From Proteobacteria bacterium CG1_02_64_396 (GTDB lineage: Bacteria; Pseudomonadota; MNWR01; CG1-02-64-396), in assembly GCA_001872725.1 (NCBI GenBank), contig MNWR01000065.1, forward strand, positions 1-64,000: a stretch of DNA of 64,000 bases, given 5' to 3'. The notes below the pieces were generated by a model. The model did not search any database. It saw only the letters and a list, made by a program, of their open reading frames with translations, and was not told where the DNA came from. The position numbers and the translations under genes are program-made. Positions 1 to 64,000 of this stretch are shown here, in pieces. Positions within the stretch are counted from its first letter, which is position 1. Each line of letters begins with the position of its first letter.

Positions 1-2030
1 ATCGGTGGCCGACCAGGTCACCACCGTGGTGCCCACCGGGAAGTCGGTCGGGGCGTCGCTGGCCGGAGTCAGGGTGCCGTCGACCAGGTCGGTGGCGGTG
101 GCGCTGCCAACGGCAACGGCGGTCAGCGGGCCGGTTGCCTCGATGGTGAGGTTGGCTGGGGCAGTCACGGTCGGCGGGGTGGTGTCGACCACCGTCACGG
201 TTTGAGTTGCCGTTCCGGTATTTCCAGCCGCATCGGTCGCCGACCAGGTCACCGTCGTGGTGCCGACGGGGAAGTCGGCGGGGGTGTCGCTGGTGGGGGT
301 CAGGGCGCCGTAGACCAGGTCGCTGGCGGTTCCAGTGCCGATGGCAACGGCGGTCAGCGGGCCGGTTGCCTCGATGGTGAAGTTGGCTGGGGCCATTACC
401 ATCGGCGGCGTCGTATCAACTACCGTCACGGTTTGCGTGGCGGTACCGGTGTTGCCTGCTGCATCGGTCGCCGACCAGGTGACCACCGTGGTACCGACCG
501 GGAAGTCGGTCGGGGCGTCGCTGGCCGGAGTCAGGGCGCCGTCGACCAGGTCGGTAGCGGTCGCCGATCCAAGAGCAACCACCGTCCGAGGACCGGTCGC
601 CTCAATCGTGATGGCCGCAGACGCCGTCACCGTTGGCGGCGTGGTGTCGAGCACCGTCACGGTTTGCGTGGCGGTGCCGGTATTCCCGGCGGCATCGGTT
701 GCCGACCAGGTCACCGTTGTGGTTCCGACCGGGAAGTCGGTGGGAGCATCGCTGGTGGGGGTCAGGGCGCCGTCGACCAGGTCGGTGGCGGTGGTCATCC
801 CCAAATCAACCAAAGTCCGGGGGCCGGTTGCCTCAATCGTGATCGCCGCAGGCGCCGTTATGATCGGCGGCGTCGTATCAACCACCGTCACGGTTTGCGT
901 GGCGGTACCGGTGTTGCCTGCTGCATCGGTGGCCGACCAGGTCACCACCGTGGTGCCCACCGGGAAGTCGGTCGGGGCGTCGCTGGCCGGAGTCAGGGTG
1001 CCGTCGACCAGGTCGGTGGCGGTCGCCGAACCAAGGGCGACCGGGGTGCGGGGACCGGTAGCCTCGATGGTGATGGCCACCGGGGCGCTGACGGCGGGGG
1101 GAGTCGTATCGGTGATGGTGACGATTTGCGTCGCCGTACCGGTATTCCCGGCGGCATCGGTCGCCGACCAGGTGACCACCGTGGTACCGACCGGGAAGTC
1201 GGTCGGGGCGTCGCTGGCCGGAGTCAGGGCGCCGTCGACCAGGTCGGTAGCGGTCGCCGATCCAAGAGCAACCACCGTCCGAGGACCGGTTGCCTCAAGC
1301 GTGATCGCTGGAGGTGCCGTCACCGTCGGCGGGGTCATATCGACCACCGTTACTGTCTGGGTGGCGGTCCCGGTATTGCCGGCTGCATCGGTTGCCGACC
1401 AGGTCACCGTCGTCGTCCCCACCGGGAAGTCGGCCGGGGCATCACTGGTCGGGGTTAGCACGCCGTCCACCACATCCCTGGCGCGGGCCTTGCCGAGGTT
1501 GACGACCGTCCGAGGTCCGCGCGCCTCCACCGTCTTGTCGGCGGGAGCGACCAGCTTGGGCGGTGTCGTGTCGACGATGGTGATCGTCTGCACCGCCGTC
1601 GCCGTATTGCCCGCTGTGTCGCTGACGCTCCAGGTCACCACGGTGGTCCCCACCGGGAAGTCGACCGGGGCATCACTGGTCGGGGTCAATGCGCCGGCGA
1701 CCAAATCGGTCGCGGTTGCTTTGCCCAGCGCCACCAAAGTCCGTGGTCCGGTCGCCTCCATCCGAATGTCGGCCGGGGGGGTCACCAACGGCGGCGTGGT
1801 ATCGATCACCTCCACCGTTTGCTGCGCCATCCCCACGTTGCCCGCCTCGTCTTGGGCGCTCCAGGTCACTGTCGTGAGGCCGACAGGATAGGCCCCAGGC
1901 GCGTCGCTCCAGGGGATCAGCACCCCGTCGTGCAGATCGATGGCGGTGGCGCTGCCGATGGCAACCGCGGTCAAGGGGCCGGTCGCCTCCTGGGTCACGC
2001 GGGGCGGCGCCGTCACGACCGGAGGGACGG
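1..2030 (-). repeat. Tandem HYR-domain coding repeats, unit about 231 bp
   Basis: Eight complete units and one partial unit of about 231 bp (77 codons) lie head to tail, with DTTPP boundaries near 181, 412, 643, 874, 1105, 1338, 1569, 1800 and 2030. The units nearest the left edge are the most alike. Bases 461-597 are identical to 1154-1290, three units away, and 1-99 are identical to 925-1023, four units away. Identity is therefore patchy rather than graded, as expected from recombination or gene conversion between units. Confidence 0.92.
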
Positions 2031-3609
2031 TGTCGAGGGTGACGATCAGGGTTTGGCTTGAGGCATTGCCCGCCTTGTCGCTCGCCCCCACCTCGATCCG
2101 ATTGAGGTTTTCTTGCAATACCGCCGGCGCCGAGAAGGTCAGGTCGGCCCCCACGGTCACGGCATTGCCCTGAACGCTCAGGTCGGCCCACTCCGACACG
2201 CTGCCCGCGACCAAAATCGCGGGCTGGTTGGTGATGTAGGGGGTGGGGGGGAACACCATGGCGATGGCGGGGGGGATGGTGTCGACGACGAAGTCGAGGC
2301 TGGCGGGGGTCGACTCATTGCCGACCTTGTCTTTCACCGTGACCGCCACCGTCACCGGACCCTCGGGCAGCGGGGTCAAGGGGGCGCACTGACCGATCAT
2401 GCTCCCCATGTCGCAGTGAACCGGCAGCGGCAAACCGTTGACGGTGAATTCGATCGAATCGGGATCGACCCCAATGCCGACATCGGAGTAGGCCACCCCG
2501 AGCGACAGCAGGTTGTTGCGCTGCCAGCTATTGGCGGGAGGCTGGGTGAAGGCGATGTCGGGGGGGATGGTGTCGATGTAGAGGGCTAGATCCTGCACCC
2601 GACCTTCACTTTTGACGGTGGCTGTCACCCGACCGGTCGCATCGACATGGGCGACCTTGCGGGCATTGGCGACCCAGGCGGAGAGATCTTTGGGATCGGT
2701 CACCAGCGCCAGAATGTGGTCGGAATGGCCGAAAGGCTCCAGCTCGAACAGGGGCATGCCGGAAGGATCGAACCGGCTCAGGCTGCTCTCCCCCGCCACC
2801 CACAGATTCCCGCCGCTGTCGACCGCGATCAAACGGGGTTGGCGGCTGGGGTACGAGGCCACCACCCGCCCCTCGGGCGAAAAGGCGACCACACTGCGCT
2901 TCAGGGCCACGAACAGATTGCCGGTTTGGCCGTCGACCGCGATGTCTTGGGGGTGCGCTTCATCCTCGCGACCCAGCGGGAGTGCCATCCGTAAGGCGCC
3001 GTCCTTGCCGTAGGCGGCCACGCCCCGCTCGTCGGCAACCCAGACCGTACCCCGCTCTCCGTCGACCGCCAGCGCCGTCACATTCCGGTTTTGCTGGATC
3101 TTGGAAATCACTTGGCCCGTTGCATCGACACCATAGACCGCTTTGCCCTGGCCGACCCAAACCGAGCCGTCGCTTTCGTCCACCGCCAGGGATGCGGGGT
3201 CGTTGTGCTCGGAGGATGACTCCTGGTCGTGCTTTTTGTCGCCGTGTTCCGAGCTTTGGGGGGGAATGGGCAGGCTAAGGAGGGTGCGGCCATCGAAGCC
3301 GAAGGCGGTCAGTTGCCCGCGTCCGACCGCCCATAGCGTGGTGCGAGGCTCATCGACCGCGATGGATTCGATCTTGTCGGCGTCGGGGATGGCCAGGATG
3401 ACCCGGCCTGCGGCGGTGGAGACCTTAATGACGCCGTTGGACTCGGCGATCCATAGGGCGTCGACGTTCGTGGGGGTGGCGATTGGGGGTGGGGAATCGC
3501 CGTCCGAGCGGTGGTGGTCGTCCCCGGCCCAAGCCGAAAACGAGCAAAACAACAAGGCCATTGCGGCCCCCAACCCACCCACCTGTTGGCACAAGCGCTT
3601 GATCTGCAT
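1..3609 (-). CDS. Secreted HYR-repeat surface protein with beta-propeller head (3' end outside window)
   Basis: The minus-strand frame opens at ATG 3609, with GGAGG at 3616-3620, and stays open for 1203 codons to the window edge. Residues 1-28 are a signal peptide ending AWA before GDD. Residues about 45-340 contain repeated strands such as ALWIAES, VWVGQG, VWVADE, LFVALK and LWVAGE, which look like an NHL/SMP-30-type beta-propeller. Two Ig-like modules opening with DTIPP follow (near residues 343 and 440). From about residue 525 come HYR domains (PF02494) with DTTPP, EATGP, DFPVGTT and VTWSATD signatures. By family it is an extracellular adhesion or matrix protein; the ligand is unknown. Long plus-strand ORFs over this stretch are antisense shadows. 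The C-terminus, and so any anchor or secretion signal, is not visible. Confidence 0.9.
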   Translation of the reverse strand, partial: MQIKRLCQQVGGLGAAMALLFCSFSAWAGDDHHRSDGDSPPPIATPTNVDALWIAESNGVIKVSTAAGRVILAIPDADKIESIAVDEPRTTLWAVGRGQLTAFGFDGRTLLSLPIPPQSSEHGDKKHDQESSSEHNDPASLAVDESDGSVWVGQGKAVYGVDATGQVISKIQQNRNVTALAVDGERGTVWVADERGVAAYGKDGALRMALPLGREDEAHPQDIAVDGQTGNLFVALKRSVVAFSPEGRVVASYPSRQPRLIAVDSGGNLWVAGESSLSRFDPSGMPLFELEPFGHSDHILALVTDPKDLSAWVANARKVAHVDATGRVTATVKSEGRVQDLALYIDTIPPDIAFTQPPANSWQRNNLLSLGVAYSDVGIGVDPDSIEFTVNGLPLPVHCDMGSMIGQCAPLTPLPEGPVTVAVTVKDKVGNESTPASLDFVVDTIPPAIAMVFPPTPYITNQPAILVAGSVSEWADLSVQGNAVTVGADLTFSAPAVLQENLNRIEVGASDKAGNASSQTLIVTLDTVPPVVTAPPRVTQEATGPLTAVAIGSATAIDLHDGVLIPWSDAPGAYPVGLTTVTWSAQDEAGNVGMAQQTVEVIDTTPPLVTPPADIRMEATGPRTLVALGKATATDLVAGALTPTSDAPVDFPVGTTVVTWSVSDTAGNTATAVQTITIVDTTPPKLVAPADKTVEARGPRTVVNLGKARARDVVDGVLTPTSDAPADFPVGTTTVTWSATDAAGNTGTATQTVTVVDMTPPTVTAPPAITLEATGPRTVVALGSATATDLVDGALTPASDAPTDFPVGTTVVTWSATDAAGNTGTATQIVTITDTTPPAVSAPVAITIEATGPRTPVALGSATATDLVDGTLTPASDAPTDFPVGTTVVTWSATDAAGNTGTATQTVTVVDTTPPIITAPAAITIEATGPRTLVDLGMTTATDLVDGALTPTSDAPTDFPVGTTTVTWSATDAAGNTGTATQTVTVLDTTPPTVTASAAITIEATGPRTVVALGSATATDLVDGALTPASDAPTDFPVGTTVVTWSATDAAGNTGTATQTVTVVDTTPPMVMAPANFTIEATGPLTAVAIGTGTASDLVYGALTPTSDTPADFPVGTTTVTWSATDAAGNTGTATQTVTVVDTTPPTVTAPANLTIEATGPLTAVAVGSATATDLVDGTLTPASDAPTDFPVGTTVVTWSATD

Positions 3610-3843
3610 CCCCTACCTCCGTGATCCTGCCGAAATTGTGTGACGGCGTTCACATCGTTGACGGGGAGAGGCTGGGGTGTCAAGGGGGGGGTAGCGAACC
3701 TGTAGCGAGCCTCATCAGGGAACGCCCCATCCCCGCCGTTTCATCCTGTTTTCCCCTCGGGTCTTGATGCGGTCACCGCTGACGGTCACACTTCCGGACT
3801 TTTTTAGGTTGGTTTTTTCCCGCCGCTCTCCCAAGGGGCGGCC

Positions 3844-4170
3844 ATGCGATGGAGTTCAACGATGCTCGACTGGCTGATTACCCCCGCCTATGCCCAAGCT
3901 GGTGCCGCTCAGGGCAATGGCATGGAAGGGATCTTCATGATGGTCCTGATCTTCGTGATCTTTTACTTCCTGCTCATCCGGCCCCAGCAAAAGCGCGTCA
4001 AGGAGCACCGGGCTATGGTCGAGGCAATTAAGCCCGGCGATAAGGTGATGACCGGCGGCGGCATCATCGGTACCGTCCGGGGTGTCGACGACAACAACAT
4101 GAAGGTCGAAATCGCCGAAGGGATCGTGGTGAAGGTCCGCCGCGATACCGTCGCCAGTAAAGAGGACTGA
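3844..4170 (+). CDS. yajC: Preprotein translocase auxiliary subunit YajC
   Basis: Small inner-membrane partner of SecDF in the Sec translocon. It has one membrane segment (MMVLIFVIFYFLLIRP) followed by the family signature RPQQKR and a cytoplasmic beta domain with GDKVMTGGGIIG. It is the first gene of yajC-secD-secF. ATG 3862 (protein starting MLDWLITPAYAQ, with GGAG seven bases upstream) is an equally good start and would give 102 residues, typical of the family. The 234 bases upstream separate it from the divergent HYR gene and must hold both promoters; I see no clear -35/-10 pair there. Confidence 0.95.
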   Translation: MRWSSTMLDWLITPAYAQAGAAQGNGMEGIFMMVLIFVIFYFLLIRPQQKRVKEHRAMVEAIKPGDKVMTGGGIIGTVRGVDDNNMKVEIAEGIVVKVRRDTVASKED

Positions 4171-4232
4171 CGGGCGGGGGTATCCCCCGCGCATCCCCCT
4201 CGGTTCAAGATTCGGCAGGAGCTAAGCCCCCC

Positions 4233-5822
4233 ATGAACGAATTTCCCCGCTGGAAAATGGTGACCATTGTCTTCGTGACCCTGGTCGCCATGTTGTTTGC
4301 CTTCCCCAATCTGCTCTCCCCCGAAACCCGTGACAAGCTCCCCTCCTGGCTGCCCAGCCAAGGGGTGAACCTGGGTCTGGATCTGCGCGGCGGCATCCAT
4401 CTGGTGTTGCAGGTGCAGGTCGAAAAGGCGCTGCGCCGGACGGTGGAGGGTGATACCGACGAGGTTCGTAACGCCGTTCGTGAAGAGAAGCTGCGCTACG
4501 GTGGGGTTGACGTGGTCGACGACCACACCATGGCGGTGCTGGTCGGCGAGGGGGAATCGGAGCGGTTGCAGACGGCGATGGCCAAGGCGCTGCCCAATTA
4601 CACCATCGCACCGGGGGAACATGCCGGTAAGGCGGCGCTGCTGCTGACCTTGACCCCCCTATCGATGGAGGAGATCAAGAAAAATGCGGTCGATCAGGCC
4701 ATCGAGACGATCCGCAACCGCATCGACCAGTTCGGTGTCTCCGAGCCGGTGATTCAGCGTGAGGGTCAGGATCGGGTGCTGGTTCAACTGCCGGGGGTAA
4801 AAGATACCCGCCGCGCCAAGGCGCTGATCGGTCGTACCGCCCTGCTCGAATTCAAGATGGTCGACGAACAGGGGGATCTTTCCGCCGCCCTGGCGGGGCG
4901 GGTTCCCCCCGGCGACGCGTTGCAATACAGCAAACCGGCTGCCGGACAGAGCGCGACCCCCTACCTGCTGAAAAAACGGGTGGCCTTGACCGGCGATCTA
5001 CTCACCGACGCCCGGGTCGCCATCGACCCCCAAGACAATCAGCCGCTGGTGCACATCACCTTCAACCGCAAGGGGGGGCGTAAATTCGCCGACCTGACCG
5101 CCGAGAGTGTCGGCAAGCGGATGGCGATTGTGCTCGATGGGGTGGTCTATTCTGCCCCCGTCATCCGCGAAAAGATCGAGGGGGGACGGGCGCAGATTTC
5201 GGGGTCGTTCACCCCCGAAGAGGCCCACGACTTGGCCATCGTCCTGCGGGCCGGAGCCCTACCCGCTCCGGTGGTGGTTGCCGAGGAACGGACGGTCGGT
5301 CCCTCGCTGGGTCAGGACTCCATCGACGCCGGGATGACCTCGATCATCGTCGGTGGTGTGATCGTCTTGATCTTCATGGCGCTGTACTACCGGGTTTTTG
5401 GGGTCATCGCCGACATCGCCCTGGTCTTCAATATCGTCATTCTGGTGGCGGTGCTGTCGATGTTGCAGGCAACCCTGACCCTGCCCGGTATGGCGGGGAT
5501 CGTGCTGACCATCGGTATGGCGGTCGACGCCAACGTGCTGATTTTTGAACGCATCCGCGAGGAATTGCTGCTGGGGCGAACCCCGATTGCAGCCATCCAC
5601 AGCGGTTACGACAAGGCGTTCGTGACGATCATGGATTCAAACATCACCACCTTGATTGCCGCCCTGGTGCTCTTCGGTTTCGGTACCGGCCCGGTCAAGG
5701 GGTTTGCCGTGACGCTGTCCATCGGCATCCTGGCCTCGATGTTCACCGCCATTCTGGTCACCCGCTGGCTGGTCCACCTGACCTACGGCCGCCGCCGCCG
5801 CGTCCAGAGCCTGGCGATCTAA
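4233..5822 (+). CDS. secD: Protein translocase subunit SecD
   Basis: Proton-driven translocon accessory subunit that helps pull secreted proteins across the inner membrane. It is 529 residues, at the short end for proteobacterial SecD. An N-terminal membrane segment is followed by the GLDLRGGIHLVLQV motif (about residues 48-61), the periplasmic P1 domain and five C-terminal membrane segments with AVDANVLIFERIREE. An AGGAG site precedes the ATG. It follows yajC by 62 bases and precedes secF by 13. Confidence 0.97.
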   Translation: MNEFPRWKMVTIVFVTLVAMLFAFPNLLSPETRDKLPSWLPSQGVNLGLDLRGGIHLVLQVQVEKALRRTVEGDTDEVRNAVREEKLRYGGVDVVDDHTMAVLVGEGESERLQTAMAKALPNYTIAPGEHAGKAALLLTLTPLSMEEIKKNAVDQAIETIRNRIDQFGVSEPVIQREGQDRVLVQLPGVKDTRRAKALIGRTALLEFKMVDEQGDLSAALAGRVPPGDALQYSKPAAGQSATPYLLKKRVALTGDLLTDARVAIDPQDNQPLVHITFNRKGGRKFADLTAESVGKRMAIVLDGVVYSAPVIREKIEGGRAQISGSFTPEEAHDLAIVLRAGALPAPVVVAEERTVGPSLGQDSIDAGMTSIIVGGVIVLIFMALYYRVFGVIADIALVFNIVILVAVLSMLQATLTLPGMAGIVLTIGMAVDANVLIFERIREELLLGRTPIAAIHSGYDKAFVTIMDSNITTLIAALVLFGFGTGPVKGFAVTLSIGILASMFTAILVTRWLVHLTYGRRRRVQSLAI

Positions 5823-5835
5823 TAAGGATTTCGAC

Positions 5836-6786
5836 ATGCAACTGATTCCATCGAATACCAGCATCGATTTCATCGGTCGCCGCAAGATCGCGTTTGCGAT
5901 CTCGGGCTTGATGGTGCTGCTCGCCCTGGTTGCCTTGGCGACCAAGGGGCTGAACTGGGGCATCGATTTCGCGGGGGGTACCATCGTCGAGGTGCGGCTG
6001 GAGCAACCCAGACCGGTGGGCGATCTGCGTGACGCCCTGGAGATGGCCACGATTGCCGGGGCCTCAATCCAGCATTTCGGCACCGAGACCGAGTTCTTGA
6101 TCCGCATGCCCAACGCTGAAGGGGCCGACTCGGGGACGATCTCAACCCAGGTTCTATCGGCTCTTGAGACGGGGTTGGGTCAGGGTCAGGTCGAACTGCG
6201 CCGGGTTGAGTTTGTCGGCCCCGCCATCGGCAAGGAGCTAACCGAAAAAGGGGTGCTGGCGCTGCTTTATGCCCTGGTCGCCATTTTGTTTTACGTCGCC
6301 TGGCGCTTCGAGCTGCGCTTTGCCCTCGGAGCCGACTTGGCGCTGCTGCACGACGTGACCATCACCCTGGGGATCTTCGCGATCACCGGCAAGGAGTTCA
6401 CCCTGCCGGTGGTGGCCGCCGTCCTGACCATCATCGGTTATTCGCTCAACGATACCATCGTGGTCTTCGACCGTATCCGCGAAATCATGGTGAAGCTGCG
6501 TAAACGCCCCTTGGTCGAAATCATGAACAAGGCGGTGAACGAAACCCTGTCGCGCACCGTCATGACCTCGTTCACCACCATCCTGGTGTTGGTGGCGCTG
6601 TTCTTCTTGGGGGGCGAGATCATCCACGACTTTGCCTTTGCCCTGCTGATTGGCATCGGTGTCGGGACCTACTCCTCGATCTTCGTTGCCGCCCCCGTGG
6701 TGCTGGCGATGGAGGGCAAGCGGCAACCCAAGCTGCCCGGTTCCGAGGGGGACGATGCCGCCGAAGGGCAGGCAGCAGCCTCGTAA
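5836..6786 (+). CDS. secF: Protein translocase subunit SecF
   Basis: Partner of SecD in the SecDF complex. It has 316 residues with N-terminal motif GIDFAGGT, a short periplasmic domain and conserved membrane motif NDTIVVFDRIRE. AAGGA precedes the ATG. A hydrophilic tail (EGKRQPKLPGSEGDDAAEG) lies in the cytoplasm. It is co-directional with secD and the downstream Mth938-fold gene, so it is probably one operon. Confidence 0.97.
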   Translation: MQLIPSNTSIDFIGRRKIAFAISGLMVLLALVALATKGLNWGIDFAGGTIVEVRLEQPRPVGDLRDALEMATIAGASIQHFGTETEFLIRMPNAEGADSGTISTQVLSALETGLGQGQVELRRVEFVGPAIGKELTEKGVLALLYALVAILFYVAWRFELRFALGADLALLHDVTITLGIFAITGKEFTLPVVAAVLTIIGYSLNDTIVVFDRIREIMVKLRKRPLVEIMNKAVNETLSRTVMTSFTTILVLVALFFLGGEIIHDFAFALLIGIGVGTYSSIFVAAPVVLAMEGKRQPKLPGSEGDDAAEGQAAAS

Positions 6787-6816
6787 TTTTTTGACCCCAA
6801 AGGGGATTCCACACCA

Positions 6817-7188
6817 ATGGACGTCTCCCCCTTCACCGCCGAGGGGGTCTACCTCATCAAGGGGTATGGCCCCGGTTTCATCCAGGTGAATCAAGATCGG
6901 CACGACTGTTCCCTGATCGTGGGACCAGGCGTGTTGCAAACCTGGGCGCTGGAACCCGATGCCCCTCTCGATCGGGCGGCACTCGAACCGATTGTCGAAA
7001 TGGCCCCTGAGATGGTGTTGATTGGGACCGGTTCTGCGATTCGGCACCTCGATCCCCAAGTACGCCAATGGCTGCGCGAAGTGGGCATCCGGGTCGAATT
7101 GGTCGATACCCCCAACGCTTGTCGGACCTACAACTTTTTGGTGCAGGAGGGGCGCTCCTTCCTGGCCGCGCTGGTGGTGTTGCCTTGA
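6817..7188 (+). CDS. Mth938-like domain protein (DUF498/DUF598)
   Basis: A 123-residue protein of the Mth938 fold (PF04430), the family that includes the mitochondrial complex I assembly factor NDUFAF3. Visible family features are the central PEMVLIGTG strand and the C-terminal stretch DTPNACRTYNFLVQEGR. A gene of this family often lies directly behind secF in proteobacteria. Its biochemical role in bacteria is not settled. It is read in the same direction, 30 bases after secF. Confidence 0.88.
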   Translation: MDVSPFTAEGVYLIKGYGPGFIQVNQDRHDCSLIVGPGVLQTWALEPDAPLDRAALEPIVEMAPEMVLIGTGSAIRHLDPQVRQWLREVGIRVELVDTPNACRTYNFLVQEGRSFLAALVVLP

Positions 7189-7196
7189 GGAATTCC

Positions 7197-8999
7197 ATGA
7201 ATCGAGTTCATGCCTGGTGGATCCAGGGGGCCGTCGTGCTCGCCCTGGCAGGATGCGCCACCACCTCTGCCGCCCCCCCCGCTCCCGATCCAACCTCCAC
7301 CCAGGCTCAACCGCAGCTCCGGCAGGAGGCCCCCGTCCGTGACGGGGCCGCTCCGCTGGGGCAGAGCGACGCCGCCCTGGACTTCAAGGCCCGTTTTCTC
7401 TTTTTGGCGGCCGAAAAGGCGCGTGCGGCAGGGGACAACCCCCAGGCCTACCAGGCCTACAAAGAGTTGGCGGCGCTGTATCCCGACGATCTGTTCGTGG
7501 TGCGCCGTCTGCGCGACGCCGCCGTGGCGGCGGGCGCCCTCGACGACGCCCTGGTGCAGGCCCAAAGGCTGGCCGAAATCGCCGAGGCCCCGGTCGCCGA
7601 TTCGGTGCTCTGGGTCAGGCTGCTCATGGCCAAGGGGGATCTCGACCGGGCGTTGACCCTGGCGCGGGGGGTGACCCAAAAGAACCCCGAGGATTTGGGG
7701 GTTTTGAACCTCCAGGTGCAGGTGCTCGATCAGATGGGCAAAAGCGAGGAGGGGACCAACCTGGTCGAGGCGTGGGACCGCCGCCATCCCGATGGGATCG
7801 AGGGGTTGATGTACCTGGCCCAGCGGGCTTTTCGGGTGGGAGAACACGACAAGGTCCGCACCTATTTGCAGCGGGCGGTGGCCCGGGATCCCGACAATCC
7901 CAAGCCGCTGTTCCACCTGACCCGGGAGATGTTCGAGTCCGACCCCTCGGCGGTCATTAACCTGCTCGAACCCTTCATCGCCAAACACGACGACAGCCAA
8001 CTTGAGGAATATCTAGCCCGCGCCTATTGGAGTCAGGGAAGGCGGGAGGAGGCGCGTGCCCTATTCAAAAAGATGACCGGTTACGACGAGGTCTCCCCGG
8101 TCACCTACCTGGCGCTGGCGCTGATGGCGCAAGAGGACGGGCGGGCCGAAGAGTCGTTACAGTGGCTTGAAAAAATCCCCCCCGAACTGCGCCAGACCGC
8201 CCGGATCACCTACTACGAAGGGGTGACCCGGCAGATGCTCGGCCATCGGGACGAGGCGATCGCCATCTTCAAGTCGATCCCTAAAGGTCAGGATGACCTC
8301 TACGACCAGGCCCAGATTCGCTTGATCGACCTGCTGCTGGAGTCCAAGCAGTACGACCAGGCGCGGCAGGTGCTTGAGGCCAACCGCGAGGGGCTCAAGG
8401 AGCGCCTCTTCTATTACCTGGCTTGGAGCGATCTTGAAACCTCGCTTGAGCACCCCGATCAGGCGCTGCTCTGGATCGAGGAGGGGATCAAAGCGATTCC
8501 CGACAACCTCGATTTGATCTTTCAGCGGGCGGTGCTCAGTGACCGTTTGCAGCGCTGGGAGGAGGCCGAGGCCGCTTTCAAACAGGTGATTGCCGGCAAT
8601 CCCGAACAGGTCGAGGCACTCAACTACCTGGCCTACAGCTACGCCCTGCGCGGCCAGCATCTCGACGAGGCGCTGTCCCTGATCGAGCGGGCGCTGAACC
8701 TCAAGCCCACCGACGCCTACGTCGATACCAAGGCCTGGATCCTCTTCAAAATGGGGCAGTTCAAGCAGGCCAAGCAGGTGCTGGCCCCCCTGATGGCCCA
8801 GGAACAGACCGATCCCATCCTCTTCGAGCATTGGGGTTCGATCCTGGAATCGGCGGGGGAGACCCTGCCCGCCATCGCCGCCTTTCGCCGCGCTCAGGTG
8901 CTGCTGGAGGAAAACGGCACCAGCGAGGGGACCCTCGAGGCGATGCGGGGCCGTTTGGCCGAGGCGCTCAAACGGCTGGGCGCCGATCCCGCGCCGTGA
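7197..8999 (+). CDS. TPR-repeat lipoprotein
   Basis: A 600-residue protein starting at ATG 7197 (GAGGAATTCC just upstream). A longer in-frame ORF reaches back to 7068 but overlaps the previous gene. Residues 1-20 form a lipoprotein signal with lipobox LAGC (Cys20) and a Pro/Gln-rich linker. About ten TPR-like helical repeats follow through to the end (for example EALNYLAYSYALRGQHLDEALSLIERAL). It is probably an outer-membrane-anchored scaffold. The TPR gene / lolB / ispE order recurs in gamma-proteobacteria. Its stop overlaps the start of the next gene. Confidence 0.88.
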   Translation: MNRVHAWWIQGAVVLALAGCATTSAAPPAPDPTSTQAQPQLRQEAPVRDGAAPLGQSDAALDFKARFLFLAAEKARAAGDNPQAYQAYKELAALYPDDLFVVRRLRDAAVAAGALDDALVQAQRLAEIAEAPVADSVLWVRLLMAKGDLDRALTLARGVTQKNPEDLGVLNLQVQVLDQMGKSEEGTNLVEAWDRRHPDGIEGLMYLAQRAFRVGEHDKVRTYLQRAVARDPDNPKPLFHLTREMFESDPSAVINLLEPFIAKHDDSQLEEYLARAYWSQGRREEARALFKKMTGYDEVSPVTYLALALMAQEDGRAEESLQWLEKIPPELRQTARITYYEGVTRQMLGHRDEAIAIFKSIPKGQDDLYDQAQIRLIDLLLESKQYDQARQVLEANREGLKERLFYYLAWSDLETSLEHPDQALLWIEEGIKAIPDNLDLIFQRAVLSDRLQRWEEAEAAFKQVIAGNPEQVEALNYLAYSYALRGQHLDEALSLIERALNLKPTDAYVDTKAWILFKMGQFKQAKQVLAPLMAQEQTDPILFEHWGSILESAGETLPAIAAFRRAQVLLEENGTSEGTLEAMRGRLAEALKRLGADPAP

Positions 9000-9547
9000 A
9001 GCGGAGGGGCGGTTGGTTGCTGGCGGGGCTGGGCTTGATTGCCCTGTTGGGGATGGGCGGTTGCGCCCACCCCTCACCTCCGACCCCCTCGACCCCGCTC
9101 GGGGTCGAGGGGGTCGGGGTGGTCAAAATCCGAAGCGGCCTTGAAAAACAATCGCTGCGGGTGGCGGTGATGGCCCGCCCGGGCGAGGTCCGCATCGAAT
9201 CGCGCTCCCCGCTCGGCTCCCCCCTGTTTGTGCTGCGGCTGAGCGGCGATGCTGCCTTTGCCTGGACGGCGCAGCGCGGCGCGATCAATCCCCTCGAACT
9301 CGCCCAGGCGCTGGGCTGGCCCCAGCTTCCCGACGGTCGCGAGTTGGCCCGACTGATCCTCTCCCCTCAGCACAACCAAATGCAGTGGGATGGCGCGACC
9401 ATGACGGTTGAAAGCCGCAACGACCAAGGGCTGCCCGAGAGCCTTCAGTGGCAGGGGCACGACTGGCAAGGGCTGGGGCAACTGCGGGCTTGGTCCCCCT
9501 TAAGCGGCGACGAGGCTGTGTGGATGATGCCTGAGGGGGCGCCGTGA
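8996..9547 (+). CDS. lolB: LolB-like outer-membrane lipoprotein
   Basis: The gene starts at GTG 8996, overlapping the preceding stop (GTGA), and encodes 183 residues. The signal peptide ends in lipobox GMGGC (Cys23). The mature part contains LolB-like strands (VRIESRSPLGSPLFVLRL, then LAQALGWPQLPDGRELARLIL). LolB receives lipoproteins from LolA and inserts them into the outer membrane. Similarity is modest by eye, so the call leans on length, the lipobox and the position directly before ispE. A longer frame beginning at 8831 is a shadow of the TPR gene. Confidence 0.72.
   Translation: MKRRGGWLLAGLGLIALLGMGGCAHPSPPTPSTPLGVEGVGVVKIRSGLEKQSLRVAVMARPGEVRIESRSPLGSPLFVLRLSGDAAFAWTAQRGAINPLELAQALGWPQLPDGRELARLILSPQHNQMQWDGATMTVESRNDQGLPESLQWQGHDWQGLGQLRAWSPLSGDEAVWMMPEGAP
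9080..9117. repeat. Perfect 17-bp inverted repeat in the lolB-like gene
   Basis: CCGACCCCCTCGACCCC at 9080-9096 is exactly mirrored at 9101-9117 around a GCTC loop. It sits just after the lipobox codons, about 85 bases into the reading frame, and encodes the linker around PSTPLGVEGVG. Such a GC-rich hairpin would be very stable in mRNA. Confidence 0.9.
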
Positions 9548-10485
9548 TCCTGCGGGCTGTGGCGCCGGCCAAAATCAACTGGAGCCTGAGGGTGGTGGGA
9601 CGGCTGCCCAATGGCTACCACGAACTTGATTCGGTGTTTCAAGCGCTCGCTCTGGCCGACGAGCTCACCCTTGAGACGGGGGAGGGGGGCGACCGGCTGA
9701 CGGTGCGGCTGGCCGAAACCGGCGCCGATGCCCCCGAGCTGGCCACTCCCGAGAATTTGGTGCTCAAAGCGGCGGCGACGCTGCGCCAGGCGGTTCAGCC
9801 GCTGGGGCTCTCTTGCCCTCCGGTCCGTTTCCACCTGACCAAGGCGATCCCCTGGCAGGCGGGGTTGGGGGGGGGCTCTTCCGATGCCGCCACGGCGCTA
9901 CGACTGTTGGCCCACCACTGGGGGGTGGCGCTGCGCTGGTCGCAGTGGCTGGAGATCGGGTTTTCACTCGGGGCCGACGTTCCCTTTTTCTTATGTGAAA
10001 CCCCCCAGCGTATCAGCGGCGTCGGCCTGCCGAGCGGCGCGCTCGATCTGCCCGAGGTGGCGCTGCTGCTGCTTCATCCCGGCCCTGGACTTTCGACCCC
10101 CGAGGTCTTTCGCCGCCGCGCCGCGATGGGGGTGGAGCGGGCTGGGGGCAACTTCTTGACACCGTGCGGGCGGATCCATAGGCTACCGGCCCTTTTTCGG
10201 GAGGGGGTTCAGGGGGGTGCTTTGGGCGAGATTTTGGCCGAAGGCAACGATCTTGGCCCCGCTGCGCTCGATCTTTCGCCCGAGTTAAGGGGGTTGGTCG
10301 ACTGGGCGCAAACCGAAGGGATGGAGCCAATCTTCATGAGCGGCTCCGGTCCGACCTGTTTTGTCCCGGTGGTGGACGATGCGCAGGGAAGGGCATGGGC
10401 CGATCGCGCGCAGCTGGCTGGCTGGCGGTCGTGGTCCACACGGACGTTGCGGCAGCACCCTGGACCAGCATTACCGGTCGTTTGA
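9544..10485 (+). CDS. ispE: 4-diphosphocytidyl-2-C-methyl-D-erythritol kinase
   Basis: Phosphorylates CDP-methylerythritol in the non-mevalonate isoprenoid pathway. The GHMP-kinase glycine loop [15 protein letters not shown] and the N-terminal [24 protein letters not shown] motif are present. C-terminal [10 protein letters not shown] is the third GHMP motif. It starts at GTG 9544, overlapping the previous stop by four bases. At 313 residues it is slightly longer than the usual ~285-300. Confidence 0.96.
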
Positions 10486-10547
10486 AGGTTTTTGCCGTTT
10501 TTCTGGAGCAACGTTCGGAACCTCGGTTTTGAGTCGTTGCTTTTTGA

Positions 10548-10622
10548 TGGGGTGTCGCCAAGCGGTAAGGCCCCGGATTTTGATTCCGGTATTCCCAGGT
10601 TCGAATCCTGGCACCCCAGCCA
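10548..10622 (+). tRNA. tRNA-Gln (anticodon TTG)
   Basis: A 75-base cloverleaf with acceptor arm TGGGGTG (10548-10554) pairing with CACCCCA (10612-10618), discriminator G and encoded CCA (10620-10622). The anticodon loop is GATTTTGATTC with TTG, and the T-loop is GGTTCGAATCC. A tRNA-Gln between ispE and prs is a recurrent gamma-proteobacterial arrangement. Confidence 0.97.
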
Positions 10623-10642
10623 ACACATCCATCCGAGTGGTC

Positions 10643-11593
10643 ATGTCCCTGAGCCGGTTGAAACTGATTTCGGGTACCGCCAACCCCGATCTCTCCAAGG
10701 CGATCTCCGATCACCTCGGGGTGAACCTCGCCGAGGTCGAGATTAAGCGGTTTTCCGATGGCGAGATCTTTGCCGAAGTGAACGAAAACGTCCGCGGTTC
10801 GGACGCCTTCATCCTTCAGCCGACCTCGTCGCCGGCCAACGACCATCTGATGGAATTGCTGATCCTGATCGACGCCCTCAAACGGGCCTCGGCCAGCCGG
10901 ATCACCGCGGTTATTCCCTATTACGGGTATGCCCGCCAAGATCGTAAATCGGCGCCGCGCACCCCGATCACCGCCAAGCTGGTGGCCGATCTACTCACCA
11001 CCGCCGGGGCCGACCGGGTGCTGACCATGGATTTGCACGCAGGGCAGATTCAGGGGTTCTTCAACATCCCGGTCGACAACATCTTTGCGATGCCGGTGAT
11101 TCTTGGGGCGCTACGCGAGCGCATGACCGATCCCGACAAGACGGTGATCGTCTCCCCCGACGTGGGCGGCGTGGTTCGGGCGCGGGCCCTGGCCAAGCGG
11201 CTGGGGGTCAACATGGCGATCATCGACAAACGCCGTCCCAAGGCCAACGTGGCCGAGGTGATGAACATCATCGGCGACATCAAGGGGATGGACTGCATCT
11301 TGATGGACGACATGATCGACACCGCTGGAACCTTGACCCAGGCGGCTGCGGCTTTGAAAGAAAACGGCGCCAACCGGATTTTGGCGGCGGCGACCCACCC
11401 GGTACTTTCGGGGCCTGCGGTCGAGCGGATCAAAAACTCCTCCATCGACGAGGTGTTGGTGACCGACACGATCGCCTTGCAGGCCAACGCCCGAGGGGTC
11501 GACAAGCTTACGGTCCTGTCGATGGCCCCCCTGCTGGGCGAGGCAATCAGGCGGATTTCCGACGAGGAGTCGGTCAGCTCGTTGTTTGTTTAA
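10643..11593 (+). CDS. prs: Ribose-phosphate pyrophosphokinase
   Basis: Makes PRPP from ribose-5-phosphate and ATP for nucleotide, His and Trp synthesis. The 316-residue length matches bacterial class I enzymes. Motifs include [24 protein letters not shown] and the PRPP-binding loop [12 protein letters not shown]. The start is ATG 10643; an in-frame extension back to 10361 runs through the tRNA and ispE and is not real. The ribosome site is weak (GAGTGG). Confidence 0.97.
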
Positions 11594-11614
11594 TCGGTTG
11601 ATTTTTTTGGAATA

Positions 11615-11646
11615 CCCGCCCCCATGTGGGGGCGGGATTTTTGATT
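11615..11646 (+). terminator. Rho-independent terminator or attenuator between prs and rplY
   Basis: CCCGCCCCC (11615-11623), loop ATGT, GGGGGCGGG (11628-11636), a perfect 9-bp stem followed by ATTTTTGATTTTTG. It ends about 20 bases before the rplY start codon, so it can end the prs transcript or act as an attenuator for rplY. Confidence 0.85.
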
Positions 11647-11664
11647 TTTGAGACGGAGTATCCG

Positions 11665-12252
11665 ATGTCCGGCACCCACATCATCGACGTTCAGGACCGC
11701 ACCGAATTCGGCACCCGCGCCACCCGCCGGTTGCGTACCCAGGGGCTGATCCCCGCCGAGGTCTACGGCCATGGCGACAACGATCACCTCAGCCTCAATG
11801 CCCGCGAATTCACCAAACAGCTGCGCACCCCCGGCTTCGCCTCGGCGGTGGTTCAGCTCAAAAGCGACAAGAAGAACGAATCGGCCTTGATCCAGTCGGT
11901 CAGACGTCATCCGGTCAGCGGCGACATCATCCACGTCGACTTCCTGCGGGTGAGCCTGAGCGAAGAGGTCGCCCACGCCGTGCCCCTGCACTTCGTTGGC
12001 GCCGAGAAGTGCCCCGGTGTGAAGGCTGGCGGCATGTTCGAGCCGATCCGCCGCGAGCTTGAGATCCATGCCAAGGTGAGGGATTTGCCCGACTTCATCG
12101 AGGTCGACGTCTCCGGCATGAACCTGCGCGACGTGATCCACGTCCTCGATATTCCCCTGCCCGAGGGCTGCAAGGTGGTCACCGACGTCAACTTCACCCT
12201 GTGCACCGTCGTTGGTCATGGCGGTCCCGCCGGGGGCGGCGAAGAGGGCTGA
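11665..12252 (+). CDS. rplY: 50S ribosomal protein L25/Ctc
   Basis: 5S rRNA-binding ribosomal protein of the long CTC/TL5 type (195 residues with a second beta domain), not the 94-residue E. coli form. Conserved pieces include GTRATRRLRTQGLIPAEVYG and PVSGDIIHVDFLRVSL. ACGGAG precedes ATG 11665; an upstream in-frame ATG at 11626 lies inside the terminator hairpin. Its TGA overlaps the pth start (TGATG). Confidence 0.95.
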   Translation: MSGTHIIDVQDRTEFGTRATRRLRTQGLIPAEVYGHGDNDHLSLNAREFTKQLRTPGFASAVVQLKSDKKNESALIQSVRRHPVSGDIIHVDFLRVSLSEEVAHAVPLHFVGAEKCPGVKAGGMFEPIRRELEIHAKVRDLPDFIEVDVSGMNLRDVIHVLDIPLPEGCKVVTDVNFTLCTVVGHGGPAGGGEEG

Positions 12253-12839
12253 TGCCTGGAACGCTGATCGTCGGCCTGGGTAATCCGGGCACGCAGTACG
12301 AAGGAAGCCGACACAATGTCGGCTTTCTTTTTGTGGAGCGTATGGCCGACTTGTGGGGGCTGCCCCCCTTCAAGAAGGGGCTCCATCAGGCTCAATCGGC
12401 CCGCGGGCGGGTCGAGGGTGAGTCGGTGGCGCTGGCCCTGCCCCAGACATTCATGAACCGCAGCGGCGACACCGTCGTCCCCTTCCTCAACGATCTGGGG
12501 ATCGAGGGGGACCGTATGCTGGTGGTCCATGACGACATGGATCTGCCGCTGGGCCACCTGCGTTTGAAGGTCGGTGGTGGCCACGGCGGCCACAACGGCC
12601 TGCGCCACATCATGGCCCGCCTGGGCCACGGCGATTTCGCCCGTTTGCGGGTCGGAATTGGCAAGGCGGCCAGCCGGGAAGAGACGGTCAACTTTGTGCT
12701 CGGCCGTTTCGGCAAAGCGGAGCAGGCGCTGATCGACGACGCCTTCGACGCTTTGCGCCCCCATTTCAAGCTTTTGGTCCACGCCGAGTGGAATCTGGCG
12801 ATGAACCACATCAACCTCATCAAACCCGCCACCACCTAA
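12252..12839 (+). CDS. pth: Peptidyl-tRNA hydrolase
   Basis: Releases peptides from prematurely dropped peptidyl-tRNA. It has 195 residues with [18 protein letters not shown] near the N-terminus (catalytic His in RHNVGF), [19 protein letters not shown] and [11 protein letters not shown]. The start ATG 12252 is translationally coupled to rplY by a one-base overlap. Confidence 0.96.
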
Positions 12840-12858
12840 TCGACTACGGGAGCCGTTT

Positions 12859-13956
12859 ATGGCCATTACCTGCGGCATCGTTGGCCTACCCAACGTCGGC
12901 AAATCGACCCTTTTCAACGCCCTGACCGAAGCGGGGGCCGAATCGGCCAACTACCCCTTCTGCACCATCGAGCCCAACGTCGGGGTGGTGCAGGTGCCCG
13001 ATCCCCGCTTGAAAAAGCTGGCTGAGATCGTCAAACCCCGCGAGCGGGTGCTCCCCGCCACCATGGAGTTCGTCGACATCGCCGGCTTGGTGCGCGGCGC
13101 CTCGAAGGGGGAGGGGCTGGGCAACCAGTTTCTCGGTCACATCCGCTCGGTGGCGGCGATTGCCCATGTGGTGCGCTGCTTCGTGGACGAAAACGTCGTC
13201 CACGTCGAGGGGGGGGTCGATCCGATCCGCGACATCGAGGTGATCGACACCGAACTGATGCTCGCCGACCTGCAATCGGTGGAAAAACGGCTGACCGCAT
13301 CGAGCAAGAAGCTCAAATCGGGCGACAAGGATGCCAAGGTTCAGGTGCCGGTGCTGGAGAAGGTTGCCGCCGCGCTCAACGACGGGGTGCCGATCCGGGC
13401 CCAAGGGCTACGCGCCGACGACCTGGAGGCCATTGCCGATCTCAACCTGCTTACCGGTAAGCCGCTGATTTATGTGGCCAACGTCGCCGAGGGCGATCTG
13501 CCGGGCGGCAACGCCCTGGTCGACCAGGTGCGTGCACGCGCCGCGACCGAGGGGGCCGAGGTGGTGGTGATCTGCGCCCAGATCGAATCGGAGCTGATCG
13601 AGATGGAGGAGGAGGAGCGGCGCGAATTTCTGGGTGAGTTGGGGATGGAGCAGACCGGTTTGGACCGGATGATTTTCGCCGCCTTCAAACTGTTGGGGCT
13701 GCACACCTATTTCACCGCCGGGGTCAAGGAGGTCCGCGCCTGGACCGTCCCGGTCGGCGCCACCGCCCCTCAGGCGGCGGGGGTGATCCACACCGACTTC
13801 GAGCGGGGCTTCATCCGCGCCGAGGTGACCGGCTACGACGATTTTGTCGCCTGCGGCGGCGAGCAAGGGGCCAAAGAGGCGGGCAAGCTGCGGCTGGAAG
13901 GCAAGGAGTACGTCGTGCACGACGGCGACGTGATGCACTTCCGCTTCAACGTTTAA
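12859..13956 (+). CDS. ychF: Redox-regulated ATPase/GTPase YchF
   Basis: Obg-family OLA1/YchF ATPase that binds ribosomes. It has 365 residues, with Walker [16 protein letters not shown] at the N-terminus, [22 protein letters not shown] switch regions, a central coiled segment and a C-terminal TGS domain ending [22 protein letters not shown] precedes the ATG. It follows pth by 19 bases. Confidence 0.97.
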
Positions 13957-13967
13957 TCGCAAACTGA

Positions 13968-14040
13968 TCGCCCGGAGACCGGGCTCCTACACCCTGAACG
14001 AACGGTTCGTGGTAGGGGTGGGAGCTTGGTCTCCGGGCGA
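13968..14040. repeat. REP-like imperfect palindrome between ychF and prfB
   Basis: The arm TCGCCCGGAGACC at 13968-13980 mirrors GGTCTCCGGGCGA at 14028-14040. An inner arm GGGCTCCTACACC mirrors GGTAGGGGTGGGAGC less perfectly. The layout resembles extragenic palindromes (REP) of gamma-proteobacteria, and it could also serve as the ychF terminator, although no T-run follows. No second copy was spotted in this window. Confidence 0.6.
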
Positions 14041-14077
14041 CATGCTTTCAATTCAACCCGCATCCAGGGGAACAACC

Positions 14078-15179
14078 ATGTGGCAGGATCTCTTAAGTAA
14101 ACTCAAAGAGCTGCGCGCCCGTCTCGAAGATGCACGGGGGTATCTTTGACGAGCCGAACAAGCGGTTCCGTCTCGATGAGCTCAACGCCCAATCGGAGGA
14201 TCCCTCCTTCTGGAACGATGGGGTCAAAGCCCAGGGGCTGATGCGCGAGCGCACCTCGATTGAGACCGATCTGAAACAGATCGACGAGATTCAGGCGATC
14301 TTCGACGACCTCGAAACCATGATCGAATTCGAGGACGACGAGATGGCCGACGAGGCCAAGGGGCTGGTTGCCCAGGCCGAGGCGATCTTCGACAAACTCG
14401 AATTCAAGCGGATGCTCGGCGAGCCCGAGGATGCCCTGAACGCCTACGTCGACATCCATGCCGGGGCGGGTGGCACCGAATCCCAGGATTGGGCCGAGAT
14501 GTTGCTGCGCATGTACCTGCGCTGGGGCGACAAGAAGGGGTTCAAGACCGATCTGATCGAGGTCTCGGCGGGGGAAGAGGCGGGGATCAAGTCGGCGACG
14601 ATCCACATTCAGGGGGAGTACGCCTTCGGCTATTTGAAGAGCGAGACCGGCATTCACCGGCTGGTGCGGATCTCCCCCTTCGATTCCCAGGCGCGGCGCC
14701 ACACCTCGTTTTCGTCGGTGTATGTCTACCCCGAGGTCGACGAGAACATCGAGATCGAAATCCTCGACAAGGATCTACGCATCGACACCTACCGCGCCTC
14801 CGGGGCGGGCGGGCAGCACGTCAACAAAACCGACTCGGCGGTGCGGATTACCCACATGCCGACCAACATCGTCGTCGCCTGCCAGACCGAACGCTCCCAG
14901 CATCAAAACCGCGACACCGCTTTCAAAATGCTGCGGGCCCGGCTGTACGAGCACGAGCTTGAAAAACGGCGCGAAAAAGAGGCGGAGGCCGAGGCCAACA
15001 AGAGCGACATCGGTTGGGGCCACCAGATTCGTTCCTACGTGCTGCACCCCTACCAGATGGTCAAGGATCTGCGCACCGGGGTCGAAAAGGGCAACGCCCA
15101 GGGGGTGCTCGACGGCGACCTGGACGACTACATGGAGGCGGCCCTCAAGTGGAAGGCGGGGGCCAAGCGGGTGGAGTGA
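14078..15179 (+). CDS. prfB: Peptide chain release factor 2, programmed +1 frameshift
   Basis: RF2 ends translation at UAA and UGA. Translation starts at ATG 14078 (AGGGGAACAACC upstream), reads 23 codons to ...ARGYL, meets TGA at 14147-14149 and must shift +1 to continue from GAC 14148. The joined product is 366 residues, matching the ~365 of the family. It contains the stop-recognition tripeptide SPF (RISPFDS) and the catalytic GGQ (SGAGGQHVNKTDSAVR). Not decayed: the interruption is the conserved autoregulatory site. Confidence 0.96.
14136..14150 (+). promoter_or_regulatory. prfB programmed +1 frameshift site
   Basis: The slippery codon CTT followed by in-frame TGA C (14144-14150) is preceded by a Shine-Dalgarno-like GGGGG at 14136-14140 at the spacing seen in E. 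coli prfB. Low RF2 favours the shift, so RF2 controls its own level. Confidence 0.93.
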
Positions 15180-15182
15180 CCC

Positions 15183-15238
15183 GCCCCCCCCACAACAAAA
15201 AAGCGGCCCTCGGGCCGCTTTTTTGTTGTGGGGGGGGG
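15183..15238. terminator. Bidirectional terminator between prfB and the convergent membrane-protein gene
   Basis: A long, nearly perfect palindrome: AAAAAAGCGGCCC (15198-15209 region) around a short TC centre, mirrored by GGGCCGCTTTTTT, with flanking CCCCCCCACAAC/GTTGTGGGGGGG. A/T runs on both sides suit termination from both directions. Confidence 0.9.
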
Positions 15239-15246
15239 CTGCAGCC

Positions 15247-15831
15247 TCAAAAGCGCACCGTCTTGATCCGCTCGATCAGATCGTCGAAACCGGGGCGGTG
15301 GATGAGCAGCAGCAGCCCCGCCAGGGTGATCATTCCGTATCCCCACTGCGCATCGCCCCCCATCAAAATCAGCACCAGCCCCAGCATGGCGGGCGCCTCG
15401 CTCATCCCCCAAATCACCAGCGCCACCCCCATCCCCTCGCTCCGAATCAGACGCAGCGCCCGCAGCTCTTGAGCGCTGAGTTTGCTTAAGTCGTGCGGGA
15501 GCCCCGCGTCGGGGCTGGCCCCTTTTTGCCGGGTGAGCAGCAGGTCTTCCGGCTCGGTGGGGCGGGCCAGCAGGTTGGCCAAGGGGAGCAGATCCCAGAT
15601 TTTTTGCCGGGTCAGCAGCGACATCAGCGCCAGCCCCACCGCCAGCACCAGCAGCGCCAGCGAAATGGCGAAGCGCGACTCCCCTTCAAGCGCCGATCCC
15701 AGCCCCTGCCTTTGAAAGAAGAAGGCGATGGCCGCCACCACCAACACCGAAAACCCCATCGCCCCCCAGAGCAGGGTGGCGAGGCGGGTGATTTTTTCGA
15801 CCTGGCGGACAAAGGTGGGGGAGACAATCAT
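15247..15831 (-). CDS. Four-helix membrane protein of unknown function
   Basis: The start ATG 15831 has AAGGA eight bases upstream and gives 194 residues; the open frame reaches 15921 without a better start. Two hydrophobic segments (FSVLVVAAIAFFF, ISLALLVLAVGLALMSLL) are followed by a cytoplasmic stretch in which LLTRQK occurs twice, then two more segments. I do not recognise the family. It is divergent from the short DksA/TraR gene across 88 bases and converges on prfB. Confidence 0.75.
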   Translation of the reverse strand: MIVSPTFVRQVEKITRLATLLWGAMGFSVLVVAAIAFFFQRQGLGSALEGESRFAISLALLVLAVGLALMSLLTRQKIWDLLPLANLLARPTEPEDLLLTRQKGASPDAGLPHDLSKLSAQELRALRLIRSEGMGVALVIWGMSEAPAMLGLVLILMGGDAQWGYGMITLAGLLLLIHRPGFDDLIERIKTVRF

Positions 15832-15919
15832 GAGGTAATCCTTGAGTGACTTGAGATGGATGGGCATGGTTGGTGGCGGTGCAGACTGCCCCGACTTTTC
15901 ACCCGCGACAAGAGCCGAC

Positions 15920-16258
15920 ATGACGATCTTCGAGATCTACCGCCAAACCCTGCTCACCGAGCAAACAGCTCTGCTGGAGGGGATCGCCCGACTCAAAGAG
16001 AGCGGGCGGACCGTGGCGCTCGATCAAACCCTGATGGGGCGGCTGTCGCGTATGGATGCCCTGCAACAGCAGGCGATGGCCCAGGCGGGATTGGCGCGCA
16101 GTCGGGTTCGTTTGCGCGCCATTGAGGCGGCCCTGCAACGGCTGGAAGACAGGGTCTACGGGATCTGCTGCGAATGTGGGGAGCCGGTCGAGCCGCAGCG
16201 GCTCGGCGCCGACCCGGCCACCCCGTTTTGCCAGGAGTGTTTGGTCGAGCGGGGTTAA
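15920..16258 (+). CDS. Short DksA/TraR-family zinc-finger protein
   Basis: A 112-residue protein with a helical coiled region and a C-terminal zinc finger (ICCECGEP...PFCQEC). This is the TraR/DksA C4-type layout, but the coiled-coil tip lacks the DxxDxA motif present in the canonical DksA at 60469. A role as an RNA polymerase secondary-channel ligand is therefore uncertain. ATG 15920 is chosen; an upstream in-frame ATG at 15842 would add 26 non-conserved residues. Confidence 0.82.
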   Translation: MTIFEIYRQTLLTEQTALLEGIARLKESGRTVALDQTLMGRLSRMDALQQQAMAQAGLARSRVRLRAIEAALQRLEDRVYGICCECGEPVEPQRLGADPATPFCQECLVERG

Positions 16259-16261
16259 TGC

Positions 16262-16723
16262 TCTTGGGGCCTTGCCCAACAGGTGCCACAACCAGCGATG
16301 CAGCCGGTGAATCCCCCGGGGCTCGGCGGACATCGGAATGCACTGCCCCGCGACGACCTCAATGCCGTGATCCTGGCAAAACTGTACCGCTGCCTGCGAT
16401 TCTGCCCCCTGCTGCATCCAGACCGCCTTGATCCCCGCAGCATGGCAAGCGTTCGCTTTGAGGCGGAGGGACGATCAGGACGAGCGCTTCGATGCCCTGA
16501 GGTAGGTCGGCCAACGTCGGCCAACGTCGGCCAACGTCGGATAACAATGCCGTCCCTCGATCGACTCGGCATGGGGATGGACGACGAAGAGTTCATACCC
16601 TTTGGCCTTCAGCTCTTTGAGAACCGTATTGCCGAACTTATCGCCCCGCCGCGAGACCCCCACCAAGGCCAAACGCTTGTGGGCAAGAATGTGTGCGATG
16701 GTTTCGGGGGCAACGGCGGTCAT
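16262..16723 (-). pseudogene. CoA-binding domain protein (YccU-like), broken by two frame lesions
   Basis: The N-terminus starts at ATG 16723 with a strong AAGGAGG site and overlaps the upstream stop (ATGA). It reads MTAVAPETIAHILAH through VVHPHAESIEGRHCYPTLAD, a Rossmann CoA-binding start. The frame is then shifted by three copies of a 10-bp unit at 16511-16540. The sense resumes in another frame (LPQGIEALVLIVPPPQSERL), is lost again near 16440-16452, and resumes as HAAGIKAVWMQQGAESQAAV to HRWLWHLLGKAP. No single frame encodes the protein and the original stop is unclear. Sequencing error could mimic one lesion. Confidence 0.82.
16511..16540. repeat. 10-bp tandem repeat, three copies, inside the CoA-binding pseudogene
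   Basis: CCAACGTCGG occurs three times in a row at 16511-16520, 16521-16530 and 16531-16540, with a partial CGG before. One copy would keep the minus-strand frame (YPTLADLPQG); three copies add 20 bases and shift it; four would restore it. Confidence 0.95.
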
Positions 16724-16989
16724 CGGCCCTCCTTCCAATGCCACCACTTGAGTTTGTCCGGTTCTCTGGCAGCAGGCGGGGTGCCTGCAAAATAGACCGC
16801 GCCGCGAAAAACGTAGAGGACACAGCGGTCGATGGGGCCGCCCCGCAGCGCCATCAAGCGTTGGTACATAACCTCGGGATCCTCCCCGCGCAGCCCCTCC
16901 ACCGTGGTGTAGCCCAGATCGATCAGGTCTTGGGCCAGGCTGGGGCCGACGCCGGGGAGCTGTTGCAACCGCCGCGAGGTCTCGGTCAC
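16720..16989 (-). CDS. Cdd1-like helix-hairpin-helix protein
   Basis: An 89-residue protein starting at GTG 16989, overlapping the upstream stop. The N-terminal LQQLPGVGPSLAQDLIDLGY is a helix-hairpin-helix, followed by GEDPEVMYQRL and CVLYVFRGAVYFA, the layout of the 'pathogenicity locus' Cdd1 family (PF11731). The family likely binds DNA but its role is not established. It is coupled to the SIMPL gene upstream and the CoA-binding pseudogene downstream. Confidence 0.85.
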   Translation of the reverse strand: MTETSRRLQQLPGVGPSLAQDLIDLGYTTVEGLRGEDPEVMYQRLMALRGGPIDRCVLYVFRGAVYFAGTPPAAREPDKLKWWHWKEGR

Positions 16990-17672
16990 GGCGCCGGCTC
17001 GATCAGCACCACCCCCGACAGGGTCAGGTGGACGGTGGAGCGCCCCCCCGCCATGGGCGGTGCGCCGCCCCCCTCCAGGGCGTCGGTCGCCATCATGCGC
17101 ATCGGCATGGGGGCGGGGAGGTCGCTGCCGTCGAGCGCCAACGATTCGATGCGGTATCGGCCGCTGCCGAACAGGGTCGCCATCTTGGCAGCCTGGACCC
17201 GTAGATCGTCTGCCGCCTGATCGATCAGCCCCCGTTTGGCCTCGCGCAGTGCCTGGTCCGACACCCGAAAATCCACCCCCTGCACCATCCCCCCCATCTT
17301 CTCGACCCGGCCGGTCCAGCTCAGGTCGTCGACTTGGCGATCAATCACCTGAAAGGTCTGACGGACCGACCAGCCGATGGCCACCTCGCCCCGGCGGATG
17401 GGGTAGGTGGCTCGGCCCACCGTCTGAACCGTGATGTCGGGCGATTTTTTCAATACCTCGACGATGCGTCCCGCCACCGCATCGACCTCGCGGCGCACCC
17501 CCTCTTGCTCCTTGCCCTCGCGGGTCACCTCAACGGTGACCACCGCCTCGTCGTTGGCGACCACGGTTTCGGCCTGACCGCTCAGAGCGACGCGGATCGG
17601 TTCGGCGGCGTGAAGGGGGGCGGCCCCGGCCAATACAAGGGCGGTTCCCACAACGGCGATCATGCGTTTCAT
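16986..17672 (-). CDS. Periplasmic SIMPL-domain (DUF541) protein
   Basis: A 228-residue exported protein. The start ATG 17672 follows AGAGGA and opens a signal peptide (MKRMIAVVGTALVLAGAAPLHA). The mature part, from IRVALSGQAETVVANDEAVVTVEV onwards, matches the SIMPL/YggE-like family (PF04402), linked in some bacteria to outer-membrane integrity or oxidative stress. An in-frame extension to 17849 lacks a ribosome site. The 217 bases between this gene and the upstream aminotransferase fusion carry no gene I can see. Confidence 0.87.
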   Translation of the reverse strand: MKRMIAVVGTALVLAGAAPLHAAEPIRVALSGQAETVVANDEAVVTVEVTREGKEQEGVRREVDAVAGRIVEVLKKSPDITVQTVGRATYPIRRGEVAIGWSVRQTFQVIDRQVDDLSWTGRVEKMGGMVQGVDFRVSDQALREAKRGLIDQAADDLRVQAAKMATLFGSGRYRIESLALDGSDLPAPMPMRMMATDALEGGGAPPMAGGRSTVHLTLSGVVLIEPAP

Positions 17673-17889
17673 GGCTGAATCCTCTTGAGATAGCGGTTGG
17701 CGGCATCGTCTTTCAAGGACGAAAAGGGTTGGTTGGTCTCGTGCGACCTGGGACGGACTTGCCCGAAGACACCCGCCGAGTGCTTGCACGGCCACGCTTT
17801 TGCCATGCTCGGATCGACCTCCAGGAAAGCCAAAAAGATCGACATTCAAGGGCGTTCGAGCCGGCGCGAGCCAGCACAGAGGGGAAGGA

Positions 17890-19536
17890 TCAAGACTCAG
17901 CCCGAACGGTGTCGATCCCCGCGGTTTTCAGAGCCAATCCCGGTTCGCCAGCCCCCATCGCCACTTTGGCCAGCCGTTGCAGCAGGTGCTCCAGCCGCTC
18001 CTGGGTCCGCTCCCCCATCAGGCTGATCTGCAACCAGTTGCGGGCCAGCAGGTATTCGCTGCGAAAACTGAGCAGCAGCCCCTCGCGTTCGAGCGCCTCC
18101 CCCACCGCCAAGGTGTTGTGGGGTTCACTGAGGGCGACGGTAACGATGGAGGGGCTGGCTTGGGATTCGGGGACCACCAGATCAAACCCCAGCCCCCGCA
18201 GACGACCTCGCAGCCACTGGGCCAGTTGTTCGACATTTTGATAGATATGGGGTCGGTCGAAGTGGTCCAGCGCCGCTTTGAGGGTAGACAGCAGGTTGGA
18301 GGAATGGGTGAAGGGGACCCCCTGTTTGGCGGCGTAATACCCCAGGTCGAGGTAGCGGGGCAGAAGGGTCGGTGCCGGGGTGATCTCGTGGTGGTAGAAA
18401 ACCAGAGCCAACCCCGGCAGCGCCCCCAACCCCTTGCCGCTGACCCCCGAGGCGAGCCAAACCCCACGCAGATCGAGGGGGACCATCCCCAGCGAGCTGA
18501 TGCAATCCAGGCACAGCGCCATGCGATGGCGGGCGCAAACCCGTTTGAGCATCTGAAGGTCGTTGAGCTGCCCGGTCGAGGTTTCACAGTGGACCGCCCA
18601 GACCCAGCCGATGTCGAGGCGACCATGCAGCATGCCATCGAGGGTGCGCTCGTCGAAGGGCTCCCCCCAGGGGCGGCGCAGTACGTCGAACGACAGGTCC
18701 ATCCGGGTGCCGTGATCGACCAACCGCTCCCCGAACTCTCCGTTGCTCAGGATGAGCCCCCGGTGTCCGGTCAGGGTGAGTTGCCCCGCCACGGCATCGT
18801 TGGCCAGGGTGCCGGAGCCCAGCAGGATCTCGACCCTGGCAGTCCGGGTCAGGCGGGTGAGACGGCTTTGGATCCGGCGAAAACCGGCCATAAAGTCGGG
18901 GGCGCGGTGGGAGTGGGGGGGGGTGGGGAAGGCGCTACGTACCTCGGGGCGTAGCGCCACCGGTCCCGGCAAAAAAGACTCCCCCGCGTGGGGTAGGCGG
19001 TTGAAGCCGGGCAGGGGGTTCAGGTGATCGATCAGCCGATCCAGGGAGACCAACATCGGCTGAAAACGGGCCTCGGGTGGGCCAACCTCGGGGCCGAAGG
19101 GGATGAACCCCAGATGGCGGTAGAGCTTGAGCTGACGGGAGGTGGCCGACATCACCCCCAGATCGTACCCATGGGTTTGCGCCTGCTCGACCAGCATGGT
19201 CAGCAGATGCCAGGCGATGGCGCCGCTGCGGTAGTCGGGGTCGATGGCCAGCAGCCGCACCTCGCAGGGGATTTGATGGGGGGGGAGGTAGCGGTCGAGG
19301 TCGGGGATCTTGGCGTCGAGGGAAAAGGGGCGGGCGGCCCGCATGGCGACCATCCCCGCCAGGCGGTCGCCGTCCAGGGCGATGAGGTAGGTGTTCTGTT
19401 CGTGGAAGCGGTCGACCAGACGCCGCTCGGGATTGGGGGGGTGTTGGGGAATCTCCTCTACAAAGGTGCGGTAGTTCAGCCGATGGATCTGCTCGAATTC
19501 CTCATCGCGGTCGGCGACCTTGAAGGTGTATCCCAT
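17890..19536 (-). CDS. GNAT acyltransferase fused to class V aminotransferase
   Basis: A 548-residue two-domain protein. ATG 19536 has a strong AAGGAGGAAGAGG site; the frame runs open into decayed radical-SAM sequence upstream, which is not part of it. Residues 1-170 are GNAT-like (EVRLLAIDPDYRSGAIAWHLL motif A, then LKLYRHLGFIPFG). Residues 230-548 are a PLP fold-type I class V aminotransferase of the serine-glyoxylate/AEP transaminase group, with HCETSTG (316-322), Asp344 in LCLDCISS and the Schiff-base Lys368 in SGVSGKGLG. All key residues are present. Substrates are unknown; one enzyme acting on an amine that the other makes or acylates is an inference. Confidence 0.85.
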   Translation of the reverse strand: MGYTFKVADRDEEFEQIHRLNYRTFVEEIPQHPPNPERRLVDRFHEQNTYLIALDGDRLAGMVAMRAARPFSLDAKIPDLDRYLPPHQIPCEVRLLAIDPDYRSGAIAWHLLTMLVEQAQTHGYDLGVMSATSRQLKLYRHLGFIPFGPEVGPPEARFQPMLVSLDRLIDHLNPLPGFNRLPHAGESFLPGPVALRPEVRSAFPTPPHSHRAPDFMAGFRRIQSRLTRLTRTARVEILLGSGTLANDAVAGQLTLTGHRGLILSNGEFGERLVDHGTRMDLSFDVLRRPWGEPFDERTLDGMLHGRLDIGWVWAVHCETSTGQLNDLQMLKRVCARHRMALCLDCISSLGMVPLDLRGVWLASGVSGKGLGALPGLALVFYHHEITPAPTLLPRYLDLGYYAAKQGVPFTHSSNLLSTLKAALDHFDRPHIYQNVEQLAQWLRGRLRGLGFDLVVPESQASPSIVTVALSEPHNTLAVGEALEREGLLLSFRSEYLLARNWLQISLMGERTQERLEHLLQRLAKVAMGAGEPGLALKTAGIDTVRAES

Positions 19537-19621
19537 GCCTCTTCCTCCTTGGGGCGGCCCCGACCCTCCACCCTGGAAAATCTGGAAACCACCTCGGTTT
19601 TTCGATTGTTTCAGCCTTGTC

Positions 19622-20620
19622 CTATTCGAACAACCCCCGTGGTTGGGCCCGGCCCGGCACCCTGAAAAGGGTGGTTCCGAGATGAGCTGCGCCCCGTCGA
19701 ACCCCAGGCGACGTCGGGCCAACGGGATGCGTTGCGCCATCGGATCGGCCCAGGGCCCCTCTCCCCGCATGCGGCTGCCGAACTTGGGGTCGTTGAGTTT
19801 GCCGCCGCGCATCACCACGCCGAAAATATTTCGTCCAGCTCATGGGGCAACCGCAGCGCCACGTATCCGGCGCCGGTCGCCCCGGCGTTGCGGGCCTGCG
19901 CGAGGATCGACTCCAGCTCATGGTCGTTGAGTTTGGGGATCATCGGGGCTGCCATCACCGTGACCGGAATCCCCGCCTTGGCCAGGATTTCGATGGTCTG
20001 CAGCCGCTTCTTCGGCGAGGCGGCGCGGGGTTCCAGGCTGCGGGCGGGGTCGGGGTCGGGGTCGAGGGTCGTGATGCCGATCGCCACCAGCGCCAGGTGT
20101 TGCCGCGCCAGGTCGCTCAGAATGTCGAGGTCGCGCACCACCAGGGCCGATTGGGTAACCAATGCGGCGGGAAGGCGGTGCTGCGTCAGTACCTCAAGGA
20201 TGCGCCGGGTTAGCCCCAGCGCCCGTTCCACCGGTGGCCCACGGCGATGGGTTGGCAGCGGTAGTGGGGGTGGGCCAACGCGCGCCGGAGCCGTTCGGGG
20301 GCGTCGGGCTTGTGCGGGATCTTGGTTTTGAAGTCGAGCCCCGGCGACAGATCGAGGTAGGCGTGGCTGGGTCGGGCAAAGCAGTAGGGACAACCGTGTT
20401 CGCAGCGTCGATAGGGGTTGATCGAGCGGTCGAACGGTACGTCGGGGGAGTTGTTGCGGGTGATGACCGTTTTGCGCGATCAAGCAGCAATTCTGTGGCG
20501 GGGGCTGGGGCCTCCTCATGCCACCAACCGTCCTCCAGCGCTGTCTCGCAGGTTGTGTGTGGTGAAAACGGTTGGCGGGGGCGACGTTGACCCCCCGTCG
20601 GGGCGGCGGCGGTCGCTTCG
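19622..20620 (-). pseudogene. PA0069/Rv2578c-type radical SAM protein, multiply frameshifted
   Basis: The pieces together recover the family: GVNVAPANRFHHT (near 20570), [18 protein letters not shown], then [20 protein letters not shown] and the cluster motif [23 protein letters not shown] to RLPHELDEIF and RGGKLNDPKFGSRMRGEGPWAD follow, ending TTLFRVPGRAQPRGLFE with TAG at 19622. These lie in different frames. Breaks are visible at an A-run near 20470, at about 20235 (a loss of roughly 20 bases after QPIAVG), at about 19812 (loss of some 20 codons) and near 19680. Before the last break its frame is open into the downstream GNAT fusion. No clear ATG is seen; the start is approximate. Confidence 0.85.
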
Positions 20621-20623
20621 ATG

Positions 20624-21100
20624 TTATTCCCGGCCGACTGGTTTATCCCGCCATCCCTTGTCTTCGACCCAGCCGTTGCTCGCCTGGGGGAAGAGATCGA
20701 AGCGGGGGATGTAGGGCTTGATGTCGAGCAGGGGCGTGGCGTCGAGCACGTCGATCCCCCGCACCGAAAGCACCGTCCCCTCCCGCCCGACCAGCTCGAC
20801 GATGGACAGCCCGATGCCGTTGGGGCGGCAGGGGTGGCGCGAGGCGAAGATGCCGTGGGGGCGATCGTCGAGGAAGGTGGGGCGCACCAGCTCGATTGCC
20901 CCCGCCCGGTCGAAGCGGTAGAGCAGCATCAGATGGCTGAAGCCCTCGATGTCGGTCAGCCCCGGTTCTAAGGCGGGGTCGAGTTCGACGCTGCCGAGCG
21001 CCTGTTGCAGCGCCGCCCCCTGAATTGGGCACTGCTCTTTGGTTTTCCAGGGGGAGCGGATGGCGCCGATGGGGTGGAGTGTCCAGGCAGCGGGGGTCAT
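20624..21100 (-). CDS. TrmO/TsaA-family tRNA methyltransferase, paralogue 1
   Basis: A 158-residue SAM-dependent TsaA/YaeB-type beta-barrel methyltransferase; characterised members methylate t6A37 of tRNA-Thr. Motifs: PIGAIRSPWKTKEQCPIQ, FSHLMLLYRFDRAG, SRHPCRPNGIGLS and DVLDATPLLDIKPYIPRFD. The start is ATG 21100; upstream in-frame sequence is low complexity. It follows paralogue 2 by seven bases. Confidence 0.9.
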   Translation of the reverse strand: MTPAAWTLHPIGAIRSPWKTKEQCPIQGAALQQALGSVELDPALEPGLTDIEGFSHLMLLYRFDRAGAIELVRPTFLDDRPHGIFASRHPCRPNGIGLSIVELVGREGTVLSVRGIDVLDATPLLDIKPYIPRFDLFPQASNGWVEDKGWRDKPVGRE

Positions 21101-21107
21101 GGGATTC

Positions 21108-21647
21108 TCAGCTCGGGCGGTCGGGACCGGTCGGCCCCTCGGGCAGTTCGTCAAGCCAGCCGGAGCGGGCGGCGGGGAAAGCGTCGGCGTAGGGAATGTA
21201 GGGTTTGAGATCGTAAACCGGGGAACCGTCAAGGATGTCGAGCCCCTCGACCTCGATGGTACGGCCCTGAATGCCAAGAATTTTCACCGCCGTCAGCCCG
21301 ATGGGGTTGGGGCGGTGGGGGGCACGGGTGGCGAAGAGCCCCCGTTTAACCTTCGGCCCCCGGGTAGGGGTGACCATGGGGTTCCAACCCGAATTGAGGT
21401 GGAAGCCGTAAATCACCCAGAGCATGTCGAACCCCGCAACCCCTTGCAGTGCCTGCTCAAAGTTGGCGCCGGGATTCAAAACAATCCGCCCCCGTCCCGC
21501 CCCATCCAAAGTCCCCTGGCGGGGGACGCCGAAGCGCTCCCGATAGGGACTCTCGACAAGGCCGATGGGGGTCAGAGTCAACTCGCCGGTTCCGGCGAAG
21601 GCGGCGGTATAGCTTTTTTCAGGTTTGCGGCGGGGATGGGAGGTCAT
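21108..21647 (-). CDS. TrmO/TsaA-family tRNA methyltransferase, paralogue 2
   Basis: A 179-residue second TsaA-fold protein with PIGLVESPYRERFGVPRQG, FDMLWVIYGFHLN, ATRAPHRPNPIGLTAVKI and DILDGSPVYDLKPYIPYAD. The FGVPRQ...YDLKPYIPY version resembles the branch found also in eukaryotic TRMO, whereas paralogue 1 carries the LDIKPY version. The start ATG 21647 was chosen because upstream residues are not conserved. It is in tandem with paralogue 1. Confidence 0.88.
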   Translation of the reverse strand: MTSHPRRKPEKSYTAAFAGTGELTLTPIGLVESPYRERFGVPRQGTLDGAGRGRIVLNPGANFEQALQGVAGFDMLWVIYGFHLNSGWNPMVTPTRGPKVKRGLFATRAPHRPNPIGLTAVKILGIQGRTIEVEGLDILDGSPVYDLKPYIPYADAFPAARSGWLDELPEGPTGPDRPS

Positions 21648-21726
21648 GGCGCGATCAAGGGGTTGAAGCGAGAAGGGGGGAAAGGGTGCGACCAGGCAGG
21701 GGAGGGGGCAAGGGGCATGTTCACCG

Positions 21727-22386
21727 CTACGGCGCTTGAAACCCGTTCCACTGATGGGTGAAGTCGCAGAAGGGTTTGTTGTTCGAACCACCGCAGCGGC
21801 ACAGCAACGCTCCATCCTCCCGATAGCGCACCACCCCTTTGGCATCGATCAGCTCGAACGGCCCCTTCAGTTGAATCGGGCCGTTGTGCAGTGGGGTAAT
21901 GGTCAGTGCCCCTGGCATCGCCCCGGTTCGTTGACGCAGGGCCTGACCCGGCACCCGACCTTGGTCGCTGAAGGTTTGCCAGAAATGGCGACCGTCGCAG
22001 AAGGGGGGATTGCGGGTAGCGCCACAGCGGCACAGCGCCAGCCGGGTCTCCCGCCGCACCTCATTGCCCAGGGCGTCGGTCAGAATCAGGTCGCCCCGAA
22101 AAAACAGCGGCCCCTTGGGGCAGACCGAGACGGTATTGCGTTTGGGGATCGCCTCTTGGGGGGCGCCGTCGGTGCGCTCGTAACGCAGCGCCGAGGTGGG
22201 GCAGCGCTCGATTACCTCGGCGATTGGGTCGGCGCCCGCCTGCTCCGGGTGGACCCAGGGTTTATCGCGGGTATTGAAGACCTGGGGTAGCCCTTGGATG
22301 CACTCGGCGACATGGGTGCACAGCTTGGGCTCGAAGAACACCACAATGCCAGGGGCGGTGTAGGTATGGATGCGCTCTTCGCTCAT
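21727..22386 (-). CDS. Mono-cluster ferredoxin-like plus double CDGSH iron-sulfur protein
   Basis: A 219-residue protein starting at ATG 22386 after GGGAG. Residues 5-75 form a divergent 4Fe-4S domain (PF06902-like; Cys23, Cys29 and RCP at 61-63). Two CDGSH [2Fe-2S] motifs follow: Cys119, Cys121, Cys130 and His134 (CRCGATRNPPFCDGRH), and Cys196, Cys198, Cys207 and His211 (CRCGGSNNKPFCDFTH). All 3Cys-1His ligands are present, though the second motif has lost the canonical DG. Probably an electron or cluster carrier. The start lies 20 bases after the YcgN-like gene. Confidence 0.9.
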   Translation of the reverse strand: MSEERIHTYTAPGIVVFFEPKLCTHVAECIQGLPQVFNTRDKPWVHPEQAGADPIAEVIERCPTSALRYERTDGAPQEAIPKRNTVSVCPKGPLFFRGDLILTDALGNEVRRETRLALCRCGATRNPPFCDGRHFWQTFSDQGRVPGQALRQRTGAMPGALTITPLHNGPIQLKGPFELIDAKGVVRYREDGALLCRCGGSNNKPFCDFTHQWNGFQAP

Positions 22387-22406
22387 GGATGGGCTCCCGG
22401 TGGTGG

Positions 22407-22826
22407 TTACCAAACGTGGTCTTCCAGATCCTCGGGAGCGACCTCGTCCTCGCAGATCGTCCAACCCAGCACCGAAATCCCCGCCTCAACAACCGTGGCC
22501 GGATCGCCGCTGCGTAGCGGGTGCCAGTCGGGCAGATCCTTGCCCTCGGCCAGCAGTCGGTAGGCGCAGGTCTCGGGCAGCCAGCGGGTGGGCAGCGATG
22601 CCTCCGGTTTGAGGATCAAACATTCCGGCACCTCTTGGCTACGTCGGGCATACACCCGACAGCGGGCGGTGTCGGGGTGGAGCTGGCGGCAGACCACATC
22701 GGTGAAGTAGAGCGCGCCATCCTCTTCGTCCTCCAGTTTAACCAGGCAACACAACCCGCAACCGTCGCACAGCGCATCCCACTGCTGCGGGCTCATCTCG
22801 GCCAGGGGGGTGGTGTGCCAGAACAC
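22407..22826 (-). CDS. ycgN: YcgN/UPF0260 cysteine-cluster protein
   Basis: A 139-residue protein with the family Cys cluster at residues 20-27 (CDGCGLCC, Cys20/23/26/27), then VCRQLHPDTARCRVYARR and PETCAYRLLAEG with further conserved Cys. The YcgN/YkgJ families are presumed metal or Fe-S binding; no function is established. It starts three bases after the cupin gene. Confidence 0.92.
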   Translation of the reverse strand: MFWHTTPLAEMSPQQWDALCDGCGLCCLVKLEDEEDGALYFTDVVCRQLHPDTARCRVYARRSQEVPECLILKPEASLPTRWLPETCAYRLLAEGKDLPDWHPLRSGDPATVVEAGISVLGWTICEDEVAPEDLEDHVW

Positions 22827-22829
22827 CAG

Positions 22830-23498
22830 TTACCCCTGTTGCAGGGGGGGGATGTGCCCCACCTTGACGTAGATCAGACACCCCTCGCGGCTGAAGGGGG
22901 TATGCGCGCTGTAGGGGGGATTACGCAGCCAGGTTCCGGCGGGGTACTCGCCGTATTCGTCGGCAAACACCCCTTCGAGCACGAAGATTTCCTCCCCGCC
23001 GGGGTGGACGTGGCGTTTAAAACGGGTACCGGGCGCCCAGCGTACCAGGGCGATGTGCTCCCCCTGAAACTCGTGCAGCGGCAACACCTTAAGCCCCGGA
23101 TCGAGCCCTGGAAGCCACTGAGCGGCTGCGGTGTCGATCACCACGCGGGCGTCGTCCCCCGGTTGGAATTGACGCAGCTTCACCAGCAGGGTGCACCCTT
23201 GCTCGCTATGGGGGTTGTGGGGCAAGCCGGGGGGATTGCGGACGTAGGTGCCGGTGGGGTAGGTGCCGTGTTCGTCGGCGAAGGTGCCTGAGAGAACCAG
23301 AAATTCCTCCCCCGCGTCGTGGACGTGGCCAGGAAAGACGGCGCCGGGGTCGAAACGAACCACACTGGTGGCGCGGGCGATTTCGCCGCCGTCACGTTCC
23401 AACATGCGGCGGTGCACCCCCGGCGCGGGGGAGGCGGTCCAATCGGGGCTTTCGGGGGGGACCACAACGCGCTGACTGAAATCGGTATAAAGGTTCAA
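22830..23498 (-). CDS. ChrR-like double-cupin protein
   Basis: A 222-residue protein with two tandem cupins of the anti-sigma ChrR C-terminal type. The metal motif PGHVHDAGEEFLVLSG recurs as RHVHPGGEEIFVLEG, each followed by G-x-Y-P-x-G-T-x-x-R-N-P-P. The zinc-binding anti-sigma domain is absent. The start is taken as TTG 23498 (GGAGCC upstream; MNLYTDFSQRVV matches family starts). A longer frame to 23567 would run through the terminator of the previous gene. Probable metal-dependent sensor or dioxygenase-like role. Confidence 0.85.
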   Translation of the reverse strand: MNLYTDFSQRVVVPPESPDWTASPAPGVHRRMLERDGGEIARATSVVRFDPGAVFPGHVHDAGEEFLVLSGTFADEHGTYPTGTYVRNPPGLPHNPHSEQGCTLLVKLRQFQPGDDARVVIDTAAAQWLPGLDPGLKVLPLHEFQGEHIALVRWAPGTRFKRHVHPGGEEIFVLEGVFADEYGEYPAGTWLRNPPYSAHTPFSREGCLIYVKVGHIPPLQQG

Positions 23499-23524
23499 AA
23501 AGGCTCCGCTGCGCGGGGTTGAAA

Positions 23525-23553
23525 AAGGCGGCCCCCTAAGCAAGGGCCGCCTT
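23525..23553 (-). terminator. Rho-independent terminator after the SpoIID gene
   Basis: On the minus strand AAGGCGGCCC, a nine-base loop, GGGCCGCC and then TTTTT. It lies between the SpoIID stop (23577) and the cupin start. Confidence 0.87.
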
Positions 23554-23576
23554 GAACAGTCGGTCAAAAGGAAGAC

Positions 23577-25508
23577 TTACCACATCTGCTGAATGTTAAC
23601 GCCCTGGTAGTAGAAACTCAGGATCTGGTCGTAGTTCTTGCCGTCGTCCCCCATCGCCTTACCCCCCCATTGGGAGTAGCCGACCCCATGGCCAAAGCCC
23701 CCCCCTTCGAAGACCCAGGCATCCCCCTCGTCGCGTACCGATTTGTAGAGGATGTCGTAGGTATTGGCGGCGCGGCGCACCGAGGAGTAACTGCGCACCA
23801 CCACGGGACTGCCTTCGTCGGTAACGATGCGGGTTTTGACCCAGCGACCGCTGGGGCCGATCTCGGCCGGTTCCAGACGCACCACATGACGCCCACGGGG
23901 AATCACCCCTCGGCTGGTCAACCCCTCTTCGAAATCGCCCTTCTTGACCCGTTTGCTCCAAGAGCCCATCTGCTGACTCTGGGAGTAGGGGTCGGGGTGA
24001 TCGGTCATGTAGGTGACCGAGCTATCGAAAATCGCCTGGGGGGAGGCGCTGTGCCAGCCCGAGGAGGCGGTGAACTGGCTCAGGATCGGATGCCCGTCGT
24101 TCAGGATGATGACGCCGCGGGTCTCCTCCACCGCCTGGCGGCCCCGTGCGGTCTCTTTGCGGGTGCCGTAATAGGCCTGATCCCCGGTATCGGCCACCAC
24201 GTCGTAGGTCCACTTGTCGCGGTGTTCCATCTGATAGAGGGCGTAGGTGCGGGCCGCCACCGCCTGCGCCTTGAGGGTCTCGACCGGCCAGCTTGCGGGG
24301 GACTCGGAGGTCACCACCCCGAGCAGGTAAGTTTCGAGGTCGACGAGGTTGAGCAGCTGGAGCTTGTCTTTGTAGACCATGATTTTCATGGTGCCGCGGA
24401 ACTCGGTTGGTTTGCCCTCTTTTTGCACCGAAAGCAGGCCGCTTCTGGGTTGTACAATCAGGTCGGTTTGCCCGGTCGACCTGCCATTCACGGCAATCGA
24501 GCCGCCACTCAGGGTGATGTCTAAATTGCCCGAGGCCTGACCCGCCGACTGAGAAAGGCGATCAAGCAGATCGACCTCACCCTTGGCCCCAATGCTGAGG
24601 CTGTTTTCGAGGGTGAACAGTCGCACCCGAATCAGCGGCGCCTCCCCCAGCTTTTGCATGGCGGGGCGGCGCGGCGGGGGGCTGGCCACCACCGGACGCG
24701 GCTGCGCCTGGGCCACCGGGCGAGTGCTGGTGGCTGAGGGGGGGGGCGAAACCGGGCGGACGGTGGTTGTGGATAGGGGTGGGGAAGCCGGGCGGATGGT
24801 GGTTGTGGATGGGGGTGGGGAAACCGGGCGGCTCGGGGTGCCTTCCCCCATGGGTTGCATCTTTTGCGGCGCCCACTCGGGCCGTTTGAAACTCGGCGAT
24901 TCAAAGCCGGGCGATTGGAAGTTGCCCCAGCCGCTGGGGGGAGCCATCCCTTGAGGCGCTTGGCCCGAACCGGCAAACCCTTGTCCCATCGCTTGCGGTT
25001 GCGGGGAGGGGGTGGGCTGGGGGGCAGGGGTGGCCGGTTGGGTGAGCTGGTCGCGCAAAAACGTCACGGAGCGGGCGTGTTCGCCGCTGGGGAAGAGGCG
25101 CAGGTATTGTTCAAAAGCGGCCAGGGCTTGTTCGTTTTGCTCCTGGTCGAAATAGAGCATTCCCAATTGATAGGCGGCGGGCTCGGCCATCTCGCTCTTA
25201 CCGAAATCGCGCAAAATCTGCTGGTAGACCTGGGCCGCTTGGTCGAATTGGTCGAAGAAATTGGCCAGCACCGAGGCCCGTTGCAGCAGCGCTTTGGCTT
25301 GAATGTCGGGATTCGAGGTCGACTCGAAGGCGGTCGCAAAGGCGTCGAGCGCCTCGAAGAACTGCCCCGAGTCGACGTGCAAAATCCCCTCGTTGAGGAC
25401 TTGGCGCGCAAAAAAGGCCGAATCGAGGTTGACGTCTTGAGCCCAAGCGGGGGGCGCAATCGCCACGGCGGCAGCCAAGAGCAACGATTTAGAAAGCGAA
25501 GGAGTCAT
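23577..25508 (-). CDS. SpoIID/LytB-domain protein with N-terminal TPR
   Basis: A 643-residue exported protein; AAGGAAGGAAC precedes the ATG. Residues 1-23 are a signal peptide (ending AWA/Q). Residues about 30-150 are TPR-like (AYQLGMLYFDQEQNEQALAAFEQYL). Residues about 155-275 are Pro/Ser-rich with a repeated segment, and about 290-643 are a SpoIID/LytB domain (VNGRSTGQTDLIVQPR; LETYLLGVVTSESPASWPVE; GFGHGVGYSQWGGKAM). SpoIID-type proteins act on peptidoglycan glycan strands. It is the last gene of the cyclase/FecR run, 102 bases after the cyclase. Confidence 0.9.
   Translation of the reverse strand: MTPSLSKSLLLAAAVAIAPPAWAQDVNLDSAFFARQVLNEGILHVDSGQFFEALDAFATAFESTSNPDIQAKALLQRASVLANFFDQFDQAAQVYQQILRDFGKSEMAEPAAYQLGMLYFDQEQNEQALAAFEQYLRLFPSGEHARSVTFLRDQLTQPATPAPQPTPSPQPQAMGQGFAGSGQAPQGMAPPSGWGNFQSPGFESPSFKRPEWAPQKMQPMGEGTPSRPVSPPPSTTTIRPASPPLSTTTVRPVSPPPSATSTRPVAQAQPRPVVASPPPRRPAMQKLGEAPLIRVRLFTLENSLSIGAKGEVDLLDRLSQSAGQASGNLDITLSGGSIAVNGRSTGQTDLIVQPRSGLLSVQKEGKPTEFRGTMKIMVYKDKLQLLNLVDLETYLLGVVTSESPASWPVETLKAQAVAARTYALYQMEHRDKWTYDVVADTGDQAYYGTRKETARGRQAVEETRGVIILNDGHPILSQFTASSGWHSASPQAIFDSSVTYMTDHPDPYSQSQQMGSWSKRVKKGDFEEGLTSRGVIPRGRHVVRLEPAEIGPSGRWVKTRIVTDEGSPVVVRSYSSVRRAANTYDILYKSVRDEGDAWVFEGGGFGHGVGYSQWGGKAMGDDGKNYDQILSFYYQGVNIQQMW
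24720..24838 (-). repeat. Pro/Ser/Thr-rich coding repeat in the SpoIID gene
   Basis: Three copies of about 36 bp encode PVSPPPSTTTIR, PASPPLSTTTVR and PVSPPPSATSTR, forming the flexible linker between the TPR and SpoIID parts. Confidence 0.85.
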
Positions 25509-25610
25509 GTTCCTTCCTTATGATGGTCTGAGGGGATATCGCAAATGGTGCTCAGGAAACACCAAACAAAGGCACCTGGCTTCCAAGTGGTGCTGGTCGA
25601 CGACGGGCCA

Positions 25611-27725
25611 TTACTTGCTGGTCATGGTGTAGGCACCATCCCAGTCGTCGGGGGGGGGCGATGTCAGGTAGTCGCGTGCCCGGCAAGCCATGGGGTCGGC
25701 AAAGGCAAGTCCTTGGGCCGCCAGGGTTTCGTAGCCTTGGGCCGCCTGATCGAAACGCCGCTCTAGATAATCCTTCCAGGTTTGCTCCACCAGTGGTTGC
25801 TGGGCGGCAAAGCTGTCCGGCACCAGAGTGAAGATCGTCACCGGGACCTTCTTGCCTTTGACCTTCACCTTGTCGACCGGCAGCAACACCCCCGGAACCT
25901 CGGCATCACCCAGGGCCTGGACCAGATCCTCGGTGCACAGGATGTGGGCGTGGTACATCTTGGTCAGCCCCTCCAGGCGGCTGGTCAGGTTCACCGCATC
26001 GCCGATGATGGTGTAGTCGAAGCGGATGTCGGCCCCCATGTTGCCCACCACCGCTTCGCCGGTATGCAGTCCGATGCCGATGTCGATCTCCGGCTCGCCC
26101 CGCTTGCGCTGATCGGCGTTGAATTCATGGAGCGCCTCGATCATGTGCAGCGCCGCCGTTAATCCCCGCGCCGGGTGGTCCGGCACATTGAGGGGGGCGT
26201 TCCAGAAGGCCATGACCGCATCGCCGATGTATTTATCGAGGGTGCCAAATTCGTCCATGACGATCTTGGTCATGGGGGCCAGATAACGGTTGAGCAGTGA
26301 GACCATCTCTTCGGCAGAAAGCTTTTCAGATAGGGTGGTGAAGCCGCGAATGTCTGAAAAGAGGATGGTCAGCGGCTTGCGCGCCCCACCCAGCGCCAGG
26401 GCGTCGGGATCGCGCAGCAGCTGGTCGACCAGGCCGGGCGAGACATACGACCCGAAAGCCTGACGCAAAAAGCGACCACGGCGGTCGACCACTAGGGTGA
26501 AATACCCTTGGACCGCAGTGTAGTTAATCAACAGAGTGAAAAAGCCGTAGGAGGGATTGATTTGCCACCCTTGTACCCCGATGCCCCAACGGGTGGCCCA
26601 GACCATGAGCGCGATGCCGACGATTAAGCCGCCAATCCCGGCCATGGTGCTTTTGTAGCGCCAGATGACGAAGGCAACCAGCATGGGAGCAATCAGGATG
26701 AGCAGCGCCTCAAGAAGGAACGATTCGGCCCCCGCGCTTAAGAAACGCCCTTGCAGGATTTGCGAGCAGGCGGTGGCGTGGATCTCGACCCCGGGGTAAT
26801 CGGGGGCGATGGGGGTGACCCGGACGTCGTAAATGCCGGTGGCGGTGGCGCCGATGAAGACGATCTTCCCTTTGATCTGCTCCGGGGTGATCTTGCCGGT
26901 GATGACGTCGACCGCCGACCAGGTGGTGATGGTTTTGGCCGGACCGTAGTAATCCAGGGCGATTTGACCGTACTCGTCGGTGTTGACCGGCAGGGGGAGG
27001 TTTTCGTCGTCCAGCGGTTCGACCGAAACCCCGGTGACTCCGAAACGATCCAGGGTCACCGCCACCTCGCTACTGCGGGCGGTGGCCAAAGCGGCGGTGG
27101 CCAAGGTCGGCAGCAGCACCTTATGGACCGAAACCACCGCCTGATAACGGCGGATCACCCCATCGGCGTCGGGCACCACATTGAAGGAGCCTGCCATGTC
27201 GGCATGGTCGAGCAGGTCGGCCAGTCCCGGCTCGGCGTTGTCGTACTTGTAGAACAGCTGATCCGGGTCGATCTCGGGTTTATTGAGGATGTTGAGGTTG
27301 GTGACCGAGAAGGGGTCCAGAAGCTCCAGTGCCCCTTGGTAATGGGGATCGGTAGTCCCGAAAAACCCGGCCACTACATGGCCGTTGGCGGCAAAGGCGT
27401 CGGCGAGCGCCGCATCGGCCTCGGGCGACTCGGGCTCGGCGAAGACCACGTCGAGCGCGGTGGTCGAGGCCGGAGCCAGCGCCTCGATCAGTTTGGCGGT
27501 GGTCTGCCGGGGCCAAGGCCAGCGCCCCAACGCCTGAAGACTGGGTTCGTCGATGGCGACAATCACCACCCGAGGGTCGGGGGAGCTGACCGGTCGGTCG
27601 GCCATCACCACATCCTGGGCCTTGAGATCGAGGAGCTGAAACAACCTCGGTTTGGCAAAATCGAGGGTAAAACCCAGGAGTACCGAAACCAGGGTAATCA
27701 GAACGACGATCAGTCGGCCCGCCAT
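25611..27725 (-). CDS. CHASE2-domain adenylate/guanylate cyclase (first copy)
   Basis: A 704-residue membrane sensor cyclase. A signal-anchor helix (1-22) is followed by a periplasmic CHASE2 domain (VVIVAIDEPSLQALGRWPWPR to GVEIHATACSQIL, about 50-325), three membrane helices (about 335-420) and a class III cyclase domain. The catalytic domain carries both metal Asp (FSDIRGF, about residue 455; KYIGDAVMAFW, about 497) and DYTIIGDAVNLTSRLEG. The Lys/Asp pattern favours ATP. A helical tail ends in PPPDDWDGAYTMTSK. It starts four bases after the FecR gene, indicating cotranscription. Confidence 0.92.
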   Translation of the reverse strand: MAGRLIVVLITLVSVLLGFTLDFAKPRLFQLLDLKAQDVVMADRPVSSPDPRVVIVAIDEPSLQALGRWPWPRQTTAKLIEALAPASTTALDVVFAEPESPEADAALADAFAANGHVVAGFFGTTDPHYQGALELLDPFSVTNLNILNKPEIDPDQLFYKYDNAEPGLADLLDHADMAGSFNVVPDADGVIRRYQAVVSVHKVLLPTLATAALATARSSEVAVTLDRFGVTGVSVEPLDDENLPLPVNTDEYGQIALDYYGPAKTITTWSAVDVITGKITPEQIKGKIVFIGATATGIYDVRVTPIAPDYPGVEIHATACSQILQGRFLSAGAESFLLEALLILIAPMLVAFVIWRYKSTMAGIGGLIVGIALMVWATRWGIGVQGWQINPSYGFFTLLINYTAVQGYFTLVVDRRGRFLRQAFGSYVSPGLVDQLLRDPDALALGGARKPLTILFSDIRGFTTLSEKLSAEEMVSLLNRYLAPMTKIVMDEFGTLDKYIGDAVMAFWNAPLNVPDHPARGLTAALHMIEALHEFNADQRKRGEPEIDIGIGLHTGEAVVGNMGADIRFDYTIIGDAVNLTSRLEGLTKMYHAHILCTEDLVQALGDAEVPGVLLPVDKVKVKGKKVPVTIFTLVPDSFAAQQPLVEQTWKDYLERRFDQAAQGYETLAAQGLAFADPMACRARDYLTSPPPDDWDGAYTMTSK

Positions 27726-27729
27726 GATG

Positions 27730-28848
27730 TTATTGCCCCAGGAAGAAGCGAACAGATTTGGCGTGGGGACCGGAGGGGAACCGCGTCAGGTAGTCGTTGA
27801 AGACCCCCCTGGCCTCATCGGTCCGCCCCTGGTCTTGATAGAGCATCCCCAGGTTAAACAGCCCCGGCTCCAACGCCTGGGTTTGGGGGAATTCGGTCAG
27901 GATGTGGCGGTAGGCCTGTTCGGCTTTGGTCAAATCCCGGGTACCACGGGCGTGGATCCCGCCTCGCAGCAGCCAGCCCTCCCCTTGCACCTCGGCATCT
28001 GGGTCGAGCGCCATGGCGCAGGCGATGGTGGTCTCCGCGTCGCGCCACACCGAGCGCTCCATCAGCAGATGGGCGTAGTTGAGGTTCCAACGAGCCAGCA
28101 TGGCCGGGAGCCGCTCCAGTGCCTTCCAATCGGCGGGAATGGTGGGATCGGTCGAGGCGCGTAGCGCCTTGTGGGCGGCGGCGAGCAGCGGGTCGTCGGC
28201 AATGTCTGTGGCGGCAATCGGAGGGTGCCCCGTGGTCGACTCGGTCATCTTGCCGGCGGTGCTGTGCACCTCGGAGGAGTAATCGGCGGGGGGGGCCAGC
28301 GGATAGCCGTTAGGTCCAAGCGCCATCGAGGTCTCTTTGGCGGGTGGGCTCCCCGCGGCCACATTCCCCTCGTCGGTAAAGATCATCCCTACGTTCTTGT
28401 CTGAGACGGCGACAAAATCGGTTCCGCGCACACCGGCAACCAGGGTGGGGGTGCGTACCTCCCAACGGTCGTTCCCTTGGAATTTGGCTACCACCGCCCG
28501 CACCTTGCCCGAAATCAGCGAGAAGATCGATTCGCGCTCCGAGGTCTGCACCCGGAAACGCTGGATCTCCAACTCGGAGCGGTTGCCGATCTGAAGTTGG
28601 GAGCCATCGCGCAGTCGGACGATGGCCCGGCTTTGATCGCCGGTTTTGATCCGGTCGCCGACAAAGACATTGGTGCCGACCGTGATCGGTTCGGAACCGC
28701 CGCGTTCGACCCGTACCACCTCCCCTTGGGCCTCGATCACCTCTCCAGCAGGTGGACGGGCGTGGGCCGGTTGTACAAGCACCAGCATCAATACCAGCGC
28801 CATTAAGCTGCGCAGCCACAAGGTTAATCGAGGGAGAGTGTGTTCCAT
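27730..28848 (-). CDS. Exported FecR-domain protein with C-terminal TPR
   Basis: A 372-residue protein. The start ATG 28848 (TGGAG upstream) opens a signal peptide ending HARPPAG; an in-frame extension to 28941 is not supported. Residues about 35-170 are a FecR domain with GDRIKTGDQSRAIVRLRDGSQLQI and the hallmark TPTLVAGVRGTDF. Residues about 230-372 are TPR-like. Unlike iron-regulatory FecR there is no neighbouring sigma factor; the partner is the cyclase four bases downstream. A role presenting an envelope signal to CHASE2 is inference. Confidence 0.88.
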   Translation of the reverse strand: MEHTLPRLTLWLRSLMALVLMLVLVQPAHARPPAGEVIEAQGEVVRVERGGSEPITVGTNVFVGDRIKTGDQSRAIVRLRDGSQLQIGNRSELEIQRFRVQTSERESIFSLISGKVRAVVAKFQGNDRWEVRTPTLVAGVRGTDFVAVSDKNVGMIFTDEGNVAAGSPPAKETSMALGPNGYPLAPPADYSSEVHSTAGKMTESTTGHPPIAATDIADDPLLAAAHKALRASTDPTIPADWKALERLPAMLARWNLNYAHLLMERSVWRDAETTIACAMALDPDAEVQGEGWLLRGGIHARGTRDLTKAEQAYRHILTEFPQTQALEPGLFNLGMLYQDQGRTDEARGVFNDYLTRFPSGPHAKSVRFFLGQ

Positions 28849-29005
28849 GGCTCCAGACTCCGGAGTGAAGGGGAAACCACAACCGGTCGGGAAAATCCCA
28901 ACCGAGTCGAGGGGCTTGCCCCCCCTACGGCGTAAGGGCACCGGGGGGGCAGGCGAGGCTCATCCAGGTGAAAGGTGTTTCATCCAGCGTTGCGGTGGTC
29001 AGCGG

Positions 29006-30181
29006 CTAAAACCCAAAGCCGGTAAAGGTGGCCGAGATCGAGGTGTCGCTGAAGCTGTTGACCTTGAATCCCTGTTTGTTGCCCAGTGCTGCGGCCAGGT
29101 AAACGGTGTTCTCGGGGTATTCGACCCAATAGGTGCCGATCCCCTCGTTTTGAACCGAAAGCACCCAGGCGATCTGTTGCAAGGTCTGTTTGAGGGCCAG
29201 GGAGCTGTTGACGTCGGGCACATTGGCCACGGTGACCTTGACCTTCTTGGTGCTCCCCTTGAAGTGGTTGGAGACCGCCGATACCAGTTGCGGGGCTAGC
29301 TTTTCGGAAAGGGTGTTGAGCGCCTTGTAAGCGGCGTCTTCGGCGGTGGGGCCGCGACCCTGAGCATCGAAGGAGCCAGAGGCAACGATCTGGCTTTGGC
29401 CGTCCGAACGTTTGCTCATGACCCGCCAGGTCACCCGGGCGGTGACCAGCTCGAAGGGCATGGCGATGCCGTAGCCGATGTCGCCTCCCGCTTGACCGGT
29501 CCGAGTGAAGGTGACCTTACCGACCACGGTGTTGTTGGCCAGAAAGGCGTTGAACAGGGAGCGAATGACCACGTCGTTGCCGCTGCGCATCGCCTGTTCG
29601 AGCTCGTAGGCGTTGAGCTTGTGGGGCTGGGAGGCGATGTCGATCACCTCGTATCCCTGCATGGCAAGATCGTTGTTCAGCCGCTCGGCCAGAGGATTGG
29701 ATTCCCGAACGCTGCCGTCGGGCATCTGCACCGGGAAGAAAATCGTCAGAGCGGTGTTTTTGGCCAACATCCCCATGGCCGCCTCGGCCGCCTCGGGGAT
29801 GACGAAGGCCGAGATGGTGGCGCCGTAGGTGTCGCCCCGTTGCCCCTCGCCCAGTACCTGGAAGCCTTTGACGACCCCCCCCGTTTTGGCCTGGATCGCC
29901 TCGTCGACCAGCATGGCGTTTTGCACCAACGACTGGCTCTTAACCTGAACCCCCACCGCCTGCTCGATGGCGGCCCATTTGGCGCGGGCGATGGCTTCAA
30001 GTCTGGCCGAGGGGACATCGCCGTTGATGATGGCCGCCTCGCCGGTCGCCTGGGCGAAAATCCCTTGATCGCCGCCGGGTGGGACGGGCTCGGTTTGGCC
30101 AACCAGGGGCCAGCCTACCAGGAGGAGGGCGGCAAAGGCGCCCCGAATCCAGCGGGTCCAATGGGTTGGATGGGCAGACAT
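29006..30181 (-). CDS. Exported FlgT-like protein
   Basis: A 391-residue protein starting at ATG 30181 (GAGGA upstream) with a signal peptide. Residues about 45-125 (ATGEAAIINGDVPSARLEAIARAK...VKGFQVLGEG...YGATISAFV) match the FlgT N-terminal pattern. The middle (about 140-250) resembles curli/FlgT-type beta folds (VIRSLFNAFLANNTVVGKVTF). The C-terminal part is a further domain of unknown type. No flagellar genes lie nearby, so a flagellar role is not assumed. Confidence 0.7.
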   Translation of the reverse strand: MSAHPTHWTRWIRGAFAALLLVGWPLVGQTEPVPPGGDQGIFAQATGEAAIINGDVPSARLEAIARAKWAAIEQAVGVQVKSQSLVQNAMLVDEAIQAKTGGVVKGFQVLGEGQRGDTYGATISAFVIPEAAEAAMGMLAKNTALTIFFPVQMPDGSVRESNPLAERLNNDLAMQGYEVIDIASQPHKLNAYELEQAMRSGNDVVIRSLFNAFLANNTVVGKVTFTRTGQAGGDIGYGIAMPFELVTARVTWRVMSKRSDGQSQIVASGSFDAQGRGPTAEDAAYKALNTLSEKLAPQLVSAVSNHFKGSTKKVKVTVANVPDVNSSLALKQTLQQIAWVLSVQNEGIGTYWVEYPENTVYLAAALGNKQGFKVNSFSDTSISATFTGFGF

Positions 30182-30246
30182 GGGCAGATTCCTCGGCGCA
30201 ATAACAAAACGTCGGGGCGCGTGTGCGCCCCCCGACGGTTGGTGGA

Positions 30247-31350
30247 TCAATGAACGACGAAGACCACGTTGGCCCCTTCCAGGAAGCTCGCCCCCTGGTT
30301 AGCGGCCAAAATGGCGTCGGCATCCTGCTTGGAAATCCGCAGATCGGCGTTGGGGTCGGCGGTGACCGCACGGATCACCAAGGGATTGCGCAGGCTGCGT
30401 TCTTGCAGGATAGCCCGTCCCTTGCCGACATCATTGGTGTAATCGCCGCAGCCCCGCTTGGCCAGGATCTCCTGGGCGATGCGCGAGGGGTCGTACACCG
30501 CCTCCCCCGATTCGGTGAGGATGCGGTTGACCAGGGCAGGACGGAACGTGGTGCCGACCGCCTCGATGATAAGACCGTCATAAGCCTGGGGAGCGGGGGG
30601 CGGAGCCATCGGGGGGGCATAGGTTGGCGCCATTTGGTTTTGCAGGGCCGGCAACATCCCCTGAATGAACGAACCCGATAGACCGGATCCACCCCGGACC
30701 GGAATACGCAGGTAGACGGTGGCGATCATCATGTTGGGATCGTAGTTCTTGAAGACCGGCTCGAACCCCTTGACGAACCCCTCGACGAAGGTGGCGATTT
30801 TGTCGTCGGTGGCCATGCCGTTCTCCACCGTCGTCGCCCCCATGACCTGGACCCCCTTGAGAATCTCGACCGCTTCACGGTAGGCGGTTACTTGGGCGGC
30901 GCGCAGCGCCATGATCCGGGCCTGAGCGGGGGAGCGGGCGGTGTCGGGGGCAACCGCTTCGCCCGAGACGATCAGGGCACCATCACCCATCAACGCTTGG
31001 TCGAGGCTGGAGACCAGTTGCGGCGGCTGGGTGTAGACCGGTTGCTGCTGTGCCATCGGACGGGGCTGCCCATAGGCCGGCTGTTGATACCCCTGGGGAG
31101 GGGCATATCCCTGGGGTTGTTGATAACCCTGAGGTTGGCCATAGCCCTGAGGTGCCTGCTGATAACCTTGGGGCGCTTGTTGATACCCCTGGGGTTGCCC
31201 ATAGGCAGGGGCTTGTTGCACCGGTTGCTGTTGCACCGGCTGGGAGTAATACCCCTGACCATCCACCGGCGGAGCACTAGGGTAGGTCTCGGCTACCGCG
31301 ACCGATGCGGTCAGGGATATCGCTGCGGCCATAAGAAGAGAACGTTTCAT
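30247..31350 (-). CDS. Exported Gln/Tyr-rich LPP20-like protein
   Basis: A 367-residue protein with a signal peptide (to VAVAE). A low-complexity stretch (about 25-115) of QGYQQAP / QGYQQPQ repeats is followed by an LPP20-like domain ([26 protein letters not shown]). The first domain continues to [15 protein letters not shown], and the C-terminal third resembles the same fold again. No lipobox Cys is seen. Co-directional with the FlgT-like gene 65 bases downstream, it is probably part of the same envelope complex. Confidence 0.75.
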
Positions 31351-31391
31351 TTTTGGGACTCCTTTTCAACCCAGACGACAGCACTCGGCCA

Positions 31392-32606
31392 TCAATAAAT
31401 GTTCATGGTTTGCTTGAGAACCTTGATGGCCAGCAGCGCCTCGGCACCATCCACCTCGTCGTCTGGCCTGAATTCTCCGGAGAGCTCGGTCTCCATCAGA
31501 TTGCGGCTGGCCACCGTCTGCACCGCGTTGAACCAGGGGGCGGAGGGGACCACGTCGGGGAAGGGGGACTGCTGCTGACCCAGGAACCGGGTCGGGATGC
31601 TTTGATCGCCGGTCAACTTAATCAGCACATCCTCCAGCACCAGGGCCAGTTCCTTACGATGGATCGGGGCGCTGGGGTAGAAGAGGTAGGCGTTGACCCG
31701 CTTGTCGAACATCGGCTCAAGTCCCCGCACATGCCACTTCATCAAGGTCTCGACCTCAATTTTGAAGGGGGAATCGGTGATATCTGGGGGGGTGAAATCG
31801 GCTTGTCCCGGGGTCTGGGAGCGAACCGGGATGCGCCCAGCGAAGAGTTTGTCGATCTTGAGTTCGTCGACAAACAGCGCCGCCATGTCGCCACGGGTGA
31901 CGGTGTCTTGCATGGCAATCTGTTTGCCGACGTCGCCGACGGTAATGCCCGACATCGCCCGGACGATCCGATCGGTTTTCTTCCAGGCGGCCAGGGCCAG
32001 GGGATGCCACTTGCCGTCACGGCGGGCATCTTGCACCGACTGGAAGGCATCGCGGGCCTTTTGGAAGTCCATGTGTTTGAGGTAGGCCCAACCCATGTAG
32101 TAATCGAGCGCCTCGGCCCCCTGGTAGTAGGGCATTTTCCGCTCGTCGATCCGGTCGATTTTCTTGGCGTCCTCGAAGGCATCGGCCGCATCTTCAAACC
32201 AATCCTGACTGCGCAGGGTGGTGAAATACCGAATGGCGTTGATGTGGCCGATGAGTTCGTCTTCAGGGGTTGCGTCGGCGTATTTGCCCGACTTCTTGTG
32301 GGCATCAACCGCCTTGTCGACATCAACCTGGGAGTAGCCGGCATCGGGATTGGCGGTCGCCTTCACCGCCATAGCGATTGACAGCCCCCCGTAGGCGCGG
32401 CTGAACTCGTCGTCGAGCTGAATGGCCCGGTTGAACTTGCTGATCGCATCGTCGATGCGGTTTTGCTCCAGCAACTCCATCCCGCTGACGGTGTGATGCT
32501 GCGGGTTGTCGGTGGGGGAGACCGGCTTGACCTTCTCGCCGCACCCGGCCAGGACCAGCAGGGTCGCGGCGGCGGTGACGGAGACGATTCGGTGGGAGAG
32601 GTGCAT
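31392..32606 (-). CDS. Lipoprotein with TPR and S-layer-homology-like domain
   Basis: A 404-residue lipoprotein. ATG 32606 has AAGGAGG eight bases upstream; the frame continues open to 33365 over holA but that is antisense noise. Lipobox LAGC is at Cys22. Residues about 40-210 hold TPR-like repeats (ELLEQNRIDDAISKFNRAIQLDDEFSRAYGGL). Residues about 230-400 hold SLH-like motifs (VTRGDMAALFVDEL; IHRKELALVLEDVL; FPDVVPSAPWFNAVQTVASRNLM). SLH domains bind cell-wall or surface polymers. First gene of the run that leads to the cyclase. Confidence 0.83.
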   Translation of the reverse strand: MHLSHRIVSVTAAATLLVLAGCGEKVKPVSPTDNPQHHTVSGMELLEQNRIDDAISKFNRAIQLDDEFSRAYGGLSIAMAVKATANPDAGYSQVDVDKAVDAHKKSGKYADATPEDELIGHINAIRYFTTLRSQDWFEDAADAFEDAKKIDRIDERKMPYYQGAEALDYYMGWAYLKHMDFQKARDAFQSVQDARRDGKWHPLALAAWKKTDRIVRAMSGITVGDVGKQIAMQDTVTRGDMAALFVDELKIDKLFAGRIPVRSQTPGQADFTPPDITDSPFKIEVETLMKWHVRGLEPMFDKRVNAYLFYPSAPIHRKELALVLEDVLIKLTGDQSIPTRFLGQQQSPFPDVVPSAPWFNAVQTVASRNLMETELSGEFRPDDEVDGAEALLAIKVLKQTMNIY

Positions 32607-32782
32607 CGGTGTGTCCTCCTTGGGGATTCGGTGGGTGGGATCCAACGCGATCTGATAGGTTGAGCGGCGCCGAACGACGCCATGGGGTTTCATCGGCGGG
32701 CCCAAATTATGGGGCGAAAGAGGTTGTATACCTTCCCCCCAGCACTGGCAAGACCCGCGTTCACAGGGGGTTGTGGCCAGGG

Positions 32783-33802
32783 TCACACCTTGGGGCGAAT
32801 GGGGCTCTGGGTGGGGCGGTCGGCAAAAAATCGGGCGATCCAGCGCTCCAGTCCCCGGTCCGGCTCGCCGGTTTTGACCCCACGGTCGACCTCTGAGAGG
32901 GTTGCCAGAGCGGCGATGGCGCGGTCGCGGCTCCAACGCCGCATTCCCCCCGCGAAGGTTCGTTGTTGCTTCCAGAACACCCGCAGGGTCTTGGCGATTT
33001 GCTCCGGATGTTGGCCTGCCTGGGCCAGGGCGTGCCCCTGCACGATCAGGCGCAGGTTCGAGGCCAAACGAAACAGGATTTGCGGCGGCTCGATGCCCGC
33101 AGCCCGCAAGCGGCGCAGTTGACGCAGGGCTTGGGCCGGATCCCGCTGGTAGAAGGCTGCCTCCATCTCTTGAAAACCGCCGGTCTGATCGTTCACCGCC
33201 ACCGCCTCGACGTGCTCCTCCCGGATGACCCCCCCGCTTCCCCACAGGGTGAGTTTGTCCAGCTCCTGGGCAAGCAGCGGCAGGTCGTGGCAGTAGTCGA
33301 TAAGCAGTTCTTTGGCATCCTGGGTCATCTCCAGGTCGGCCTCGTCGAGTCGGTGAATCAGCCACTGCATCCGTTGTGGGCGGTCCAGGGGGTAGAAGAG
33401 GGCGACGACCCCGTGTTGCGCCACCGCCTTGAACAGTTTGCCATTCTTGAATTTGGGATCGACCCGCTCGCGGGAGACCAGTACCAGACTGAGCGAGGCG
33501 CGTTGCTCGGCCAGCAACGCGGCGATCACCCCGGCGCCGTCCCCTTTAATCTGATGGGCATCCTCAATCACGACCACCGATTGCCGGGCGAACAGGCTCG
33601 GCTGTGGCAGCTGGGTCGCCAAGGTTTTGGCGTCGCAGCTTGAGCCGACCAGACGAACCCACTCAGCCTCCTGTCCGGTCCAATGGTGGCGCAACAGGGT
33701 CATGGCGTGATCGATGCCCCACCCCTCCTCCCCGGCCAGCAACAGCGCGCGCGGGGGGGTACGGTGGAGGTGTTCGAACAGCGCTTCGGGTTTGAGCTCC
33801 AA
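32783..33802 (-). CDS. holA: DNA polymerase III delta subunit
   Basis: Clamp-loader subunit that opens the beta clamp. It starts at TTG 33802 (GAGGATTC upstream), just after the receptor stop, giving 339 residues, the usual length. Matches: LLLAGEEGWGIDHAM, LFARQSVVVIEDAH, LFYPLDRPQRMQWLIHRL, then the C-terminal helices FYQRDPAQALRQLRRLRAAGIEPPQILF. It usually follows lptE; here it follows a TonB-dependent receptor gene with a 10-base gap. Confidence 0.9.
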   Translation of the reverse strand: MELKPEALFEHLHRTPPRALLLAGEEGWGIDHAMTLLRHHWTGQEAEWVRLVGSSCDAKTLATQLPQPSLFARQSVVVIEDAHQIKGDGAGVIAALLAEQRASLSLVLVSRERVDPKFKNGKLFKAVAQHGVVALFYPLDRPQRMQWLIHRLDEADLEMTQDAKELLIDYCHDLPLLAQELDKLTLWGSGGVIREEHVEAVAVNDQTGGFQEMEAAFYQRDPAQALRQLRRLRAAGIEPPQILFRLASNLRLIVQGHALAQAGQHPEQIAKTLRVFWKQQRTFAGGMRRWSRDRAIAALATLSEVDRGVKTGEPDRGLERWIARFFADRPTQSPIRPKV

Positions 33803-33812
33803 TGAAGAATCC

Positions 33813-36002
33813 TCAGAAGGAATAGGCCAGATCGAGCCAAGCGGTGCGACCGAATGGATCGCCGCCGGGTAAATCGACCCGGTAAGAGCCGGCGGCGATG
33901 GCGCCCATCGGGGCGGCAGGTGCGACAACCTGGGGGGTCGGGATCGAGCGGATTTGCCGGTTGGCCAGATTGCGCACCACCGCCTTAATGTTCAAGGCTC
34001 CCATTTTATAGCGGCCCGACAAGTCGAGGCGGCTCCACCCCGCCACCCGAAGGTTGGTCAGGGTTTGCCCCTGGGCAATCCCCCCCATATCAAAGGCCTG
34101 AAAGCGACGCGGCCCCATGGTATGTAGGGCGATGCCCAGATCGACCTGGGGCAGGGGCAGATAGTGGAGGGATGCTCCCCCCGAAAGGTCGGGGCTGAGC
34201 GACAAAGGCTCTCCGTCGCCCCGGTTGCTGCGCCGGATCGCCGTTCCCCAACCGTCGATGCGCCACGACCCATCGGGTTGGTAACTCCAGCGTCCCTCCC
34301 CGCCGATGAAGCGGGCGACCCCGGTGTTGCTCCAAGCCAGGATGGGGACCGGGGTCGGCTCGAAATTGCCGTAAGTTCCCCCCACCGGCAGCCCGTAAAT
34401 TAAGGCCAGAATATTGCTGATGTAGCCGTTGCTGGTGAGCCCTTCGTACCGAAAAGCGATCCGGTTGTGGATTTCATACCCCCACAGCGCCGCCTGCCCC
34501 TGCCAACGCCCCCCCTCCCCTTGATAAGAAAGCTCAATGCCCCGCACCTGCTCCGGGGCGACCACCCCTTTGTTGGGACGGATCACCCCATCGCCGGGAC
34601 GGTCGGCATTTCCTCCAAACAGGTACAGGGGGTTCATAATCATATCGAGCCCCTGCTCCCACAGGGTGGCCAAACGGTAGGACTGACCGGCGGTGACCAG
34701 CAGGCTGTGGTGGGGAGACAGACGGTGGCGCCATGAAAACCGGGGGGAGACGAAGCGGCGACGGTCCCCATCGGCGTCGAGCCGTTGTTCATCGCCCCGT
34801 AGCCCCAAGTACCAATCGTTGTTCAGATCGGCCAGCGACCATTCGGCGAAGATCGACAGACGCCGGTCGTGGGAGGTCACCCCGGGGCTGCCCGCCCTTC
34901 CCCCTTGTTCGTAACGAATGTCGCGCAGACTGCCCCCGAGTAGAGCGTTGTGGGGGCCCCATTGTTGGTGCAGGTGGCCATCGACGATGAGGTTGTCCAT
35001 GGCCAGATCATAGTCGGGGGGTAGCCCCATGACCTGCTCGCGATCCCAAACCCGCTGTGCCGAAAGGGCGCCGCTGCCCCCTTCAAAGCTGGCGCGCCAC
35101 CAGTGTTGATCGGTGTGCCAGGGCAGGGCGCCGATATTCATCTGGGGCATGAACTGATCCACCCCCCGGCTGCCCCCTCCTTGAAATGAAATCGCGTTTT
35201 CGCCCCCCATCTGAAGGTGGGCGTTGACGGCGTAGCGCTCGGCAAGCAACCCCTGCGTTCGGGGAGGGGCTGGGTAGAGGCCGGGGATGCCGGTAGCTTG
35301 AATCTGGGCGTTGGAATGGGCGACATCCTCGATCCAATGGGGACCGGATCGGATGCGCTCCTGGGTGGCTTTGTCGTACCAGGCCGAAAGGTTCAACCCC
35401 CCTTGCCGGATCCCAGAGGTCAGCCCCTGCTCTTGCCCGTTTAAGGTGCCATCCCGGCGGGCAAACAAGGTGAGAGGGGCAAAGTTGTGGCGGGTGAACA
35501 GTTGAATGACGCCGGTGGCGGCATTGGCTCCGTAAAGGGACGAAGAGGGCCCCAGCACCACCTCGATGCGGTCGATGGCCGCCAGGGGGGGCAGCCATGC
35601 CTGCCAAAACACCAGACCATGGGCCTCTTCGAGGATGGGGCGACCGTCGACCATCACCATCACCCGATTGCTCATCAGTTGGTTGCTGCCCCGAATGCCG
35701 ATCTCGTATTGGGTTTGCGAGGTGCGGGCTACATCGAGGCCGGGGATCGACTCCAGCAGTTCGGGGATGTTGCGGGCCGCCAGCCGTTCGATCTGCTCCC
35801 GGTCCAGGGTATAGACCGTGGCGGGGGCGAGGCTGGCCGGTAGCGGTATGCGCGACGAGGTCGACAGCGAAGGGTTGCCGATGAGGAAAGACTCCAGGGG
35901 GTCGGCGTCACCCAGTGCCATGCCGGGAGGGGTAATGCCGCAACACAGCACGAGGAAAAGCCCCCAAGGCGGGGGGGTGGCTAGGGGGCGGTGTCGAATC
36001 AT
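33813..36002 (-). CDS. TonB-dependent outer-membrane receptor
   Basis: A 729-residue protein from ATG 36002; longer in-frame starts up to 36311 overlap the divergent gene. A signal peptide (about 1-30) is followed by a plug domain (TVYTLDREQIERLAARNIPELLESIPGLDVARTS, GIRGSNQLMSNRVMVMVDGRP, IEVVLGPSSSLYGANAATGVI). A 22-strand-type barrel follows, ending in a terminal aromatic residue (WLDLAYSF). The substrate is not evident. Its divergent partner is a periplasmic binding protein and kinase set, which suggests the ligand is sensed as well as imported. Confidence 0.92.
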   Translation of the reverse strand: MIRHRPLATPPPWGLFLVLCCGITPPGMALGDADPLESFLIGNPSLSTSSRIPLPASLAPATVYTLDREQIERLAARNIPELLESIPGLDVARTSQTQYEIGIRGSNQLMSNRVMVMVDGRPILEEAHGLVFWQAWLPPLAAIDRIEVVLGPSSSLYGANAATGVIQLFTRHNFAPLTLFARRDGTLNGQEQGLTSGIRQGGLNLSAWYDKATQERIRSGPHWIEDVAHSNAQIQATGIPGLYPAPPRTQGLLAERYAVNAHLQMGGENAISFQGGGSRGVDQFMPQMNIGALPWHTDQHWWRASFEGGSGALSAQRVWDREQVMGLPPDYDLAMDNLIVDGHLHQQWGPHNALLGGSLRDIRYEQGGRAGSPGVTSHDRRLSIFAEWSLADLNNDWYLGLRGDEQRLDADGDRRRFVSPRFSWRHRLSPHHSLLVTAGQSYRLATLWEQGLDMIMNPLYLFGGNADRPGDGVIRPNKGVVAPEQVRGIELSYQGEGGRWQGQAALWGYEIHNRIAFRYEGLTSNGYISNILALIYGLPVGGTYGNFEPTPVPILAWSNTGVARFIGGEGRWSYQPDGSWRIDGWGTAIRRSNRGDGEPLSLSPDLSGGASLHYLPLPQVDLGIALHTMGPRRFQAFDMGGIAQGQTLTNLRVAGWSRLDLSGRYKMGALNIKAVVRNLANRQIRSIPTPQVVAPAAPMGAIAAGSYRVDLPGGDPFGRTAWLDLAYSF

Positions 36003-36056
36003 GAGGTCGTGCACAAAACCGGTGTTTTCCGCAGGCAGGCAGGTGATGATCGCATC

Positions 36057-36926
36057 ATGGACCCGAAACATCCCATAGGTTGGCAGTGGGCATGGCCCCG
36101 GCTGGCAAAGGTGGCGGCGTTGGTATTCGGTTTGGCGGGTTTCGGTCTGGCCGATGTTGCCCCCCCCACCCTGCTGGTTGTTTGTCCCGACCGCCCCCCG
36201 TACACCGAACTGGCGGCCGCAATTCGTCCCGACGGTTGGGATGTTCGAGTTGTCGACCATATTGCGGCAGAGGGTTTGCCCAAGGTCGACGCCGCCGTGG
36301 CCTTGGGGCACGAGGCCTGGGAGGAACTCGGCCGGGCCGGATATACCGGGGCACTGTGGGTTGCCATGGTGTCACAGCGACCGGTAGAGGGACAAGGCAA
36401 GGCCATGGGGGGGCTGCTTCTGGCACCCGACATGGAGCCGATGCTGCGCCACATCCTTCACCTGTTCCCCGGTGTGCATCGCATCGGGGTTTTATTCGAC
36501 CGCACCAAGGCCCCCGACCTCTTCCCCGTTGCACGGGGGGTGACCCTGATCCCCCTGCCCATTGATCCCGAACATCCGGTTTGGCCCTCGGCCCAGCTCG
36601 ATCAAGAGGGGATCGAACTGCTGTGGCCGCTGCCCCATTCGGCGCTCTATCGGGCCGGGGTCGACGATCTGCTGTGGGTCGATATCCTGCGGCATCGCCT
36701 GCCCGCCGTCGCCCCTTCGCCCCAATTAATGGGGCGGGGTCCGGTGGTGGCATGGCAATACGATTGGCCCCTGGCGGGGGTTTGGTTGTCCCAAGCGGTC
36801 GCTCTGGGCAGGCCCCAATGGGGACGTCATCCCGTCGGCTCGTGGGTGGTCGACCCCCATGTGGCCAGGTTGATCGGTATCGATCCGGTTCGATTGCGGC
36901 GGCGTATTGAGGAATGGGAGCCATGA
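36057..36926 (+). CDS. Periplasmic substrate-binding-like protein
   Basis: A 289-residue protein; ATG 36057 with AGGTGATG upstream. A signal/anchor (residues 15-33) precedes a type I periplasmic-binding fold resembling ABC_sub_bind (PF04392): LLVVCPDRPPYTELAAAI, GALWVAMVSQRPVEGQ, LRHILHLFPGVHRIGVLFDRTKA. No permease or ATPase is adjacent. The stop overlaps the kinase start (ATGA), so it probably delivers ligand information to that kinase. The divergent spacing to the receptor gene is only 54 bases. Confidence 0.75.
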   Translation: MDPKHPIGWQWAWPRLAKVAALVFGLAGFGLADVAPPTLLVVCPDRPPYTELAAAIRPDGWDVRVVDHIAAEGLPKVDAAVALGHEAWEELGRAGYTGALWVAMVSQRPVEGQGKAMGGLLLAPDMEPMLRHILHLFPGVHRIGVLFDRTKAPDLFPVARGVTLIPLPIDPEHPVWPSAQLDQEGIELLWPLPHSALYRAGVDDLLWVDILRHRLPAVAPSPQLMGRGPVVAWQYDWPLAGVWLSQAVALGRPQWGRHPVGSWVVDPHVARLIGIDPVRLRRRIEEWEP

Positions 36927-38446
36927 TGGGCATATTGCAACTACAGCGGTGGCGGGAGCGGGCCTTGCGGTGGACGCTACGACTTTCCCCCATTGCGGCG
37001 GCGTTGGTGCTCCACGTGGGGCTACTGGTTGCGTACGAACACGAGCGGCAGGATCAAGTGGTCAGCCAGTCCCTGCACGACGTGGAGATCCTGGCCGAGT
37101 TGGTGGCCCGTCAGGCGGGGCGTTCGGTCGCCTTCGGAAACCTGCAAGAGCTCAAGGATGTGGCCTCGGCGATCAAGGCCCATGTCGGGGTGACCGGGGT
37201 CCGGGTCATCCGCGCCGACGGCCAGGTGTTGGTCGGCGACGAGGTGGAACACTCCGGGGTCAAGGTGTTGCGGCGGGAGATCCGGGATTGGTCGGCCAGC
37301 GAAGGGGCCTTTTTCTTCGGTCCCCAGGAGGGGGTGCCGACGGTGCTCGGAGAGGTCGAGGTGGTCATCGATCCCCAACCGCTGCTGCCCCATGGGGCGT
37401 TGCCCGGCGGTTATGTCTGGTTGGTGGCATTCATTTGGGGTGTGGCAGGGTTGATGGTTCTGGCATTGGAATATTGGTGGTGGCGCCCCATCGGACGGTT
37501 GCTGTCAGCCAATTGGCTTGAAGAGCGGAGCGCCGCCGCCCGCCTGCCCCCCATTTGGAACGATATCCTCAGAAAACTGCTGCAACGGCTGCGGATTCGC
37601 CGCAAACAGAACGAATCGTTTCGGGAGCGCCAACAGAAGCTTGAGCATACGAACCGAGATTTAGAAAGGGCGCTGCGACGTTCACAAGAAACCGGACGCG
37701 AAAGCGCGCTGCGCTTAAAAGAAGAAAATCGCTTTCAAGAGCGTTTTTTGGCCCAGCTTTCCCATGATTTTCGTACCCCGTTAACCGGCATTCGCTCCGC
37801 CATCGATCTGTTGGCCGATCGCCACGAGCCCTTGAGCGAGGCAACTCAAGATCGATTGATGGCCCACATCAAGGAGCAAAGCGGTCGCTTGGAGCGTTTG
37901 GTCGAGCGGGTGATGCACCTGGAGCGCTTTGCCTTGCAGGAGGAGCCGGTTTTGCTCGCCCCCCTTGATGTGCACGGGCAATTGCAAGGGCTGGTTTCCG
38001 ATTTGGATCGTGAGGTGGCCGGGGCGGGGTTGCAGATTTTGCTTGACCCCCAGGTGGGGAAGAAACATTTGCTGGCAGAAGGGAGCGCCAAGCTGATCCG
38101 GGCGGTATTCCTCGAATTGGTCCGTAACGCCATCCGCTTTACCCCGCCGGGGGGGGTAATCCAAATCGGGATCGACATCGAACCTGAGAGCCGCTGGATT
38201 TTGGTCAAGGTGCAGGACAGCGGCGTCGGCATCGAGCTGGATCGGATCGACAAGGTTATGCAAACCGGAGTCACGCCGACGCCGGGGGTGCGACCGGGGG
38301 ATCAGGGGCGTGGAGGGGGGCTGACCCGCGCACGCCGCTCGATGCAAAAAATGGGGGGGGAGCTCAAGTTGGTATCGCAACCGGGGAGGGGAACGCGGGT
38401 CGAGGTTTGGCTGCCAGGGACCGCCCAGTCCTCATCCGAGCAGTAA
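36923..38446 (+). CDS. Membrane sensor histidine kinase
   Basis: A 507-residue kinase; ATG 36923 preferred (GGAG upstream, four-base overlap). Membrane helix 1 at about 23-38, periplasmic domain about 40-163, helix 2 at about 164-183, coiled coil about 225-275. HisKA follows with phospho-acceptor His281 (QLSHDFRTPLTG), then HATPase with N-box Asn402 (LVRNAIRFTPPGG), G1 Asp432 (DSGVGI) and a glycine-rich G2 at 462-466. The C-terminal ends of this gene and the response-regulator gene overlap convergently by 15 bases. Confidence 0.93.
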   Translation: MMGILQLQRWRERALRWTLRLSPIAAALVLHVGLLVAYEHERQDQVVSQSLHDVEILAELVARQAGRSVAFGNLQELKDVASAIKAHVGVTGVRVIRADGQVLVGDEVEHSGVKVLRREIRDWSASEGAFFFGPQEGVPTVLGEVEVVIDPQPLLPHGALPGGYVWLVAFIWGVAGLMVLALEYWWWRPIGRLLSANWLEERSAAARLPPIWNDILRKLLQRLRIRRKQNESFRERQQKLEHTNRDLERALRRSQETGRESALRLKEENRFQERFLAQLSHDFRTPLTGIRSAIDLLADRHEPLSEATQDRLMAHIKEQSGRLERLVERVMHLERFALQEEPVLLAPLDVHGQLQGLVSDLDREVAGAGLQILLDPQVGKKHLLAEGSAKLIRAVFLELVRNAIRFTPPGGVIQIGIDIEPESRWILVKVQDSGVGIELDRIDKVMQTGVTPTPGVRPGDQGRGGGLTRARRSMQKMGGELKLVSQPGRGTRVEVWLPGTAQSSSEQ

Positions 38447-38806
38447 TTCGCCGACCTTTCGAGACAGGGTTTCGGGATCGAACGGTTTGGTCAGAAACAG
38501 ATTAGCCCCCAACGCTAGCGCCTTGGCGGCGTCCCGATCCTGCCCTTTGGCGGTCAAGACGACGATGGGGATTTTCGCAAGCCCGGGGTCGGCGGCATTA
38601 CGAACCCGCCGAATCATCTCGAAGCCATCAAAGGGCTCCATCATCAGATCGGTGATGAGCAGCCGAGCCCCCTCACTGATTAATACATGCCATCCGTCGT
38701 CGGGGTTGTCGATGGCGCTGACCTGGTAGCCGTTTTTCAGCGACAACAAAATCTCAAGGGGAATCAGGACCCCTTGATCGTCTTCCACGATGACGATATC
38801 CCACAT
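38432..38806 (-). CDS. Single-domain response regulator (CheY-like)
   Basis: A 124-residue receiver without an output domain. The acidic pair is Asp9/Asp10, the phospho-acceptor Asp53 (LLITDLMMEPFDG), Thr85 and Lys107 (LTKPF), so all active residues are intact. It is encoded opposite the kinase and downstream of the sigma54 activator. It may relay phosphate or act by protein contact on the activator, which has no receiver domain of its own. Confidence 0.94.
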   Translation of the reverse strand: MWDIVIVEDDQGVLIPLEILLSLKNGYQVSAIDNPDDGWHVLISEGARLLITDLMMEPFDGFEMIRRVRNAADPGLAKIPIVVLTAKGQDRDAAKALALGANLFLTKPFDPETLSRKVGELLLG

Positions 38807-38847
38807 GGCAACCCCTTGATATCGATTGAGAATGATTGGTCTTGAGA

Positions 38848-40569
<1,722 letters not shown>

Positions 40570-40582
40570 CGGGAACCTCTAG

Positions 40583-40629
40583 GGTTAATATCAACCAGTT
40601 AATATTAACCATATCAGCCATTATTAACC
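40583..40629. promoter_or_regulatory. Three copies of a TTAATATTAACC-type palindrome upstream of the sigma54 activator
   Basis: GGTTAATATCAACC (40583-40596) and AGTTAATATTAACC (40597-40610) abut, and a half-matching ATTATTAACC lies at 40620-40629. GGTTAATATTAACC would be a perfect 14-bp dyad, so these look like binding sites for a dimeric regulator. They sit 14-60 bases upstream of the activator start and about 80-125 bases upstream of the candidate sRNA promoter. Confidence 0.6.
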
Positions 40630-40706
40630 GAACCAAGCGGTTTGAGATCCATGATGCTCTGAATAAAAGCTCGATGCGACAACGGTTTTGGCAGCATCGC
40701 ACGGGT

Positions 40707-40722
40707 TGGCACGGTTCGTGAT
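40707..40722 (+). promoter_or_regulatory. Weak -24/-12-like element before the candidate sRNA
   Basis: TGGCACGGTTCGTGAT has a perfect -24 half (TGGCACG) but GTGA in place of TTGC at -12, losing the usually essential C. If used, transcription would begin near 40733. It may instead be chance or a partly altered site. Confidence 0.3.
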
Positions 40723-40734
40723 CTAGACGTTAGC

Positions 40735-40957
40735 GAGACTTGAGGACGGGGCCAGGGAACAAGGAGGAGCAGGGGGTGGGGAACCACCGGAGCCAGGAGG
40801 CTATGGAGGCACGAGGATCGTAGCCGCATGCAGGAGTCGGAAATGGCCCAGACGGATCAAGGAAAAGGACTCTCAGTCTTCAGGTGGAAGGGTTGGACCA
40901 CGGAGGGTAGGAGGTCAGGAACACCACGAAAAGCCCCGGGCAACCCCCGGGGTTTTT
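40735..40957 (+). ncRNA. Candidate CsrB/RsmZ-type CsrA-sequestering RNA
   Basis: The stretch has no plausible gene but about 18 GGA motifs in some 190 bases on the plus strand, followed by a terminator. Several GGA motifs lie in hairpin loops, the CsrA-binding arrangement: GGTGG-GGAA-CCACC (40775-40788), GCC-AGGA-GGC (40792-40801), ACGA-GGA-TCGT (40811-40821) and GGT-CAGGAAC-ACC (40913-40925). CsrB, RsmY and RsmZ titrate CsrA/RsmA this way. The 5' end is estimated from the -24-like element. csrA is not in the window. Family assignment rests on motif pattern, since these RNAs share little primary sequence. Confidence 0.7.
40931..40957 (+). terminator. Rho-independent terminator of the candidate sRNA
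   Basis: CCCCGGG (40934-40940), loop CAACC, CCCGGGG (40946-40952), then TTTTT; A-T pairs extend the stem at its base. It lies just downstream of the stop of the minus-strand epimerase-like gene (40961) and may serve that side weakly. Confidence 0.85.
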
Positions 40958-40960
40958 CGC

Positions 40961-41758
40961 TTATGGGGGTATCGCGTTCCACCAGGGGGAGCGAATCAGC
41001 CGTTTGGATCCGCTCTGCAATGCCAAGGCGATGGGTGAGCAATGTTGCTCGGCCTGGTCGGCGTCGATCAACCGAGGGGGGGAGAGCCCCAGTCGGCGGG
41101 CGGCTTGGGCAACGGCGTAACGTCTGAGGTAGGGGGCGCCATCGCTGAAATGAACCACGCTGCCTGCCGGGGCCAGATCCAACAGCCGTACCCCCAACCG
41201 CGCCGCGTCGCGAACCTCGATACGATTGAACCAGCGGGCGGGCCGCCAATCGATTAGGACCTCGATTTTTCCCGCCAGCAGTCGCTCTTCAAGATTTCGC
41301 CCCGGTCCCACAATCCCCGACATCCTCCAGATTTGCCCCCCCCACGCCAAGGCCAGCGCCTCGGCGGCAAGGCGTCGTCGTGCCATGGGGTGTTGCGGTT
41401 GGGTGGGGGTCGATTCGTCGATCCAACGCCCGCCGTGATCCCCCAGAACCCCGGTGCTGCTGACGTAGCTGATGCGAGTCACGTCATGACGCGCGGCGAT
41501 TTGCAAAATCCTCAAGAGTCTGGGGTCGGGCTCCAAATCGACTGGGGGGGCAATGGTGTAGACCAGGGCGTCGATGTCGCGCCATGCCGGATGGTCGATT
41601 CCGATTTCCTCGGCCATCATCGACCACCAGCCGGACCACATTTCAGGTTGATCGGGTTTTTGATGTCGTGCGATGCCAAAAACCCGGTGCCCCTGCTCGA
41701 CCAGTTCTCGGGCCAGGAATCCCCCAAAGTAACCCGCGCCGACGATGAGTACATTCAT
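40961..41758 (-). CDS. NAD(P)-dependent epimerase/dehydratase-like protein (YeeZ type)
   Basis: A 265-residue extended-SDR Rossmann protein. ATG 41758 gives the usual start MNVLIVGAGYFGGFLARELVEQGH with the dinucleotide loop GAGYFGG. YVSSTGVLGDHGGRWIDEST provides the TG-V-YG-like element and the WRMSGIVGPGRN stretch follows, as in YeeZ/YbjT-like proteins of unknown substrate. The active-site Tyr is not obvious. Confidence 0.85.
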   Translation of the reverse strand: MNVLIVGAGYFGGFLARELVEQGHRVFGIARHQKPDQPEMWSGWWSMMAEEIGIDHPAWRDIDALVYTIAPPVDLEPDPRLLRILQIAARHDVTRISYVSSTGVLGDHGGRWIDESTPTQPQHPMARRRLAAEALALAWGGQIWRMSGIVGPGRNLEERLLAGKIEVLIDWRPARWFNRIEVRDAARLGVRLLDLAPAGSVVHFSDGAPYLRRYAVAQAARRLGLSPPRLIDADQAEQHCSPIALALQSGSKRLIRSPWWNAIPP

Positions 41759-42755
41759 GATGTGTTCCATTCAAAATAGCCGTTCGCGCCACCCAGTCGT
41801 CAAGGTGATGCTGGCTGGGTTGTGCTGTTTGTGGGCGCTGGGGGCCAGCGCTGCGGAGCGGCTCTGGCTGGTGGCCGATGAGGGTCATGATACCTTGGGT
41901 GGATTGCAATGGGATGGCTCTCCCCGAGACGACAGTCGCCGGGCGGGGGGGCGGTCGGACGACCATGGCATCGAAAAAAGCTTCCAATTGCAGTATGGCC
42001 GCATGACCTATTCGGAGCGGTTGCCTGTTGGTATTTGGCACCCCTCCCGGGCGTTGACCAGTCGTGCTGATCTCGACTGGGGGGGGAGCCGGATCGATCT
42101 GTCCGGTTTTTGGGGGCCGACCCGGTTCCGCTGGACCTTCGGTGCGCAATATCAAAAGTCGCAGCAGGGGCTTGAACAGTGGTGGGACGGCGATTTGCTG
42201 TATCAAAAGAACCAGCTTGAGTTCCAGGCGGTACAACTGGAGGGGGGATTCGGCTGGCCTTGGGACTACCAACGTCTTTCGGGGCAATTCATGGCCGAGG
42301 TTGTGGGACGACAGGAGGATCAAAGTCGGAGTTTTGCAGCCGGGCAATCCGCTTTTTCGGTAGAGCGGATTCGATCGGCATGGGTCGGTTTCAAGGGGGA
42401 TGTGCGTCTGCCCCTGACCGAGGGTATTGCCCTAACCGCCGGGGGCAACTGGGATTACTCCCCTTGGAACCAGATGACCAACACCATTTTTCTCTCCTCG
42501 CCCGACGCAACGTTCCAGGGCGCCGAAGGGACCCGTTGGCAGGCTTGGGCGGGGTTTCTGGCTACGGGGCGGTTTGCGTTGGGACCGTTCCATTTGGCAC
42601 TGGTGGTGGGCATGAGCCAAACCCGTTTGAACGGCGAGACCTCGGGGCGAACGGTGGCCGATTCGACGGGAAACCTGGTGACCGCCTATTGGCCCGAAAA
42701 CCAACACCGCGAATACGGCGTCGGCATGACCCTGACCTGGAGTCCCGGGCGATGA
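41757..42755 (+). CDS. Predicted outer-membrane beta-barrel protein
   Basis: About 332 residues with a signal peptide (MLAGLCCLWALGASA before AERLW). Repeated alternating hydrophobic/aromatic strands follow (RFRWTFGAQYQKS, WAGFLATGRFALGPFHLALVVGMS, REYGVGMTLTWSPGR), a barrel-like pattern. I do not recognise a named family. The start is uncertain: ATGs at 41745, 41757, 41760 and 41808 are in frame and none has a good ribosome site. The next gene begins at its stop (ATGA), so the two are coupled. Confidence 0.65.
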   Translation: MMCSIQNSRSRHPVVKVMLAGLCCLWALGASAAERLWLVADEGHDTLGGLQWDGSPRDDSRRAGGRSDDHGIEKSFQLQYGRMTYSERLPVGIWHPSRALTSRADLDWGGSRIDLSGFWGPTRFRWTFGAQYQKSQQGLEQWWDGDLLYQKNQLEFQAVQLEGGFGWPWDYQRLSGQFMAEVVGRQEDQSRSFAAGQSAFSVERIRSAWVGFKGDVRLPLTEGIALTAGGNWDYSPWNQMTNTIFLSSPDATFQGAEGTRWQAWAGFLATGRFALGPFHLALVVGMSQTRLNGETSGRTVADSTGNLVTAYWPENQHREYGVGMTLTWSPGR

Positions 42756-43621
42756 GATGGAGCTGGGTGTTGCCCTTCTTGATGTCGGTGGCGCTGCCGG
42801 TTGGGGCCGACGGGGGGGGCATAGCCCCAATGGAGGCGGTCGAAACCCATCGGGTGGTCGAGGTGCTGGATGGCGATACGGTGGTGCTGGATAACCGAGT
42901 GCACGTTCGGGTGCTGGGAATCAACACCCCCGAAATCGCCCACCGCGACCAAGAGGCGATGCCCTTTGGTGATGAGGCGGCCGAGCTGACCCGGCGCTGG
43001 GTTTTGGGAAAACAGGTCGGTTTGGCTTTCGATCATGAGCGACACGACCGATATGGGCGACTGTTGGCCCACGTGATTCTGCCCGATGGTGAAAGCCTGG
43101 GGCGGCGATTGGTGGCGAGCGGAGTCGCTTGGGTGTACATCATTCCCCCCAATACCGCAGATACCGAGGTGTTGCTGCACCTTGAAGACCAAGCCCGCAG
43201 TCTGGGACGAGGATTATGGCGCCTACCCGACTATCGGCCCTTGCCGTTTCAGCGGGCCGAACGGGGAATGGGGGCATTCCGGCTGGTGACCGGGGTGGTA
43301 CGGGAGGTGGTGCCGGGCCGTGGAGGGGTGCTACTCAAATTCGGGGAGCGCTTCACGGTGTTTATCGCCAAGAGCGATCTCTGGCGTTGGCAAGAACGAG
43401 GGATCGACCTGGAGCGCCAATACCTTGGTCGCAGGGTGATGGTGCGCGGACGCATCAAGGATTACGGCGGTCCCTCCATTCGCATCGACGATCCCTTGCA
43501 GATTCAGCGCTTGGACCGCGATCAATCGGGGGCGGTCTCGCCCCACAGTTGGGGGTTGAGCCCCCATTGCTTGCCCATGCCAATGGCCACCTCGCTCCAG
43601 ATTTCGCTCAGCGAAGGGTGA
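42752..43621 (+). CDS. Secreted thermonuclease-family (SNase) protein
   Basis: A 289-residue protein from ATG 42752 with a signal peptide (to VGA/DGG). The SNase OB-fold domain has VVEVLDGDTVVLDNRVHVRVLGINTPEIAH, with Asp, Arg and the general-base Glu, then DRYGRLLAHVIL and SLGRGLW. A C-terminal extension (VREVVPGRGGVLLKF...MVRGRIKDYGGPSIRIDDP) looks like a second OB fold. The last 100 bases overlap the convergent flavoprotein gene. Probably degrades extracellular or periplasmic nucleic acid. Confidence 0.9.
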   Translation: MRWSWVLPFLMSVALPVGADGGGIAPMEAVETHRVVEVLDGDTVVLDNRVHVRVLGINTPEIAHRDQEAMPFGDEAAELTRRWVLGKQVGLAFDHERHDRYGRLLAHVILPDGESLGRRLVASGVAWVYIIPPNTADTEVLLHLEDQARSLGRGLWRLPDYRPLPFQRAERGMGAFRLVTGVVREVVPGRGGVLLKFGERFTVFIAKSDLWRWQERGIDLERQYLGRRVMVRGRIKDYGGPSIRIDDPLQIQRLDRDQSGAVSPHSWGLSPHCLPMPMATSLQISLSEG

Positions 43622-44907
43622 TTCACCGCGCTTTGGGCTAGAAAGCGCAGCGCCTGACCGGGGGGGAGGGTGCTCAGCATCTGAATCAACTCCCCCGCTT
43701 GCTCCCCCACCACCTGTCCCGCCAGAACCTCCCCACTGTCCATGTCGGCCACCAGTCGGGCAAATCCATGGGCCTGACCCTGTGCCAGGGCCTGGGGCAA
43801 TACATCGAAAGCCACGAATCCCACCGCCGGCTCAAAACCGGCATCCTCCAGCGCTTCGTCTTCGGGGCCGAAAAAGGCCCCCTCGGTCGCCGAATAGATG
43901 GCGGTGGGGATTTGGTTGCGCCATCCCTTGGTGGGGGTGGCGGCGCCGGTGATGGCGTCGACGACCGTAAGTGCCTCGCGCATGGCTCGATTGGCGGTCA
44001 TGGGGCCGGGGGTGCAATCGCCAATGGCCCAAACCCCCGGTGCGGCGGTTTGGCAGCGTTCGTTCACAGAGATGGGACCATGGGCTTCCAGATCGAGATG
44101 TTCTAGACCGAGGTCGGAGGTGTTGGGGGTGCGGCCGGTAGCGACCAAAACGGCATCGAAACACTCGCCCCCGATGCGGACCGCATCATTGTCGATCTCA
44201 GGGGTGGGGATGGGGGCGATCCGGGGTGCGATGCCCCTACGGGCCAGAGCCTGCAAAACCGGGGTGCGCACCACTTCGGGGATATGCTTAAGCGGGGTGG
44301 AACGGCACAGCCAGGTCACCCCAATTCCGAGCAAAGGCAGGATGTAAGCGAGCTCCACCGCGACGATGCCGCCGCCGATCAACGCCCAATGGCCCCGGTG
44401 GGGGGGCAGGGTGTCGAATAGGTCGTTGGTAGTCAGGATTCGCGGGTTATCGGAGGGCCAGCCCTGCGGCAGGTGGGGGTGGGAGCCGGTAGCGATCAAG
44501 ATGTGGGTAGCGTTGATACGACGATCATCCACCACCACGGCACCGGGAGCGGCGATCCGCCCCCGCCCTTCGATCCGCTCCACCCCTAAACGATCAAGGA
44601 AGCTCAGGTAGGAGTCGCGCACCCGTTCAACGATGTGGCGCTGATGCTGCCAGGCAACCACGAAATCGACGGTGAGTTTGCCTTGAATACCCCGCTGGGC
44701 GGCGTCGGTCAGGTCGACGCTCCGGGCGGTTTCATGCCACGCCCGCTTGGGCACGCACCCCCGGTTCAAACAACACCCCCCCCATATCCCCTCTTCGATT
44801 ACGGCGACGCGAAGTCCCCGTTGCGCCGCCAGGACGGCGGCGCGGTATCCCCCCGGCCCGGAGCCGAGAATGACCAGATCAAAAAGGGGAGGGGGGGGAA
44901 GGCTCAC
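43522..44907 (-). CDS. Dihydrolipoamide-dehydrogenase-like flavoprotein
   Basis: A 461-residue pyridine nucleotide-disulfide oxidoreductase from GTG 44907. FAD motif GSGPGG (15-20), redox-active disulfide Cys46/Cys51 in GGCCLNRGCVPKRAW, NAD motif ALIGGGIVAVELAYIL, FAD motif GVWAIGDC and the C-terminal His430/Glu435 pair (NHPSLSE) are all present. No 2-oxoacid dehydrogenase subunits lie nearby, so the partner substrate is unknown. It follows the exonuclease-like gene by 16 bases. Confidence 0.9.
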   Translation of the reverse strand: MSLPPPPLFDLVILGSGPGGYRAAVLAAQRGLRVAVIEEGIWGGCCLNRGCVPKRAWHETARSVDLTDAAQRGIQGKLTVDFVVAWQHQRHIVERVRDSYLSFLDRLGVERIEGRGRIAAPGAVVVDDRRINATHILIATGSHPHLPQGWPSDNPRILTTNDLFDTLPPHRGHWALIGGGIVAVELAYILPLLGIGVTWLCRSTPLKHIPEVVRTPVLQALARRGIAPRIAPIPTPEIDNDAVRIGGECFDAVLVATGRTPNTSDLGLEHLDLEAHGPISVNERCQTAAPGVWAIGDCTPGPMTANRAMREALTVVDAITGAATPTKGWRNQIPTAIYSATEGAFFGPEDEALEDAGFEPAVGFVAFDVLPQALAQGQAHGFARLVADMDSGEVLAGQVVGEQAGELIQMLSTLPPGQALRFLAQSAVNHPSLSEIWSEVAIGMGKQWGLNPQLWGETAPD

Positions 44908-44923
44908 GGGCGATCCCAAGCTC

Positions 44924-45565
44924 TTACGCTTCGGGCCACCCCGCCAGGAATGCGCCAAGGTGGGGTTGCGTCTGGCTTTGGGCGGCAAGGTGGCTCCGCA
45001 CGCTTTGCAGGGCAATGTGGTACTCGGAGCGTTCCAGTTCGCCACGCAAATGGAGCAAACGCAGCATGGCAATATAGGTGGCCAGGGCCTCGACCTCGGC
45101 CCGCTGGCGCAATTGCACAACCGAGTCTTTGCCGGAGGGGATGGGGAGGGCGATTCCCAAGCGATGGGCCATCGCGTCGAGCGATTCGGGAGAGGCGCGG
45201 AAGGGCAGTCCGTCGCGAACCGAGAGGTGACGGTGATCGGAGGCGGGGGAAAGGAAGTCTTCACGGTCCGACTCGCTACCCAAGAGCATCGGCAGCGACA
45301 TCTCTAAATCGAAGGCCCGTTCCAACAGCAGCGGGAGGTCTTCCCGTTTGCCGTCCCACGAGGCCAAACGAGGTCGAAAGCGCCCCATGAAGGTGAAAAA
45401 CGCAGCCAAGGTTTCGCTGGCATGGGACTCCTTACGTCCCAAACAACCTACCCGCTCCAGTTGATAACGGGTTTCGTCCCCGTCCCGCGAGACATTGACG
45501 AAGACGGCGCCCAGCGCCAAATGCTCGTTTTGCTCAAGAACGCGGACGGTTAATAAGGGGTACAT
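44924..45565 (-). CDS. PolB-like 3'-5' exonuclease homologue, probably catalytically degenerate
   Basis: A 213-residue protein. ESHASETLAAFFTFMGRFRPRLASWDGKREDLPLLLERAF parallels the predicted PolB-like exonuclease family (PF10108), where E-x-E-ll..Ff..i....P.LVSWNG..FDLPVL is typical. The C-terminal LRLLHLRGELERSEYH also fits. The N-terminal D-x-E metal motif of DnaQ-fold enzymes is not visible and the WNGxxFD element reads WDGKREDL. It may be an inactive or structural version. Confidence 0.6.
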   Translation of the reverse strand: MYPLLTVRVLEQNEHLALGAVFVNVSRDGDETRYQLERVGCLGRKESHASETLAAFFTFMGRFRPRLASWDGKREDLPLLLERAFDLEMSLPMLLGSESDREDFLSPASDHRHLSVRDGLPFRASPESLDAMAHRLGIALPIPSGKDSVVQLRQRAEVEALATYIAMLRLLHLRGELERSEYHIALQSVRSHLAAQSQTQPHLGAFLAGWPEA

Positions 45566-45688
45566 GTGGGGGTTCTCCCTAGCAGGGTGTTGAAAAAATC
45601 AAAGCGTCAACGCGGGGTTTCTACGTCAGATCGTGTCAAGAGGCGATAAATCCTGGGTAATTGTAACCGTCGTCACCAGATATGTAAG

Positions 45689-45703
45689 TGGCACGCTTTC
45701 TGC
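45689..45703 (+). promoter_or_regulatory. Sigma54 (-24/-12) promoter
   Basis: TGGCACGCTTTCTGC has the invariant GG and GC with the required 10-base spacing and matches the consensus TGGCACG-N4-TTGC at all but one position. Transcription would start near 45715, giving a leader of about 135 bases to ATG 45850. GGTAATTGTAACC lies about 20 bases upstream (45656-45668) and loosely resembles the palindromes at 40583-40610. Confidence 0.78.
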
Positions 45704-45849
45704 GAAAAGGGGACCAAGCTAACTGGGACCAAATCCACCCGATATTGTGAACGGCATGGCCCCCCAGATGAATGACGGGTAGAGGGGGCGGTAACGAGAT
45801 GGTTTCCTCGAACCAAATACACCACGAGTGAGAGATGAAGGAGACAACC

Positions 45850-47259
45850 ATGAACAAGTATTTCAAACACGCTCCGATGGCGGTCGTTTTGTTGGCAGCA
45901 GGGGTTACGGTGAGTGCGTGCGGTAACAGTGCAGGCTCGACCGGTACCACGAATTCCTCAAATTACGTCACGATGACGGGGACCCTGAACGCGACTGCGG
46001 CCCGTGCCGCTGGCGCCGTGACCACCCCGACCACGACAGGCGCTGCCAATCCCGCTTCTGGAGCGACCACTGTTGTCGCCACCACGGCGGTCGGCAGCGG
46101 AACCAGCGCTGCCGTTGTGAGTGGCGGTGCAGCGGTGACCAACGGTCAATTCTCGGTTCAGGTGGTGGGTGGACAAACCTACACCTTAGGCTTCTACGAT
46201 CCCTATGGGAATCTGGTGGGTCAGATTGGCGGTACTGCCGGCGCCGCCGCAGTAGCGGCTCCCGCAACGACCACCACCCTGCCCCTGGGGACCTTAAACC
46301 CGGTTGCGACCACGACCCCTGGATTGGCAACCACCGGTGGCGCTACCGGACAAGTGGCGCTTTTGACCCCGACCGGTACCACTCTGACCCCGCTTCCCAC
46401 CGCATTGGGCGATTACAACAACGATGGCGTCTGCGACGAGCTTGAGGCTGATCGCGACGGCAACGGTCGTCCCGATAAGTCTGAAGATCGTAATGGCGAC
46501 AACATTCCCGATGCGCGCGCCGACAGCAACAACAATGGCCGCCCCGACGCCTTCGATGACCAAGATGGCAATGGTCGGGCCGACATCGACGACTTCGACA
46601 CGGGATCGGGCAGCAGCAGTGGATCCCACGACGAAGAGAACGAGAACGAGGGCAATGAGGCCAACGAGGGCCATCATCATGAGGGCTCCTATGGCGGGAC
46701 CCACAGTGAGATCGAGGGTTGGGAATACGGATCGGTTGGCACCACCGGTGTGACCGTGACCCAAACCTGGGGCGGCACCCTGTCCAACGTGGCTGTCACC
46801 CAGGCAGGTGGAACCACCGGCGTAGCCGGTCCGACCCCCCCAGTGGTGACCAATCTGGCTGGAGCCCCCACCATCCCGGCAACCAATAGCGCGGCTGCAG
46901 CGAGCACCTTCACCATCGCTGCTGTGCTCAATGGGGCAACCCCCGTCGGCACTTTGACGGCGGTGCCCTCCGCTCCTGCTGCTGGGAGTGCAATTCCGGT
47001 GACTCAAACCGCAGCCGAGGCCATGTTGAAGACCGCCGTGTCGGTCGCAAACAACAACGCTTTGGCGACCATGACGGCGAATACCGCAACGGTCACCTAC
47101 AGCCTGACCCCGATTGCCACCGGCATTGCGGTGGTCAACCCCGGGACTGCAGCCACCCTGGCAACCGGCGATGTCCTGACGGTGACCATCAGTGGCTCGG
47201 TGACGGTGAATGCGGTGGCCAATTCGCAAAGCCTGGTTCTGACCTACACCATGCTGTAA
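45850..47259 (+). CDS. Acidic Ala/Thr/Gly-rich lipoprotein with calcium-type Asp repeats
   Basis: A 469-residue protein. ATG 45850 has AAGGAG six bases upstream and is preferred to ATG 45835. The signal ends in a VSAC lipobox (Cys24). A low-complexity Thr/Ala/Gly region follows. Residues about 190-240 hold EF-hand/thrombospondin-3-like Asp repeats (DYNNDGVCDELEADRDGNG, DRNGDNIPDARADSNNNG, DDQDGNGRADIDDFD). A His/Glu-rich stretch and beta-rich Ala/Thr domains complete it. Likely a surface-exposed calcium-binding lipoprotein; no named family recognised. Transcribed from the sigma54 promoter and closed by a terminator. Confidence 0.82.
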   Translation: MNKYFKHAPMAVVLLAAGVTVSACGNSAGSTGTTNSSNYVTMTGTLNATAARAAGAVTTPTTTGAANPASGATTVVATTAVGSGTSAAVVSGGAAVTNGQFSVQVVGGQTYTLGFYDPYGNLVGQIGGTAGAAAVAAPATTTTLPLGTLNPVATTTPGLATTGGATGQVALLTPTGTTLTPLPTALGDYNNDGVCDELEADRDGNGRPDKSEDRNGDNIPDARADSNNNGRPDAFDDQDGNGRADIDDFDTGSGSSSGSHDEENENEGNEANEGHHHEGSYGGTHSEIEGWEYGSVGTTGVTVTQTWGGTLSNVAVTQAGGTTGVAGPTPPVVTNLAGAPTIPATNSAAAASTFTIAAVLNGATPVGTLTAVPSAPAAGSAIPVTQTAAEAMLKTAVSVANNNALATMTANTATVTYSLTPIATGIAVVNPGTAATLATGDVLTVTISGSVTVNAVANSQSLVLTYTML

Positions 47260-47278
47260 GCGACGACTGAGCAGTCTC

Positions 47279-47311
47279 AAAACCCCGCCCGGAAACAGGC
47301 GGGGTTTTTTT
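47279..47311 (+). terminator. Rho-independent terminator after the calcium-repeat lipoprotein
   Basis: CCCCGCC (47283-47289), loop CGGAAACA, GGCGGGG (47298-47304) followed by seven T. Confidence 0.92.
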
Positions 47312-47325
47312 GTGCCTCGCGTTTC

Positions 47326-47354
47326 CTGACTTCCCGGTCGGGGTGTCCTAGAAT
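47326..47354 (+). promoter_or_regulatory. Sigma70-type promoter for dnaE
   Basis: CTGACT (47326-47331), 17-base spacer, TAGAAT (47349-47354), ahead of dnaE and just after the preceding terminator. Four of six and five of six consensus matches. Confidence 0.5.
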
Positions 47355-47386
47355 TCGGCATCGAATCCGACACCCCGCGAGCCTCC

Positions 47387-50300
47387 ATGCCCCAGACCCC
47401 GTTTGCCCATCTTCATCTGCATTCCGAATACAGCCTGCTGTCGGCGACCCCACGCATTCCTGCGCTGGTGAAGGCGGCAGTGGAGCGAACGATTCCGGCG
47501 CTGGCGATGACCGACCGGCTCGGTTTGTTCGGCATGGTCAACTTCTACAAAGAGGCGGTAAAAAAGGGGGTCAAGCCGATTTTGGGTGGGGAGCTACTGC
47601 TGGTGGGACCCGGTATTCCCGATCCCGCCCCCATCGTCATTTTGGCGGCGGGGATGAAGGGGTACCGCCATCTGCTTGATCTGATCTCTCGCTGTTACAT
47701 CGAACCTGCCTCCTCGACTCCGACCATGCATGTGGAATGGTTGCGAGGCATGGAGGAGGTCATCGTGTTGACCGGGGGGGCGCGTGGTCCGGTCGACCGC
47801 TGGCTGGAGTTGGGCGAGCAAGAGAGGGCAACCGAGGTGCTGCGTCGTCTGGCGGCGGTGGTAACCCCCGGCAATCTGTACGTCGAGCTGGTGCGCGATG
47901 GCCGCCGTTTCGAGGGACAACGGGTTCAGGGTTTGGTGGCCCTGGCCCAGGAGCTCGAATTGCCCCTGGTGGCCACCAACAACGTCTATTTCATCAGCCC
48001 CGAGGACTACGAGAGCCAGCAAATCCTCGAATGCATCCGCGATAAACAGGCGCTTGATTATGAGCAACGGCGCAGCGAGGTCACCGCCGAGCAGTGGCTC
48101 AAACCGATGGCGGATATGGTCGCATTGTTCGACGACCTGCCCGAGGCTATTGCCAACGCCGGCCGGATCGCCCGACGCTGCACCGTCACCATCGAAATGG
48201 GCAAGTACCACCTGCCTGACTTCCCAACTCAGGGGGGGGTCTCCATCGATGAGGAGCTGCGTCGCCAAGCCTTTGAGGGGCTGGATGAGCGCTGGCCTCT
48301 GGTCTTGCAACTGCGCAGGCCGGTCGATCCGATCATCCTTCGTGCTGAATACGAAGCCCGGCTCGAATTCGAGCTAGGGACCATCATTCAGATGGGATTC
48401 CCAGGCTACTTCCTGATCGTGGCCGACTTTATCAAGGAGGCCAAACGGCGCGATATTCCGGTCGGTCCAGGCCGTGGCTCCGGCGCCGGATCGCTGGTTG
48501 CCTATTGCATCAGCATCACCGACATCGATCCTCTTCCCTACGGTTTGCTGTTCGAACGCTTTCTCAATCCCGAGCGCATCTCGATGCCCGACTTCGACAT
48601 CGACTTTTGCGTCGACGGGCGCGACGCGGTGATCGAGTACGTGGCCGAGAAGTACGGTCACGCCAACGTTGGACAAATCGCCGCCATCGGCACCATGTTG
48701 GCCCGTGGGGTGGTTAAGGATGTGGGGCGGGTGCTGGGGATGGGATTTGGCGAGCTCGACCGAATCAGCAAGATGATCCCCTTCGAAATCGGCATGACCC
48801 TTGAAAAAGCGCTCGAAAGCGAAGAGGAGTTACGTCACCAACGTCAAGCCGACGAACGGGTTGACCGGCTGATTACCCTGGCTCTGCGGGTCGAAGGGTT
48901 GTCGCGCAACATCTCCAAACACGCCGCCGGGGTGGTCATCGCCAGCCATCCCCTCCACCACTTCGCCCCTTTGATGAAACTCGAAGGGGAGGAGGGGACC
49001 CTCATCCAGCTCGATATGAAACAAGCCGAGGCGGTGGGGTTGGTGAAGTTTGACTTTCTCGGGCTGCGCAACCTGACGGTGATCCATCAGGCGGTGAAGC
49101 TAGAAAATCGGTTGCGTTGCGAACAAAACCTGGCCCCCCTCGACATGGCGACCCTGCCGCTGGATGACCCCGAGACCTACCGGCTTTTGCAAGAGGGGCG
49201 GACCACCGGGGTGTTTCAGCTTGAGTCGGGGGGGATGAAAAACCTTCTCACCAAACTCAAACCCGACTGCTTCGAAGACATCATTGCCCTGGTCGCCCTC
49301 TACCGCCCCGGCCCGCTCAATTCGGGCATGGTCGATCAGTTCGTCAACCGCAAGCACGGCTTGGAATCGGTTGTCTATCCGGTTGCTAGCCTAGAATCGA
49401 TCCTGAAAGAGACCTACGGGGTGATGGTCTACCAGGAGCAGGTGATGCAGGTAGCCCAGATCGTCGCCGGTTACTCACTGGGGGAGGCCGATCTGCTGCG
49501 TCGGGCGATGGGAAAAAAAATCAAAGAGGAGATGGCCCAGCAGCGCGATCTGTTCACCTCACGGGCGGTGGAACGGGGGCTCGATGAGGGGACGGCGGGG
49601 GGCCTGTTCGACCTGATGGAGAAATTCGCCGAATACGGCTTCAACAAGTCCCATTCGGCCGCTTACGCCCTGGTCGCTTACCAAACCGCCTACCTCAAGG
49701 CCCACCATCCGGTCGCCTTCATGGTGGCCCAGATGAATGCCGACATCGATAAAACCGACAAGATCGCCAAGCACATCGAGGAATGCCGGGCGATGCGCAT
49801 CAATGTGCTTCCCCCCGAAGTGAACCTGTCTCAGGCCCGCTTTACCCGAGAAGGGGAATCGGTCCGTTTTGGGCTCGGAGGGATCAAAGGGCTTGGGGTC
49901 GAGATGATGGAGGCGGTAGTGCGCCATCGTCCCGAGCAGGGTTTCAATACCATTTTCGGATTGTGCAAGGCGACTTCAACCGAGGGAATGAACCGCAAGG
50001 TCTTGGAATCGTTGATTCTCTCGGGGGCACTGGACAATCTGCACCCAACCCGGGCCGGAATGATGGCCGGGATCGATGCGGCGCTTGAGGAGGGTAACCG
50101 GCACGGGCGCGACAGCCGCTTGGGGCAAGGGGGACTCTTCGGCGGCACGGTCGAGGCGGTGCAAACCAAGGTGCCGGTGATGGTTGAGTACCCCTACGAC
50201 GAGCTATTGCTGCGCGAGGGGGCCGCCATCGGCGCCTTTCTTTCGGGGCATCCGCTGGATCCCTACACCAAGGAATTGCCCCAGTGGGGGGGAAAACCCA

Positions 50301-50848
50301 TCGAGGAGTTGCCCGCCTTGGGCGATTCCAATGAAAGTGTAGCGATCATCGGCATTCCGGTGGGACGCCAAGAAAAACGAACCCGCGAAGGGGAGCGGAT
50401 GGGGTTGCTCCAGCTGATCGATCAGACCGGTTCAATCGAGGTGACGATTTACCCCAAGGTTTATCAGAACTTCAAAGGGCCGTTGGAGAAGTGGGGACTC
50501 AAACCGATGCGGATAATCGGTCGTTACCGCGATGGCCGGGGGTCGTTCAACGCCGACCACGTCGAGGCGATTGCCGACATTCGCTCCGGAGTCTTCCGGG
50601 CGCTGGTTCTTTCTTGGGATGGGGAGGGTGCAATTGCCTGGCGCCGGGTGGAACAAACCTTGGAGGAAAGTCCAGGTATTTTGCCTGTAGTGCTTGAGGT
50701 GGAGCTCGATGGGGTGGGGCGGGGGCGGTGGCGTTTACCCCGTTTTCTGGTTCGGCCCGACGACGAGTTGGTGTACGCTCTTGCCCAGCATGGGCTGAAG
50801 ATTGCGTGGGATTCGGAGGGAGCCCCGACATGGGGTCGGCTGCACTAA
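47387..50848 (+). CDS. dnaE: DNA polymerase III alpha subunit
   Basis: Replicative polymerase, 1153 residues, the normal length. N-terminal PHP domain (FAHLHLHSEYSLL), Pol III palm with the catalytic aspartates in MPDFDIDFC, GPGRGSGAGSLVAYC, tandem HhH and clamp-binding regions, and a C-terminal OB fold (VAIIGIPVGRQEKRTREGERMGLLQLIDQTGSIEV). The dnaE-accA neighbourhood is typical of gamma-proteobacteria. Confidence 0.98.
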   Translation: MPQTPFAHLHLHSEYSLLSATPRIPALVKAAVERTIPALAMTDRLGLFGMVNFYKEAVKKGVKPILGGELLLVGPGIPDPAPIVILAAGMKGYRHLLDLISRCYIEPASSTPTMHVEWLRGMEEVIVLTGGARGPVDRWLELGEQERATEVLRRLAAVVTPGNLYVELVRDGRRFEGQRVQGLVALAQELELPLVATNNVYFISPEDYESQQILECIRDKQALDYEQRRSEVTAEQWLKPMADMVALFDDLPEAIANAGRIARRCTVTIEMGKYHLPDFPTQGGVSIDEELRRQAFEGLDERWPLVLQLRRPVDPIILRAEYEARLEFELGTIIQMGFPGYFLIVADFIKEAKRRDIPVGPGRGSGAGSLVAYCISITDIDPLPYGLLFERFLNPERISMPDFDIDFCVDGRDAVIEYVAEKYGHANVGQIAAIGTMLARGVVKDVGRVLGMGFGELDRISKMIPFEIGMTLEKALESEEELRHQRQADERVDRLITLALRVEGLSRNISKHAAGVVIASHPLHHFAPLMKLEGEEGTLIQLDMKQAEAVGLVKFDFLGLRNLTVIHQAVKLENRLRCEQNLAPLDMATLPLDDPETYRLLQEGRTTGVFQLESGGMKNLLTKLKPDCFEDIIALVALYRPGPLNSGMVDQFVNRKHGLESVVYPVASLESILKETYGVMVYQEQVMQVAQIVAGYSLGEADLLRRAMGKKIKEEMAQQRDLFTSRAVERGLDEGTAGGLFDLMEKFAEYGFNKSHSAAYALVAYQTAYLKAHHPVAFMVAQMNADIDKTDKIAKHIEECRAMRINVLPPEVNLSQARFTREGESVRFGLGGIKGLGVEMMEAVVRHRPEQGFNTIFGLCKATSTEGMNRKVLESLILSGALDNLHPTRAGMMAGIDAALEEGNRHGRDSRLGQGGLFGGTVEAVQTKVPVMVEYPYDELLLREGAAIGAFLSGHPLDPYTKELPQWGGKPIEELPALGDSNESVAIIGIPVGRQEKRTREGERMGLLQLIDQTGSIEVTIYPKVYQNFKGPLEKWGLKPMRIIGRYRDGRGSFNADHVEAIADIRSGVFRALVLSWDGEGAIAWRRVEQTLEESPGILPVVLEVELDGVGRGRWRLPRFLVRPDDELVYALAQHGLKIAWDSEGAPTWGRLH

Positions 50849-50923
50849 ACCGGTCTGAAATTAAACCGGGTTTTTTGGGAAAGAAGGCCATGTTGGCCTC
50901 GAACCGATACAGGTAGGACTTTG

Positions 50924-51880
50924 ATGCGTAACGTCCTTGAATTCGAAAAACCGATTGCCGAATTGGAGTCCAAGATCGAGGAACTCCGCCGGGTGGGGGA
51001 TGCCTCCAAGGTCAATTTGAGTGAGGAGATCCTCAAGCTCACCCGCAAGAAGGAGGAGCTGACCGAGGAGATCTTCCGCAACCTGACACCGTGGCAGATC
51101 AGCCAGTTGGCGCGCCATGCCGACCGCCCCTACACCCTGGACTACATTGAGCGGATCTTCGACGGCTTCACCGAATTACACGGCGACCGGGCCTTTTCCG
51201 ACGATGCCGCCATCGTGGGGGGGCTTGCCCGTCTCGACGGCAAGGCGGTGATGGTGATCGGCCACCAAAAGGGGCGGGACACCAAAGAGAAAATCAAACG
51301 CAATTTCGGCATGCCGATGCCCGAAGGGTACCGCAAAGCGCAACGGTTGATGCGACTGGCCGATAAATTCGGCATCCCCATCGTTACCTTCGTCGATACC
51401 CCCGGCGCCTATCCCGGTATCAGCGCCGAGGAACGTGGGCAGAGCGAGGCGATTGCCGCCTCCCTCAAGCTCATGGCGGGGTTGACCACCCCCATGATTA
51501 CAGTGGTGATCGGTGAGGGGGGCAGCGGCGGCGCGCTGGCCATCGCGATGGGCGACCGGGTGCTGATGTTGCAAAACGCCACCTACAGCGTGATTTCCCC
51601 CGAGGGGTGCGCCTCGATCTTGTACAAGGATGGCAGCCGAGCCCCTGAAGCGGCTCAAGCGCTCAAGATGACCGCCGAGGATTTGCTCAAACTCAAAGTC
51701 ATCGACGGTGTGATCCCCGAGCCCGCAGGGGGGGCCCACCGCGACCCCGACACCATGGCCTCAACCCTGAAGGGGACGCTGCTACGCGAACTCAAGGGGC
51801 TTGCCCGTTTTGCGGGTCAGGAGCTTTCCGAACGCCGGATGGCCCGCTTCGAGGCGATGGGGGTGTTCGAGGAGCGCTGA
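50924..51880 (+). CDS. accA: Acetyl-CoA carboxylase carboxyltransferase subunit alpha
   Basis: Carboxyltransferase half that makes malonyl-CoA for fatty-acid synthesis. 318 residues from ATG 50924 (AGGTAGGA upstream); begins [16 protein letters not shown] and contains [41 protein letters not shown] and [12 protein letters not shown], all conserved. Follows dnaE by 75 bases. Confidence 0.97.
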
Positions 51881-51881
51881 G

Positions 51882-52370
51882 GTGCCCGAGGACTGGCCCC
51901 AAGACCGGGAGCGGCGCTGGGTTGAAACCCTGCTGTGGAACGAGGCGTTACGGGCGTTCGATCTGGGCGAGGTCCCCATCGCCGCCGCCGTCACCCGCCA
52001 TGGCGACCTTCTGGGGCTTGCCTCCAACGCCACCCGCACACGCAATGATCCTACCACCCACGCCGAAATCCAGGCCATTCGTCAGGCTTGTCGGCGCCTT
52101 GAAAATCATCGTCTCAGTGGGGCAACCCTGTGGATTACGGTCGAGCCCTGTCTGATGTGTGTAGGGGCTGCAGTTGAGTCGCGGATTGACGCGATTGTCT
52201 ACGGGGTCCGCGAACCCAAGTTCGGGGCCCTGTCCCGGTGGCAACTTCATCCCGAGTTGGCTGCAGGTAAACTTGAAATCACAGCAGGGATCGTGGAAGA
52301 TCCCGCCCGCCAATTGATGAGGCGCTTTTTTCAAGCGCGACGGCCTATTCAGGGTCCATCGGAAGGCTGA
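51882..52370 (+). CDS. tadA: tRNA-specific adenosine deaminase
   Basis: Converts A34 to inosine in tRNA-Arg(ACG). 162 residues from GTG 51882, two bases after the accA stop; the longer frame from 51801 lies inside accA. Zinc/catalytic motifs HAE (THAEIQAI) and PCLMC (EPCLMCVGA) are intact, with EVPIAAAVT near the N-terminus. Confidence 0.94.
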   Translation: MPEDWPQDRERRWVETLLWNEALRAFDLGEVPIAAAVTRHGDLLGLASNATRTRNDPTTHAEIQAIRQACRRLENHRLSGATLWITVEPCLMCVGAAVESRIDAIVYGVREPKFGALSRWQLHPELAAGKLEITAGIVEDPARQLMRRFFQARRPIQGPSEG

Positions 52371-52393
52371 AGTATTTCCGGGAAACCGGATGC

Positions 52394-52487
52394 GGAGAGG
52401 TACCGAAGTGGCCATAACGGCACCGACTCGAAATCGGTCGGGGGGCCGAAAGCTCCCACGCGGGTTCGAATCCCGCCCTCTCCGCCA
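52394..52487 (+). tRNA. tRNA-Ser (anticodon CGA)
   Basis: 94 bases with acceptor GGAGAGG (52394-52400) pairing with CCTCTCC (52477-52483), discriminator G, encoded CCA, anticodon loop ACTCGAAAT with CGA and a long class II variable arm. Confidence 0.96.
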
Positions 52488-52539
52488 CCTTCGAACCACA
52501 ACATGCAGTTTCCCGGGCAGAAGCGCCGGGATTGGGTCG

Positions 52540-52630
52540 GGAGAGATGACCGAGCGGCCGAAGGTGCAGCACTGGAAATGCTGTGTACTCTAACCGGGTA
52601 CCGAGGGTTCGAATCCCTCTCTCTCCGCCA
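52540..52630 (+). tRNA. tRNA-Ser (anticodon GGA)
   Basis: 91 bases, acceptor GGAGAGA (52540-52546) pairing with TCTCTCC (52620-52626), encoded CCA (52628-52630), anticodon loop CTGGAAAT with GGA, long variable arm. Second tRNA-Ser in tandem. Confidence 0.96.
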
Positions 52631-52670
52631 TCTCATGTTTCTCGGGCGCCGAACGCGGAGCGCCCCATAT

Positions 52671-52788
52671 GGACGGCAAGGACTGGTCCCCACGCGGCAA
52701 GGCCCGTAAACCCCGCCAGGTCCGGAAGGAAGCAACGGTAGCGGATCTCCTTGGGCGCCGTGGTTCAGGCTGGTCTGAGCCGTCCACC
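52671..52788 (+). ncRNA. ffs: Signal recognition particle RNA (4.5S type)
   Basis: The invariant domain IV sequence CAGGTCCGGAAGGAAGCA lies at about 52719-52736. The ends pair (GGACGG at 52671 with CCGTCC ending about 52785), giving a ~118-base hairpin of the small bacterial SRP RNA. It binds Ffh for co-translational membrane targeting. It sits after two tRNA-Ser genes and before a terminator. Confidence 0.95.
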
Positions 52789-52790
52789 CA

Positions 52791-52838
52791 CAATAAAAAA
52801 CCCCGATGCGGCGTGCTCGCATCGGGGTTTTTTATTGT
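52791..52838. terminator. Bidirectional terminator between SRP RNA and nhaD
   Basis: AATAAAAAACCCCGATGCG, loop GCGTGCT, CGCATCGGGGTTTTTTATT: a near-perfect 19-bp stem with A and T runs, serving both convergent transcripts. Confidence 0.93.
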
Positions 52839-52851
52839 CACCACGGGATTG

Positions 52852-54234
52852 TCAGCCGTTGATTAAGAAATGCGCCCCAACGCTGGCTGCATATCCCAGA
52901 GCTATAGCGGGGGACCATTTCAGGTGATTGAAGAAGGTGTAGGCCCCCCGCGACTGTCCCATCAGGGCGACACCGGCCGCTGAACCAATGGAAAGCAGCG
53001 ACCCCCCCACCCCGGCAGTCATGGTCACCAACATCCACTGAAATGTGTCCATGTCGGGATTCATGCTCAGAATGGCGAACATCACCGGGATGTTGTCAAC
53101 GATGGAGGAGAGCAATCCGGCCAGGATATTGGCGGTACTGGGGCCAAGTTGGTCATACATCAGGTGGGAGGTCAGCTCCAAATAGCCGATGTACCCCAGT
53201 CCGCCGACGCAAAAAACCACTCCAAAGAAGAAAAACAGCGTGTCCCACTCGGCGCGTTCGATTTTGTTGAAGATGTTGAACGAGGCGCCATCGATGTGGG
53301 TTTCCCCGGTTTTCTTCAGGTAGTAACTGAAGAAAAGCAGGAACGACAATCCCGTCATCATCCCCATGAAGGGGGGTAGATGTAGGAACTGTTTAAACCC
53401 GACAGCCGTGGCAATGGTGATCAGGAACAGGGTGCAAATACGCTTGGCGCCGCGCCGCATGGGGACCAGAGCGGTACTGTCGTTGCTGGTGGGGACGGCA
53501 TCGGGGATGGCGAAATGCATAAGCACGGCCGGAACCAAGAAATTGACTACGGCGGGGACGAACAACATAAAAAAGGTGAAGAAATCGGCTTTACCTGCCT
53601 GCCAAACCATCAACGTGGTGATGTCGCCAAAAGGGCTGAAAGCACCGCCTGCATTGGCGGCGACAACGATGTTGATGAAGCTCAGGCTGACAAAACGGGG
53701 GTTGTCGCCTCCGACGGCCAGAACCACAGCCCCCATCAGCAGGGCGGTGGTGAGGTTGTCGGCGATGGGGGAGAGAAAAAAGGCGATGATGCTGGTGATC
53801 CAGAATAGCTTGCGGTAGCTGTATCCCTGGCGAATCAACCAGGAACGTAGCGCCTCGAAGACATTGCGCTCGGTCATCGCATTGATGTAGGTCATCGCGA
53901 CCAGTAGGAAGAGAAACAGCTCTGCGTATTCCACCAGGTTGTAATCGAGGGCGGCATGCAAATCCTCGATGGGACGACCGTACTCCTGGGAAAGGAGGGC
54001 GACGATGACCCAGATGGCCCCTGCGGCAAGGATCACCGGTTTGGATTTGCGTAGGTGGGTGAACTCTTCGGCCACTACCACCAGGTAGGCGGCGATGAAG
54101 AGGGTCAAAGCAAGCCCGGCCCAGAAGGTGTCAGTCAACCCGAGGTTGGCCTGATTTTGGGATGCGAGCAGCGTTTCTGGGAAAAACGAAAAGACCATGA
54201 CACACATGATCGAACGCAGAAGAGGGGAGTTCAC
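52852..54234 (-). CDS. nhaD: Na+/H+ antiporter NhaD
   Basis: A 460-residue inner-membrane antiporter with a signal-like N-terminus and about 12 membrane segments. Conserved stretches: SPIADNLTTALLMGAVVLAVGG, NAGGAFSPFGDITTLMVWQAGKADF and SSIVDNIPVMFAIL. NhaD is typical of marine or halotolerant proteobacteria and exports Na+ or Li+. Confidence 0.95.
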   Translation of the reverse strand: MNSPLLRSIMCVMVFSFFPETLLASQNQANLGLTDTFWAGLALTLFIAAYLVVVAEEFTHLRKSKPVILAAGAIWVIVALLSQEYGRPIEDLHAALDYNLVEYAELFLFLLVAMTYINAMTERNVFEALRSWLIRQGYSYRKLFWITSIIAFFLSPIADNLTTALLMGAVVLAVGGDNPRFVSLSFINIVVAANAGGAFSPFGDITTLMVWQAGKADFFTFFMLFVPAVVNFLVPAVLMHFAIPDAVPTSNDSTALVPMRRGAKRICTLFLITIATAVGFKQFLHLPPFMGMMTGLSFLLFFSYYLKKTGETHIDGASFNIFNKIERAEWDTLFFFFGVVFCVGGLGYIGYLELTSHLMYDQLGPSTANILAGLLSSIVDNIPVMFAILSMNPDMDTFQWMLVTMTAGVGGSLLSIGSAAGVALMGQSRGAYTFFNHLKWSPAIALGYAASVGAHFLING

Positions 54235-54289
54235 CAGAAGACCTTTAAAAAACTAAAAAAAGGAAGAAAGGAGTCTGTGAGTTGGAGGG

Positions 54290-55096
54290 TCATCGTCCCA
54301 AGAGGACTTGGGTAACCACCTTGACGCCGAAATATGCAACCGCTAGGAAAATGTAAGCGGTCAGGAGCCAGCCCGCTGCTTTGCGCCCTCGCCATCCCGA
54401 CCGCCAACGACCAAGAATCAGCCCCGAGAGGGTTAGGAAGGTCAACAAAGCGAAAACCGCTTTGTGGTTGAATATCAGCAAGAGCCCCTGACTTTGGTAG
54501 GCGAAGGCCATGCCAGACAGGATGCTGCCCAAAGAGAGAAACCATGAAACGGTGACCGCATGAAACAGTAGCTCTTCAAGGACCGTCAGCGGGGGAAGGG
54601 CGATTGGAAGTCCGGAGAATGTCTTTTGATGCAGCGCCCGATCCTGGAGGCCGTACAAAATGGCGGTACCTGCAGCAACGGTCAGGGCACCGTAGCCGAC
54701 GAGGGAAAGCAGCAAATGTGCTATCAGGACAGGATCGCTGATGCTTTCGATCACGGGGTGGATGGGGCTAAGCCAAGGCACCAGAAGCAGTGCACAAAAC
54801 AGGGCGGGGGTAATCAAGACCCCCACGGGGTACAGGCTACGGAATCCGATCCCCGACAAGTAGATCCCGGCAAGCAACCAAGAGAATAGATTGATCGACT
54901 CGGGTAGATTGAGGTTGAGGGCCGGGCCGGGCGAAATGATGGTGCCCCACAGCCAGATCGAATGCAGGATGAAGCCGACCAACATGACTGTGGTCATGGG
55001 ACGGGCAGGGGGCATTTGCCCGCGATACCCGGACAGGGCAAAGCTCAGGGCGACATAGCCGTAGCATAAAAATGTCAGCAGGACGATCCAGATCAC
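54290..55096 (-). CDS. CcsA/YpjD-like cytochrome c assembly-family membrane protein
   Basis: A 268-residue protein with eight membrane helices of the CcsA/CcmC superfamily: SINLFSWLLAGIYLSG, PVLIAHLLLSLVGYGALTVAAGTA, LHQKTFSGLPIALPPLTVLEEL and ILSGMAFAYQ, with conserved His residues. In gamma-proteobacteria the YpjD member sits near ffh; here it is near the SRP RNA. Heme handling is expected from the family but not proven. It is 55 bases upstream of nhaD in the same direction. Confidence 0.88.
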   Translation of the reverse strand: MIWIVLLTFLCYGYVALSFALSGYRGQMPPARPMTTVMLVGFILHSIWLWGTIISPGPALNLNLPESINLFSWLLAGIYLSGIGFRSLYPVGVLITPALFCALLLVPWLSPIHPVIESISDPVLIAHLLLSLVGYGALTVAAGTAILYGLQDRALHQKTFSGLPIALPPLTVLEELLFHAVTVSWFLSLGSILSGMAFAYQSQGLLLIFNHKAVFALLTFLTLSGLILGRWRSGWRGRKAAGWLLTAYIFLAVAYFGVKVVTQVLLGR

Positions 55097-55164
55097 GTCC
55101 GGGACTCCGGGGGCGAGGATGAAAAGTACATTAGGGGGGAAGCTTAACCCTGGAGGCCCAATGT

Positions 55165-55198
55165 CAAAAGCCTCTCCCTGGTGGGGGAGAGGCTTTTG
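55165..55198 (-). terminator. Rho-independent terminator after the second FecR gene
   Basis: Perfect 14-bp arms CAAAAGCCTCTCCC (55165-55178) and GGGAGAGGCTTTTG (55185-55198) around a six-base loop; A/T runs lie within the stem. Confidence 0.85.
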
Positions 55199-55205
55199 AG
55201 ATGGG

Positions 55206-56420
55206 TCAACGATAGGTCGGGTTGACCTGGAGGTGGGCCGGCGGGTGAGTCGTTTGCTGGATTACCGTCGGCGGCGGCACATAGGTGCTGGGCTGCGGAG
55301 GCGGCGGTGCCGTCGTGGGTTTCGGTGGCGGCGTCACCAGGACAACCGGAGGTGGGGGGGGGGCGTTGTTACCGCTTTCCCCCGAGCCAGGAGGTGGCGG
55401 GGCAGCCCGAGGCCCTTGGATCAAGACAGTCCCACCGCTGTCGACCCCCGCGTTGGGCGGAGGGGGCAGTTCGTTGAGCTGGGGCGGAGGATTTTGATCG
55501 CTCCCGCTGGGAGGATTGGCACCCGGACCACCGTTATCTGGGCCAGGACCACCGTTATCTGGGCTAGGACCTCCATTGTCGGGACCGGACCCGCCGCCGT
55601 TGCCGTCCTCCCCGTTGCGCTCCCCGTTGCCCATCTCCTCCCCAAGCTTTTGTTGGATAAATGAGGGGGTAAAGTTGGTGGGTGGAGTAGGGGGAAGTTG
55701 ATGGCCGATCTGAGTAAATTGGCGGGCGCCAATGGTCACACTGCCAAGGATGTTGGGGTTACGGTTGCGAATAATCATCCGCCCATGATCTAGACCAATG
55801 TAGGTCCGCACCTGGGGGGCGCCACCACCACCAAGATCGGCGATTTGGAAGGGGGCATCGGTAAGCACTGAAGCATATTCGTTGCTGGCCAAACGAATGA
55901 GTTCGGCATCGTGAAGCCGTGCCGATTCGGCATCCTCCTCGATGATGATGAATCCGTCGGTTCCCCGCACGCCGGCCACGGCGGTGGGCGTTTCGAACTC
56001 ATAGGAGGCATCGCCGATCAATTTGGCCACTGCAAATCGGGCTTTGCCCCATAGCATTGAAATGGTACTACGCTGAACCCGACGTTGGGCGTCGAGCAGG
56101 TAGTTCTTAACCGACAACTGGGAACGTTGCGCGACCCGGATGACCGATCCGTCCTTCATGTCGAGCTTGAGGCGGGAGCGAATTCCGGTCTTAAAGCGAT
56201 CACCCTCCCGGACATCGTCTCCTTTTTGCACCGAAACCCAATCGTCGTTCTGCCCATGGGCAACCCATACCCCCCCCATGCTGTAGGAGACGGTTCCGAC
56301 AATGGAGGATTTCCCTGAAGGGGCGGCATATGCAGAGGAGGCGATCCCCAACAGGAGCAACACAGCCAGGGTCGACCACCAGCGGTGCATGTGGGAATAG
56401 GGCGATTGTGCGGTCAACAT
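55206..56420 (-). CDS. Exported FecR-domain protein with Pro/Gly-rich tail
   Basis: 404 residues; ATG 56420 has GGAGG seven bases upstream. A signal peptide (to AYA/APS) precedes the FecR domain (about 40-175) with GDRFKTGIRSRLKLDMKDGSVIRVAQ and the hallmark TPTAVAGVRGTDG. The last ~150 residues are disordered, with PDNGGP repeats and poly-Pro segments, instead of the TPR found in the FecR protein at 27730. Last gene of the second FecR/cyclase set. Confidence 0.88.
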   Translation of the reverse strand: MLTAQSPYSHMHRWWSTLAVLLLLGIASSAYAAPSGKSSIVGTVSYSMGGVWVAHGQNDDWVSVQKGDDVREGDRFKTGIRSRLKLDMKDGSVIRVAQRSQLSVKNYLLDAQRRVQRSTISMLWGKARFAVAKLIGDASYEFETPTAVAGVRGTDGFIIIEEDAESARLHDAELIRLASNEYASVLTDAPFQIADLGGGGAPQVRTYIGLDHGRMIIRNRNPNILGSVTIGARQFTQIGHQLPPTPPTNFTPSFIQQKLGEEMGNGERNGEDGNGGGSGPDNGGPSPDNGGPGPDNGGPGANPPSGSDQNPPPQLNELPPPPNAGVDSGGTVLIQGPRAAPPPPGSGESGNNAPPPPPVVLVTPPPKPTTAPPPPQPSTYVPPPTVIQQTTHPPAHLQVNPTYR

Positions 56421-56538
56421 GATGCGCCTCCGTCATCCTCCGAAACCCTTGCTCCCGGGGATGGGAGAACAGGTTCGGGCGCCATGATTGTAAAGGGCAC
56501 ACCATTACAGAAACGGCCATTTTCGGGTGTGAAGGTCA

Positions 56539-58038
56539 TCACCATAGTCCATTCCAGGTCAGGAGATAGCGCTGCGACTTGTAAGCACGCAAATCGATAT
56601 TGGATTGATGGAAAGATCCCTCGTAGCGCACCCCCAGGGTTTGAGCTGTACTCAAGGACCAATCGATGCTGACCACGGCCTCCTCGACGGTATCCCGACG
56701 CTTGATACCGTAGCTGGGATCGTTCTTGAGGTAGGGGATGTATTGCAGGTCGAACAATGCCGTCCATTGAATCGGTCCAGTACTGCGGTTGTAATTAATG
56801 CCAGCAGAAACGTATCCATGCTGCTCATAATCGGCAGAGGTGTGGTAGTAACGAAGGCCTAGGTTGTAGCCCAACAGCGCCCTTCCCGCCCCAGTGGTCC
56901 AGGCCATTTCGCTTCCGATCCGCGTGGCATCCAGGGTATTGGCTGTTGTGTACATCTCTTGAAAGGCATTGAGGTTCCAGCGATGGCCGGTACCGTCCTC
57001 GCCGCGTAACTCTTTGCCGATCTGAATGCCTGCAGTATCGAGAAAATGGGCGCTAGCTAAATTGGTTCGAGTGTAAACGATGTCGGTCGTCCACATTTCC
57101 TGGGAATCGAGCAGTTTGTTGCTCCAGACCAGGGCGTGGGTCTGCATATTGTAGCCGGTCACCTTTTGGTACTGGGTGGCAGCAAAGTTGTAACTGAGTT
57201 GGGTTTGCCAGATGGAGAACAGATTGAAGGACGCAGTGCGCATGCCGATACCGGCGTCCAAGCCCCAATCGGGCTGTTTGGCCTGAGCCAAAGCGGAGTT
57301 GCTCGATTCAAGAGTAGGGTTGTCTTGGTAAAAAGGGGCGATTGACACCACAAAGGTAGCGACCTGATCTGCTTCTTTTAAGGCCAAATCGTAGCTGGCG
57401 ACCTCCTCCTCCTTGGCGCCACGGCTGCGCCACTCAGCCAGACGAGCCCGAGCCTTGTCGAGATCACGCAGCTTGATCAAAACAGGAATCAGTTGCCGCA
57501 CGGCTGAGTCGTACATCGCCCCCGTTTCGTGGTCGGCCAACCCTTCGAGATGGGTGGCAGCCTCCTCGTAGCGGTTTTCGAGAACCAGACCCAGGGCCAG
57601 TCGAAAGCGAACCTCACCGTTTTCGGGGAAAGAGGCCAGAAATTGCTGCAGGACCATGTTGGCTTGGGGGATCTGCCCCGTGGCTTGCAAGGCGGTAGCG
57701 TACCAAAAAGCGGCCATCTCATTGTTGGGCATTTGCTCATGTGCAAATGCCAGATGAGGTATGGCCAAATCGAATTGCCTTTTCTGAGCCTGGATAACCC
57801 CTAAATACAGATGGGCTTTGGCGGTGGTTGCGTCCCGGTCCAAAATGGACTGAAACAGGCTGGACGCCTCGTCGTACTCGAAAAATTGGTAGGCATCGAT
57901 GGCCAGCTCCATGTCGCGGTCTAGCAACATTTGATCGGCCGGTTCTGCCGCAGCTAAGGCAGGACATCCAACCATGGCGGCGCACAATAGCGCCCAGCGT
58001 GACCAGCGAAACGACCGCTGTTTTGGCATTCGATGCAT
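56539..58038 (-). CDS. TPR plus outer-membrane barrel protein
   Basis: 499 residues from ATG 58038 (GGAGGGGGATTTC upstream). A signal peptide (to ALAAAE) precedes TPR repeats (about 45-220: AYQFFEYDEASSLFQSIL, AKAHLYLGVIQAQKRQFDLAIPHL). A C-terminal half rich in amphipathic strands (YNFAATQYQKVTGYNM to SQRYLLTWNGLW) ends in a terminal Trp, as barrels do. The layout recalls surface lipoprotein assembly modifier or BcsC-like proteins. It lies between the FecR gene and the second CHASE2 cyclase. Confidence 0.75.
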   Translation of the reverse strand: MHRMPKQRSFRWSRWALLCAAMVGCPALAAAEPADQMLLDRDMELAIDAYQFFEYDEASSLFQSILDRDATTAKAHLYLGVIQAQKRQFDLAIPHLAFAHEQMPNNEMAAFWYATALQATGQIPQANMVLQQFLASFPENGEVRFRLALGLVLENRYEEAATHLEGLADHETGAMYDSAVRQLIPVLIKLRDLDKARARLAEWRSRGAKEEEVASYDLALKEADQVATFVVSIAPFYQDNPTLESSNSALAQAKQPDWGLDAGIGMRTASFNLFSIWQTQLSYNFAATQYQKVTGYNMQTHALVWSNKLLDSQEMWTTDIVYTRTNLASAHFLDTAGIQIGKELRGEDGTGHRWNLNAFQEMYTTANTLDATRIGSEMAWTTGAGRALLGYNLGLRYYHTSADYEQHGYVSAGINYNRSTGPIQWTALFDLQYIPYLKNDPSYGIKRRDTVEEAVVSIDWSLSTAQTLGVRYEGSFHQSNIDLRAYKSQRYLLTWNGLW

Positions 58039-58207
58039 GAAATCCCCCTCCAAACCCCGTAGAAGACCCAGTATTTGAGTCTTGCCCCCCAGTTATGGGG
58101 GGGCACCTAAATTTCGTCAACCCTGATGTGATGCAAGTAACGGGTTGTCCCCTCGTGGTTTCTTTGGGCATCTGCGTCGATACCCCAAAACTGACAGGAT
58201 CTGGAAC

Positions 58208-60460
58208 CTATTTTTGAGTCAGATTATGCACCCCATCCCAATCGGGGGGGGGCGGATGATTTTGAAACTGGCGTAGCCGCTCCAGCATGATGCGAGAGGG
58301 TGGGTCGTCGCCGGTGATCGACAGCGCTTTGCGGAAGGCATCAAGGGCGTCGTTCCACCGCTGTTTGCGGTAGGCACTTAGGCCTCGGCTGTAGAGGTCG
58401 AGCGCCTGCATGGTTTCCGGCGGGAGCACCTCGCCTTTTTCGGCAACAACCTCGAAGAGGATGACCGGTTCGTTTTTGCCAACCACCCGAACCGAGTCAA
58501 GCTCCCGAACGATGAACTGTCCTTTGATCTCTTGAAAGGTGTAGTGACTGATGAGCAGGCGAGTTCCGTAGGCCTTGTTCACACCCTCCAGACGGGAGGC
58601 GAGGTTTACGTTGTCTCCCATCATGGTGTAGTCCATGCGGTGCTGCGAGCCCATATTGCCCACCACCATGGTGCCGGTGTTGATCCCCATGCGGGTATAG
58701 GTCGGAGGTAACCCCCGCTCGCGCCAAGTTGGTTCTTGTTCACGTAAATATCGCTGCATTTTCAGTGCTGCTCGGCAGCAGCGGACCGCATGGTCCTGCA
58801 TCGGCAACGGGGCGCCAAAGAAGGCGATGATGGCGTCCCCCTCGAATTTATCGACCGTCCCTCCCTCCTCTAGAATGATGTTGGTCATCCCGGTCAGGTA
58901 TTCGTTGAGGAAGGCGACCAGCTCCTTGGGGCTCATCGTCTCCGAGAATGTTGAAAAACTCTGAATATCTGAGAAAAAGGCGGTCATCACCCGCTCCTCG
59001 CCGCCGAGCTCAAGTAGACCGGGGCGGGCGACGATCTCTTTGATGACGGAGGGGGAGAGGTACCGCTCGAACGTGGAGCGGATGAACCGTTTTTCTTGGG
59101 AATCGAGGATGTAGCGGAAGAGGATCAAACTGGCCCCGAGGAAGACCACCAGGAACAGCGGATAGACCTCTTTGAACCACCAGCCGTGGCTGTTGAACAG
59201 CCATTGCCCGCCACTCAGCAGCACCCCAACCAACAGCACTGTGACCGCCCCTTGCGCCATGGGGGGTATGCGGGCGAAGAGCACGGTCAACCCTAACCCA
59301 AGGGCAAGAAGCAACACCCATTCCCCATTTTCCACCATGTCGGGCCGCTGGAAGAAATCCTTGCCGAGAATGTTGTCGATGACGTTGGCGTGGACCTCCA
59401 CCCCTGGAAATACCGGATCCAGGGGGGTGCTGCGCATATCGTAGACTGCGTCGGCGGTGATCCCGATCAGGACAATTTTGTTTTGAAAGGTGTCGGCGGG
59501 CAGATCACCTGCGAGGACGTCGCGGGCAGAGATGTGGCGAAAGGTTTTGCCCTTGCCGCGGTAGTTGATCAGCAACCTTCCGAGGGGATCGACTGGCAAA
59601 ACCGTGGGGCCCAGTCGTACCGAGCGTACCCCGGCTTTATCGACGCTGACCTCAAGCGAGGGCCAGTCGAGGTACTCCCGCACCGTTTGCAGCGCCAGAT
59701 TGGGGAAACACTGCTGCCGGTAGCGGATGACCAGGGGCACCTCGCGTACCTTGCCGTCGACGTTGTCGGGGAAGAAGTTGAAATATCCGGCCGAGGAGGC
59801 GGACTCGGAGAGGACCGGGATGTTGGCCTCGACCGCATATCCTTTGTAGCCAAGCAGCTCTTCGGGGTTGCCCTTAAGGCGTGCTACCGAATAGGCCGAA
59901 TCGACAATGAGATCGAGTTGTTTCTTCAGCGTCGCTTCATCGAAGTCGGGGGCCTGCTTTTCTAAGGCATAGAAGAAATAGCCGAGCACCACCCCGTCGC
60001 CCAGGACTTTGTCGGCCAAGACACTGGCAAAACGCTCATCGGGGTCGAGTTCTGAGGCGAAGGGTGAGAGCAAGCGGTCGACTTGGGCCAGGGTCTCCGG
60101 GGGCAGGGTTTTGGGACCGTCCCGGTTGAGGATGTCGAGGGGATTGGCCTCATCTTCAGAGAAGGTGATATCGAAGCCAACCGCCCTGGCACCGTTGTGT
60201 TTGATGGCGGTCAGCAGCGCCGCCATGGTGTTGCGTGACCAGGGCCAGCGTCCCAGCTCTTCGACCGATTGGTTGTCGACCGCCACGATGACCACCCGGT
60301 CGTCGGCGGGGAGCTGCCCACGCAATTCAAAGCGTTTGTCGAGCAATTGGCGTTCGAGATCTTCCAGGTTGGCCGGTTCGACGGCCCACAACACAAGGGT
60401 CGTGAGGGTGATGAGCCCCCCCAGTAACCATCCACCCCAAGATTTAAAGCCGGCGCCCAT
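58208..60460 (-). CDS. CHASE2-domain adenylate/guanylate cyclase (second copy)
   Basis: 750 residues from ATG 60460 (AGGA upstream). A membrane anchor (8-28) is followed by CHASE2 (VVIVAVDNQSVEELGRWPWSR to GVEVHANVIDNIL), three membrane helices and a class III cyclase domain. The catalytic domain has FSDIQSF (about 496), DKFEGDAIIAFFG (about 537) and MDYTMMGDNVNLASRLEG, with metal and purine residues intact. The TPR-like tail ends PPPPDWDGVHNLTQK, matching the tail of the cyclase at 25611. It begins eight bases after dksA. Confidence 0.92.
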   Translation of the reverse strand: MGAGFKSWGGWLLGGLITLTTLVLWAVEPANLEDLERQLLDKRFELRGQLPADDRVVIVAVDNQSVEELGRWPWSRNTMAALLTAIKHNGARAVGFDITFSEDEANPLDILNRDGPKTLPPETLAQVDRLLSPFASELDPDERFASVLADKVLGDGVVLGYFFYALEKQAPDFDEATLKKQLDLIVDSAYSVARLKGNPEELLGYKGYAVEANIPVLSESASSAGYFNFFPDNVDGKVREVPLVIRYRQQCFPNLALQTVREYLDWPSLEVSVDKAGVRSVRLGPTVLPVDPLGRLLINYRGKGKTFRHISARDVLAGDLPADTFQNKIVLIGITADAVYDMRSTPLDPVFPGVEVHANVIDNILGKDFFQRPDMVENGEWVLLLALGLGLTVLFARIPPMAQGAVTVLLVGVLLSGGQWLFNSHGWWFKEVYPLFLVVFLGASLILFRYILDSQEKRFIRSTFERYLSPSVIKEIVARPGLLELGGEERVMTAFFSDIQSFSTFSETMSPKELVAFLNEYLTGMTNIILEEGGTVDKFEGDAIIAFFGAPLPMQDHAVRCCRAALKMQRYLREQEPTWRERGLPPTYTRMGINTGTMVVGNMGSQHRMDYTMMGDNVNLASRLEGVNKAYGTRLLISHYTFQEIKGQFIVRELDSVRVVGKNEPVILFEVVAEKGEVLPPETMQALDLYSRGLSAYRKQRWNDALDAFRKALSITGDDPPSRIMLERLRQFQNHPPPPDWDGVHNLTQK

Positions 60461-60468
60461 GGACAGTC

Positions 60469-60834
60469 CTATTCGCCACGTAGTTTTTCTTCTTGTTCCT
60501 GTCTGGTTTTGCATTCGATGCAGTAGGTGGTGACAGGCCGCATCTCTAAGCGGGCCTCGGCAATTTCGTCGCCGCAAGCGTCGCACATGCCGTAGCTGCC
60601 GTTGTCGATGCGCTCCAGAGCCTTGTCGATCTTGTTGATCAACTTGCGCTCCCGATCTCGCAGACGCAGCTCGAAGTCCATTTCGGATTCGAAGGTTGCC
60701 CGATCGGCGATGTCGGGGTAGTAGTCGGTGTCCTGCTCCAGCTCGTTCAGGGAACGGCGTGCCTCGCGCAGAAGGTCCTGTTTCCAGGCGGTTAATTTGC
60801 TGCGGAAATGTTCAAGTGTTTTTTCGTCCATCAT
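60469..60834 (-). CDS. dksA: RNA polymerase-binding transcription factor DksA
   Basis: 121 residues from ATG 60834. The coiled-coil tip motif DIADRA (Asp41, Asp44) needed for secondary-channel action with ppGpp is present, and the zinc finger has Cys84, Cys87, Cys105 and Cys108. In E. coli DksA is the stringent-response cofactor. Here it is cotranscribed with the CHASE2 cyclase eight bases downstream and lies 40 bases after the NuoF-GltD fusion. Confidence 0.94.
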   Translation of the reverse strand: MMDEKTLEHFRSKLTAWKQDLLREARRSLNELEQDTDYYPDIADRATFESEMDFELRLRDRERKLINKIDKALERIDNGSYGMCDACGDEIAEARLEMRPVTTYCIECKTRQEQEEKLRGE

Positions 60835-60874
60835 GGTCGTTCGCACTCCAAACAGGGGTTGGGGGGCGTGAGCG

Positions 60875-62845
60875 TCAGGGCTGGCGCGTCACGACGGTGA
60901 TTGCCTGCATGCAACGCATGCAGCGGTTGGCCTCGGCAAGTGCCTCTTCTTGAGATAGGCCGACCTCGCATTCGCGGAAATCGACGACTCGCTGATCGGC
61001 GGGCACCCAGGTGCTGTTGAAACGCTCCAACCCACCCGGCAGGGGAACCTGCTCCTGCTTATCGTAGGGCTTGAGTTCGCGGATGACTTTTTCTAAACGG
61101 TCGTATTCCGCGACCGTACAGCGCCCTTCCCTGATGAACTGTTCAATATAAACGGCCGATCGATTGCCGTTGCCTATGGCCAAAATTAGGTTTTCAGGGC
61201 CTGTTTGGGCATCGCCAATGCAAAAAACGAACGGATTGTGGGGCGATTGGCGAGTGAAGCGGTCGACTTCGATGTTATCCCATTTATTCAGCACCAAATG
61301 GTCTTCTTCCCGGATCCAGGTCATGTCGGGATCCTGGCCAATGGCGCCGATGACCGAATTGGCCTCCATTTCAAAGTTGGAGCCCTCGACCGGAGTGGGA
61401 CGTTTGCGCCCGGTGCCGTCGTCAAGCAGCTCCATTTTGACCATTTCCAGCCCCCGCAGCCTCCCATCGGGGTGGGTGAGGATTTTGATTGGGTGGGTGT
61501 AGAAATGAAATTGCACCCCCTCGTCCTCGGCGTCGTGGACCTCATGCTCGTGGGCTGGCATGTCTTTTCTGCCGCGGCGGTAGATCAACAGGACCTCGGC
61601 GCCGTTACGGCGGGCGGAGCGCACGCAGTCCATCGCCACGTTACCGGCCCCCACCACCATGACCCGCTTGCCCATTTCGAGGGGGACCTGAAGGTTGACG
61701 TCGCGCAGATAATCGACCGCTGTGGTGTAACCGGGGATGCCGTCGTCCTCCCCTTCAAGCCCCATCTTTTTCGAAAGATGGGCGCCAATCGCCACCGCTA
61801 CCGCCCCAAAGCCGCGCGCCTTGAGGTCGCTCAGGGTGAAATCGCGCCCCAGACGCTGGTTGTATTCGATCTTGACCCCGATGCGCTCGACCTCGTCGAT
61901 CTCGTATTGCAACACATCGGAGGGGACCCGGTAGTCGGGAATCCCGACTTTGACCATTCCCCCCCCCTTCGGCAGCGCCTCGAATACCGTGACCTTAACC
62001 CCCCGCTCGGCCAGGTTGAAGGCGCAGGCAAGCCCCGCAGGACCGGCGCCGATCACCGCCACCGGGGGCAGGGCAGCGACGTCGGGGGCCGGTTGCATCG
62101 TGACCCGGTGTTGCAGCCCAAAGCGCAGTTCATTATCGAAAACAAACCGTTTCAGTAGCCGGATGTTGATGGCCCGGTCGACGTTTTCGCGGCGGCATGA
62201 CGATTCGCAGGGGGCGTAGCAGGCTCGGCCCAATGTGCCGGGCAGGCAGTCGGTTTCGCGGATCAGCTCAAGCGAACCTTGAAAATTGCCGTGTTTGATG
62301 CGCTCGATGTACAAGGCGATATCGGTGTGGGCGGGGCATTCAGCGGTGCAGGGGGCCATCTGGGTCGAGTGACTGTTCAGGGCGCCATCGCGATTGGATC
62401 CCTGGGCGATGGCCCGCTCCAGATCGCCCTGAAAGTGGACGAGCAGGTGTTGAATCGGCAAAGGGGCTTTTTGCCCGAAGGAGCACATGCTGCCGGTGTT
62501 GACCCGGTGGCATAGCCGCTCCAGACGGGTCAAATCGTCGGGCTGGCCGTTGCCGGCGGCGATGTCGTTGAAGATGTCGAGCATGACCCGGGTGCCGACC
62601 GGGCAGGGCAAGCACTGGCCGCAGGAGTGGGCTTGAACCCCCTCCAGGTAATGGATGGCGGCATCCACCACGTCGACCTCGGGGTTGTAGAGGACAATCC
62701 CACCCCATCCGAGGATCGCGTCGGGGGATTGGTCGGGGCCGAATTTGACAGGGAGTCCGGCGCTCTTGGCATCGGGCGCTTGATCGGGGGTGGTCCGGTG
62801 GTCGATAAGCTGACCGTTCCAGGTTGAAAAAACGACGTTCGACAT
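60875..62845 (-). CDS. NuoF C-terminal / glutamate synthase small-subunit-like fusion oxidoreductase
   Basis: 656 residues. Residues about 40-150 are the NuoF-type 4Fe-4S domain (SCGQCLPCPVGTR, then CSFGQKAPLPIQ). About 165-250 is a GltD-type Fer4_20 domain (CTAECPAHTDIALYIERI, GRACYAPCESSCRR), and about 265-600 holds FAD and NAD(P) Rossmann folds (AVIGAGPAGLACAFNLAERG; VMVVGAGNVAMDCVRSARR; CIGDAQTGPENLILAI). The C-terminus carries RCMRC. It lacks the NuoF FMN domain. Likely moves electrons between NAD(P)H and a ferredoxin-type partner; the reaction is not known. Confidence 0.87.
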   Translation of the reverse strand: MSNVVFSTWNGQLIDHRTTPDQAPDAKSAGLPVKFGPDQSPDAILGWGGIVLYNPEVDVVDAAIHYLEGVQAHSCGQCLPCPVGTRVMLDIFNDIAAGNGQPDDLTRLERLCHRVNTGSMCSFGQKAPLPIQHLLVHFQGDLERAIAQGSNRDGALNSHSTQMAPCTAECPAHTDIALYIERIKHGNFQGSLELIRETDCLPGTLGRACYAPCESSCRRENVDRAINIRLLKRFVFDNELRFGLQHRVTMQPAPDVAALPPVAVIGAGPAGLACAFNLAERGVKVTVFEALPKGGGMVKVGIPDYRVPSDVLQYEIDEVERIGVKIEYNQRLGRDFTLSDLKARGFGAVAVAIGAHLSKKMGLEGEDDGIPGYTTAVDYLRDVNLQVPLEMGKRVMVVGAGNVAMDCVRSARRNGAEVLLIYRRGRKDMPAHEHEVHDAEDEGVQFHFYTHPIKILTHPDGRLRGLEMVKMELLDDGTGRKRPTPVEGSNFEMEANSVIGAIGQDPDMTWIREEDHLVLNKWDNIEVDRFTRQSPHNPFVFCIGDAQTGPENLILAIGNGNRSAVYIEQFIREGRCTVAEYDRLEKVIRELKPYDKQEQVPLPGGLERFNSTWVPADQRVVDFRECEVGLSQEEALAEANRCMRCMQAITVVTRQP

Positions 62846-63016
62846 GGGTTTAAAGGCCTTATCGACAGCGTAGATCTAAACGAGGACCGTCCGATTGGAA
62901 AGCCCCGCACAGGAATCGCAAACAGGCAGGGAAAAAAGCCCCCTCGGCGCCCGCAAAAAAGCGGTAGAGAATTGACTTTTTTGACCGATCGTCAAGAGAA
63001 AATGGGGTGACGATCT

Positions 63017-63832
63017 TCATCGCGCCGCGATGGCCGAACCCTTGAAGGCCAGGGAGGCCAAGAAAAGGGTGGTCAGCACCAGAACGATGGTGGCCCCCAC
63101 CGGCCAATCAAAGCGCCAGGCCAGGGCGATTCCCCCCAAAGTGCCGGTTACCGCCACCCCCAGAGAGCTTAGTAGCAGCACAAAGGGGCGGTGCGACCAG
63201 CGCCGGGCCGTGGCGGCTGGGGCGATCAACAGCGCCGAGGCGAGCACCACCCCCACCATTTTGATCGCCAGCACCGTGGCCATCGCCAAACCCAGCAGCG
63301 CCAGAAGTTTGAGCCGCCCGGTCGCCAGCCCGGCGGTTCTGGCCAAATCCTCATGAAAACTCATGATCGTCCACGACTCGAACAGCACCCCCGCCAGAAT
63401 CAGCAGCCCCACCCCCGCAGGAACCAGTAGTTCCAAATCGGCGTGGGTTACCGCCAGCAGATCGCCGAATAGGAAGCCCATCAAATCGGGGGTTGGAGCG
63501 GGGTAGAGGCCGACGAGGAGAACCCCAAAGGCCATAGCGGCCGAGAAAAAGATGCCAATCACCGAATCGTCGGGCAGCCGCCCCCGGGTGGCGGCCCAAT
63601 GAATGGCGGTGGCCACCCCCATGGCAAACAACATGGCACTGCCCAGGGGGGAGATCCCCGCCACCCAACCGATAGCGACCCCCCCGAAGGCGGCGTGGCC
63701 GATACCCACCCCCATGAAGGCCAGTCGTTGCAGCAGCACGATGACCGAAAAGGCGCCAGTCACCAGAGCAACCACCAGACCTGCAATCACCGCATCGAGC
63801 AAAAAGGGGTAGGTTTGGAAGAGGGCAATCAT
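63017..63832 (-). CDS. znuB: Zinc/manganese ABC transporter permease ZnuB-like
   Basis: 271-residue ABC-3 permease with about eight membrane helices and MGVGIGHAAFGGVAIG, FGDLLAVTHADLELLV and IKMVGVVLASALLIAPAATAR motifs. It overlaps the znuC stop (ATGA). The 171 bases to the next gene hold no recognisable feature. Confidence 0.92.
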   Translation of the reverse strand: MIALFQTYPFLLDAVIAGLVVALVTGAFSVIVLLQRLAFMGVGIGHAAFGGVAIGWVAGISPLGSAMLFAMGVATAIHWAATRGRLPDDSVIGIFFSAAMAFGVLLVGLYPAPTPDLMGFLFGDLLAVTHADLELLVPAGVGLLILAGVLFESWTIMSFHEDLARTAGLATGRLKLLALLGLAMATVLAIKMVGVVLASALLIAPAATARRWSHRPFVLLLSSLGVAVTGTLGGIALAWRFDWPVGATIVLVLTTLFLASLAFKGSAIAAR

Positions 63833-64000
63833 GGTGCCGCTCCGTGACTATGGGTGCAGCCGATGCAACGGTCGTCGTGGGCGATGATCTGAATATGGTC
63901 GCCGTAAAGATCACGCATCACCGCCTCGGGGATGGGGCTGCCGCGATGGCCGTGGTAGTGGATGCGGCGGCGCAGGCAAGCGATTTGATCGACTCGGGCG
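63829..64000 (-). CDS. znuC: Zinc ABC transporter ATPase ZnuC-like, C-terminal end only
   Basis: Only the last 56 codons are in the window (5' part beyond the right edge). They read RVDQIACLRRRIHYHGHRGSP, then MRDLYGDHIQIIAHDD and a Cys/His tail (CIGCTHSHGAAP), the usual ZnuC/MntA ATPase end. The stop overlaps the znuB start. The Cys/His tail suggests zinc. Confidence 0.85.
   Translation of the reverse strand, partial: ARVDQIACLRRRIHYHGHRGSPIPEAVMRDLYGDHIQIIAHDDRCIGCTHSHGAAP

Follow-up and report, generated by a model that had tools for sequence, protein, structure and literature searches.

To our knowledge, RNAs that sequester CsrA have been described almost only in the Gammaproteobacteria, mostly under the control of GacA/UvrY, and outside this class the restraint of CsrA is ascribed to FliW or to means as yet unknown. 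In the NorR-norVW system, a GAF-AAA+-Fis activator is encoded divergently from its target, and three operator sites lie between the two. A described case of a protein-sequestering sRNA beside the gene for its sigma54 activator is that of CrcZ and CrcY in Pseudomonas, which are sigma-N dependent and are activated directly by CbrB through upstream sites (PMC8871633). Computational candidates for Csr sRNAs were reported earlier for Geobacter (PMC11934962, citing the method of PMC5568370). The open-access literature searched yielded no sigma54-driven CsrA sponge. A possible precedent, control of rsmZ by RpoN in P. stutzeri, was considered and set aside: GacA sites belong to both rsm genes of that species, and the only genes for which an RpoN box has been reported there are pslA and nifLA.

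At the locus described here, a candidate CsrA-sequestering RNA lies divergent from a gene for a sigma54-dependent activator, and a small array of operator repeats is found between them (Table 1).

Table 1. Features of the candidate locus; positions are those of the 64-kb window
Feature	Position	Strand	Remarks
Histidine kinase	36914-38446	+	convergent with response regulator
Single-domain response regulator	38432-38806	-	downstream of activator
Sigma54-dependent activator	38848-40569	-	GAF, AAA+ (GAFTGA) and Fis-type HTH; divergent from candidate RNA
Three 15-nt operator repeats around palindrome GGTTAATATYAACC	40582-40596, 40596-40610, 40615-40629		about 100-150 nt upstream of the inferred RNA start
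Sigma54-like promoter TTGGCACGGTTCGTGAT	40706-40722	+	-24 element perfect; -12 has GA instead of GC
Candidate CsrA-sequestering sRNA	40733-40957	+	about 225 nt, 19 GGA; GGA count and shuffles, structure ensemble, no gene there
Hairpin GGTGG-GGAA-CCACC, GGA in apical loop	40775-40788	+	99% of sampled structures
Hairpin GCC-AGGA-GGC, GGA in apical loop	40792-40801	+	85-93% of sampled structures
Hairpin ACGA-GGA-TCGT, GGA in apical loop	40811-40821	+	about 76% of sampled structures, with the GGA apical in 99%
Intrinsic terminator, stem with T run	40927-40959	+	strong, bidirectional; also serves convergent gene ending at 40961
Epimerase-like gene	40961-41770	-	convergent with candidate RNA

The host genome and its CsrA partners

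The window, by which the whole stretch of DNA analysed is meant, comprises 64 kb of contig MNWR01000065.1 from Proteobacteria bacterium CG1_02_64_396, whose genome of 2.94 Mb has a completeness of 98.5% and was the only one returned by a search of the host's own class. A DnaE tree built with named genomes places the host as sister to the Gamma- and Betaproteobacteria (95/95), with the Alphaproteobacteria outside; this is the placement of one gene on a long branch and, if it is right, the candidate sponge lies outside the Gammaproteobacteria. The assembly gave no 16S rRNA match, despite its stated completeness. Two tRNA genes followed by a small SRP RNA occupy positions 52394-52778 (plus strand) of the window, near the genes for DnaE (47387-50848) and AccA (50921-51880). 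A 38-nt string, AGGAGGTAGAGCAATGCAGGAGCAATTGCCGAGTAGGA, recurs in near-identical copies about 20 times in the genome, often less than 100 nt from contig ends; since copies are frequent at such places, the string belongs to a dispersed repeat, at which the assembly probably broke.

An earlier note on this DNA, which proposed a CsrA sponge here, had suggested that the genome be searched for csrA, and one canonical copy was found: it encodes 75 amino acids, scores 114 bits against the CsrA equivalog model (cut-off 73) and exceeds both equivalog cut-offs. fliW was absent from the genome by a search that detected its positive controls. In Bacillus and Campylobacter, CsrA is antagonised by the protein FliW, which is likewise absent from the Gammaproteobacteria, in which sRNAs control CsrA (PMC11934962). 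The genome also carries rpoN.

An exceptional cluster of GGA motifs in an intergenic region

The count of about 18 GGA motifs, on one strand of an otherwise empty intergenic stretch, that had first drawn attention to the locus was confirmed and slightly raised. The gap at 40570-40960 (391 nt), between the start of the divergent activator gene and the end of the convergent epimerase-like gene, holds no annotatable gene and its plus strand is unoccupied. On that strand, 19 GGA motifs fall within 40735-40957, including 10 AGGA and 7 ANGGA. This is the top count among all 223-nt segments of the 64 kb, both strands included (mean 3.4, sd 2.0); no separate location has more than 12. Dinucleotide shuffles of the same stretch contained 12.1 +/- 2.1 GGA (p=0.001), so that base and neighbour composition would rarely yield the observed number. 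Thirteen stem-plus-T-run sites were found in the window; the one closing the candidate is preceded by 19 GGA and 7 ANGGA, the others by at most 8 and 3, respectively.

Two other readings of the cluster were rejected. The motifs are spread evenly over the three codon phases (5, 7, 7), two frames are interrupted by stops and the third, open throughout, has no start codon, which argues against a coding origin; nor was a tandem array found that would make the stretch a repeat. DNA searches with the intergenic region against 60 relatives from the phylum returned short matches at chance level only. For a second sponge, clusters of AGGA triplets were sought in the genome, with 167 matches; among the matches listed and fetched, no cluster has more than 14 GGA per 223 nt, and several of those at the upper end of this range were in coding phase or belonged to a dispersed repeat.

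Predicted structure and relation to known sponges

The display of the motifs was compared with shuffles in which the GGAs were kept in place and the remaining letters were shuffled (n=150). Of the 19 motifs, 10.3 are predicted to be fully unpaired in the candidate, against 6.1 +/- 1.3 in the shuffles, none of which reached the observed value; for GGAs in hairpin loops the figures are 5.25 and 3.4 +/- 1.1 (p=0.033). Four GGA-loop hairpins had been proposed by eye. Three of these dominate the sampled structures (Table 1) and are unaffected by placing the 5' end at 40720, 40733 or 40745, while the fourth, GGT-CAGGAAC-ACC, is disfavoured in the whole RNA: only 1% of samples place its GGA at 40918 in a hairpin loop. 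An alternative 3' hairpin at about 40887-40910, GGTGGAAGGGTTGGACCACG or ACCACGGAGGGTAGGAGG according to the chosen start, exposes one GGA instead. The folding energy of the whole candidate is ordinary (z=-1.2).

The same script was applied to csrB and csrC from the E. coli MG1655 record. In csrB, 22 GGA were counted in 369 nt (14.7 in shuffles), with 10.3 apical; in csrC, 14 in 246 nt (8.9 in shuffles), with 3.8 apical (p=0.053). The candidate thus resembles both in being intergenic, in carrying many GGA motifs with several in hairpin loops, in having an intrinsic terminator and in its behaviour against shuffles. Its apical display falls between that of csrB, which shows more, and csrC, which shows fewer, whereas its density of 8.4 GGA per 100 nt is higher than that of csrB (6.0) or csrC (5.7), and its loops lack the regularity seen in the CAGGAUG hairpins of CsrB. 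Unlike CsrB and CsrC, it has a sigma54 activator as its neighbour and a host without a clear UvrY.

Comparison with the Rfam families RsmY (RF00195), CsrB (RF00018) and CsrC (RF00084) left the candidate below the gathering threshold. The best match was RsmY, at 21 bits against a cut-off of 57; it spans 40828-40956, is co-linear with the complete model (1-121 of 121) and takes in the terminator and GGA segments. The CsrB model gave 9 bits (cut-off 71), and the positive controls, E. coli csrB and csrC, scored 380 and 279 bits. The likeness to RsmY and RsmZ of Pseudomonas therefore extends to this sub-threshold match over the full model length, although the candidate is about twice as long, has more GGAs and lies in a window without a GacA box. 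As its match is sub-threshold, the candidate belongs to no described sequence family: its predicted design is that of a CsrB-type RNA, and by sequence it stands outside every Rfam family.

Taken with the motif count, the display of the motifs, the terminator, the presence of csrA and the absence of fliW, these comparisons lend good support to the proposal of a CsrB/RsmZ-like sponge, and the plus-strand stretch is, with considerable confidence, read as a non-coding RNA that titrates CsrA in the manner of CsrB and RsmZ, its binding to CsrA being predicted. At least three of its GGA sites would be offered in hairpin loops and most others single-stranded, so that one RNA could bind several CsrA dimers; capture of CsrA by the RNA would then release the mRNA targets of CsrA.

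The neighbouring activator, nearby operator repeats and a sigma54-like promoter

The activator gene adjoining the candidate encodes a protein with the GAFTGA motif. Against the NifA, NtrC and NorR models it matched in the AAA+ and DNA-binding half only, far below the cut-offs, and for its N-terminal part a search of 399 genomes of the phylum found no orthologue, with one partial match of 32% identity. The response regulator and activator genes are probably co-transcribed. The 3' ends of the response regulator and histidine kinase genes, on opposite strands, overlap by 15 nt (38432-38446). As the activator has a GAF domain and no receiver, nothing points to a direct phosphorelay from the kinase, and the link between the RNA and the local kinase that had been envisaged finds no direct support. 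GGA-rich stretches beside activators were also noticed in other organisms, at loci designated L054, L106 and L069. At the first of these (4189-5801 of JAPDKE010000031, another bacterial MAG), up to 18 GGA per 223 nt occur on one strand around a related activator; this locus is GGA-rich throughout, and the high count there is thus probably a matter of composition.

The three operator repeats lie between the activator and the RNA, about 100-150 nt upstream of the RNA start as placed here, which is the usual position of enhancer sites. No copy of GTTAATATYAACC with up to one mismatch was found elsewhere in the 2.94-Mb genome, and an operator array private to this intergenic region, between activator and RNA, strengthens the link of the RNA to this regulator; the earlier note had not mentioned the array. 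A sigma54-like site precedes the candidate by about 12 nt, and it is from this site that the start of the RNA was placed near 40733. Its score, computed with weights set by the analyst from the published consensus, is reached at 17 of 127968 positions in the window, equivalent to a chance of about 1.6% in the 120 nt examined. The sigma54-type promoter suggested previously is plausible yet weak, with a perfect -24 element and an imperfect -12 element.

By the mechanism that these features suggest, the GAF-type activator most likely occupies the three operator repeats and switches on the RNA from the sigma54 promoter, and it probably also acts on its own gene. Control of the sponge by sigma54 through the neighbouring activator is given a chance approaching even; it is likely yet unproven, given the imperfect -12 element and the occurrence of -24-like sites at chance frequency (for TTGGCACG-N5-TG, the genome contains 7 exact matches, close to the chance expectation). 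The fuller proposal, that outside the Gammaproteobacteria a sponge is run by a dedicated GAF-type sigma54 activator via private operators and not by GacA/UvrY, is put forward tentatively. In the 64-kb window, no match to the GacA box TGTAAG-N6-CTTACA was found, and no clear GacA/UvrY orthologue was detected, the protein most similar to E. coli UvrY having 28% identity; this is the range of general NarL-type regulators, and a diverged GacA box or regulator is possible.

A serious competitor, also rated somewhat below an even chance, keeps the CsrA sponge but gives it an ordinary or unrecognised promoter, leaving the activator to regulate itself or something else via the operators. These directly adjoin the start of the activator gene and may serve autoregulation alone, and activation by GacA/UvrY is typical of the known Csr sRNAs (PMC4682653); the flaw in the -12 element and the chance frequency of sigma54-like sites genome-wide point the same way. 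On the other side, a search for a sigma70-like promoter upstream of the RNA was negative, the operators lie at the usual enhancer distance from the inferred start, and a -24-like element stands exactly at the required place.

The locus resembles two described systems in part. It shares with CrcZ/CrcY-CbrB the proximity of a protein-sequestering sRNA to a sigma54 activator gene, but CrcZ titrates Hfq/Crc and not primarily CsrA, it lies downstream of cbrB whereas the candidate is divergent from the activator gene, and CbrB has a receiver domain where the present activator has GAF. With NorR-norVW it has in common the divergent GAF-AAA+-Fis activator and the three intervening operators; the target here would be an RNA gene, the half-sites are spaced as GT-N7-AC for NorR and as GTTAATATTAAC at this locus, and the activator is below the NorR cut-off with matches outside the sensor domain only.

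Other readings of the GGA-rich stretch

That the stretch encodes a different structured RNA, such as a base-pairing sRNA or an anti-Shine-Dalgarno decoy, in which GGA reflects a purine-rich single-stranded design, is considered improbable. The sequences of CsrA sites overlap with those of Shine-Dalgarno elements, and AGGAGG-like strings do occur in the candidate at 40763, 40796 and 40910; against this stand a GGA excess beyond dinucleotide content, the preference of the motifs for unpaired positions and loops, the canonical csrA, and profiles like those of csrB and csrC. Least probable of all is a chance GGA-rich spacer from which no functional transcript arises, for although the terminator, which was borne out as the feature closing the RNA, is bidirectional and common to the convergent gene, could belong to that gene alone and is by itself no proof of a plus-strand transcript, and although the folding energy is unremarkable, the GGA count is far outside the window distribution, the unpairing is non-random, and the stretch is neither coding nor a repeat.

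Implications for CsrA control

A CsrA sponge in a separate sister class that lacks FliW would mean that restraint of CsrA by RNA extends beyond the described cases. The regulatory wiring may be new as well, a suggestion that draws on an operator array found only here and on an imperfect match to a promoter. Since sequence families miss RNAs of this kind, tests for GGA display combined with a terminator could reveal others. If the proposed control is correct, regulators of another type can also govern CsrA sponges, and the locus would represent a module with a single target, through which a small-molecule signal acts directly on global control by CsrA.
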